This document shows, one piece after another, positions 1 to 64,000 of a stretch of 64,000 nt of DNA. The stretch covers positions 1,550,001-1,614,000 of the forward strand of contig CM034142.1 of the NCBI GenBank assembly GCA_019914995.1. The letters are read 5' to 3'. The DNA is from Acanthochlamys bracteata. Lineage: Eukaryota; Streptophyta; Magnoliopsida; Pandanales; Velloziaceae. The notes below the pieces were generated by a model, which saw only the letters and a list, made by a program, of their open reading frames with translations, searched no databases and was not told the DNA's origin. How positions within the stretch are numbered: position 1 is the stretch's first letter; every line of letters starts with the position of its first letter. A program made the translations under genes and the position numbers.

Positions 1-223
1 CTTTGGGATTACTAAAAGGATAGGTGCTTTTGAAAAAAAAAATTATTTTCAATTTTTTGAAAATTATTTTTTTAATAATAATAATTATTATACATAAATA
101 TTCTATTAGGTAGAATTCATCTATTCCAAAATTCTTAAAAAAATTAAAGTATAAAATTTCTTTTTATAAAGTAGTGGGGATGAGTTTCCAAATTGGGGGT
201 AAAACGCACCCCAAACATGCCCT
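1..223. repeat. Truncated right end of a MITE-like element
   Basis: AT-rich stretch ending in a GC-richer terminus (about 194-223) that reads, on the minus strand, GGGCATGTTTGGGGTGCG. This closely resembles the GGGCATGTTTGG terminus of the element at 14872. A TAA follows directly (224-226), as expected for a PIF/Harbinger target duplication. The left end lies outside the window, so length and family cannot be confirmed. Confidence 0.4.
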
Positions 224-1714
224 AAGTGTGTTTATTTTATCCCCAACAAGACAAACTTTCAGATAACTTTGAAGTGATTTTCTATATTTAATTTTACAAA
301 TTTATTCACACAGATAACTCGCTTCATACAAACTATTTATTTCTAAATTTATGGAGCCCAATATTCAAAGAATGCACAAACATTGATATGTATCATTGTT
401 CAAACTGATGTCAAACTTAGGATAATATGTATCATTGTATCTTTTCCCAATCCAAAACGGCTTTTAAATTTCTTTAAATTTATCTATATTTGAGTTCGCA
501 AATTTATCAAAATCGTTTTGGTCTAATATAAATTAAAATTTATGTGATAACATGCACTAAACCAAAAGTAAGTAATTTTAGAAAATGTTAAGTTTTTAGT
601 GATATAACTAATTTTTAATTGACGTGTTACACTATGGACATCAAGCTATTCAAGTCCTGTATTTTATCTAGAAGAGCTTGGAGTTTAAATTTTATTAGAA
701 GTGTTTAAGTTTTAATAGAAAATTAGTATTTGTTTATACAATAAGAATCCTACGTAGAGATAAATTCTTATAAAAGAAGGCTCTCCGTTGCATGGGTAAG
801 AGATTAGTATTAAGTATCTAAATTATGTTAAAGTCCTAATCTTACTAGAATTGTAGTAGAATTAGAACTTTAATTATGAGTTTTAATTATAAATAAGAGT
901 GCTTATATATATTAAAAATCATGGAAGAAAAATTGAGCTAACTATTTTATATTAATTATCATTTTATCTAGCATTAAAATAATTTCGCGATTCGTGTGAT
1001 CACGAATCATAATAAAACCTTAAGCTTGAAATGAATCAGGAAGAATACAAATGTAATGCATAACAAATTTTCACATGTTAATTCATATAACTCAACTGGG
1101 TCAAGTGTTTCAAGATTTATAAGGAAAATGGGCTATAGAGATTAAAATTCCTTGATTTAGGTCATTTTTACTTTGCTTAGGAAGTGATTTTTTTCACTTT
1201 CTGATGATTTTTTAAGTAACTTTTTACGTTTTACTTTTATAAATTTATTCTCATAAATTACAATTTATTCTCCAATAATTTGCTCATAAAAATTTATTTT
1301 CCATAAATTAACTTCTGCGTAATTAAACGTGTCCATGCAGTTAGTTTATTCAGTTCCTTTTCCTCCAATGTGAGTGTCAAGAATATAATTAGAATAAAAA
1401 TTATATACTATGGTTTACACTTGAATAAGATCACAATGTTGTTCTTTCTTTGATATCCATATTTTAGAATTTAGGCAATATTGCTCTAAGATCCGAATAA
1501 AATTTATGAAATTTATTTATTTGAGGAGATATATTGATCATGTATATATATGAGAGATAACCAAGGACCCAAAAAATGTGGTTACTTATCCCTTAATACT
1601 TAGTAAATTCTTAGCTTACAAAAATAAATAATTTTGTAGATAGAGATTATGTTTATTATGAAAAAAGATTAATAATAATAGTAATAATGTTTGCATTGAT
1701 TAGTCTATCTCAGG
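224..1714. other. AT-rich intergenic DNA, no gene seen
   Basis: No open frame with recognisable protein similarity and no exon-like block was found on either strand. The sequence is low-complexity AT-rich DNA without a clear repeat boundary. Confidence 0.5.
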
Positions 1715-2262
1715 ATATTAGACTGGCAATTCGAATTCCTAGTTCGGATCAATTCATATAATAATCGGATCAAAATTATTCAACTATAATCCGACCTATT
1801 TATTTATATGGGTCAAAATTGTCAACCCTAATCCAATCTATTTATAACCGGATCAACCTTAGATCGACCCATTTAATAATTAAAATTATTAAAATAAAAA
1901 TTATAAATATTAATTTTTATTAATAATATATAAAAATTATTAATTGTGATATATTTAAAAAAATATTAATTTTGACAAAATTTATAAATTAAATAAAAAT
2001 TAGTTAAATTAAGATAAATTTAAAATGTATATATACAAACTAAATTCATATTTTTTGCTATTATTTTCTAATTCTTAAGTAATATATACTATATAAATAG
2101 CTATACGAGTTAAACGGATCAATTTCGGGTCAACTCGAACCCGTTTAAAATTTTCGGATCGACTCGAATCCGACTAAGACTTGATCCGAACCCGACCTTT
2201 TGGGGTCAGTTTTGGATCGAGTTTTCGGATTGTGTCAAAATTTGCCATCCCTAGGACTGATT
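1715..2262. repeat. Dispersed repeat rich in GGATC/GATCGA words
   Basis: Two GC-richer arms (1735-1880 and 2100-2255) full of words such as CGGATCAA, GACCCATTTA and TCGGATCGA flank a very AT-rich core. The ends carry a short inverted similarity: TGGCAATTCGAATTCC on the left and, read in reverse, GGATGGCAAATTTTGACAC on the right. Related but diverged sequence occurs near 19985-20240, 22630-22790 and 33790-33990. This looks like a non-autonomous DNA transposon family. I could not fix a target duplication or a superfamily. Confidence 0.45.
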
Positions 2263-4375
2263 GCATGTTTAATGTAATTTCATAGAGAGAATTTTGGACA
2301 TTTTAATTATAAAGTCAAGCTAATACTATATAACTCAATTAACTCTTTAGATAGTATTGCACTAGCGCATCAGTCATAGAGAAGGAAAGCAAGAGTTTAT
2401 CGACCCAAAAATTGATATTTCATAAGCTAAGGTTTATTGAATTCTAATCACGCGTTCGAGTTAAATGTATAAAAATATAAATATAAAAAATTTTCAAAAC
2501 TAGCAACATGCATAAGAAAATCATAGGAATTCATACATAAGAGGCTATAAACACAGTATGAGTTTTACACTTTGCTAAGGGATCATGTTGATCAAAATAT
2601 GAAGGTTACTATACCTACTGGCTTTAGATAAGAACAGTGAAATGTAGGAGGTTTTGTGTCAGGTGAATAAAGAAGAAGCTGCACTTGCAGTGCTCTTCCA
2701 TGTGGAACACTAACCCCTTTTGAGTGCCTTCACAACAAGGTCGTCTTACCTTTCGTTACTTTTTTATCAACTCTAATGTGTTAAAACCAAGAACCTAAAC
2801 TTTGACTCTATATATATAAAACGTTGGTTACATTTTTTTCTATTCCTTCACTCTTTATCTATATTGCCAGTGGGGCGTTGCAGTGACTTGGCTTTTCAGT
2901 GGTTGGCATGTATTTAAATAAAGCTTTCACCTGTTTCTCACTATGTAATTTCAAAACCATCGAGACCAAATCTCAATGAATATGAGTTTTATAGATGACC
3001 TTACAGTGAGTGGTATAGATCATGTTTGAAAGATGTTTAATGATAATTTCATTGAGAACTTCCACCTGTTTTTTAAGCATCTGAAGAACATTTGAAATTA
3101 GACTTTAATTTCTAGATTCAAATTTAAATTCTGATTATTAATAACCCTGACCCTTAATTATACATAAAGACTTCAATTCTATAAGACTATGACGTTAGAA
3201 AGTGATTCAAAATTTTATTTTAAAATATTTTTTTGAAAAATAAATTCTATTTTATCTAGGAAAGTAAAAATAATCTATAATAAAATTTTACGATTGTAAA
3301 ATTTTATTAACTTTCTATATTTTTAAAAAAATATAAAAAAATTATTAAAATAAAAAAAGTAGAAAAATAAAATCAAACATGCACGAGAAAGAACGTCCGA
3401 AGAAGATGCAATTTCATGTGGGAGATAGGAACAACGAGTACAGTACATGTACAGGTTTTGTTATATGATGTGTTGGCGAGGAAGATAAGAACAGGGTAAA
3501 TAGCACTAGCGTTAGTTTTTAAGACGAAGTTTCTATTAATCAAAAGGCCAAGGTCAGACATACACTATTCTAGAGTTCGTACGACTTCCAATTTAAGACT
3601 ACATAAATTTCCTGAAACTTGGTAAATTCAATACAATTGTGCTTGTTTGCTTCACCGTAAGCGAGTTGAAACCGTCTTTCTTCCATCCAAAAAATCATTT
3701 ATATATGACTTTGTACATCTACTTCTATGAATTAATTTTCATAAATTTACTTTCTTCTCAATTTTTAAAAACTCACTTTCAATCAAACTGCCTTTTACCT
3801 GTTAGAGTAACCATCGTCAGATTATATAACACCCTTCAAAGAGTAACTCGTATGCACCTTCTAATTCACATCGACTTACAGAATAATAGATAGTAATATA
3901 TGTTAATTGCAATTTCAAGTGTCTAACACAGCCAAAATAAATTTGAAGCAAAGAGAAAGCACTCACTAACTCAAGGACGCATGCCATCATTTTGTAAGAA
4001 TTTATTTCTCAGTGGCCTATGCCCAACCTAACGGTTAAGAATTTAAAGCCCATCAATTAACGATGAGATCCCACCTGCTGTTGGCATAGTTGTATGCTGT
4101 CAGTAGGCTAAATTCATCCTCAATAAAATGCAGCCGAAGTAGATAAAATGAATTAAAACCAATTGTCCAGCACCAATAAAATAAGATGAAAACCAAGTCT
4201 AGGTAATGGAGAACGCCACAACCACAGATATAGTGTTTAAATATCCATCACTCCCAGGTAGCTGAGGAAGCCATACCATAGTGTATAAGCTTTTACTAGA
4301 ATGCTAATAAACATGTACATTAATCCAGTTTTGTCAGCCTCCCTTACAAGAGGAAGCGCATCACTGCGTCCTTCA
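2263..4375. other. Intergenic DNA downstream of the 14-3-3 gene
   Basis: No credible coding region was found. A degenerate AT-rich block at about 3185-3380 resembles the interior of the MITE family described at 43977 and 53720. The part nearest the 14-3-3 stop (about 4000-4375) is likely to include its 3' untranslated region. No polyadenylation site was assigned. Confidence 0.4.
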
Positions 4376-12411
<8,036 letters not shown>

Positions 12412-14288
12412 GGCAGAGGCAACACAATAGAGAGTGGGAAGAGAAGGGAAGGAATTCAGTTGAAGGAATTAAGCGAAAGATTTTTCTCGTTTGTTGCTTT
12501 TGGGCGATAGAGATTAGAGAGATGATGAGTATGAGTTGATGGGATTAAGATGATAATGGATATTTTATTTTATTTTGTTGTTTAAAAAGTTTTAATAGTG
12601 CCATATTAGTTTAGAAAACTTTCTTTTTTTCTAGTTTGTTGTTTAAAAAACATTCTTCTCGTTTTTTTCACGCAGAAGTAATTTTTTAAATTTATTTTTT
12701 ATTAAAAAATAAAAAAGATTGTTTCTAATTCATTTTTTAATAATATAATACATTATTTTTAATAATATTATTTCTAGCAATTTATTTTTAAAAATTCATT
12801 TTAAAATGTTTCCTAAGAGATCTACGGAATAATGCCTTGAACAATATAAAAACTAATAACTTTCCAGGTTATTGGTTATTCCGGTCCTAATAACCTGGAA
12901 AGTTATTAGTTTTTATATTGTTCCTGTTTTTTTTTTCTAATGTCATGTTTATCTACTCTGATGATTATTTATTTATTTTTTTGTATTGCTAGTTCCAAAT
13001 TGATTTCGTTGCTGCCATATCTTTACACAAAAGTCTCTAACATTGATGTTATCCAAATATATTTTTAGTGAACTCAACAAATATTAAACCTACGTCATTC
13101 ATGGTAGTAAAAAAGATCTTGACTGCCAATTTAATAACATAAACTTTTTAACTCTCATTGCTTTGTTGTTTTATCAGAAACATAAGGAAGAGACGGATTA
13201 GTCGTTCTTATCCATAAGTTGTAGCTTCATTTCTTGGAGTGTTTTGAAAATGCTTACATAAAAAAAATTAATAAAATATATTTTAATAAAATTAATGCCA
13301 AATACAATTTTTGTCCTGGAAGCCGAAAACATGTTTTGAGTAAGTCTTTCGTTATAATAACCTATAGGAGTCTATGCGACAAAAAAGTAGAAATTTTAAG
13401 ACAAAAAAATATATAATTAAAACATTCTAAAAGACAGGAGTTATAAGACCAATTTAGAACATGTTTTAATTAACTAGTACTTAAAAAAATAAGTTCTGAC
13501 GAAAATAAATTAGTAAAAGTTATTTAAAATGAATTCAATAAATTTATTCACAGTGTACATTTGATGAACAACGGAAGTTGCTTATGTAAAATACGCAACT
13601 CTGATTATGGTTCCGATTACTTTCTTTGAAGAAACTCTTGGTGCCCTTATATTTGATAAAGTATATAAGAAATGTAACAAGCGATTCGCAGGTTTGATCA
13701 ACATAGAAACCATTGGAACCTGTACCTATAAGCGAATCACAGATTGCATACAACTGGGTTTTTTGAGGATGTTTGAAAATTATTATTGAAAAAAAAATAT
13801 TTTAAAAATAAGTTTTATTTTTTATTTCAAAAAATAATAAAAATAATTAATAAAAAATTTAACGAGTAAACTGTTTTTGTATTATTAAAAATTTTTTAAA
13901 AAATTTTATTAACAAACGTAAAATTAAAAAAAATTGAGACAACTGTTCACCTTGAAGGTCTTTTGTTGGCCTTTGTTTCCCTGAACCTAATCTTCCCTTT
14001 AATTTTCTAATTTCCATTTTAGTTTTCTTAGGGGCATGTCATCGAAATTATTTTAATTGCTTTAAATAAGTTTTCGTATCTGTGTTATTTCACCTAAGCT
14101 AATTTTTCAGGGAGATCTCATCTAAAGTTCCAAAGCTAGCTCTTGTTTGTTCCAACTTGTCGAGCGAAGAAGATCTAAAATTGAAAATGAAAATTGTCAG
14201 TGTTATTTAAATCAGTCTCCTGGAAGATAGTGGTAACCGTAATTTTAAAGGTTCAAATCATATAAGGTTCAAATTTTTAAAAGTAAGT
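12412..14288. other. Intergenic DNA upstream of the 14-3-3 gene
   Basis: The first 130 bases upstream of the 14-3-3 start are GC-richer and probably hold its 5' untranslated region and promoter on the minus strand. I did not assign a TATA box. The rest is AT-rich, with a MITE-like AT block near 13775-13930. Short open frames here show no family similarity. The palindrome at 12839 is listed separately. Confidence 0.4.
12839..12923. repeat. Perfect 35-bp inverted repeat with 15-base loop
   Basis: Bases 12839-12873 are the exact reverse complement of 12889-12923, separated by a 15-base spacer (12874-12888). There is no mismatch in 35 pairs, and the pairing stops abruptly on both sides. The arms themselves contain AATAAC and GTTATT words. 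A perfect AT-rich palindrome in otherwise neutral-looking DNA must be young or maintained. Confidence 0.95.
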
Positions 14289-14549
14289 TTAGAGTGCGTT
14301 TAGAATTACATATAAAATAAAATTTTTCTGAAATAAAAAATATTTTTATTTTTTTAAAAAATAAATTTTATTTTTTTTACTTTCAAAAAGATACTAAAAA
14401 TATGTAATAAAAAGATCTCATTATATAAAATTTTTTTACACTTTTTAAATTTTAAATAAATTTTTTAAATATTTATAAAATATATATTGAAAAATATGAA
14501 ATAAAAAATTAAAAAATTTTATTGAAGAAAAGTGAAAACAAACGCACCC
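14289..14549. repeat. MITE-like element
   Basis: AT-rich block of about 260 bp. The left terminus is GAGTGCGTTTAGAATTAC; the right terminus, read in reverse, is AAGGGTGCGTTTGTTTTCAC. The interior resembles the MITE family at 29752 and 54165, with words such as AAATTTTTCTGAAATAAAAA and AAAAAATAAATTTTATTTTT. It has no coding capacity. Confidence 0.55.
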
Positions 14550-15774
14550 TTAGATGCCTCTTGCACACAGAAAGACCTGTCTAACTTCTTCTAATGGTTC
14601 AACTTGTGCAATGTTAGCTACTTGGTTATGTATTATACTATTATGTGATATTCGTCCTTTATACATTGTATTACTAAGATTTAGGAAAAAAATAATTTCT
14701 TTTGACACCTTACAGATTATAAGAGGTGGATTTGAAGAATAAAGCTAATGAGGATTCAAGTTTTGCTCTAGATGAGCATAATAACAATGATGAAGAAACT
14801 AATGTCAACACATGGTTTGAGTGAAGCCCTAGTTGATGCACCTCAAGCTGGAATGGTTACTAACAAACTAAGGGCATGTTTGGCTAAGCTTTAAATTTAG
14901 AGCTTTTGAACGAAAGCTGCTGTTTATGTGCTTTTGCTAAAAAAAATGGCTGGTGAACTTTTGATTCGAAAGCTGCTTTTCTCTGAATTCTGTTTGGATA
15001 AATTTTACTGTTTAAAGTTTTTCTGTAAAAAAAATTATAGATATATTTGGCTAAGCTTGTACTTATAAATAAATAAAATATATAATGACTAAAATGTCCT
15101 TATGTATATAATAAAAAATAATTGTTAAATTTCTTAATCTATTTTCATGTATTATCTAATTTTTTAAAAATTAATTTTTAGAACATATTTTTAAAGTATT
15201 TTTTGTTTAATATTTTTTATATTAATATTTATAAACCTAAAAATAAATATATTATTATTATTATCATATATTATTATTTTGTAATAATATTTTAAATTAC
15301 TTTTAAATATATAAATATACTATTATTTAATATAATACTAAATAATAAAAATATATGTTAAAAAGATAATTGCATCTCTAGTTACTAAAATTATTTGTAC
15401 AAAAAGTTTAGATAGTATTAACATCTTCAATTCACTAGAAAATAATTCAATAATGTTGTTAACCACAATTCATTGAAATGTCCTTATATTGTAAAGCACA
15501 ATCCTTTGCAATATTTTTCAATACCAAAACTCCAGCATTCAGGTTGTGAAAAAAATCTCTAAATGCAAGCTTAACTAGAAGCTGATAACGGTAACGAGTA
15601 AAATAAGCAAGCTTTGCAGCAACATTGTTATCTATTATCAATAAACAATCATTTCAATTCAAGACTAAACTAAATCAAGCTATTATATTCGTGTATTGTA
15701 TCCCTCAAAATCAAATAATTTAGAGGTATTTGTTAGAGTGTAAGATCAAACATGTACAATATGATACAAATCAC

Positions 15775-16211
15775 GTTCTGCAGGAGGTAATTGTCTTTGG
15801 AATCTTTGGAATAGGTCCAGGGAATATAATATTCGTCCTAGCCAGATATGGTGCAAAGCTGTTTGCTTGCGGATTTGAAGCCATGTTCTTATTCATTATG
15901 TTGAAGATATCTATGAGGACAGCCACAAAAGAAGTCTCGATGTTGGTGGCAATCAGTGTTGATGTCTCAAGAAAGAAGAGTCCTTCCCTTTGAGCAAACT
16001 ATTTTGCGTCTTCAGTTGGGACAGCCCTCTAGTACTCGAGATCAGTCTTGTTGCCTACCAGCATTATAATAATATTCTTGTCTGCATGGCCACGAAGTTC
16101 CTCAAGCCAGCAAGAGATGTGGTCAAAGCTGTCGCGCTTGGATATGTCGTACACCAGCATTGTCCTAAGAGCCTCTCTGTAGTATGCACTGGTGACAGCC
16201 CTATACTTATA
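15775..16211 (-). pseudogene. RABA4/Rab11-like small GTPase fragment inside the Pack element
   Basis: Minus-strand translation from about 16211 reads [20 protein letters not shown], then [25 protein letters not shown] and ETSTLIATNIETSF. These are the switch-II flank, G4 (NKTD) and G5 (ETSA-like) blocks of plant RABA proteins, closest in feel to RABA4. A diverged hypervariable tail, including RTNIIFPGP, follows. Two in-frame stops interrupt it (after DLEY and after PTEDAK). The P-loop, switch I and the WDTAGQ motif are absent, so the piece cannot bind GTP. It shares orientation with the membrane-protein fragment upstream. Loss of function is certain; the donor paralogue is a guess. Confidence 0.85.
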
Positions 16212-16651
16212 AACACTTTAGCAATAAACATGAATATCTTTCAATGACTCAATATCATACAATGTTTAAAAGTTTCAAATAGAAACCTAATAGAAATTTA
16301 TCAATAGCAATCTGTCAAAGACAACCAAGCAGAAGCATTCCCATATGATTCAAAACAACATAGAAGAATCATCCTAGCAATTTCTGTTAACCCTAAAAGG
16401 AAAGAAAATGCTTCTACTTGACTGTTAAACCCCAAAAGAAAATGCTTCTGCTTGGCTGTCAAATACATAGCATTTTAACAAACCTGGATCTCTATAATTG
16501 CCAAACAGATACTTTTTTGGACGAGTATAATAAGCTTTGTATACTAAACTTAGCATACTTTATTTCTAAATGATCCTTATATCTGATTGATAACACAAAA
16601 ATTGACAAGCTACTAGTAATTACGAGTGGGAGAAATAATTTAAATAAAATG

Positions 16652-17050
16652 CTCACTTCAAGTCAAAGATTGTGTCTCCCCTTGCTTCAAGCAGTCCATC
16701 CATGACAGAGAAATAGGAGTGGAAGCATACGCACACCATTGTGCATACTCTTCTGACTGAGCTACAAGTACCATCCTAAAATCAATAAAAAGTAGCATGC
16801 ACATTACAAAACTAAAAGCACAGCAGAGGTAAAAAAAGATACACGTGAAGTGCTCACCTTGAAGCACCTTGACAATTTGTTTCCAGGAACTCCTTGGATG
16901 GACTCAAAAGTGGCAATGAGTGGCATTCCCACTCCAAATCCTATTCCAGCAAAGATTACTGTGACTGTTGCAAGAATTGGCCACAGTATGATTGGCAAAG
17001 ACATCAACAGCAATATGATGGACTTAAGAACTGATCCAAATTTCTCAGTT
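16652..17050 (-). pseudogene. At3g27390-like membrane protein, two captured exons
   Basis: Two minus-strand exons with an intron between them: 17050-16858 (acceptor CCAG, donor AAG|GTGAGC) and 16775 to about 16652 (acceptor TTTTAG). The first encodes a hydrophobic segment, ILLLMSLPIILWPILATVTV, then GIGFGVGMPLIATFESIQG and NKLSRCFK. The second encodes DGTCSSVRRV, CVCFHSYFSVMDGLLEARG and a stop after FDLK. The order and the CFHSYFSVMD motif match the plant-specific At3g27390 family of multi-pass membrane proteins of unknown function, as I recall it. Only a small internal part is present. Retention of the intron argues against a retrocopy. Confidence 0.75.
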
Positions 17051-17324
17051 CTGGCATTCCACCGATCACAAAATATGCAGTCAGTGTCAAGGTAATGTAA
17101 AACCAGAAAAAACTAAAAAGTTTGCAATAACAAGAAACACTACTGTGCCAATATCATTGCTAACACAAAATTGACAAATAGAAAACTACAGATAATGAAT
17201 CAAACAAATGCTAGACAAAGAAAACGAAATTAGAAGATCACAGCAAAGTAGATCAAGAACAAAAAAAAATCAGAAAATTTATTGAACGGAAAAAGAATTC
17301 GAATCAAACCAAGAAATCACGTAC

Positions 17325-17640
17325 CTGTATCTCCTTAGCACCGACGAAGGGTTGGAAGATCTCTGATGCACCTCGAACTAGTTGGAAGATTTGAGCGAGC
17401 AGAGATCAGCTGGAAGATGGTCGGCTTTGAAGGGTTGAGCGAACGGGAAAGTTGAATAGATGAGTGAATGAGCGAACGGCGGTGGATAACCCAGCAGAGA
17501 AGTGAATGGCGAGAACGACAGTGGGTGTGCTAGCAGAGAGGAGTGAATGGCGCTGGCGGTGGGTGCGGGTGCGAAGGGGGAGCCAATAAAGAGTATTGAG
17601 GAGAAAAGAGTGATCTGAGTGGGTGGGTAGGTGGGTGAGC
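17325..17640 (-). other. GC-rich exon-like leader of the Pack element
   Basis: A C- and CT-rich minus-strand stretch, clearly unlike the AT-rich surroundings. It ends in a strong donor site, ATACAG|GTACGT at 17325. It resembles a 5' untranslated exon and core-promoter side of a plant gene. It lies upstream, in transcript direction, of the membrane-protein exons, so it could drive a chimeric transcript of the captured pieces. No protein similarity was seen. Confidence 0.45.
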
Positions 17641-17876
17641 ATATTTATTCAATGTAATTTATCAAACTTATCAGGGATAGAAGAGTCATTTCAAATTATA
17701 AATCACGAAATGCTCCGTGCTGCTTATTTAAGAAGCATCAATCTGATGCTTTTCTTTTTTTTAAGAAGTAAGCTGCTTATTTTTAAGAGAAGCCGTCGTT
17801 GCCAAACGTTCAAATTACTGTTAAGTACTTTTTTCTGGCTAAAAGCCAAAAAAAAGCACTCCCAAATATGGCCTAA

Positions 17877-18239
17877 AACCTGTTTTTTACTATAAGATAT
17901 ACAAAGGCAGTAAGGTTTTGGTGTCATTAGAAGAAGGCTTACATGCACTTTTAGTCCTTAAAACTAGCCATAAAGTTGTAGCTTAGTCCTTGATAGATAA
18001 AAATTCAATTGGTCCCTAAACAAAATATGTTAATTGAAAGCTAGCCCTTTTGTTAGTTAGATTTATCACCTATAATTAGAACTATCAAATCACCAAATTC
18101 CCTTTTGATATCTTTTTTCTAGTCATTATTATTTTATTTTGAAAATGTCTTCTTCTTTTGATAGAAAAGATGTTAACCCATGATTAACAAAAGAAGCTGA
18201 ATCGAGCGCTTTAAGTCCCCAATGGAGAAAACCTAAACG
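17877..18239. other. Short spacer, no gene assigned
   Basis: The first part continues an open frame from the left flank of the Pack element. The part around 17945-18060 contains 'TTTAGTCCTTAAAACT' and 'GGTCCCTAAAC' words that are common in plant repeat DNA. Nothing else was recognised. Confidence 0.35.
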
Positions 18240-18650
18240 CTAATGAAAGAAACCTGCTTGCTGGATGGCGATCAGATATGTAATGACTGCTGCCATCAGA
18301 AATGAAAGAAACACTGAACACAAAACCCATTCCAGTAACCACAGGATCAAACTCCACATAGTCCTCATTCCAATCAAAATCAAGACACTCACCGGTTGAT
18401 CAGCAAGAGACTGCTTCACCAAATCAAACTCGGAAACAACGATTGCATTCGGCACGCCACTTTGCCCTTCACCACCGCCGCCACCTAGCACTGCAACTAA
18501 CCTGTCGCCGTTAATCGACGAAGGAGGAACCGGATCAAGAGCAGACGTCTTCTCTCTTCTTTCTCCTCTTATTCGTCTTCTACTTCTTCGACGCGGTGAA
18601 GTGGGACCAACGCAGCACAGTGGATAGGAAAGCCATAGCTCTTGCAGCAT
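18240..18650 (-). CDS. Hypothetical 136-residue protein with C-terminal membrane segments
   Basis: An uninterrupted minus-strand frame from ATG at 18650 to a stop at 18240. The N-terminal third is rich in Arg and Ser (SPRRRSRRRIRGERR), followed by a Gly-rich linker (GGGGGEGQSG). The last 50 residues hold one or two hydrophobic segments (WSLILWLLEWVLCSVFLSFL and AAVITYLIAI), which could form a tail anchor or a hairpin. Base composition of the 5' half is GC-richer than the flanks, as in plant coding DNA. I do not recognise the family. It may be the remnant or single exon of a larger gene, or a chance frame in a captured fragment. Confidence 0.35.
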   Translation of the reverse strand: MLQELWLSYPLCCVGPTSPRRRSRRRIRGERREKTSALDPVPPSSINGDRLVAVLGGGGGEGQSGVPNAIVVSEFDLVKQSLADQPVSVLILIGMRTMWSLILWLLEWVLCSVFLSFLMAAVITYLIAIQQAGFFH

Positions 18651-19583
18651 GCCCGGACGGAACTATTTCCCATCGCCATTGCTGTCGTTCTACCGTTCTT
18701 CGATTTCCTTGTCAATTAACTCTACTGAATACGAAAGGGAAATTAATTAATTTATATTCTAAAGATTTTTTATATTTTGAAATAACTTTGTATATTTTGA
18801 AATAATTTTTAAATATATATCTATAATAATTTATAACGTGCAATTTACTATATTTTTAATTTTTAAAAAAATTAAATTATTCGTGAAGATTTTTTAAAAA
18901 TAAATAAGTGAAAAAAAGATAAAATAAATTGGCATAATTAATGCCAAATATTTTCTTAAAGTGATCCACTTGTTTAGTCTCTGAGGGTCATTCGGAGTTG
19001 TTTAAAACAAAATATATTTGAAGAAAAGGCTTTTTAGATTTTATTGTATCCTTTTAATTTAAAAGTATATTACTTAAATATATATAATTTTATGAAATAT
19101 AATTTATTATTATTTTCAGAATATATAACACTATGAAGGTTTGTTGAAAAAATTTGAAATAAAAATAAAGAATCAATTAAAAGGCACTTCTAAATATGCA
19201 CCAAAATCCGAATATTGCAAAATTGAATTTAAACAATCTCCCATGTAGGGCATTTCTGTTACTCATTTTCAATATTAAGCTTGAATAATAACACCTTAAA
19301 TTTTATTTTTTAAAATATATTTGTAATATACATTAAACCAATTTTAAAATAAATTATTTTATCAAAAAAATTTTATCAAAATTTATTTTAAAAACTTACT
19401 ATTAATATAAAATTTATATAAAAACTTATTTTTATTAAATATTTTTAATTATTAATTTAATTTTTTAAAGTAATTTTTAAAAAATAAATTTATTTCAAGA
19501 TAAACATACTCTAAGTAGTAATCAACATTATTAGTTCTTGTTTAACCGTTTAGGTTTGAAGTTCACTTGGAAGTTGGAACAAG

Positions 19584-19879
19584 GGCGTGTTTCATATGTC
19601 TATAATTAAGTTTCGTGAAAGTGAAAAATAAGAAGTAAATTTTTTTGAAAAATAAAGTGAAAGTAGAGTTCAGTATTTGTATTTCAATAGTTTTTGTAAA
19701 TGTGTTGAAAATTGAAAGATATAATTGTATTGAAAAGTGTGCAAATAAAAAAGTTGAAACTGGAGTTTCGTATGTAAAAGTAGAGTTCTGAATTTTTTGT
19801 GTAATCGAAATATATGAACTGTTTGGAACTCAAAATTTGACCAAAAAAAATAGAATTACGGGCGTTTGAAACACACCCC
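19584..19879. repeat. MITE with GGGCGTGTTTCA-type ends
   Basis: A unit of about 296 bp. The left end is GGGCGTGTTTCATATG; the right end, read in reverse, is GGGGTGTGTTTCAAACG. It has no coding capacity. The terminus resembles those of the elements at 14872 and 34892, suggesting a PIF/Harbinger-derived MITE, but no clean target duplication was resolved. Confidence 0.55.
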
Positions 19880-19984
19880 AAAAGAAACCCGATCCAGTTC
19901 TCCTCTTCATTAATTAAATTGGCATATTGAGTATGCAGTACAACATTTTACTATATCGATCTATTTTCCAATATTTTAAACTGA

Positions 19985-20240
19985 TTGAATCACACTCATT
20001 TCCGGTCTCTTTCATAGGAGGTGTAATTTGGATTGATGGATTAGTTTTTTGTCGATCTATTTAATAAAAGGTCAAATCCATTCAATCTTACGGGTCAAAA
20101 TTGCAAACATTAACCTAGCGTATTTAATAACCGGATCAATTCGTATCGATCTATTTATTAATTAAAATTATTAATATTTAATTATATATTTTTAAACTTG
20201 ATTGAAATTATAAAATCAGTTGAAATGAATGTGTACGATA
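19985..20240. repeat. Diverged copy of the GGATCGA dispersed repeat
   Basis: Contains GGGTCAAAATTGCAAAC, TTTAATAACCGGATCAA and CGATCTATTTATTAATTAAA, which parallel the left arm of the repeat at 1715-2262. Boundaries are vague. Confidence 0.4.
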
Positions 20241-22971
20241 TTTTTAGTGAAAAAATTGGTGAGTGTTCTTTAAAATGTGTATTTTTTAGTATCTTTATCG
20301 GTTCTTAGAATATTTTTTAAAAATTATTTTTATTTTTTAAAATATGTGATGATAACTAAAATTTTATAATTATAAATTTATAATAATACTTTGTTGGAAC
20401 TCACAAAGTATTATAATGATTAAAAATTATAGTTTATAAAATTACATGAACTAATAATTTGAATCAAGTTCTGCAGAATCCTACAAACAAAATTTATCCT
20501 ACATCTAACAGACAACAAGCTATCTATAATATAACGAGACTATTCACCTACAGACAGCCACCTGACAGGCAACTATCTGATTGCCATCTATATTCGGAAT
20601 CCCTTATGAAATGTATGAATAAAGGAACGATTACACGATTATTATTATCCACACATAAAACAGAGCGCATAAATATAGCATAGGCAAAACAAAAGAATCT
20701 TACTGAAAACAGCCAGCTACTTAGATGTTGTCTCACTACTACATGAATCAAACACCTAATCCGAACCATCATGATCAGCATTCACCTTTAAGAAATAGAT
20801 TCAAGCACGTTATTAATTTCATCTTGCTTCCAACTTTTTAATTAGAGTTAGAGCAACATTCACACTATAAGATTGATCTAATAGGTAATCAAATTACGAT
20901 CAACACAAGTTTAGAAAAATCATGAAATATTAGAAGAAACACACGAACAATGAGTTGTAAAACAGTAAGTTACAAAAATACTGAGCCGACTTTCAGATAT
21001 AGTTGATCAAGATTTTCTCATCCTTTTGAATCTAAAATTTGAAGATTCACTAAGGAACATACCAACTGCAGGTTAACATCAAGAATTATGAAATAACACA
21101 AGAAAAAGAGATCAAAAAAAATATCTAAAGTAGATATCAGAACCTGCCTTACTGACAATGAAGAAATACTTTTAACATTCAGATTTTGAATTTTTTCGAA
21201 GAAGAAAATACAGATTTAATCATAAAGAGATATTATAAAAGACGTCAACTATTTGGTTACAATCTTACATCATAATATTGAGCTACATTGAGCCACTACA
21301 CTATTGAAGAGCAAGTTGAAACATAACGGTTACTAAATGGCCAAGCAAGCCCAGTGGAAATAACTTAAGCCAGATTAATGGGTTCACTAAAGAGATTCAC
21401 CATCCAACTCAGCTGTAAGCAAAAAAATAAGAAACACATTATTAGGGTCCACATCATTTAAAGGAAGCCAACTCAATTAAAAAAATTTAAATGATGTCAA
21501 CTCAACCGAAGGAAGTGGGCAGCAGTCAAATGGGAGTTTCAATTTTCTTTCTCCCTTATATTTAATGCTGATGGGAAAGCTTCCACTAGACTAAACAAAT
21601 GAAATCATAATGCAATCAGAAAACTACTAGATATATTTTATCTCAACCTTAAACTTGCTACTATCTTTAAGACTCTAATGGGAAGATCTTCAACAGTACA
21701 AGAAGAAGAGTTGTAGAACAGAAAAAAATACAGATAAATTCAAAGAAGAAGGAACATGTATTACATCAATTTAATACTTGAAAACACAGATTTTATTGTT
21801 GCTGATCATCTACTAAACATATTCTTTGTCAGCTCCTTTGATAATCTCATTAAGCTAATTTTAGAGTTTACTTATTGCTTCGAAATTGATCATGTACTTA
21901 ACTTGTGTTATTTAAATATCTGTAAACTAGTGGCTAAGTGCTTGATAAATCACTTATAGGAGTAGCTTGATTGAAGCTTAGTAGGAGTTCATTAATTTTG
22001 TAACAATGCTAACTATCCAGTCAGGATACGTGTGTGTCCAACCGGTTGTAAGGGATTTGACTGGTGTAAAAGAACCCATAAAAGCAAATATACTTGGTGA
22101 AACACTTTGCTCTTAATAAGTGTAGTTTGTTAAAAGTCTAATGATGTTTTAGTTTTTTTGTGAAAAAGCATACGTAGATGTAGGCAAAAAAATTTATCGA
22201 ATTATGTAAATTTTCTTAGTAGTCTTGATTAGTTGTTAAAATTTTTTTATTGCAAAATCTGCTGAGATAATATATATTGTAGAATTTATCATACACATAG
22301 CTGGCTATCTACTTTCTAGTTGTAGGAACCTTCTCTCTTGAGTTAATTTTGCAGATTTATCCAATTATTTTCAATAAAAATTTGATAAGCATGACTAGCT
22401 GACAAATTTTAATAAATTTTTTTTATATAATCTAAATTCATCATTAAAAAGTACCTATATAATAATATTTTTAATAATATTATAATTTTTATTTTTTACC
22501 ATTTTATTAAGATATAAAAAATAAATAATTAATTATAAATATAATATAATTTAATAATTTATAAATTATTATTATTTATTGTTTTATTATTAAAATTTTA
22601 TTATATGGTAAGCAAAATTGAGAAAGAGTTATTTTTTTAATAGATGACAATCGAATTAATAGATCAATTTTAGATCGATTTGAATCGCATTATTTAATAA
22701 TCAAATTAAATTTATTTAATTTTAATTTAATTTATATATTTATATAGATTAAAATTTTAATTTTAATTCAAATTAAATAGATTAATTTTGAGTGGAATTT
22801 TGGAATTGAGTGATATATTAGCACCGCTACTCTTCCGTTTTAGTGAAAGGAGCCCACGTCGAACAAAAGCAGCAGAGTTTCAGAACTTTCTAGCAACTCT
22901 CTCTCTCCCTCCCGAACCTCGATTTCGGTTGCTCATCTTTCTTTTGCACGATTCCGAAGCGGCTGTCTGAA

Positions 22972-25168
22972 ATGGAGCTTTGCGCCACTCTACGGTCAAC
23001 TCAAGCCGGGACACTCCCTAGCCGCCGCTGCTACAATCTTCTCCGCCGCCGGTTTCTCATGAGCTCCCCCGAACTTTTCTCCTCGCAGAAATCTCTTCGA
23101 ATTTCGCCAGGTAATCTATTTCGAACCTTCCAATGTGAAATTCCAAGCTTATACGTAAGTTTTCTACCGATTTTCAGTAGGTGGTCTGCGATTGTGCCGG
23201 AAGACATCGGAGATTTCTTGTCATATCTTTTTGCTAGAGAATTTGTTTATCCGTGTTGTTTATTACTCAATGCTGTGTTTGTCCTCGGAGATTCTAGTAA
23301 AGTGCCAGAGACTTCCAAGTTTTGTCAAAGTTTCAAGTTGGGCAATGTGAGAAAATTTCTAAGGCTATTTACTGCATGATTGTTCGTCCAAGTACTGGTG
23401 TTGTTAGGCTTGTACCAAATTATGGGGAATTATTAATTTTCGATCAATTTAAAATTCGTGAAGCGTGTCTTGATGTTGGTAGGTCACTGCATCTGTGGCG
23501 TGTATTCAGCTTTGAGTTATAGAGAAATACCAGAATATTTATTTATGTAAAATTCCTCCTGTAACTTTAACTTTTTATATGTCATAATGCAGTTAAATAC
23601 AGAATTCTATAGCTTTTATTGTTTTTTCTGGTATTTGGCTCTCTAGGTTCTACCAAGTGCCTAAGAATTTCGGCATCGTCGGAGGATACATCGACAATAG
23701 TGTCTCCAAATTTTGGAAGTGCTCCTGAAGAACAGAAGAGGACTACCAATGAAGTGCCATATGATGATTTTTTGAATGAGACAGCTGCAGGTGCCGACCA
23801 AAGTGGGCCATTGGATTTTCTTAAGAATCTTGATCTTGACCTCAAGGTATTAAATGTTGTTTTGGTGTAATATTTAGCTAAAACTGTTGATTGACCACAG
23901 TTTGTCTCAATGTTTAATAAGTGGGAAGACTAGTTTTTACTACAAAAACTTGTTCACTATTATTAGAGAAAAGAAATTGGGTCAACTATATGCTTTCTAT
24001 ACTGCACCCAGAATTGCAAATGTGATGATTAGTTTTGTTTATTGATAAGGTAGTAATAAGACTCAAACTGACAATTTCAGGACTAGAATGTTACCATCCA
24101 AAGCCGAAAGCGATCTATCTGGTATAGAAAAATGTCTCTGCCGTAATAAATCCTATTTTACATTGCAAAAACTAGATTTTCCTCTAATACTGAATGGTAA
24201 GTTTTATCTAAAATTGGTTGGTGAACTGACAATCATCTAATCATTGGTTGAAGGGGTTATGTACATAGGTTACAAGAATTGGAGTGCATCTCAATGCCAT
24301 CTGGGAAATGGCAAAGTCTGTTCAAACAAATAATCTAGGTCACTGATATTGTTACTTAAAATTGTAATTGTCTAGAACCTCTGATGGAGCATCAGTAAAA
24401 GTTTCACTCTTTCTCTCCTTACTAGGAAATTTTTTTGACTAGTGAATAAATTGCCTGCATGCGACAACTATAACCACACATATCGCTCGATGAATATCAA
24501 AGCAAACTAATGAAACTTAGTATTTGTGAGAGACCTAAAAGTTAGGTAAATATCAATAAAGCTTTACTGTCACAATTAGGTAGGTGATAACATTAAGATA
24601 TTACTTTCTTGCAGTCTTTGGACTGACCTAAAAGTTGTAAGGATGGGAAAGACTTCTTCTTTTGGCTCTCCGAGGTTTATGCTTGTATTTCACTGACGAT
24701 TTTCCCTGTGGAAGTATGAAAGATTCTCTCTGTCTAAGGAGAAGTTTTCTGTGTTTACTCTGTAGATCGGTACTCAAGAAACCTATGCAATCCTCCTATA
24801 CGGAGCTGGTGCTTTGGCAGTTCTAAGGATCTCGTCAGCTATTCTCAACACACTAGATTCCATTCCATTGGTATGTGTTGTATATGATCATAACTGTTCG
24901 TATGGTGTATGTAGACTTCACTGGTGAGACTATTGATTAACTCTTATAGGTGCCAAAGGTGATGGAGGTTGTTGGTCTTGCTTACACAATTTGGTTCACT
25001 TACCGATACTTGATCTTCAAGGTAGTTGACTGAATTTTATTTCTGTTGATCATACTGAGCAAGACATGTTTATGGTATAACATTTTCTGATTGCAGGAGA
25101 ACAGAGAGGAATTGTTTACGAGGATTAACGATCTGAAGAAGCAGATCGCCGGATCATCTGATGATTGA
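22972..25168 (+). CDS. CURT1D: CURT1D-like thylakoid curvature protein, chloroplast
   Basis: Five exons join in frame to 195 residues: 22972-23110, 23647-23846, 24766-24870, 24950-25021 and 25097-25168, all with GT-AG borders. CURT1 proteins sit at grana margins and bend thylakoid membranes by oligomerising. The first 45-60 residues are Arg/Ser-rich and lack acids, as in a chloroplast transit peptide, and begin MELC like the Arabidopsis CURT1D sequence I recall. An acidic linker ends DFLKNLDLDLK. The C-terminal domain has two membrane segments (AILLYGAGALAVLRISSAIL and VVGLAYTIWFTYRYLIF) joined by NTLDSIPLVPKVME. It closes with a charged helix (ENREELFTRINDLKKQIAGS). The start is the first ATG in the only frame that splices correctly. 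The CURT1 family is secure; assignment to the D subtype is an inference from the N-terminus. Confidence 0.9.
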
Positions 25169-26035
25169 TTTGGCCAGTATATGCTTCGTCGTCATGCAAC
25201 TTTTGTTACTAGTGTGCCAGCTATATATCCTTTAGTCCTTTTTGTCTGTAAAAATGTTGACCGTATCCTTTTTTTCTATGAATGATTGTTCCTTGTTCCT
25301 ACCTCAAGCTTGAATTCTCCTTTGTATCTAGTGAATTTTCTAATTTTAACAAACATGAGAGTGTGCTTATTGGTGAGATCGAAGGTATATAAAGGTCATT
25401 TGGGATTGTTTAAGGATAAGGTGTTATTTTAAAGCAATTTTTGGTGAACTTTTTTGAGAACTGTGTTTTTGAGTTTCAAAAAATTATATATAACAATTTT
25501 ATGACTTATAATTATTTATATTTTTTAGATTTAAAAAAATTAAAAATATTAGAAAGTTTTTGAAAATGAAAAGTTGAAAAGAAAGATGTACGCAAAATGT
25601 ACAGACATATCCCATAGCATGTAAATCAAATCATCCAATTAAAAAATCAATAATGAAATTCACAAAATAGAGTAAATTTTGTTATCAAATCTCTTATAAT
25701 AAATTTGTAAATTTAAAAGTGAAATCATATAATTAAAGAAATCGATATTGAAAAATCAGCGATTCTAATTTAAATTATGTTAATTTAAAAAATACATAGA
25801 AGATCATGATAATCAAGATCGAATGGCTACTGGATTTAATACATGTCCATAAAATATAAGCAGCCAGCTCTTGGACACAACTTCAAAAGATCATTGACGG
25901 ATTTTCTAGAGTAACAATTGATGTAAGGAATTACAACTCCATATAGTTCAACACACACGGAACAAATTTTTTATCATATATTTACATATTTCAGTAATTT
26001 TAAAACAACAACAATCAGTTCGGACAAAGTCTCTG
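25169..26035. other. Intergenic DNA downstream of CURT1D-like gene
   Basis: The first 200 bases probably hold the 3' untranslated region. The segment 25395-25590 resembles a decayed MITE (GGTCATTTGGGATTGTTT at one side, AT-rich interior). No coding region was seen. Confidence 0.4.
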
Positions 26036-26270
26036 GTTCAGCTTACTCAGTTGCAAAGCCAACTGCAACTACCAAATTCATGGAACCTAGTTTCGGTGTT
26101 GTCCATTTACACTCGTTCAGCCTACTCAGTTACAAAGCCAACCGCAACGACCAAATTCATGGAACCTAGTTCCAGTGTTGTCCATTTACACTCGTTCAGC
26201 CTATTCAGTTGCAAAGCCAACTGCAACACCAAATTCATGGAACCTAGTTCCACTGTTGTCCATTTACACA
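26036..26270. repeat. 79-bp tandem repeat, three copies
   Basis: Copies start at GTTCA in 26036, 26115 and 26194, a period of 79 bp, with the last copy slightly short. Each carries GTTGTCCATTTACA and ACCAAATTCATGGAACCTAG. It lies downstream of the PPR gene. On the minus strand the unit resembles the end of that gene (GGTTCCATGAATTTGG against the gene's GGTTCATGGACTCGG), so the array may come from its 3' end. Confidence 0.85.
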
Positions 26271-26279
26271 AACGGAACT

Positions 26280-26928
26280 TAATTCAGGCCCTTTCGGCAG
26301 TTCTTCAAGAACTTCAAAGCTCATTTCACTCATCAACATATTCAGATGCATATTTCCCTTTAAAAGACATCGCTCATGCCAACCAGCATCTTTTGCAGGC
26401 TCACAACTTAGACGGATCCCTTGTCAACAATCAACTCTGGGAACACCACTACCTTGTGAACATGATCTCGATACCACTGCACCTTCATCTACAAACCATC
26501 AGATAGTGAGAATAGCTCAATTCACATATCAGCTGGAAGAACAACATCGTCAAGGAGCTTGACTTCGGCTTTCTCTCTCTGGTAACAGATTCAACCAACC
26601 GAATCCATGAAGCAAACTCCAGGCAAAACCCATCGTAGCCAACCTATTCAACTGGACTGTTGTGCCTCCACCAATCTGTATCAGGCCCTTGCAGCCTTTC
26701 TTCAAGAGCTGATAAAGAATTTCAAAACTCATCTCTTGTACAGCATATAGCTTAGTCATCAAAAAGACCTTCTTTTACACCAACCAATGGTCACTAAGTT
26801 CACATTTTAGATAGATCCCTTATCAAGAATCGGATCCAGGAACACCCCTGCCTAATCAGCAGGATCTCAATGCAACAGTTTGTCATCAACAGCCCTTCCA
26901 ATAGTGAAAATAAGCTCAAAATCACATA
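26280..26928 (-). pseudogene. Decayed tandem copy of the PPR gene 3' end
   Basis: The segment around 26285-26640 repeats at about 26685-27020 with a period near 407 bp. For example, ACAGATTCAACCAACCGA lies near 26586 and again near 26993, within the real gene. On the minus strand the left copy reads LATMGFAWSLLHGFGWLNLL, matching the PPR protein's LAEMGFMPEFGSWTRLVESV region after frameshifts. It is a duplication of the gene's last codons plus 3' flank, now non-coding. Confidence 0.65.
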
Positions 26929-28431
26929 TCAAAATGGAAGAACAACATTGTCAAGAAGTTCCAATGTTAACTTCAGCTTTCTCTCTCTGGAAACAGATTC
27001 AACCAACCGAGTCCATGAACCAAACTCGGGCATAAAACCCATCTCAGCCAACCCATACAATGCTACAGTTGCATCAGCCACTCTTCCACAGTTGCACAAG
27101 CTAACTAACAGCTTATTTGAAGCAGCATAATGAGGCACAAGCCCTCTTCCCAACATTAATCCCAACAATCCTACAGCCTTGTCTACATGTTTACCATCCA
27201 ATAACCGATTCATGACAATCCTATAGCTAGCAACATTAAGTCGAACACCTTCAAAGGGCAAGTTTTCTAGCATGGCCATCACTTCACTAAACCTCTCTTC
27301 CCTGCACATCCCCTCAATCACCACATTATATGTCACTGTGTCCACTTTGCATCCCCTCTCCTTCATCTCTTTGACCAATTCAATCCCATCATCAACCCTT
27401 CCGGTTCGACAAAAACAACTTATTAGTGTTGTATACGCCACAGTATCTGGTTCATAACCTGCTCTTTGCATTTCATCAAACACCTGTTGTGCCTCCTCCA
27501 ATCTTCCTTCTCTGCAGAAACCGCCCATCAGCGTCGAGTAATTAATTGCATTAGGCTCACAACCATTCTTCAGCATAAATTCAAATATTGCTTTTGCCTT
27601 CTCCACTTTCCTATTCCTACAGAAACCATCTATCAAGACATTATAAGTCAGTGCGTCCGGCACAATCCCATCCTTCCCAATCATATCCTCAAACATGTTA
27701 AACGCATCTTTAAGTCGCCCCGTCTGGCAAAGCCCAGAGATAATTGTTGAATAAGTAATTAAATTAGGTGCGAAGTTCTTAGATGATCGCCTCTGCCGCA
27801 TAGTTTCAAGAATTCTAAACGCAGAATCAATATCCCCACCATTACAACAGCAATAGTACTTGATAACAATGTTGTAGATGCATGTATTCAATTCAATGTG
27901 AATACTGTTTTCCGCGTAGTCAAGCAGCTCTTCAGCAAGATCAAACCGGTTAGAATCAATCAGTAAATTCAAACAAATCGAAAGAGCTTTGACCGAAGGT
28001 TTACTACGAGTAATCGGAAGAATTAAACAAAACAAATTGAGAACTTCATCATAAAGTTTCGATCTTGAGTATAATGGAACGAGAGAAAGAATCAAAGATT
28101 CATGAAACTTTACAGGGTATTGAGAAGCAAGATTGAGAACAGAAGAGACTGCAGGAAACAGACGTGAACGAGCGAGGCGGAGAAGTAGAGCCGAGAAAGT
28201 TGAATTGGAGTGATTGAATCCATTCTGCTCTGCTGCTGAGTTGAAGATGTCGAGAGCACGTTGTGGGGAGCGTGATTGAGAGATTAAACGAGCACAATCT
28301 GCGTGAGAAAGGAATCGTGAAGGTGGAGGAGGAGGTGATGGTAGCGGCGGCTGCGGTGGAGGGGAAGGGGAGGGTTTAGGGTTTAGGTAGTGGAGAGGTG
28401 AGATCCACGGAATTTGTTGATGTTTCTTCAT
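26929..28431 (-). CDS. P-class pentatricopeptide repeat protein
   Basis: An intronless minus-strand gene of 500 residues starting at ATG 28431. PPR proteins bind RNA one base per repeat and act in mitochondrial or plastid RNA maturation. After a basic, proline-rich N-terminus (PSPSPPPQPPLPSPPPPPS, residues about 20-38), which may include a targeting signal, helical repeats run to near the end. The clearest 35-residue units begin NLITYSTIISGLCQTGRLKD, DALTYNVLIDGFCRNRKVEK, NAINYSTLMGGFCREGRLEE, DTVAYTTLISCFCRTGRVDD and DTVTYNVVIEGMCREERFSE, all canonical P-type. No E, DYW or SMR domain follows. The N-terminus WISPLHYLNPK recalls the Arabidopsis protein At5g18475, but I hold that loosely. A duplicated 3' end lies immediately downstream. 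The gene looks intact. Confidence 0.93.
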   Translation of the reverse strand: MKKHQQIPWISPLHYLNPKPSPSPPPQPPLPSPPPPPSRFLSHADCARLISQSRSPQRALDIFNSAAEQNGFNHSNSTFSALLLRLARSRLFPAVSSVLNLASQYPVKFHESLILSLVPLYSRSKLYDEVLNLFCLILPITRSKPSVKALSICLNLLIDSNRFDLAEELLDYAENSIHIELNTCIYNIVIKYYCCCNGGDIDSAFRILETMRQRRSSKNFAPNLITYSTIISGLCQTGRLKDAFNMFEDMIGKDGIVPDALTYNVLIDGFCRNRKVEKAKAIFEFMLKNGCEPNAINYSTLMGGFCREGRLEEAQQVFDEMQRAGYEPDTVAYTTLISCFCRTGRVDDGIELVKEMKERGCKVDTVTYNVVIEGMCREERFSEVMAMLENLPFEGVRLNVASYRIVMNRLLDGKHVDKAVGLLGLMLGRGLVPHYAASNKLLVSLCNCGRVADATVALYGLAEMGFMPEFGSWTRLVESVSRERKLKLTLELLDNVVLPF

Positions 28432-29146
28432 TGAAGAAGAACTGTGGGCAGCGACGCAGCAGAGAGGTGTTGGAGATTTGGCAACTTTTTCTTTTTTTTT
28501 AGTTTAAGAAAACTGGCAACATTTGGTCCATCAAAAATTTTAAGTTTGCAAACGTTGACCTTATGAATTGTTTTTTACAATTATTATTATTATTTTGCTC
28601 TTCCGTGCAAGAGAGAAATACTATAATAGAATAAGCAAAAATTAAAAAAGGTAAACATAAACTACTTAAAATATTATGCTTGAAATCTACTAAGCAAACA
28701 AGCACATAAAAATAATTAATCCCAAGAGGACAAAGCACTAGAACAACAAACTCATACACGAATAATCAAAATTTATACAACTTCTACGTTAACAAACTCA
28801 TACACGATAATCAATCTCATCTAATGTACACCCATTCAACATCAACAAGAAAATCAAAATTCATTAAAACCAAATCCACAAAGCAAAATCCCAACAACAA
28901 AAATCTCCAACCACTAGGTTAACAAGATATAAACTAAGCTAACAGAAAATCAAGATTGTCATGATCGAACTTTTAGATAGAATTGTTCCGCCTGAATAAA
29001 ATCATAAAATTAGAAGAGTATTATAAGATATAAGATTTTAAATATCGATAATTTTTTAATAAAATATTATTTTAATACTTTTAAATTTTAGATAATATTT
29101 TTTAATATTGTAACAAACTAACAGATGTTGATTTTTGTAGTTTCAG
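28432..29146. other. Intergenic DNA upstream of the PPR gene
   Basis: The first 60-70 bases upstream of the PPR start are GC-richer and probably hold its leader on the minus strand. The rest is AT-rich without recognisable coding or repeat structure, apart from the 12-base word AACAAACTCATA repeated near 28745 and 28793. Confidence 0.4.
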
Positions 29147-29280
29147 GTGATTTATATTCACATATTCCAAATTTTTTTGGTACTGTGGTTCCCCCGCACT
29201 TCGTTTGTCCCTCTCAGGGGGATGTCAGTTGTGTTCCGGATTCCACTAGCAGTTTTCTCATTATTGTGTTGGACCTTCAG
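29147..29280 (+). other. Orphan exon-like segment with clean splice sites
   Basis: A 134-base block with acceptor TTTCAG before it and donor CAG|GTAAAAG after it. It is open in one frame for 44 codons (including IPNFFGTVVPPHFVCPSQ, then DVSCVPDSTSSFLIIVLDLQ). It is GC-richer than the surrounding DNA. I see no partner exons on the same strand within several kilobases. It could be a single exon carried here by duplication or a transposon, or the remnant of a deleted gene. I do not recognise the family. Confidence 0.45.
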
Positions 29281-29751
29281 GTAAAAGTATCAAGTTTTTA
29301 ATTATAACTTCTAAGTTTCCTTTAAAATCTAAAAGTATGTATTATTGGCTAACAGTTATAATACTAACTTTCAAATATTTACTTGTATATGAAATTATAG
29401 AAGTATAGAACTTCAAGTAAAGGAAGCTTTATATGCTACTTTACCATTCTAATGTGCAATTGTGCACTTCATTTTTTTTGTTAATTTTAGCAGCAATAAT
29501 GAATCATTGAATTGATGATTATTCTACACACAAGCAAACCATTACAAGATAATAATAAATACAAGCAACCATTGAATTGATGAATGTACAGTCGTAGCAT
29601 TTTGTTTGTTAATACTTACTAGCTCAGACCATTCTGAGCCAGACAGTGAGACACAACCCTCTCTAGTGAGACACGACCGTCTAAAGTAATACATTCATCA
29701 AGTAGACCGAAAAAAAAAAAGGAAAGCCACTCTGGGTAGCTAGACATGTTA

Positions 29752-30006
29752 AGAGAGCATTTGAGAGTGCTTTTTAAATAAAAATTTTCTGAAACGAAAG
29801 GTATTTTTATTCTTTTAAAAAACGAACTTTACTTTTTTGACTAAAAAATATTAATAAAAATAATCAATAAAAAAATCTTACGTAGAATTTTTCTATGCTT
29901 TTTAAATTTTAATATAAAGTTTCTAGAAATTTGTAAAAGATGAATTGAAAACGTAAAATAAAAAATTTAAAAGTTGCTTTTATAGAATCAAATGCCAAAC
30001 GCCTCC
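29752..30006. repeat. MITE family A copy, inverted orientation
   Basis: A block of about 255 bp. The left end is GAGAGCATTTGAGAGTGCTT. The right end, AATGCCAAACGCC, is the reverse complement of the GGCGTTTGGCATT terminus of the copies at 43977 and 53720. The interior AT-rich words match those copies. It is non-coding. Confidence 0.65.
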
Positions 30007-30399
30007 TAAGTGATCAACAATACCACAATAATAAACATGTTTATATAAAAACCATTACAACCAACCACAAAATAGAATAGTGAACAAAGGATATACTCAA
30101 AATGTCCATAGAAATATTACAACTCTAAATAACACAAATCAATGGCCTAATTTCAAATGTGTCTCATGTTTCTATCAAACAGCAATAGGGTACTACCTCT
30201 CTATATAACACAAAATTAAAACTTGAAATGAAACTAAAAAAAATTTATCAAATAAGATATTATTAAACTCACAATACTCTCCATTGCTATAATTCTTTTC
30301 ATACTGTGCTTCATCTCCATTAGCACCACTAACACACTACCATTAGGAGAACCAATACTATCTAAATCAATATTATTCATTCGAATCTCTATATCACTA
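30007..30399. other. Flank of the hAT remnant
   Basis: AT-rich DNA that probably includes the 3' untranslated or terminal part of the hAT element. No gene was recognised, and terminal inverted repeats were not found. Confidence 0.3.
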
Positions 30400-32710
30400 T
30401 CAGTTCTACTCACAATATTTTCAATGTCATCAACAGTATTATTCTTTCATTTTGAACTATTTTAATTACCTGAAGCATGATTTAGAATATCTAGCCATTC
30501 ATAGCTAACATCATCACCTTTTTGTTCTTCAACAATCCATTCATCATATGATGGAAGATCATCAAAGTTTGCAGAACAACCTAAACATGTTTTTATACAT
30601 TTTATGCTTCTTTATCTCAGCTTCAAATTGCACATCACGATTTCAAGTCCAGCTTCTTTTGATGCAAATGGTTTTTTCTTTTTATATGGACCTTAACAAT
30701 ATTGAAATTATGAAAGTCATATAAGTTAGTTATATAACAACATGTTCAAACAAAGAAAGTTATAACTTATCATTTCAAATGCACTCCAATTGCGCTCATA
30801 ATCAGAAAAATTACAAGTCAAACTTAATTTTCGAATAACAAACCTTTATAACTCATATAACTTAGCTCTAAATGAATCTCACCAATAAACTGAATTTTTT
30901 ATTTGTCTTCCTATTATTACTGAGGGAATGCCAAACAATCTCCTTGCATGTTTAAATACTGCAAACTTCACATATAATTTTATCCTCTCTTTTGTACCAG
31001 CCACCATTCTTTATAAATGATTATATAACCTAATTTTTACTTTTATCATTCTTAAAATCAGGACTATAATGGTAATGAGAAATTTAAGTAGTAAGCTGCA
31101 GCATGTAAAGATCTATGCAATTGAAAGTTCTCATCTCTCATCAATAATTTAAAAACACACATTCTCATAACTATAAGAAATAAAAAAGATAAATTATTAA
31201 GAATAACTAATAACAATGATAAAAATATTTAATCTTATTTAAGCACTTATTTGTTTTCAAAATTACTGAAATTCAACCATATTTTTTTTTCATAATCCAT
31301 CTCCTTATAAATAAAATCCATGGCTGGTTTCTCATATGCATCAAGCAAATGTAGCACTCTAATAAGAGGATAATCGGCTTTCAAATATGTATGAACATTT
31401 CGCTAAAATCTATTGTTGTATGTTGGATTTGCTTTTTATCTTATTTGCTTGCAAATTCACTTGACTTTCATGCACTATAGCTGAACATACTCATTATACA
31501 TCTTTATGCTCATTTATACAACCTAAAGTCAAGTATGACATAACACATCTAGTTGCATCATAGTCTAATTAAATCCATCCCTTTTGTAAAATATCTCAAC
31601 ATTGAAATAAGTTAGATCTTTCTATAAATATATGTCGTAATTTTTATTCTCATAGTAATGGTTACATTATAAACCCTCAATTTTTTCTCAAAATCATCCA
31701 TAGTGAGAACAATACAATGGGCATCACAAGGTGCCCAATATAGCTTTTTTCTTTCTTGATCAACCTCTATCCTATTGCTTTATAGCTCATAGGAATTGTA
31801 ATAATCACTTATATAATATTTTTCTCTTCAACTCTGTTTACAATATCATATAATATCTCGAAAACTTTCTCTGCTAAGTTAGATATATCAGGAGTATGAA
31901 TAGATGACATAAAAAATAGGCTTTTTTTACTATTTACTAAGAAATTTATATATAGGTCTCCTTTCTTTTATCGATTTAACCATCAAATATTATAGAACAA
32001 CCAGTTTTTTTCAATTCTATTTTATAATCCTCAAGATAATTCTTTATCCTAGCTATTTTAGCTTTTAAGTAGGCCTCCCTAATTTCATGATAAGAAATAA
32101 GCTTAAGTCCATAACTATACCTCCGAACCAACTCAAGCATTTTCACAAATTCTAAATTTTTTTACACGTCTAAAAAATTGCACTTGTATACAAAGAAATG
32201 AGCTATGTTGACAGCAGTCTTTCCTCAACTCTGTTTTCATCAAATTTACTAATGCTTATTTGGAAATTTCTACACAATTAAAAAAGAATTGAACATGTGT
32301 ACAAACTACGAGCATTTGTTAACAATCGTCTTCCCTCAACTATATTTTCATCAAATGATTAATTCTTATTTGTGTGTTTCTAAACCTAGGACACGTTTTA
32401 CTAGCATGCATACTCATTATATTCTGTTGCTTTAAAGATTGTTGTATGCTCTCATCACCTTTATCTCCTATGCTACTCCAATCTCTCTTTTCTTATCTGA
32501 AATTTCCTAATTTCTTCGAAAACTTGCGGACATGGTTCAGCATTCTTATGTGTTAATGTCAAGTGATGTTTGAAATGAAAATTGTCTCTAGTGAAAACAT
32601 TTTGAAAATACTTACACTTCACTTTTATAGAATTATACATCTATATCATGTTCCCAACACACATCTAATCTATTTCCAAAAGTGTTATTTTAGCTTTTCC
32701 AGAATAAGAT
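30400..32710 (-). pseudogene. Degraded hAT transposase (BED zinc finger, DUF659, hAT dimerisation)
   Basis: Minus-strand pieces occur in the usual domain order. A BED finger lies near 32662-32505 (CWEHDIDV, then KVKCKYFQNVFTRDNFHFKH, then AEPCPQVFEEIRKF), with the second zinc cysteine replaced by Phe. DUF659 lies near 32147-31977 (LISYHEIREAYLKAKIARIK, then KTGCSIIFDG). The pre-dimerisation region is near 31350-31285 (LLDAYEKPAMDFIYKEMDYE). The C-terminal block has LHAAAYYLNF near 31100 and YERNWSAFEM near 30785. Many stops and frameshifts separate them. The family is plant hAT, which cuts and pastes with 8-bp target duplications; I could not find the termini. It is not functional. Confidence 0.85.
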
Positions 32711-33789
32711 GAAGACATCTTCACTTTATTTGCACACAAAGTCACAAACTATAATTTACAAAACTAAAAATAAATTAATTATGGTATATGTATCGCATAT
32801 AACTCTTAATTAAATAAAACTTTACAAAAAAAGAAAAGAAAAACAACACCACAAAGGGAAAAAAAAAAAGTTTTACAGCTACAACCAACAACAGTATAAC
32901 CGACAATTTCATTTTAAATACTATAACACAAGGAATTGATTTCAATAGTTTAACATTATCAAGCATCAATACTCAATAGTTTATCAAAATCTGACACGAA
33001 TTTAATACTTTATTCTCATAAAAAGTTAAACGAATTTGACAAATTACATAATATGATCGAAAAGAAATGAAGAAAAGTTCGAAATAAAGAGAACTCCTGA
33101 TGATCGGTGTAGATATGACGAACGAAAGAATTACGAAGCTCTAGAGCTCGATTTAATAAAATTATCGACATAGAAGGAAGAAATCCTCCCCTTGTAGGCG
33201 TAGAAGGAAAAAATCTGTGAAAATTTTGAAGAGAATTCTCGATTTCGTCTCCGGTCTATTGATTGATTGAGAACATTAGAAATTTCTATCATGGTTGAAT
33301 GAAAATGCGGCCGATCGACAAATTAGACTTGTTAGATAATTCTAAAAAAACACTCAAATATTTACAAAATTACAAAAAACCCCTCTGAAAGTAAAATCAT
33401 ATAAAATAGTAAAAGATCGCGATCTTATCATTTTATAGTTAAGATCGCAATTCAAGAGTGATTTTTCTCAAAAAATAATTTTCTTTAAAATATGACCATT
33501 TTGGTAACGTAAAATCATAATAAGTATAGAATTTTAATATTTAAATCAAAATTTTAAAAGAAATAAATCAGATCTTCCATCTCTAGATACGGGAACTACT
33601 AGATGGAATTAAATAGGAAATGCTAAAAGAAAAAGAACTAAAAAAGCAGCCGAAGAGGATGAAAGAAAAAGTGGAGAAGAAAGATAAGTAGCACGTGGAA
33701 AAAAATTAGAAAAATTAAGAAACCAGTCGAATAGAGTAGGTGTATTAAACGAAAACATTAAATAATAAGAATATTTTTTTTCCTTAAAA

Positions 33790-33990
33790 TTCAGCCTGGA
33801 GTGATCTGAGCGGTTGATTCGACGGGTTAATAAAAAACCAATTGAGTCAACAGAATCAATCCGTGTCGAATACAGATCCGATTAATATACAGATCTAATT
33901 AATTTACAAACTCGAATCGATTTAGGCTACGAACCGAAGATGTCCGAATTGACCCAAATGCTTTAGGATCTGACATCTATGCTATAATCT
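33790..33990. repeat. Diverged GGATCGA-type dispersed repeat
   Basis: Contains GAGTCAACAGAATCAATC, ACAGATCCGATTAATATAC and CGAATTGACCC words, parallel to the arms of the repeat at 1715-2262. Only partial, weak boundaries. Confidence 0.35.
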
Positions 33991-34551
33991 ACCTAAAAAC
34001 ACAACTGGTATATAATTTAAATAATCAAAAAGTTATTGTTTTAATCAAACAAAAACCAAAACAAAAACAAATAGAACTTAGAAAAACCTTAAAAGAATAG
34101 TGTAATATATTCGGCATGACTTGTTATAGATGCGTTGAATTTTCAAGCTAAATAATCTCTTAGTGTTTTAAAAAATTATTTGAAAATTTGAAAAATATAC
34201 ATAAATTATATGAAATACAAGTATAAACTTATTTTAAAAAAATTCTGAATTTTCTTTTGAAAAATTCTACTTTTTCCATCAATATTCTAGAGTGCAAGTC
34301 AACTAAAAGAACCTAAAGAATGTTTTTTGCTACTTATGGTCAGTTTAGATTGAAAGTAAGAGAGAGCAATAGAAACTAAGTGAATGAATTCCTATATGAA
34401 ATTAATGGAGAGAATTTACTGTAACATGAATTCATCTTACGAGCAATCAGTAACAATATAATACTCGCATCAATCAAGCTGAAGCATGGACGGTTCAATA
34501 AGTCGGGAGAAGTATAACTCAGAACCATGGACGTTTATTTATTCGTCCACT

Positions 34552-34574
34552 CACTCTCTCTCTCTCTCTCTCGT
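34552..34574. repeat. (TC)n microsatellite upstream of the UFL1 remnant
   Basis: About ten CT/TC repeats about 45 bases upstream of the ATG of the UFL1-like remnant, in what would have been its 5' untranslated region. Confidence 0.85.
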
Positions 34575-34891
34575 TCATTTAATTGATCGATCACCGCCGT
34601 CGTGATTGATCAGAGCCATGGACGCCGAGCTTCCAAGCTATAGAGGCGCTGGAATCAACACAGCAATCGAAATCAAGTGTTTGTCTCTCCGAACGCAACG
34701 TTGTTGAGCTTGTTCAAAAGCTTCAAGACTACGGATTCCTTCAGTCCGATCTACTTCACACCCTCTCCGGTAAAGAATTCATCACTCTTGTATTCAGATT
34801 ACCCAATTTGATTGAATCAATTTCGATTTCGTTTTTGTTTTCGAAGCTTAGTTTTTTTTCTTTTTTTTTCTGTTTTGAAAGGAACAGTTAA

Positions 34892-35505
34892 GGATGTGTT
34901 TGGTAGTGCGTTTGGGGAAATTTTTGTTCCCCAAACGCACTACACAGTAAAAGTACTTGTTTGGAAGTGTTTGGTTGAAACGCAGTTTATCCGAACCATT
35001 GCTTTTAACCAAAACGCTACTCTATCTAAATTACAAATTTAACCTCAGAATAAATATTATCTAAAATAATTTTAACAAATTATTTTAAAAAATTATTAAA
35101 ATCTAACAACTTATTCAATGTTTAATAAATTATTTAATTATTAATTATTTAACAAATATTTTAATAATTATATAATATTTTACAAAATAATAATAATTTT
35201 AATTTAAACAGATACTTATTTAAAATAATTAATTTAAGTATTTTTATTTTTAAAAAAAAATTAATACAAAATCACTTTATTAAATATAATATTTTTTAAA
35301 TAGAATTTTATTGAAAATAGCATCAATAACTAATACAAAACACAAAAGAATAATTCAGTAATTTTTATATCTCTTCACTTGAAAAGCATCTTATTTAAAA
35401 GTATTACCAAACACTATCCAGAAAAGTTTCTTTTCTCTCAATTTTTGAAAAGCTACCTTTTTTTTTTCTAAAAGCTTCTTTTCATAAACAATCTCAAACG
35501 CCCAC
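34892..35505. mobile_element. PIF/Harbinger-like MITE inserted in the UFL1 remnant
   Basis: A 614-bp non-coding element flanked by TAA on both sides (34889-34891 and 35506-35508). The left end is GGATGTGTTTGGTAGTG; the right end, read in reverse, is GTGGGCGTTTGAGATTG. Removing it with one TAA restores the expected UFL1 sequence (acceptor CAG, then LKMETKIEIKRNGR), which fixes both boundaries. A perfect 17-bp hairpin lies near the left end (34903-34919 with 34927-34943). The interior is AT-rich. Confidence 0.8.
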
Positions 35506-35783
35506 TAAAGATGGAGACGAAAATAGAGATTAAAAGAAACGGAAGAATTTCGTTGATTGATCTTTCAGATTTAGTTGGATTGATTTGTATCACGTAGAGA
35601 AGCAAGCGGAGTTGATCGTGGCAGAAAATAGAAAGAGAGAGTTGATATTGGTGAAGGGAGAGATTATATCACAGTAGTACTGGGATGGTGTTGCTGAAGA
35701 GGTTGATAAGAAGTTGCAGGAGTGTAGCCAAATTTCAATAGCGGAGCTTGCTGCACAGCTTCACGTTGGATCCGAGCTCGTTT

Positions 35784-35922
35784 TGTTAGTATTGGACTGT
35801 ATTATCGGGCTATATGTAAGACAAGCTCATTATATGTATTCTATAAATATCTGTACGTATAAACTCTAATGATTATTATTCATTCTCTCAATTCTATTAT
35901 TATTTCTTCATCAATTGTTTCA
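35784..35922 (+). repeat. 5' LTR of the Copia element
   Basis: 139 bases starting TGTTAGTATTGG and ending TTGTTTCA, so it has canonical TG...CA ends. It keeps C or G at twelve sites where the 3' LTR has T or A. Confidence 0.85.
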
Positions 35923-36402
35923 TGGTATCGAGCCAAGTTAATTTTTACAAATTTTTTTTTTATTCTTCAATTGACTTATTTTCAATCTATCATCTTCATC
36001 ACAAAAAAAAAAAAAATTTTCTCTCGTCTGATTTAAATTTAAAAAACAAAAAAAGATTTTTTTTGGATTCGCCGTAGTCGCCGTCGTCTTCCTGTGCCGC
36101 CGCTGCATCAATTTTTCGCCGCTGCACCTTCACTTTTCCGCCGCTGCCGTCTTCATCGCCTCCTACTGCCTACCGTCGATCCGTCGCAATCTTCATCGCA
36201 GTCCCATCGCCGTTCAACTGCTGAAGCTTCGCGCCATCGCCTGTCGCCGCAGTCGCTCGCCCGCCGCCGTAGACGCTCGCCTGTCTGTTTGCCTACTTCG
36301 GGCCAGCCCGTTCGCCAAACCCTAGTCACTGCTACATTCGGGCCAGCCCGGCCCGATCTCTAGGCCCGGCCTGTTTCACCAAAAAAAAAAAAAAAAACTA
36401 TT

Positions 36403-39400
36403 TTGATGATGCCTTCGTCTAAGTTCTTTCAGGACTTTCTACCGACATCCACAGATTTTTCTTTGAGTACTGCTGATGATTGGGCTGAATGGGCTGCTTC
36501 AGTTAGAACTATTCTTCGTGGACGTCGTCTTCTTGGGCATCTTGATGGCTCTATTCAGCGTCCTCTCTCACCACTAGATGATGCTTTTATTGAGGTAAAG
36601 AATAACATTCGTATTGCGTAGGACATTTGGGATGATCATGATAAACGAATTCTTGCATTTATCAATGTATCTGTTAATCGATCTCTTCGACCACATCTTG
36701 ACTGCTGCATTATTATGAGAGTCTTTGACTACTCAGTTTGTTCAATCAAGTGGTGCTAGAGAGTATCAAATTCTCACCAAGGCTTGGGCCGCCAGACAAG
36801 GTGATCGCACTATCCAGGAGTTCGCTACATTGATGTGAGGTTACTAGCGCGAGCTCTTAAAGCTTGAAGGTCATGGCTGTGCCTGCCATGAACGTTGTAT
36901 CTGTCGTGAACGACGTCAACTTTATCAGTTTCTTATGGCTTTGCGTTCAGAATTTCAAGCAGTGATTGGTCGTATCATACAAAATAACACCAGTCTAGAT
37001 GCTGCAATTTCTGAGCTCATTACCAAGGAGACTCGCTTATGGTCTCTTTCGATGATGGTACCCACATTGACTACTGATTCAGCTACAGTATTTGCTGCAT
37101 CTTCACGCACTTCACCTTCTACTTCGGGAGACACTGGTGCTCATTCTCGCAGGAATTCTTCCCATTCTCGTCAGCAATCATTCTGTACTCATTGCAAGAA
37201 ATCGGGTCATACTGTAGATCGTTGTTTTCAGCTTCAGCCACATTTACTTACTCAGTATTGGGAGTGGAAGAAGGCGAAAGATTTTTCCACTATTCGTCTT
37301 CCAATTGCACAGGCAAATGTTGTTGATGCTGTTCCTATCTCTCAGTCTATCAACAATGACTCAACGAATATTCACCATCGTCTTACTCAGATAGAACTTC
37401 AGCTTCAGCGACGATCCATTTTTGCTGGTTCATCTACCTCTGCTTCTTCCGCCGCTCCTGGTATGTCATCCTCTAGGATTTTAGATTCTGGTGCATCTCA
37501 TCATATGACTTCTGATCTATCATTGTTATATGACATGACATCTTTACCACCAAACTCTCCATTTTTATATACTGCTGCTGATGGCTCTCAACTAACCATC
37601 ACTCAGTCTGGCTCCGTAATCTCTGACTCTCTCAGTCTACCTTTTGTTTTACATGTTCATCATCTCACCCTATACCTAATCTCAGTCAGTTCTCTTTGTG
37701 AAAGCGGGCTTATTGTTGTCTTTGATTTCCTTAGCTGTTCTGTGCAGGATTCTCGTACCGGCCAGACGATTGGTCGTACTCGTACAAAGGAGCGACTGTA
37801 TCACTTGGAGTATCTCCATCTTTTTTTTTCAACTACTTCAAATCTTAGTTGTGCTGCTGTTGTTGCGTCTGCTGCTGATTTGTGGCACAGACGTTTAGGT
37901 CATATTTCTGAATCTCGTTTAAAGAGTCTCACTGATAGTTGAGCTCTTTGGCGAGTTTGTTTTTCTCCTTTATCTTCATGTACTAGCTGTAAGTTGGCAA
38001 AACATTTAGCTTTACCTTTTCATCAAAGTTTATCTAAAACTTCTCATTCTTTTGATCTAGTTCATTCTGATATTTGGGGATCAGCTCTAATTCCATCTAT
38101 GACTGGTTTTGTTTACTATGTGAGTTTCATTGATGACTATACTCGTTACATTTGGGTTTATCTTATCCGTCATCGTTCTAAAGTTTCTACTATATATAAC
38201 ACTTTTAGCACTATGGTTCATACTCAGTTTAATACTCGAATTAAGATTTTTCGTTCTGATGGTGCTCGTGAATATACATCTTCTACTATGAGATCCATCT
38301 TACAGTCTCATGACACTCTTTTTCAACAATCTTGTCCTTATACACCTGAACAGAATGGAGTAGCGGTATGTAAGCATCGTCATATTTTTGAAACTGCTCG
38401 CTCTCTCTTGCTCTCCTCTTCAGTTCCTCAAATCTTTTGGGCAGAAGCTATTCTTACCTCTGTTAATCTTATCAATATTACTCCGTCATCTGCTTTGTCT
38501 GGCAAGACACCTCATTAGAGTTTATTTTTATCTCCTCCAGACTATAGTATGATCCGCACTTTTTGGTGCACTTGTTTTCTTCTACTTCGTCCGACTGAGC
38601 GAACAAATTTGACTGCTCGATTAGTCAAGTGTATCTTGCTTGGCATTAGTTCAGAACATAAGGGGTATCGATGTTATGATCCCACAGCACGCCGACTTCG
38701 CATTTCTCATCATGTCACTTTTCTTGAGGATGTTCCTTATTTTTCCTCTTCACTTCCTGATGTTCAATTTCTAACACCATCATATTATCTTTCATCCAGT
38801 TCATCTGACTCTTCTCACATATCTATAGATCCTACTTCATTACTTCCCTCTATTGATACTGTCCCTTCTTCGACGACACCAACACTAGCTAACGAGGATC
38901 CTCCCCATTCTTCTCCAATTTCACCAGTATCTAATTTATCTATATCTCCACCGCCATTTATTCGTCAGTCACAATGTCCTCATCGTCCTCCTACTCGTTT
39001 TACACCAGATTGTTCAGGCTCGCCTGATAGGTTTGATTTTGCCACCCTCACCTCCTACTCTCCACAGTTTCATTCATTTCTTACTGCTATTCATAGAACT
39101 CATGAGCCTAATTCTTAACAAGAGGCAATTCAGTACTATGAGTGGCGAGAGGCAATAGCAGAGGAGTTTCATGCATTTCAGCAGACAGATACTTGGGATA
39201 TAGTTCTATTACCGGAGAGAGTACAGCCTATCAGTTGCAAATGAGTTTTTTAAGGTTAAATATCGACCTGATGGCTCCATTGAGAGGCATAAGGCTTGTC
39301 TTGTTGCTAGAGGCTTTACTCAGGAGTATGGAATTAATTATGATGAGACATTTGCTCCTGTTGTCTAGATAGCTACTGTTCGTACTCTATTAGCAGTCGC

Positions 39401-40615
39401 TGCTATACGTCAGTGGCCTCTTTATTAGATGGATGTGAAGAATGCTTTTCTTCATGGTACATTATCGGAGGTTGTTTATATGCAGCCACCTCCATGTCTT
39501 TCTACTCCTTCGGGTCATGTATGTCGTCTTCGTCGTGCTATTTATGGACTCAAACAGGCTCCTAGAGCTTGGTTTGAGTGTTTTCGTCGAGCTATTATAG
39601 AGGCAGAATTTCAGCAGAGTTCTCAAGATCACTCCTTATTTGTGCGGTCCTCACCGCAAGGGCGGGTACTCCTGTTATTATATGTAGATGATATGATTTT
39701 AACAGGGGATGATATTGCAGGTATTGCAGTCACTAAAAAGCACTTACGTCAACAGTTTCAGATGAAGGACCTTGGATATCTACGCTATTTTCTTAGATTG
39801 GAGATTGCGCAGAGTGCTAGAGGAATTCTTATTTCTCAACAAAAATATACTTCTAACATTATTCAATCGCAGGCTTATCTGATAGTCGGACGGTTGATAC
39901 CCTTTTAGAGCTTCATGTGAAACTTCATCCTACAGATGGTAAGCCTCTCACAGATCCTACTCGGTATAGACGGCTTGTCGGTCAGCTTGTCTATCTTTGT
40001 ATGACTAGACCAGACATTTTTCATGCAGTAAGTGTCATCAGTCAATTTGTTTCTGCACCGCGATCAGCACATTATAGTGCTTTATTCAGAATTCTCAGAT
40101 ATCTTCAAGGCGCTATTACTCGCTCTTTGTTTATGTCTTCCACATCTACTTTGGAGTTTCGAGCTTTTAGTGATGCAGATTGGACTGGTGATCCAACCAC
40201 TAGACGTTCTACTACAGGTTTCTACTTATTCATTGGTGATTCATTGATTTCGTGACGCAGTAAGAAACAGGATATCGTTACTTGTTCTTCAACAGAAGCC
40301 GAGTATCGAGCTATGACTGCTACCACAAGGGAGATTATTCATGTGTGAAGATTACTTACTGATATGGGGGTTACTTTTACAAAAGCTACTCCTCTTTACT
40401 ATGACAATCGAAGTGCTATTCAGATTGCAAGCAATCCAGTTTTTCATGAACGAACGAAACATATTGAGATTAACTGTTACTTCGTTCGTAAGCATTTTCT
40501 GTCAGGTATTATTTCTTTACCACATGTTATTTCTACTGATCAACTGACAGATTTTTTTATAAAATCGCATCCAATATCGAAATTTCAAACATTATTGTTG
40601 TTTGACCCATCATAA
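36403..40615 (+). pseudogene. Copia gag-pol, interrupted by stops and frameshifts
   Basis: The frame starts MMMPSSKFFQDFLPTSTDFS (gag). It is followed by a CCHC zinc knuckle (CTHCKKSGHTVDRC, 37184-37225), the protease motif LDSGASHHMTSD near 37480, the integrase entry DLWHRRLGHISESRLKSL near 37880, and the integrase core (FDLVHSDIWG, YVSFIDDYTRYIWVY, PYTPEQNGVA). Reverse transcriptase shows MDVKNAFLHGTLSEV, YGLKQAPRAWFE and LLLYVDDMILTGDD. RNase H shows DADWTGDPTTRRSTTGFY and EAEYRAMTA. In-frame stops fall at 36619, 37940, 38516, 39366, 39426, 40253 and 40346, with frameshifts between some blocks. Two stops replace near-invariant residues: Q of QMDVKNAF at 39426 and W of SWxSKKQ at 40253. Confidence 0.92.
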
Positions 40616-40628
40616 ATTTGAGGGAAGA

Positions 40629-40761
40629 TATTGGACTATATTATCAAGCTATATATGAGACAAACTTATTATTTGTATTTTATAAATATCTGTATATATA
40701 AACTCTAATGATTATTATTTATTCTCTCAATTTTATTATTATTTTTTCATCAATTGTTTCA
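40629..40761 (+). repeat. 3' LTR of the Copia element
   Basis: 133 bases from TATTGGACTATA to TTGTTTCA, lacking the TGTTAG start seen in the 5' copy. Enriched in A/T relative to the 5' LTR. Confidence 0.85.
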
Positions 40762-40802
40762 ATCTGTAATCAAACCTCGGCTTGGGAAACTGGCAAGGAG
40801 TG

Positions 40803-42103
40803 TTTGCTAATGTTGTAATTTTTTTTTGGATATTTGATACTTGATTCGTGCAGCAATGAACCTACTGCTAAAGAAAGCGACTGCCGCCGGAGAGTTGAGA
40901 GAGATGTCTGCAAAAGCTAAATATGGGACAGAGAATAGAGTGAATCAAAAGAACATTTCGGATATTTTAAAAAATTATTCTTAGTTTTTAAATTAATATA
41001 TATTTTTTATTAAAAATTCTTAATATCTCTAATAAGATAAAACAAATTATATTCAATTTTTATTAATATATTTTCATCAAAATAATTTATTTTTATTAAT
41101 TTTATTTTTATCTATTTTTATTTATTACTTTTATATTCAAACATAAGTTAGTTTTTATCTCGGCAGAATATGATTATTGTACCAATCCTTCCAAGTTCTT
41201 TTGCTTAACAAGCAGCTAGGTTTTTGAATTTTTCAATAAACGTCTCCCTTTCTTGATCCTTGACAATATTCCTCTCCACATTTTCAATCAACCCCTAAAT
41301 AGATCTCTACCAATAACGTTTCTCCTCGTGTTAAGATTACAGTTATCAATACATATGAAATACCCAAGTTCAACTGATGAAATCAATATTAAAGTGTATT
41401 ATTTTTATTGTTAAGTAAATTTTTTCTCAAATAATTGTATAGTTTGTAATAATTATAGTAATTTTAGAATATTTAATTTATATATATTTTTAAAATTTTA
41501 GAATAAATTTCTTTTGTCGAACAGTAAAGGTTGGGGGTAAAATACACCCACATTTAAGACTTGATCGGTAATTTCTACCTGGACTGAGTTGGTACACTAG
41601 ATGCCACATTTACTTCACTTTATATTATTTCCAAAAAATTAGTTAAAAAAATATAAAATTAAAAATAAATTTAATAAAAAGTTACTTAATTTATTTATAT
41701 TAAAAGTGAAAATTTTTAAAAATTTTTAATCTAATTTAATTTTTAAAATAAACTTTTTATACAAATATTTAATAAAATTATGTTTAATTTATTTTTAAAA
41801 TGAGTTGAAAGTGAAAGTTGAAAAAAAATTTTAGATGGGCAATAAACACGCCCTACCCGGCGAACCCGAATTATATCGGGTCGGTTCTTTTGATTTCTAA
41901 CCGATCCATTGTCTTTCCTGCTCAAGACAAACAATCATCATGGCTTACGTGACACACTGTTCAAAGGTGCGATTTCCTTTCTCGGTCACTCGCACGTGCC
42001 GCCAGCGTTTACCAAGTAACATCTGCTATAAATGTCAATGCCGTCACTCTCTGTCTGATCAAACTTCAAATGCTCCATAAAGTTTTCTATAGAAATCAAA
42101 CCA
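40803..42103. other. Intergenic DNA and PGI promoter side
   Basis: Beyond a possible UFL1 exon remnant (40855-40920) the DNA is AT-rich. A MITE-like piece with GGTTGGGGGTAAAATACACCC lies near 41530. The last 170 bases before the PGI start are GC-richer and likely hold its promoter and leader. An ACGTG core (CTTACGTGAC, about 41944-41953) sits about 155 bases upstream of the start codon. That resembles a G-box or ABRE core, but one match is weak evidence. Confidence 0.4.
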
Positions 42104-45100
42104 ATGTCTTCGATTCCCGGTCTAATGTCGCCATCTTCCGGCGTCACACTCCGGCGATCTTGTTTTCTACGCCGTACTGCACCGATCACGACTGCGATCG
42201 CTCCTTCTCGATCAATCTCGAGAGAAGTTCCAGCTGATCTCGCTAGTTCACCGCCGATTACTGCTTCCGCTTCTATTACGGTGACTCCGATGGTGGTAGA
42301 TAAGGATCCGATCAAGTTGTGGAATAGATACATTGACTGGTTGTACCAGCACAAGGATTTGGGGTTGTATCTCGATGTCAGTAGGGTCGGGTTTACTGAT
42401 GGGTTTTTAGAAGAGATGGAACCGAAGATGCAGAGAGCGTTTAAGGCAATGGCGGAGTTGGAGAAAGGATCGATTGCGAATCCCGATGAGAAGAGAATGG
42501 TTGGACATTACTGGTTGCGTAAGTCGGAAATGGCGCCGAACCAGTTTTTGAAGCAGAATATTGATACCACGCTTGATGTTATCTGCAAGTTTGCAGACGA
42601 GATCATCAGTGGCAGGGTTAGAATTGTTGTCTATTTTAGAATGGAATTGCTTGAAATGGTTTTACAAATTATGTATCAGTCTTTATTTAGCTTAGTTTCT
42701 TGTGAGAATGGTAACTGGATGCAAGCTTACTAAAATAAAGAGCAGGAAATTGAGAGGATATCATAATTCCAGATAGCTTCCAACTCACTTTAAGGATTAG
42801 TATTCTCATTTACATCTCATTGTGGTTACATAAGAAATTCCTATGTTGACTTTTTGAGGTTCTTATGATATTGCTTTTGTTGACTATTCTGTGAGATTTT
42901 TAGCATCATGTTGATATTTCTTGTTGTGCCAGATTAAGCCGCCTTCATCTCCGGAAGGACGCTTTACTCAAATCCTGTCTGTGGGAATTGGAGGATCAGC
43001 TCTTGGACCTCAGTTTGTTGCTGAGGCACTGGCTCCTGATAACCCTCCTCTCAAGGTAAGGCTTGATCATGTTAAATAGTATATTTGGATGAGCTTCCTA
43101 TTGTTTTGGCATGTCACCATGGGTCTCTCGTAGAGTTTAACAACTAATATACTTAGAATGAGTAATTTCAAATGGAAAGTGACTATCCTCTTCTTTGATC
43201 AGGCTATTGTAGTTATTTGTTGCTGCTAATGTTATTTATCCACAAACTTTTTGCCTGTATTGTTTGTTGATCTAGTGCATGTCTATATATACATTTCAAA
43301 CTGAAAAAGTTATTGTCAGTTTTTTTTTTTTTTTTTTGAAAATTTGTTTAACTATCTTGTTAGATGGGAAAATCCTTTCATTGGTTGGAATTTAAGTGAA
43401 ATTAAGAGATCCAAGCCAAGAATGGCAGTTGAAGAACTCATAAGGAAGGCTGAGAAAGTATGAAAATGCTAAAGAGTAAGTAATAAAATAGATTTGTAAT
43501 TGGTTATTCAACAAAATCTCAGATTTCGGGCATATAAGACATACTAAGTGCACTCTAGTGTCAAGATCGGAAATGTGTATGATCCTATTTGTTTCATAAA
43601 TTGGAGCTCACTGAAGACATAAAGTTTGTGTGGAATGATAGTGATTGGATGTTTTGTAGGATCTTAAATCTATCATTGTTGAGGTGCAAGTGGCTGCAGC
43701 ATGAATATATGTATTATTTCGGAAGGTACTTAGGCTGAATATGTTTCACGGGAAGTTTTGGTGCTTAAATCCTATGAATAAACATTTGACTATTTGGGAA
43801 TACATCAAATTTCCCTACTTATATAAAGTAAAAAATGATATTGTAAAGAACTTAGATGGAGATTACTTTGCAAGTAGATTGCAATCTTCTTTGGAGGTAA
43901 AACCTTGTCATAGTTTGCAGGTTTGAACAAAAGCTTTGGTATTTACCGTCATGGTCAATTTCTAAAATATATTAGAGGTTGTTTGGCATTGCTTTCCCAG
44001 AAAGCAACTTTTCAATTTTCAATTTCACATTTTTCGGTACATCTTTTATAAGTATTTAGAGATTTTATTTAATTTTAAAAATATAAAAAAATTCTACATA
44101 GTAAAATTTTTTATTGCTTATTTTTATTATTTTTTTAGGTTAAAATATTGGAGCTCGTTTTTCAAAAAGAATAAAAATACCCTCCGTTCCAGAAAAGCTC
44201 CATTTTAAAAGCACTCACAAACGCTACCTTAGAGTGAACTGTCATTTAGTACTGTATAAACATTTTGTTATCTTCTATCAAAGCAACTGGAAATTCTGTT
44301 AAATGTATAGGCACCATGTCCTTTTCCACTGACCAGCTAACAGGTTCCCAAAAGTCTTGTTCATAATCAGTGATACTTATTTTAGTTTGTAATCTTTTTT
44401 GCATTTTTCCGTGTTGCTCCTGTATGGGGTTATCTTAGAAAGTTTTGATATCTGTCCCCAACTTTAATTTACCTTTATCTCCTATTTCATTTATTTGTTC
44501 CAGATACGATTTATAGACAATACAGATCCAGCTGGAATTGATCATCAAATTGCTCAGCTTGGTGCTGAATTGGCATCAACACTTGTAATTGTGACATCGA
44601 AGGTATGGCAGTAGATTTTCCTTTTGCAGTTGATGTGTTGTAGATATGAAGAAGTTCGTAATGTGTTCTGTGATCGTTTGCAATCAGAGTGGTGGTACAC
44701 CTGAAACTCGAAATGGGCTTTTGGAAGTACAGAAAGCTTTCCGGGAAGCTGGATTAAACTTCGCTAAACAGGTTTTCACATTTTTGATCTCCTTCAAACT
44801 GTGAAACAGATTTGATGTTGAATGCTTCTTGCAAGCTACTCACAGTTTCGCAATTAGACATCTCCTTCGTGTGTGTCCTTAAGTTACTTTTGTTTAATTT
44901 CTTTTGCGCCTGAGCAGTTAAAGCCATTTTAGCCTTAAACTGTTTATAGTGTCAACCTTAACTGAAATGTCAAATTAATCTGTCATGACCAATTCAGATC
45001 GGAGGTTTCGCAATAATGGAGTCCTCATTCTGGATAGTCCAGGGTGATGCTAATTGCCCTTTATTTTTTTGAGTTCATGTTGTTTTAAACGTGACCACTC

Positions 45101-48100
45101 ATTCTGTTATCTTCTTATTGGAGTTTTACTGCCTATGAAGCATTCTTCGGTCTCAAGTTTAGGAATGCTCTGTGATTATTGTTAAGCAGAGGTTTAGGAG
45201 ATATAATATGGAGACAAAGTGATCAGGTTAACCATGGACTATAGTAGTCTTTAGGCAACTAGTATCTATCTGGTTAAATAACATATGTGGTTAGACCCGT
45301 ATTATTAACCAGTACAAGACCACTTAAACTTCAATTATATGAATGCTGTAGTCTTATTAGGATGATATTGCTTTCTTATGTATTATGATGCCAATCTTGG
45401 TAACTGTGGATACTTGGTGCAAATTGCATTTCATTCTTTACATGAAGTTGTTCTCTGAATAAAACCAAAGACTCACAACAAATGTTGTTTAAATATATAG
45501 GGAGTAGCTATTACACAAGAAAATTCCTTATTGGATAATGCGGCTAGAATAGAGGGGTGGCTGGCAAGATTCCCAATGTTTGATTGGGTAGGTGGTAGAA
45601 CATCGGAAATGTCTGCAGTGGGTTTACTTCCAGCGGCACTCCAGGTTTGTTGCATCCATTCTTTTAAGTTCCACTAATGTAACCTTCAACTATCCACTTG
45701 GCACATCTCTTTTCAGGGCATTGACATTAAAGAAATACTTGCTGGGGCTGCACTGATGGACGAAGCCACCCGCAGTACTGTGGTATATATCTTGAGCTTG
45801 CTGCTCCCTGCTCAACAGATTAAGTTTTAGTATCTGTTTCAAACATGTACATTGTACAATTTTTCCTGAACTCTTTTACAGGTAAGGAAGAATCCGGCAG
45901 CTTTGCTTGCTTTGTGCTGGTATTGGGCTACTGGTGGAGTAGGAGACAAGGTATTATCTTTCTAACTCATCTTCATTCTTTTATCTCGTTTCTATTGACG
46001 TTATGACCTCTAAGTCATGATTTTATTCTGTCCAATTACAGGATATGGTTATTATCCCTTACAAGGATAGCTTATTACTCTATAGTAGGTACTTGCAGCA
46101 ACTCGTCATGGAATCCCTTGGAAAAGAATTCGATCTTGATGGTAATAGGGTATGTATCAAGTTTTTGTATCATTAGTCTACTTTTAGGAGAAAATTGGTC
46201 TATTTATTTATTTTGTGCTGGACTGGATAAATGTGCTTCATATGGCTGCTAATTCTTTATGATTTTTGAGTGAATCAAGCATATGCATAGTGCTGATTGT
46301 TCTCACAAAGAACTTTTCCTTTTGAAGCATTTACAAACTATGTCTATGTGTTCCTACAAATATTGTGATTGGACTACCTCTTACCTGAAACACCAATCAG
46401 TTTCAAAATGAGTGTCAATGGAACAGGGGTGAAATTACCTTTATGTATGCCTATCTTTGTTCAATTAATTATTAGTTTGAGCACCAAAATTAATAAAGTG
46501 ATCCATTTTTAAGCAGTTTTTCTATTTTAGACTTGTTGCTTCTGTTGTCTGCGTTATTTTCTGAATGCTTCCGTATTGTGCCTTGAAAGTATTGTTAGTT
46601 CATGTAGTAAACAAGTATATGACCTTTTCTGTGATATTGCACCTTTCTTCGTGAATAGGTTAATCAGGGTCTTACAGTTTATGGAAACAAAGGAAGCACA
46701 GATCAGCACGCGTGAGTATTCCTTACTTTGGTCATGGCTATGACCATTGAGAAAAGAAAACAGCATCTAAGTACATGTATTCTTACTTACAGCTATATCC
46801 AGCAGCTCAGAGAAGGTGTCCACAACTTCTTTGTTACTTTTATTGAAGTGCTACGTGATAGGCCACCGGGTCATGACTGGGAGCTTGAACCTGGAGTTAC
46901 ATGCGGTGACTATTTGTTTGGAATGTTACAGGTAGTCTTTCACAATTATTGCTTGTTTTGTTTTCCTTTAATTTGCAATTATATATTGTAGATGAGTAAC
47001 ATTTAAGTTTTTTGGGTATGAATTGTGTACCGCTTTCCGTTAACTCTCCTGAATTTTTCCTATTGAAACTGCTGATGTCAAATATTGACTATGATCCTTG
47101 CAATGTCTTAAAGTTGTCACTTACATATAACAATGTTGATTTTGATGGTGCTTCAAGTAGTACTGGCCTGTAGGAGTGGTCAACTAGTATTAAATGAAAG
47201 AGGTATTTTAAGTACATCATTTGCAAGTCATGTATTAAAATCTTGTTCTCCGATTTCATAATCCTTTCCTGATAATTTGGGCTTCTGAAATCCCAGTAGT
47301 CTAGACCTGTTGCAGACAAATCAAAATTCTTCAATTTTCTTTTGGAGGCCGTCCCTTCCATTAGTGATGGTCACTCATCATCATGACTGTTACTGAAATC
47401 ATACCTTTGATCCCAGTGTTCTTGAAAAACCCGGAACCAAGTCTTATGTTCAGCAGTCGCCATTACATGTGGCGACCAAAATGTCCGGTTGAACTATATA
47501 TGTAAATAGAATCTTTAGTTGAACAATCAAGAATTTGTATGTTGCTGGATCCTCTTATATTTTTTCCCTAATGGTGCCCATAGTTCATATATCCAGCCTT
47601 TAAGTTCTGTTCTAAGGCAAATGGCTACAAGTAGTGCTGCATTCACTTTAGGTCCTTTTGTTTGCAGTAAATGCTATGAAGATGCTAATTAGTGATTATT
47701 GAAACTGTTGATTTGGCTGCTGAGCTTTTTTGTGTTCTCCCCATATACAAAATGCAAACCAAGTCAAATTATAGAGGTTGAGTTCTCCAGTAGAGACAAT
47801 AAATCACTTGACTGGGAGGGGTTTACCTTTGCATCCAACGAAGTTAAAGAATTTCAAATCACATATCAGGAACTGTGATGTGACATTTGTAGTATAAGAG
47901 TGGTTTCAATTATGCCTAGGACTCATATTTATATTCAACTTTCATGTTTTATTAAATTTTGTTCATGCAGGGAACCCGGTCAGCGCTTTATGCAAATGAT
48001 CGGGAATCCATTACAGTGTCTGTGCAAGAAGTAAATCCTAGAGCAGTTGGAGCATTAATTGCACTTTATGAGAGAACTGTTGGGTTTTATGCATCACTCA

Positions 48101-48933
48101 TCAACATCAACGCATATCATCAACCAGGTTTTTACCTGACTGTGGGTTCTATTGATTAGACTTTTCATATTAATCAATGCTTATATATCATGTTCATAAT
48201 CTTACTTTTTCTATTTCAGGTGTGGAAGCTGGTAAAAAGGCTGCTGCTGCAGTATTAGCTCTTCAGAAAAGAGTCCTAACTGTATTAAATGAGGCCAGGT
48301 AACACCTATATGATTCTGTTTCTTCCTTTCAGTTACTACTCATTTGTGCTGTCTTGCATCTATGCAATTCATTAGAACTGGAGGATGCCTGAGATGCTAT
48401 TCATAGCTGATTCTGCTCTTTTTCCTAGCAATTGGAAGCCAGTGCATCTATTTATGATAAAACAAATTTGACTTGAAGAATGTCTTGCAAACAAAATATG
48501 CACATTTGAATTAGGGTAGTTACAAAGTATCAGGCATCAAATCATTGCATCAGGAAACATGACGTTTAGGCAACTGGAATTTTATGGAAACTTGGATTTG
48601 TTACTACCAAGTACTAATAACTCGAAACCAATTCAGTTGCAAGGAGCCAGCTGAGGCTTTGACAATTGATGAAATTGCAGAACGTTGCCATGCTCCTGAA
48701 GAGGTATGACCTTTCCAACATGCAAGAATATGATGTTTTAAGTAATTTACTTTGTATGGTAGGTAACTAGGTTATCGATCATTTCTTTCTATGAGCAGAT
48801 TGAAATGATATACAAGATTGTTGCACATATGGCCGCTAACGACAGGGCAATCATAGCTGAAGGTGACTGTGGGTCTCCTAGGAGCATCAAAGTATATCTC
48901 GGGGAGTGCATTGTTGACGCTTTATACGAGTAA
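42104..48933 (+). CDS. PGI1: Glucose-6-phosphate isomerase, chloroplastic
   Basis: Fourteen exons join in frame to 611 residues: 42104-42616, 42933-43055, 44504-44602, 44688-44771, 45501-45644, 45717-45782, 45882-45950, 46042-46149, 46659-46711, 46793-46931, 47971-48127, 48220-48298, 48637-48703 and 48799-48933. The enzyme interconverts fructose-6- and glucose-6-phosphate in the stroma and links the Calvin cycle to starch synthesis. The first 60 or so residues are Ser/Arg-rich with few acids, a plastid transit peptide. Visible motifs are [13 protein letters not shown] (sugar binding), TSKSGGTPET (phosphate loop), [18 protein letters not shown] (signature 1), the catalytic-Glu helix [15 protein letters not shown], the catalytic-His loop [11 protein letters not shown], and [15 protein letters not shown] (signature 2, with the catalytic Lys region). 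Length matches the roughly 613 residues of the Arabidopsis plastid enzyme. Intron 2 contains a MITE. The gene looks intact. Confidence 0.97.
43977..44228. repeat. MITE family A copy in PGI intron 2
   Basis: A block of about 250 bp starting TTGTTTGGCATTGCTTTCC and ending, in reverse, GTAGCGTTTGTGAGTGCTT. It shares GGCATTGCTT, AAGCAACTTTTCAATTTTC and TTATAAGTATTTAG words with the copy at 53720. Non-coding, sense orientation relative to that copy. Confidence 0.7.
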
Positions 48934-51900
48934 GCATTGATATTTATTAGAGAAGTTTCCGATCACACGCAAGTAGAAGATCTTTTCATTGCGTACACAG
49001 TCTCACCGTCTAGTGCGTGTAAGATAGGAGCAGCGAGTGTAGAGTGTAAAATTGCTTGAAGAGGTGGAGTTGTTGGAGTTGTTTGGAGTTCGTATTGTAG
49101 TATAATTATTGATGAACTTATAAAACTGCCATTGGAAGATCCTACAAAAGAAAAAAGCTGATGTTTAAGTTCTACGAACAAACCAAAAAACAGAGACATC
49201 AATTGAAAGATTAGATGATGAACATAATAAACTCTGAACAAGTAAATTAAAAGCTGATCATCTCATTAATTGCGTAAAACAGTGGTACAAAAATTTCTAG
49301 TTTAGTATAACAACTTGCACGAAACGTATGACGAAACAAATGCCACGAAACGTATGACGAAAAGAAGTGCCACTAGTTGGCTATATACAATTCAAACAAG
49401 TGCCACTAGTTGGCTAAATTGCTTTTTCTCACAAAGCAGCTTCTCTTGAACTTTCATCGATGATAACTTGTCCCTTTTCTGTTTCTTCTGTTTTTAATCT
49501 TTTTTGGTATAAACTTCAAAAGATTTTTTGACCTAAACATGGTTTAGGTAGTTTTAGTTTGAATTTAGGCGATTCGATATAACTTTGTAAGCTCAGAAAT
49601 GTTGTTTCATAGCGGCGACCGGCGAGAAGAGTGGTTTAGCCACATAATTGTTTACCGAATTAAGACCAATCCTTGACAAATAGCATTTTTTAAAATTTCT
49701 AACAATATAATAACATCTTATTTGAACGTAAATTTCATATTTTTTAATAAATTTAATAAATAGTTTATAATATTTTATAAAAAATTTAAATTAAAAATAT
49801 AAAAAATTTATGTAGTAAAATTTTAGTATTGCTTATTATTATATTTTAAATAAAAAATAAATTTTCAAAAAAATATTTGTAGTAAAAATTTTATTTTATA
49901 AATATTTTTAATTATTTTAATATAATATTGGGCAATATTTTTAGGAACTCTTTTTCATTTCGTTCAAAACTTGATTAGTGGTCGAGTCCAAGGCTATATT
50001 GAATGTTATGTATATTCTTTCGGTTTACATCAAGGCGTAATTTGTAGAAGTGTACGTAAACATTCAATTGCAGTTTTTTAAAGGGTTTGTTTTAATACTC
50101 TGAATTTTTATTTTTTTTCAGATTTTAAATTTAATCACTTCACGTACTTTAATTATCACAATAAATTATATTTTATTATAATTTAATTTCAAATATTATA
50201 TTATTTATTTTAAATATTATTTCAAATTTTACTTCTACCGAATTTTATTTTTATAAAATTTAATTTAATAAAATTCAGTGCATTTAAAATAAGTTTAAAA
50301 TATAATTAACTACAATAATATGTAATCTATCTTTTCTAGTACTTTTTTTTATGCATTTGCCTAAAACAGTTTTTGGTATGGTATTCGAATGTTCTACTAC
50401 AAAACAACAATTTAGTTTTTGCTATAGCTATTCTAAACAATTTAATTCAACAAAAAGAAATCTTTTTTCGTTGCTGCCCATAGACATATTATTATATAGC
50501 CCATATTTGGTGAAGCTTATTTGTTCAAATAAATTGTATCCCACCTGAATGCGTGCATTTTTTACAAAATAAGTTGCTTATAAGCACTTTGATTTTGGGA
50601 TAATTTTTGAATCATAATAGTAGATATTTGGTAATATTTTTAAAATTTCTTTTATTGAAACAAAAAATTATTTAAAAATATTTTCAAAAGTTAAATTTTT
50701 ATTTAAATAATAATAAGTAATAATTAGATATTAAGACGTAAACTTTTTAATTTTTAATTTTTAATTTTTCAAAATTATAAAATATTAGAGAAATTTTATT
50801 AAAAGTATATAATAAAAAATCAAAATAAAAAAGAAATATATAAGCAATCCCGAATAAATAAACCATAATGGTTGTCCTGATAATTAGAAATATTTGACAT
50901 TTTTTATAGCGTTAGTTTATTATAAAAAACTATATATATTTCTACATTTTTGGCTAAAAAGTTAAATTAATTTAAAATTTTAAACATTGATTAGAAAAAC
51001 TTTTTATTTTAAGAATTCTAGAGAGAGCGTTAAGCGGTCCCAGCAGGGGTCCACAGTGACGTTCTCAGTTCTTGACCGTTGCGTTATTAACGGCGTTAAC
51101 TTTCCTCTCTGTAGTGTAGACTTCTTGATGCCGTTAAAATAAATTTCGACCGTTACGGTGTTTAAAAAATTAACGAATTTAAAAACAAGACTTTTTTGGT
51201 TTAAACAATAAATAATACATAATTACCTTTTGCTTTATAAAAATCAAATTAATCAAAATTATTCGCTATTCAAATTTTCAAAATTTACTGTTTTTTCTTT
51301 TGAGAATAATTAATTAGCTGAAAATTTTAATAATTTGTATATTTTAATTTAATCAGCTAATTTTCTTGCAATTATAAATACATTAAAGCAAAGAAGTATC
51401 GTGATTTAGTAATAATAATATATTAAATTTTTTATTTAATTGAAATAAACTAGTAGAAGCCGTACAGTAGTAGTTGTAATTAGGCAACCGCCAGGTTAAT
51501 TAAGTACACGTTTTAATAATCACGAATCATATTTTATTTTCTCTGCTATGAAGTATGAACTTCACTTTTTCTTCAGTTATAAAATTTTAATTATAACATT
51601 TAAAAATTCTCTCTTTTCTCTTAATTATTCGAATTAATTATTTAGTAAATTATTATTTATTATATGAAAAACAAACACTAATCTAATCACTCGCTCTATC
51701 TGTATTACAGAAACAGAAGAAACAAAGTAAACAAACAGCAGTCTTTGTAGTTTGCTCTTCTTTCGTCTCTCTCTCTCTTAAATTTTTCCCAAATTTCACA
51801 CTTTTGATTTCAGATATTTTTCTTCTAGTTCAATTAACCAGATGGTACATTCGTTCTTTTAGATCTTTTGCTCTCTCGATCCCGTGAATCACTTTGAAGG

Positions 51901-52283
51901 ACAAGCATTGTGTTGCAATCACAGATACTTCATTGAGCTGTAAATTTTCTCCTTATTTTTGGGAAAATTTTCTCCGCTTGGTTGTTTTACATTTTTTTCT
52001 CCTTTTTAGCAATGGATGGTTTTCGCTCGAAAATTTGGTAGTGGTTCATAATTTTCTTCGATTTATTTATTTAATTTTTGTAACAAAAATGTTCGAGCTT
52101 GTTAAATAGAATATTATTGGGGATCTTAGATCTTGTAGTGATCAGATTAGATACACATGCTCGGGTTTTGATCTTTTCCCCTTATGTTACAGATAAATTT
52201 TTGAAGAAAGATTTTGGTCCGGATCTTACTCTCTCACTGAAGTTGTTTCATGCTCGAAAGCTAGAAAATTTTTGAGGGCCGCA
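48934..52283. other. Intergenic region between PGI and the next gene
   Basis: The first stretch probably holds the PGI 3' untranslated region. AT-rich blocks at 49725-49925 and 50565-50860 resemble decayed MITEs; the second has AAGTTGCTTATAAGCACTT at one edge. From about 51700 to 52283 the DNA is CT-rich (including a TC run near 51766) and likely forms the promoter and leader of the next gene. No coding region was recognised. Confidence 0.45.
49318..49415. repeat. Two short direct-repeat pairs
   Basis: CACGAAACGTATGACGAAA occurs at 49318-49336 and 49344-49362. Directly after, AAGTGCCACTAGTTGGCT occurs at about 49365-49382 and 49398-49415. Both pairs are identical within their length. They are local duplications of unknown significance. 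Confidence 0.85.
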
Positions 52284-55200
52284 ATGTTCACTGAAGGACT
52301 CGATCCCCACGCTCTCAGATGGGTTCGCGAGGTATCTGATCTTTTCTCCAATTTGTGTTTTTTTTATTTGTATTTTAATTTTTGTTCTTGTCACGAATTG
52401 TGTCATTGTGTATTTCTATTTTAATTTTATTAAAAAATGCTTAAAATTTTCTGCTTAATTTCACTATTTGTTGTAGGGGCAACATTCCTTCATGAGCCAG
52501 CAGCAGCAAAGTATTGATACTCTCCGAAGTGGTCACAGAAGCATTGGCACTGGCCGTGGAGGCCTTGGGATTCCGCTACCAGAGAAATTCCGTAGCGGGC
52601 ATTTACCACATGCCCCGGTTGCATTGTCGTCACATTCTGCTCATGCCGACAGTGATTATACTGACTCTGGTTCCAATATGGACGAATCTTCGGATGTAGA
52701 GGAGGTCTATAATGGGAGGTATTCAATAGATTCTTCACCTCAAGATGAAGTCGTGAGTAGAAGAATGCTGAATGCAAGCAATCGGAATGTAGGTTGGGAC
52801 TCTCGGCAGCGGCAACAGTTCTCCAGTGATAGTTACTCCGATTTTAACTCGTCGAGGGATAGTCTAAGAATACATACCCAGCAAGAGAAGCAGCATTACA
52901 CTAGTGATGGTTACTTGGATTTGAACTCGTCAAGAGATGTATTAAGAAAGCCATCTCAACAGCAGCAACATCATTACTCAAGTGATGGGTATTCGGAATT
53001 CAGTTCAACAAGGCACACAATAAGAGAACAGGCTCAGCAACATCAAAATAAGCAATTTGTTTCTGGAGATAATATAAGAAAGCAGTCTCAACATCATCAG
53101 CAGCAGCAGAAAGAAAAGAAGCAGGTTTACAGTAGTGGTTATGTTAACAGATTCACGGAAGAGGAGGAAGAAGATGGAGATGAGGATTCATGGGATTCTG
53201 GTAGGACATCAGAGTCCACAAGGCTGGTAGGTCGGGTCAGTAATGGTGGTGCCAATGTGCCTTTACAGCAACAGGAGCATGCTAGTGGTTATGTCCATGC
53301 TGCTACACAGTCTGCTCAACTGGTAAAGCCTGATGTCCGTGAGGTTTGTTATTCTCTTATGATGTTTCTCGATTTCAGTTTTTTATTTTATGTAGAAAGT
53401 GTTGTCACTAATAGGAGACTTGGAGGACCTACTATGAGGCACTAGGTCGCTGCAAAACGTAGTAGATTTAGTGAAATTTAAGATATTCGAATTCTGCGAT
53501 GAGATTGAGATATTTCCATGCGGTAGTGATAAGGACAATGATTTATATTGGAGACGTTAGTAACTGATGTAGGTGTTATAGACAAGAAAACATATCAAGT
53601 ATGTCTCTTTTTGTAGTTCTTACATTTTAATTGATTAAAGAACATATGGGGATGCCTGAAGCTGATTGGGTTGTGCCCTTCTTCAATAGGATGCGGATTG
53701 CATGAGCACAGCTTTTGAAGGGGGCGTTTGGCATTGCTTACTCCGAAAGCAACTTTTCAATTTTCCAGTAACATTTTTCAATACACCTTTTATAAGTATT
53801 TAGGAAATTTATTTAAAAGTTTAGAAAGTATAGAAAAATTGTACGTAATGAGATCTTTTTATTGTATATTTTTATTTTGTTTTTAGGTAAAAAAAGTAGA
53901 GCTTGTTTTTCAAAAAGAACAAAAATATTTTTCATTCCAGAAAAGTCCCATTTCAAAAACACTTCCAAACATCAGTGGTGAATGGTCAAGTCTCCTGATA
54001 ATTTGTTGATAATTTCATGTCCTGAGGGAAGAAGTAGTTAATGATATTGATGCTTTCAAAGTCATTATTTCTATCTTGGTAGTTTTGCCTTTCTTGTAGT
54101 CTTGATGCATGTTTTCATAATGCCACTGGCTTGCATTATCATAGTATACTAGGAAATATTTTATGGGGGTGTTTTGTGGAATGCTTATGAAATGGAGCTT
54201 TTTTAGAACGGAGGATATTTTTGTTCTATTTTAAAAAACGAGCTTTACTTTTTTAAATTAAAAATATAATAAAAATAAGAAATAATAAGATCTTACGACA
54301 TAGAATTTTTTTTATATTTTTTAATTTTTAAATAAATTTTACAGAATGTTTATTGGAAATGTGAAATGAAAAGCACTTGTTGAAAAAGCTCCGATAAGCA
54401 ATGCCAAACGCACTCTATGTAATTCCCATACTTAAGGAAAATTACCATTTTCTGACCTTGATAGTCAAAAGAAACATTTTACATTACTTCTAAACTAAGA
54501 TGATTTTCTTGATGGAGCTCATACGAAAATTAAAACTTACGTGGAAGAAGAAAGTTTAAAGGTACTTTCACGTTCATGGATTTGTTAAACATCATATTAG
54601 AATAAAAAAAAGTTTTTCATATTCCATGTTGGGATTCTCTTATGATTCCTTGCTAAATGTAATTAGGAAAGTATACACGCAAAATAAAGACTAATTTGCG
54701 ACATACAGTACAATGTTTGTGTTATCCATTTAGAATGTACTAGCCAATTTTTACTTAGCTTGGCATGTGAAAAGTAGAAGTCGTTTTCTTCAAATCTGTG
54801 TGATGTTTTAGCATGTGCAACTGATCATGAAGTACTAGTTTGTCTAGTTCGACTTATGAATGTATGAAAGGCTTGGCTCTCTTGTTGTTGTTTATATAAA
54901 TATTTGTTGACCGGTGAATGCAGTAGCAAGTAAAATGCTAGCTCTTGACATCATCCAAATTCTATAAAGTCAGAGGAGTATTTTTTGTTTGGTTAGTTAG
55001 AGAAGAGATAAGCATTGCGCATAATTGAGCAGCTTGAAATCCACTAAAAGCCATGCAATTTTAAAAAAAGGCAGAGGTGTATTTTTTAGAACCATAAAGC
55101 ATGTAAACAAATATAACAATGTTATCACATTCAAGAAAAGTTCTGTTGAACACTTAACTTTAAAAGTTCACATTTGTAGTTTCTTTTGTGGGTAAACCAT

Positions 55201-58200
55201 AGGAGTGTAAGTTTTATATTACTGTTGTAGAACTGGATGAAATGAAAATGGGACGACGCATTTGTCGTGACTCCTAAGAAGAATTTATTTATTTGGAAAG
55301 CAATAAGCAAGAGGTACGATGACTTTATTATGCTTTTCAGCATTGATGCCCTATAAGCTCATTGAATTCATGTGTTCTAGAGTTTCACTCCAATGAATAC
55401 ATATGTTTGGGACACCGTAATTGCTCTGCAAATTTTGGACATTTGAATCAGGAATGTGTTGGTGTTGCGTGTACATTCAATGAATTGAAGCTACAAAACT
55501 GCCGACTCATGTGAAATATTAGTGATAACGTCATTGTTTGACATATGATCTGTATTAACTACTTGCATACTAATTGCAGAGATACAACTCTGATGCTCCA
55601 AGTGCACCACCATCCCATGGCTGTGATCAGGATATTTCTCAAGTAGCAGATCAAATGGCAGTCTCAAGATCACGCAGAACACCTGAAACTGTTGGTAGAG
55701 ATGATTTCACAACTAAAGAAGATGCAGATTTGCATGCCGGTATAGAAAGCAGTGTTCCGGAGCAGCCTTTCAGGTAACTTTTTATTTTGCATAGACTTGG
55801 CAAGAATGAAATGGAAAAGCTCATTTATGGTAGTGGTGAGATGAAATGATTGTTTTTTGTAAATTAGGAGCACTTCAGGTGTGAAGTCAACATCTTCTGG
55901 TTCGATGCCGGCACGAGTTCCCACTTTTCATGCAATGTACATTGATCAAGCTTTCTTGAATGTACAGCTATGTACATGTTAATGATTTTGATTATAGTCT
56001 TTATTTGACTGGATTGATCTTTCTAATTCAATCAGGGGCCAAGGTCCTTGGCACTGTGTGATTGCTTATGATGCTTGCGTGAGATTATGCCTTCATTCAT
56101 GGGCTAGAGGATGCATGGAAGCTCCATTGTTTCTTGAAAGTGAGTGTGCCTTATTAAGGAATGCTTTTGGGTAAGTTTCTTTGAAGCCTTGTGTACACTG
56201 TTATCCAAGAGATAGCACCTTAAGCAAATCAAACTTCTACTTTATTTACTAATTAACTTGGTGCAAGTTCAGGCACAATTTGGTTATTAACTTTGTATGA
56301 AAGATGCTTCAATATATAGTTCCAAAATTATGAGTTGTAGGGGATTTTAGATACAAAAGTATCGGCCTTGGGCTTTTGTCATTCATCAAGATTAGTAGAT
56401 ATGTCATCAAATTGCTTTCATCTTTTGATTTGATGTAGCAAACATTAGGAAAGTTGACTTTCATGTGCTGAATGTAGATTGTTTCTCTGTTTATACAGCC
56501 TGCAAAGGGTACTCTTGCAATCCGAGGAGGAATTGTTGGCAAAAAGATCCAAGGTTGTAAATGAGGGCGCTGTACCCAAACCCAAGAAAACAATTGGCAA
56601 GATGAAAGTCCAAGGTGCGTTGCTCTCTTTGTTTCCGAATATGTGCAATGTATTTATGCTGAGCATTTCTTTCCTCATGCTGAAATATACTGCACAAATA
56701 TAGTTTTAGAATCATATATAATAGTGCTTATAATTGCTTGATATATTATTCAAAAACATTACAGAAATATAGTACTTGATAAATTCCTTACTATTTTGTC
56801 CAGAATTTGTAGAAAGTGCAAAACGCTTTCTGCCCAATAATATGCATGAGCTTTGTGAGAAATTCTGAATGAATCTCACATTAGCTGATTTGGAAAAGTG
56901 CAATCATGCCCAACTACTTTTAGCTTAGGTTAAGTGGTTAGCAATCCTGACCATTTTACTGGTCTTAAAGAGCTTTATTTGCTATTTTTATGTTATGAAA
57001 GCATTTGGAATTTGGGGGATCTTCTTTCATTCTTTCAACATTAGGTTCTTATCTAGGTGTCTTCTGGTGCAGTTCGTAAAGTTAGAATGTCAGTAGACAT
57101 GCCATCAGGATGTAGTTTTTCGACTTTGAAACCTCCAACTGTGAAGTTAGAAAGTTTGCGAAGCCAGATCTCCCACTTACAGTCAACTCTCTCATCTGGA
57201 TGGGATTCACTTCGAAAAGTCCGTTTTGTACCTCAGCTTCCTACCAGTAGTACTTTTTCCCGTCATAGTTTGGCCTACATGCACGCCAGTACACAGTACA
57301 TCAAACAAGTCTCTGGGCTTCTCAAAGTTGGAGTGACCACTTTGCGGCATAGATCATCATATGAAATTGTGCAAGGTATATGGATTTACAATTTATATGA
57401 CTTTCCATTTTCCTAATTTGTTTGCTTATCAAAGTTTGATCATCAGAAACATATTCATGCATGCTGAGGCTGAAGAGTTTAGCTGAAGAAGATGCGATCC
57501 GTATGCAACCTGGATCTGGTGAAACACATGTATTGTATGTGTTATCTCTTAATTTACCTCAACTGTTTCTCTTATGAATAAGTTCATATCCATTTTCATG
57601 CTGATGCTATTTGTTGCAGTTATCTTTCCTTGTCTTTGATAAATTGTCTTCGGTTAGTATTACTGATTTGGTTTGTTTTATGTTACAGTTTCCCTGATAG
57701 TTTAGGTGATGACTTGATAGTTGTTGTCTATGATTCTAAAGGGAAGTATGAAGGTCAGGTTGTTGCTCAAGTAGCAAGTATCACAGAAGATCATGTAAGA
57801 TTGCATCTCTTAACATCTAAAGCTATGACAAACTACATTGTTTGTAATCCAGATTTTATGTGACATTCAGAGTGCTAAACTGCGATGGTGGCCTGTATAT
57901 CGTGAACCAGAACATGAGCTTGTGGGACGTATACAGCTTTATGTGAACTACTCAACTAGTTTAGATGAGAACAATGCTCTAAAGGTATGTGTTCAATTAC
58001 CTCATTTCTGATTTTGGTTCTAGACATTCTGCGCAAACATCGGATGCCTCTTGGCCCCACTCCCAAATATGAATTTTAGTTATTTACAAGCAACCAGTTC
58101 TTAAGATGTCCCGTATGTGAAGGTTTTTTATTTCCTTAGGTGGTTAACTTGTCTTGTGAAGTATTATTGTTCATTTGGGAATCCCTTTGTTTACAATTCT

Positions 58201-61200
58201 CAGTTATTCTATTCATAGGAAATAACAAAATGATTTTTTGGTTTAGATATTCATAGTGTTCTTTTTATTGGATTTCATTAATATCCACATCTCAACCCAA
58301 CTAGCTGAACGGGTACCTTGACTTGGAAATTTTAAGCCCTCATTGAATCCTAGAAATTCCTTCACTGATAGTAAGATTGGTGTTGACTGGTTACTAATCT
58401 ATTCACACAATTATGAGAACTAGAATAAAATTTCAAATGGTTATAATATGATACTACAATTTTTATTCAATCTCAGATAGCAGGTAATGGACAAAAGTAT
58501 TAACGCAGTCCTGATTCAAAAGTCTGGAAGGACTTAATTATTGGAGAGGATATACTGACAAATTTGAAGGATCAGATGAAATGTACGGCACGAGTTCTTT
58601 TCTTAAAGAAATATTACTAGCATAGCTTATAGAACTATAGAAAGCCTACTCAGAAAAGCCTTCTTCATAAATATAGACGCTATAGGATCAAGGGGGTACT
58701 GATAATTATCTTTGAATCCAATATGATTAGTTTAAATAGGTAAGTTTTGCTAGATAGAAGGTTACTGATTATCTTATTTTTACGTATGCAGTTTTTTATT
58801 TACAAGGGCAGTATAAGGTTATCTTGTTAAGAAGTTTCAATCACCGGTTCAATTTAGATTAATCTTCTCCCTGAATTTGGGAAAGAGAATTTTGATTTAT
58901 GCTTTTCCCCTTATCTCAGTAATTAAAGATTCTGCCATATTGTTTGTAACGTAGTGAGATGTTTTTATGTATCGAATTAAATGACTTTCAAAGGCTTTCT
59001 ACCTATGTCTGTTTTGGAGGATGTTTACACTCTAGTGTTTGTGTACAGTGTGGATCTATCGCAGAAACGGTAGCCTATGATATTATTTTGGAAGTTGCAA
59101 TGAAAGTGCAAAATATCCAACAACGACGCTTGCTGTTGCATGGTGATTGGAAATGGTTGCTGACAGAGTTTGCCTCCTATTATGGTGTTTCAGATTCGTA
59201 CACGAAACTAAGGTGTCATTACTTGACTGTCACTCAAAAATTCTCAATTACGTTTATGAAATATTACTTCTGCATGCGGCATTACGCGTATAACTTCCCC
59301 TTTTGCTAGACTTACATTCTTTATGGTGATCAGATACCTATCTTATGTTATGGATGTGGCAACTCCAACCGCAGATTGCCTCACACTGGTACATGATATG
59401 CTATCGCCAGTAATCCTGAAAAGTCAAAGTAAGAATACTTTAAGTCATCAAGAGGTATGTTTTTATCTCTTCTAAGATACTAACATGTAAATCATTTAGG
59501 GTAGTTGTATCACAACTGAAGTTTATAGAGTAACTAATGTGATTTTTTCTACATTCTTTCACTTCCAGAACCGCATTCTTAGTGAAATCACAGAGCAGGT
59601 TGAGCAAATCCTTGCGATGGTTTTTGAAAATTACAAATCACTGGACGAGTCCTTAGCATCTGGAATTGTGGAAGTTTTTGCGCCTGCTAGTGGAATACCA
59701 GCTCCAGTGTTATTTCCTGCTGTTAGGCTTTATGCTCTTCTTCATGATGTTTTAGCTTCAGAAGTGCAACTGAAATTATGCGGCTACTTTCAGGTATGTA
59801 TTTATTCTTTTCCACCTTGTTATGGCCCTGCATATTTATGACTTTGTCATGCATGTACAGACAGCTGCCAGAAAGAGATTAAGAAGATACTTGGCTGAGA
59901 CGGATGAGTTTGTTGTCAGCAATCATGAGGGAGCCTTGATGGATGTTTTGTGGGTATCCACTGCTTATCAGAAGATGAGGGTATTATGTTTTAACATAAG
60001 AAATGAGATCTTTACTGACATTGAGATCCACAATCATCATGTTTTCCCCAGGTATGCTTTTACTTTCATCTTTCAACTTCTCTCCAAGTAAATAATGCCT
60101 TATCAATAGTTGCCTCCACGTTTTAATTCGCAAATAGCCAACGCAGGGAATGTTTTACTTCAAACCATTGCTTGTTTAATGAGTTAAGTTATACTCGTGC
60201 TTGAAAAGTTTTTGAGGACATGTGTGTTGTATTTAGGAATTTAGGATGTAATCTGAGATGAAATTGTGAAAAAGATGGAGAACTCTTGTTAAAGAAATGT
60301 GAATCTTATAATAATTCACGCAAGAGTTGCCTAAATATATTGCATGTCAGAATTAATGCATGCTATATCATATAAATATCAACACACCTGTTAGAGACCA
60401 GCTTGAGTTGTAGTTTCCTGGTTCTGCTGTGAGCTTGGATGAGTTTTCTAAAAGCTATGGCTAATTACAAGTGCACTGCAATTGTGCAAATGTAACTTTG
60501 TCTATATATTTTGTATATCTTCTTAGACAATGTGGAGATGCGCACATCCTTTAGAGGCTACAATAAGATGTACCTGACTGTTATCAAGGAACAGGATACA
60601 CAAAAGAAATTTGTTAGTGCTGGGTTCTTGTGTGCTAAAAATATTGTCTGATTATTTTCACTATAATAGCATCAGTGAATATGTGACAGTAGCTAAAATG
60701 TGAGTGGGCGTCGATCCTTATGAAGATCCAAACATTTTATGCATCTTATGTCAACATTAAGGATGATTAAGTCCAAGGACTTTATGGAAGCCTGCATTAT
60801 GATATGCTATGTTTATAAACTTTCTAAGGATACTGGTTGGTACTCTTTGTTCCTTCTCTTTCATGAGGCTCAATGCTTTCTGTCTTTTATGATACTTAAG
60901 ATCACAGTCCTGGTTAAAAAATGACCAAGACCTTTCACATCTTCTTTTTATGCAGCTTTGTAGACCTTCCAAACATATCTGCATCGATTTATAGTGTAGA
61001 ACTCTGTAGTAGATTGCGTGCATTCCTTGTTGCATGTCCTCCTACTGGCCCCTTACCACCAGTTACCGATCTTGTTATTGCAACGGCAGATTTCCAGAAG
61101 GATCTCGGGAACTGGAATATCAGGTCAATTATGAGTGTATTTTGTTATTAATTTCACAGTTCCGAAAACTCATGTTGAAATTTTTGGAATTGCCTCTTTA

Positions 61201-63279
61201 GCAGTCCTGTAAAAGGAGGTGTTGATGCAAAAGAGCTATTCCACCTTTACATTATTCTATGGATTCAAGATAAACGTCTCTCTCTGCTCGAGTCCTGCAA
61301 ACTAGATAAGGTATGTCTATTTCAATGGCCATCTTGTATGCTTGCATACTCATTCTATTGATCACATTATCCCTTCTTTGAGAAGCTTTCTGCTTCTGTT
61401 AAACGTGGCATTATAGTATCAAATGAAGAGTACTTCCAGTGCCCTTTGACAGTACTTTGGCAGTAGTCAAATAGCTCTTATTGCTCATATTATGCGATAA
61501 AGCTTTGTTTAGATAGGTTCATTTCCATGGATCTCCATCAATTCTTTTTAAATTAATATTAACAAGTTAAACCCTACTGTTTATGGGAGTTCATTGCCTG
61601 ATGCATTGCTGACTTAAAACACAATGTCCCATTTTGCTTAATTAGATGGTAACAATGCCATTATGTAGTGCAAAGTGTTACTGTCTGATCATGTTTGACT
61701 TAGCTGCTCTTAGGACATATTTTACTTGGATTTTACTTGGCTTGGTGCTTATGTCTCAGCCTCGCATTTCTTTCCTTTGTATTGTCTGTGATTTTTAACA
61801 AAGCCTCATTTACTTGATATATAGAGAATGAATAATTTAGGTTGCCCTCAAAACAATTTTCCAAACTCTGTTCTGATGATGACTACAGATTAAGTGGTCA
61901 GGGATAAGGGCACAGCATCAGACCACTCCATTTGTTGATGGCATGTATGACAGACTGAATGAAGCTTTAAATGAATATAAAGTCATTGTTTGCCGATGGC
62001 CAGAGTACACTTTCGTCCTTGAGAATGTACCTTCTCATACTTGGATACTATTTACTTTTGAAATTTGTCATTCAAGTACTTCACTGACAATGCTACCTTT
62101 TCCCTTGTCTATTTTCGAACTAAAAGGCTATTGCAGATATTGAGAAAGCTGTCATTGATGCTTTGGAGAAGCAATATGCAGATGTATTGGCTCCATTGAA
62201 AGAAAGCCTGGCTCCTAAGAAATTTGGACTGAAATATGTTAAGAAACTAACCAAGCGCAATCCAATTGCTCTGTACACCATCCCTGAAGAGGTTAGTTTT
62301 TTAATATTCTTTTTTGAAAAATTCTTTTATTTCAAGAAAATTGACTTTCTTGCTTTTCAGCTGGGTATCCTCCTGAATACAATGAAGAGATTACTTGACG
62401 TGCTACGCCCCAAGATAGAGATCCAACTAAAATCATGGGGATCTTGTTTGCCTGGCGGTGGAAATTTGAATGCTGGGGAACAGCTTAGTGAAGTAACAGT
62501 GACACTGAGAACCAAGTTCAGAAACTATGTGCAAGCTGTTCTAGAAAAACTCGCAGAAAATGTAAGTATATTGAAGAAAAGAGACAGTTATGAGTATGAT
62601 AATAACCATAAGTTAAGGAGTCATTCTTACACAACTGCACTGGGTTAATTTCATTTGGTATTGCTTGTTTTTAACTTTAGACCCGAGCTCAGAATGCAAC
62701 AAAACTGAAGAAAATCATACAAGAATCAAAGGATGTTGTTGCAGAGTCTGACATTCGGAGCAGAATGCAGCCTTTGAAGGAACAGCTTGTCCAGACAATC
62801 AATCACTTGCATACTGTTTTTGAGGTTCATGTCTTTGTAACGGTATGCAGAGGCTATTGGGATCGAATGGGACAGGTACCAGGCGCTTTCTTACAATGCA
62901 ACATTTCTGTCATAAAAAGTTAATCATCTTTGGTTTGCTTTCTTATAGGATGTACTCGGTTTCTTAGAAAACCATAAAGAGAACAGGGTGTGGTATAAAG
63001 GTGCAAGAGTCACAGTATCTGTAAGTTACAAATGTTATTTATTAATCCTTCATTTAGATAATGTTGTATTAAATGCAAAAAGCATTCTTTTTTTCTAATC
63101 TTTGAGATTTTGCTGTAAACTTTTAGGTTTTGGATGACACATTTGCATCACAGATGCAACAGCTTGTTGGAAACGCACTGGAAGAGAAAGAGTTAGAACC
63201 TCCGCGATCTATAATGGAAGTACGCTCCGTGCTTTGCAAGGACATGCCGAGTCACAAAGACTCGCACTTCTATTATTGA
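52284..63279 (+). CDS. Large plant-specific protein of the At4g24610/At5g65440 family
   Basis: I can join 22 exons in frame to about 1,312 residues: 52284-52331, 52477-53343, 55580-55773, 55868-55936, 56036-56170, 56499-56614, 57073-57375, 57447-57534, 57689-57794, 57871-57984, 59049-59212, 59334-59454, 59569-59793, 59861-60051, 60956-61123, 61205-61310, 61889-62026, 62127-62291, 62361-62561, 62681-62875, 62949-63020 and 63127-63279. The start MFTEGLDPHALRWVRE is followed by about 290 disordered residues rich in Ser, Gln and His with imperfect internal repeats. The folded part begins GQGPWHCVIAYDACVRLCLH, and a segment (DLIVVVYDSKGKYEGQVVAQ, then ELVGRIQLYVNYS) has the look of a C2-like fold. 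The rest is mainly helical. The function is unknown; I place it from memory of the Arabidopsis family. The gene lies directly downstream of PGI on the same strand. For exon 7 the acceptor at 57072 was chosen because the alternative at 57056 runs into a stop. Confidence 0.85.
52804..53100 (+). repeat. Imperfect internal repeats in the N-terminal coding region
   Basis: The encoded protein repeats a unit of about 33 residues of the form SSDxYSxFNSSRDxLRxxxQQ: RQQFSSDSYSDFNSSRDSLR, HYTSDGYLDLNSSRDVLR, HYSSDGYSEFSSTRHTIR, and a shorter fourth unit QFVSGDNIRKQSQ. Polyglutamine and histidine spacers join them. This is probably a disordered, expandable segment. Confidence 0.75.
53720..53974 (+). repeat. 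MITE family A copy, sense, in intron 2 of the large gene
   Basis: About 255 bp from GGGGGCGTTTGGCATTGCTT to the reverse of GATGTTTGGAAGTGTTTT. It matches the PGI-intron copy over its length (for example AAGCAACTTTTCAATTTTC and CATTCCAGAAAAG). It is non-coding. Confidence 0.75.
54165..54416 (-). repeat. MITE family A copy, antisense, in the same intron
   Basis: About 250 bp, starting GGGGGTGTTTTGTGGAATGC and ending GATAAGCAATGCCAAACGCAC. It is the reverse orientation of the copy 190 bp upstream, so the intron RNA could fold the two copies together. Confidence 0.75.
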
Positions 63280-63770
63280 TATAGATGTGTAAATAATTGC
63301 CCAAAACAGTGGCTCCTCAGAGAGGTGAAGTTTCATCTGTGATTTGCAAAGGACACACTTCAGAATATTTAGCCTGGCATCTTGCTGACCTATTCTCCGA
63401 CAAATTTGTACAGACTGCCCCGAAAGATCTCAGGGACGAGGGACGAGGTTATGCCCGCAACCTAGAGGGAAAACCATTAGCTGAAATGGCAAGTATGGAA
63501 AGCTACTGCTTAGTGCTTGTATCATATCATACTATCATAGAACATAGATAGATTATAATCTTAGCGGCAAATTTTAAGATTTTTTGCTTTTCTTTTAATC
63601 TGACCTTTCAGATATATATACCTTGTACGAAAAAGAAAAACGAACTTTTTTCTCAGTGTATATTAGTTTTTGTAGTGATTATGTAATTAGCAGGTAAATG
63701 TGTTTATGGAAAGTAGCATGTTTGTGATGATAACGGATTCTTATTTAAAAGGTTGAATTTAGTATCAGAG
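63280..63770. other. 3' flank of the large gene
   Basis: Probably 3' untranslated region and flank. An 84-codon frame (63297-63551) starts 17 bases after the stop, with GC content near that of coding DNA (VSSVICKGHTSEYLAWHLAD). I see no family match and treat it as non-coding, although it could be part of an alternative last exon. Confidence 0.35.
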
Positions 63771-63771
63771 C

Positions 63772-64000
63772 ATGTTTGGCATTGCTTATTATTGCTTATC
63801 GATTTTGTTAATTTTTCAATAAAATTTTACTAATATTTTATAATTTTCTATTTTAAGAAGTACAGAGAAATTGTAGGTTATAAAATTTTTATGTATATAG
63901 ATTTTACCTTCTTTTTTAAATAGAAAAAGTCAAATTTATTTTAAAAAAATTTTAGAAAAGTTTTTTAATAGAAATGCTACGTATTTTAAGCACTAAAAAA
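63772..64000 (+). repeat. MITE family A copy, truncated by the window end
   Basis: Starts GCATGTTTGGCATTGCTTATT and has the AT-rich interior words of the family. The right terminus is outside the window. Confidence 0.6.

Follow-up and report, generated by a model that had tools for sequence, protein, structure and literature searches.

The element and its surroundings

The window analysed here, a stretch of 64,000 nucleotides (C17:1550001-1614000), contains an element of 3002 bases at positions 14872-17873, called W below. Its termini are sharply defined: GGGCATGTTTGG starts exactly at 14872 and CCAAATATGGCC ends exactly at 17873, the two ends are identical at 10 of 14 positions across their first 14 bases, and TAA stands at 14869-14871 and again at 17874-17876. 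The inverted termini flanked by TAA that the original prediction had proposed are confirmed, and target-site duplications (TSDs) recur in related elements. Nearly all 3 kb of W can be assigned to element backbone, a RABA4 piece, filler and an At3g27390-like piece, with no transposase gene among them. Table 1 lists these features. Elsewhere in the window, reading frames resembling gag, integrase and reverse transcriptase occur in pieces at 36848-40255, which we take from their translations to be a Copia-type LTR retrotransposon. The minus-strand frames at 11908-12468 and 26929-28503 presumably encode a 14-3-3 protein and a PPR protein, respectively, both again named from their translations.

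Table 1. Features of element W and its flanks (positions in the window; a slash marks the splice site)
Feature	Position	Strand	Remarks
Left target-site duplication TAA	14869-14871	.	read in sequence
Left terminal inverted repeat GGGCATGTTTGG	14872-14883	+	similar ends in other copies
Left (3') backbone	14872-15348	.	common to many elements of the genome including the C18 coding relative (at least 40 scored of 680 candidates)
Left internal backbone	15349-15654	.	near-whole or whole only at the 11 RABA4-carrying loci; its halves occur separately at other loci
Captured RABA4 piece	15654-16249	-	3' UTR, exon 2 and about 30 bases of intron 1
76-bp filler	16236-16311	.	96-97% identical to C7 and C14 stretches, 92% to a C5 stretch
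Second filler	16312-16463	.	rearranged 117- and 29-bp pieces of dispersed sequence (C1:1634149, C12:3831628 and others)
Captured At3g27390-like piece	16459-17162	-	end of intron 2, exon 3, intron 3, exon 4, start of intron 4
Captured exon 4	16657-16775	-	12 bases (4 codons) shorter than in the parent; acceptor and donor kept
Captured exon 3	16858-17050	-	acceptor and donor kept
Right module	17165-17873	-	element's own 5' side with GC-rich exon; L021-like lineage, unlike the right half of C13A
Native splice donor G/GTACGT	17319-17325	-	GT kept in 10 of 11 aligned right ends
Right terminal inverted repeat GGCCATATTTGG (minus-strand reading)	17862-17873	-
Right target-site duplication TAA	17874-17876	.

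Copies of W in the genome

The genome searched comprised 195.5 Mb in 557 contigs, and all locus counts given here derive from scored candidates and are lower bounds. Other copies sharing the termini of W, whose existence had been left as a question by the original prediction, were recovered with the left end, the right end and the whole element as query. The left 829 bases are found at at least 40 loci (40 scored of 680 candidates), at 10 of which, W included, the match is near full length, and the right 709 bases have partial matches at at least 40 loci (40 scored of 153 candidates). Using all of W, a single other full-length copy was seen among the 40 scored of 858 candidates, at C16:6930167-6933161. 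This copy is 98% identical to W overall and has the same two-gene cargo, with TAT as its own TSD. The same gene pieces next to a separate TSD show that the element has moved along with its cargo.

From base 301 onward W and the C16 copy differ by 15 mismatches in about 2,700 aligned bases (0.6%), so that the spread of the two-gene form is recent by comparison with that of the RABA4 family overall. Over the initial 300 bases or so (window 14872-15171; L010 from 1501 on) the difference rises to about 17%, which would fit an exchange of one of the two left ends. The 25 other left ends compared included no nearer donor for the C16 end than W itself, the best match at 83%.

Membership of the PIF/Harbinger superfamily

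A 3-bp TSD is exact in 11 of the 14 elements that were read at both ends; that of C2b matches only after a 1-base shift of the start, and those of C13A and the C3 pair do not agree. The exact duplications are TAA or TTA in six elements, ATA in three, TAT in one and AGA in one. At random places in the window two 3-mers match with a chance of 0.022, giving 11 of 14 a p of about 2e-16, a value with slight freedom in it, as the element ends were placed by motif.

Left and right ends form same-direction pairs in the genome, five of them 6-8 kb apart. One of the five, at C18:1299896-1307041 with the TSD ATA (locus L065, also labelled AUT), is a coding relative of W with matches to Myb_DNA-bind_3 (Myb/SANT-like, 1.4e-22) and to a piece of transposase, DDE_Tnp_4 (2.2e-13). 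Both are read from the right end towards the left end, the direction in which the cargo of W also runs. The domain content is that of this one relative, the other four pairs having been read at their ends. A PIF element with termini matching those of W does therefore exist, as a coding relative; the autonomy looked for in it is qualified by a transposase reading that is broken over several frames or exons. Taken together, the 3-bp TSDs, the shared ends and a relative with DDE_Tnp_4 and Myb/SANT-like domains uphold the placement of W in the PIF/Harbinger superfamily.

The left backbone of W is 85% identical to that of the coding relative, and the short terminal inverted repeats are common to both. 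Since similarity between the two is confined to their ends, the coding region is gone from W. We class W among the non-autonomous PIF/Harbinger elements with host gene pieces inside (Pack-TYPE, Pack-PIF).

Searches for empty sites returned none for W in its own genome with 400-base flanks (40 scored of 832 candidates) and none for C16, C19, C2a and C15 with 60-base flanks (40 scored of 45 candidates); in the latter search the best overhang across the junction was 14 bases, inside a repeat that starts at the C19 site. At C13:4816435-4824996 (L066 536-9097), a RABA4-carrying element A has an element B in its right end, with TTA on both sides.

The RABA4 piece and its spread

The fragment of a RABA4-like GTPase that had been recognised in W could be traced to a parent. 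It is 87% identical to C17:1082315-1082909, its protein match (15774-16208) is interrupted by two TAG stops, and a Ras family match lies within 16029-16217. The parental gene, from C17:1082428 to about 1085.9 kb, has exon 1, a 2.8-kb intron and exon 2, lacks stops, looks complete and matches the Ras family at 8.6e-62. A broken RABA4-like copy with exons 1 and 2 and frameshifts is present at C9:7174988-7175540 (L047), where no match to the element ends was found within 1.5 kb on either side.

The 3' end of RABA4 is carried, together with a left half of the W type, at 11 loci, 8 of which were read at both ends. All 31 of 31 candidates scored for the left internal backbone correspond to these 11 loci plus 20 partial matches of 77-85%. 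A reading of this stretch as a further captured gene was rejected, there being no single-copy parent among the 31. We compared 26 fetched left ends, of about 40 scored, in a tree from which L036 was removed as the same locus as AUT, and the left ends of eight RABA4 elements formed one clade (support 99/95). The more divergent RABA4 loci L017, L018 and L020 (C4, C9b and C18) are not part of this clade; a larger, weakly supported group (58/85) places them beside two left ends for which no RABA4 piece is known. One capture for all 11 loci is for this reason likely but not proven.

The copy at C9a has exon 2 together with about 1.25 kb of intron sequence, whose matches are distributed across some 1.9 kb of the parental intron 1, and we take it to be nearest to the first captured state. 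In W, some 30 bases of the RABA4 intron are followed by the 76-base filler piece and then by the 117- and 29-base pieces.

The At3g27390-like piece

The second piece is 95% identical to C1:13599261-13599979, itself part of a longer gene, in agreement with the predicted pair of minus-strand exons with their intron retained. We take the gene to be At3g27390-like, although Pfam has no model for the piece; the exon numbers are assigned by eye. Among the matches scored (40 of 75 candidates) the piece is seen only in W, in the C16 copy and in the C1 parent. Seven nonsynonymous and three synonymous codon changes separate it from the parent over 103 codons, where 75% nonsynonymous would be expected at random, and there is thus no sign of constraint on this piece.

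The right module and its predicted transcript

A GC-rich exon with a strong splice donor was the remaining part of the original prediction. The donor is real (ATACAG/GTACGTG at 17325/17324), and the one exception to its GT among the 11 aligned right ends is the coding relative L065, which has AT. The exon itself is the element's own sequence, because the right module matches at at least 40 scored loci; a third captured gene at this place was rejected in view of the 40 scored right-end loci of 153 and of the match at the right end of L065.

Both captured pieces lie on the minus strand, sharing the orientation that had been predicted, and both read the same way as the native 5' exon. When splicing was predicted, with three RABA4 acceptors tried, the resulting RNA had no in-frame ATG in the native exon and entered RABA4 out of frame. 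On these predictions a chimeric RNA from W is possible, but one protein made of both gene parts is, in view of the fused frame, not likely.

Two halves of different lineage

Between W and C13A the left halves diverge by 5.1% and the right halves by 22.3%, whereas in three control pairs of the same lineage left and right diverge alike (0.4/0.8, 1.5/1.6 and 4.4/5.5%). In a tree of 11 right halves of about 700 bases, W and the C16 copy group with L021 (C7, about 4.713-4.72 Mb; support 99/99) and C13A groups with L063 (98/98), and forcing W, C16 and C13A together was rejected (AU p=0.0002). From the RABA4 family this tree contains W, C16 and C13A only, as C19, C2a, C15, C2b and C9a are without the region; L060, which is C13A again, was omitted. 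Over the last 162 bases, compared among 13 right ends, a single origin of the eight RABA4 right ends was not rejected (AU p=0.264), and a single origin of the right ends of W, C16, C2a and C15 gave AU p=0.07. For this shorter tree L061 was removed (the same as C13B), L021, L058 and L064 were dropped for short coverage and C9a was added by hand. On the 700-base right halves W and C16, set against C13A, are shown to be hybrids, the left half belonging to the RABA4 lineage and the right half to another. The second gene piece fills the exact gap between the two halves of W, and the seam has a 5-bp common word, TCAAA, on its left and none that is clear on its right.

Other members of the family may likewise have changed partners. 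C19/C2b (L067 1205-2611) and C2a/C15 (L068 172-1395) leave the shared RABA4 half at different break points. Their right parts match still other loci (C5:5168572 at 89% for C19/C2b, C18:3447264 at 92% for C2a/C15), which indicates about four right-half lineages on one left half, with at least two shown. Further right-half relatives lie at C19:4076851 and C1:7379870. Inner stretches of C19 and C2a match other dispersed loci (40 scored of 159 and 40 scored of 79 candidates, respectively), and these two elements may contain further cargo.

Assembly of W

We consider it probable that W was built stepwise, by RABA4 capture, intron loss with gain of filler, a hybrid join with the second gene, and spread. 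In the first step an ancestral element would have taken up the 3' end of RABA4 (3' UTR, exon 2 and some of intron 1), in sense to its own 5' exon, and then spread; one capture event accounts most simply for the 11 loci and the parent. The captured intron would then have been mostly lost and short filler pieces inserted, a step suggested by C9a, which still holds about 1.25 kb of the RABA4 intron. In a third step the left half of a RABA4 element would have become linked to a right half from the other lineage, with exons 3 and 4 of the At3g27390-like gene between them. The hybrid would finally have reached at least two sites, one on C17 and one on C16, presumably by means of the transposase of relatives like the one on C18. 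The difference of about 17% between W and C16 in their first 300 bases is left unexplained by this history.

For the third step, fusion of two neighbouring insertions seems somewhat the better account. The model put forward for Pack-CACTA and Pack-TYPE elements has a pair of adjacent insertions, each deprived of its inner end, transpose as a single unit together with the intervening DNA (PMC8903248, PMC13317346). Two different parent elements with host DNA between them, as found in W, is what this model predicts. The halves could instead have been brought together by template switching during repair of an excision gap, with the copying strand leaving a RABA4 element for the At3g27390-like gene and then that gene for an L021-like element, a course for which no neighbouring insertions are needed. 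A seam with only a 5-bp word on the left and none that is clear on the right also fits such jumps; the left-hand word and the rearranged filler speak for them, as does the 9 kb around the C1 parent, which, weak AT-rich matches aside, matches W only at the captured piece. Against this, template switching allows flanking halves of different lineages but does not itself predict them, and the right seam has no clear common word. We regard this route as possible, with a chance of perhaps one in three.

A separate matter is whether the cargo has a use. It could in principle be expressed as a chimeric transcript from the element's promoter, with a coding or regulatory role, and the common orientation of the pieces, the native donor GT retained in all but one of the aligned right ends and the captured donors and acceptors that are still in place would all suit such a transcript. 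The long frame, however, has no ATG in the native exon and runs out of frame into RABA4, the RABA4 part has two stops, and the codon changes in the second piece are nonsynonymous at about the random rate (7 of 10 against 75%). We therefore find this unlikely; a coding role is not supported, and most likely the cargo is carried along passively while it decays.

A segmental duplication, in which two adjacent host genes would have been copied along with a nearby element, has nothing found in its favour and is so improbable that we set it aside, since the parents, now located as the original prediction had asked, are far apart on different contigs (RABA4 at C17:1.08 Mb, the At3g27390-like gene at C1:13.6 Mb) and not adjacent, and since the 3-kb unit as a whole is bounded by definite ends and a TSD and recurs in a second copy beside a TSD of its own.

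Relation to known systems

The original prediction had held that gene capture is much less often described for PIF/Harbinger than for Pack-MULEs, Helitrons and CACTA elements; to be set beside this, cases have been published from 2008 onwards for grapevine, C. elegans, maize and rice. In 2008 capture of exons and introns was reported for the PIF element Pifvine-3 of grapevine (PMC2528002), and a Harbinger element of C. elegans with two captured coding sequences was reported in the same year (PMC2572040). Pack-PIF elements of maize and rice followed in 2022, among them maize cluster 18 with two successive captures, 163 bp being present in 72 elements and 58 bp more in 4 of them (PMC8903248).

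The maize and rice Pack-PIF elements are like W in being non-autonomous, in their 3-bp TSD and captured gene pieces and in the fusion of neighbouring insertions that was proposed for them (PMC8903248). Compared with them, W differs in its larger pieces (about 0.6 and 0.7 kb), one of them with an intron between two exons, in having both pieces in sense to its own 5' exon, in having both parents located, and in its halves of different lineages (PMC8903248). Pifvine-3 shares with W the presence of host exons and introns in a PIF element, in some cases common to several copies, but carries long extra 5' regions beside ORF1 and transposase, whereas the coding region of W is gone (PMC2528002). Turmoil-1, the Harbinger element of C. 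elegans, likewise has pieces of two unrelated genes, in its case within the long inverted repeats of a transposase-bearing element (PMC2572040). Hybrids of Arabidopsis Pack-CACTA elements resemble W in consisting of two neighbours with host DNA between them, in another superfamily, according to the account of them given in a review (PMC13317346). Capture by PIF/Harbinger elements is itself known; what is new here is a hybrid element whose parent genes are located and which has a second gene piece at its seam.

There is still debate on how cut-and-paste elements come to incorporate host genes, and a 2026 review describes the fusion of neighbours while allowing for a mechanism yet to be discovered (PMC13317346). 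The genome studied here offers within itself a series from a long RABA4 intron piece through a trimmed intron to a hybrid with a second gene at its seam. We suggest, tentatively and at slightly less than even chance, that one RABA4 left half has been joined to at least four different right halves, so that swapping of right halves between neighbouring PIF elements is a standing process here, of which gene capture would be a by-product whenever host DNA lies between the partners. Because both parents have been located, every base of the seam can be compared with its source, which opens the model to testing.
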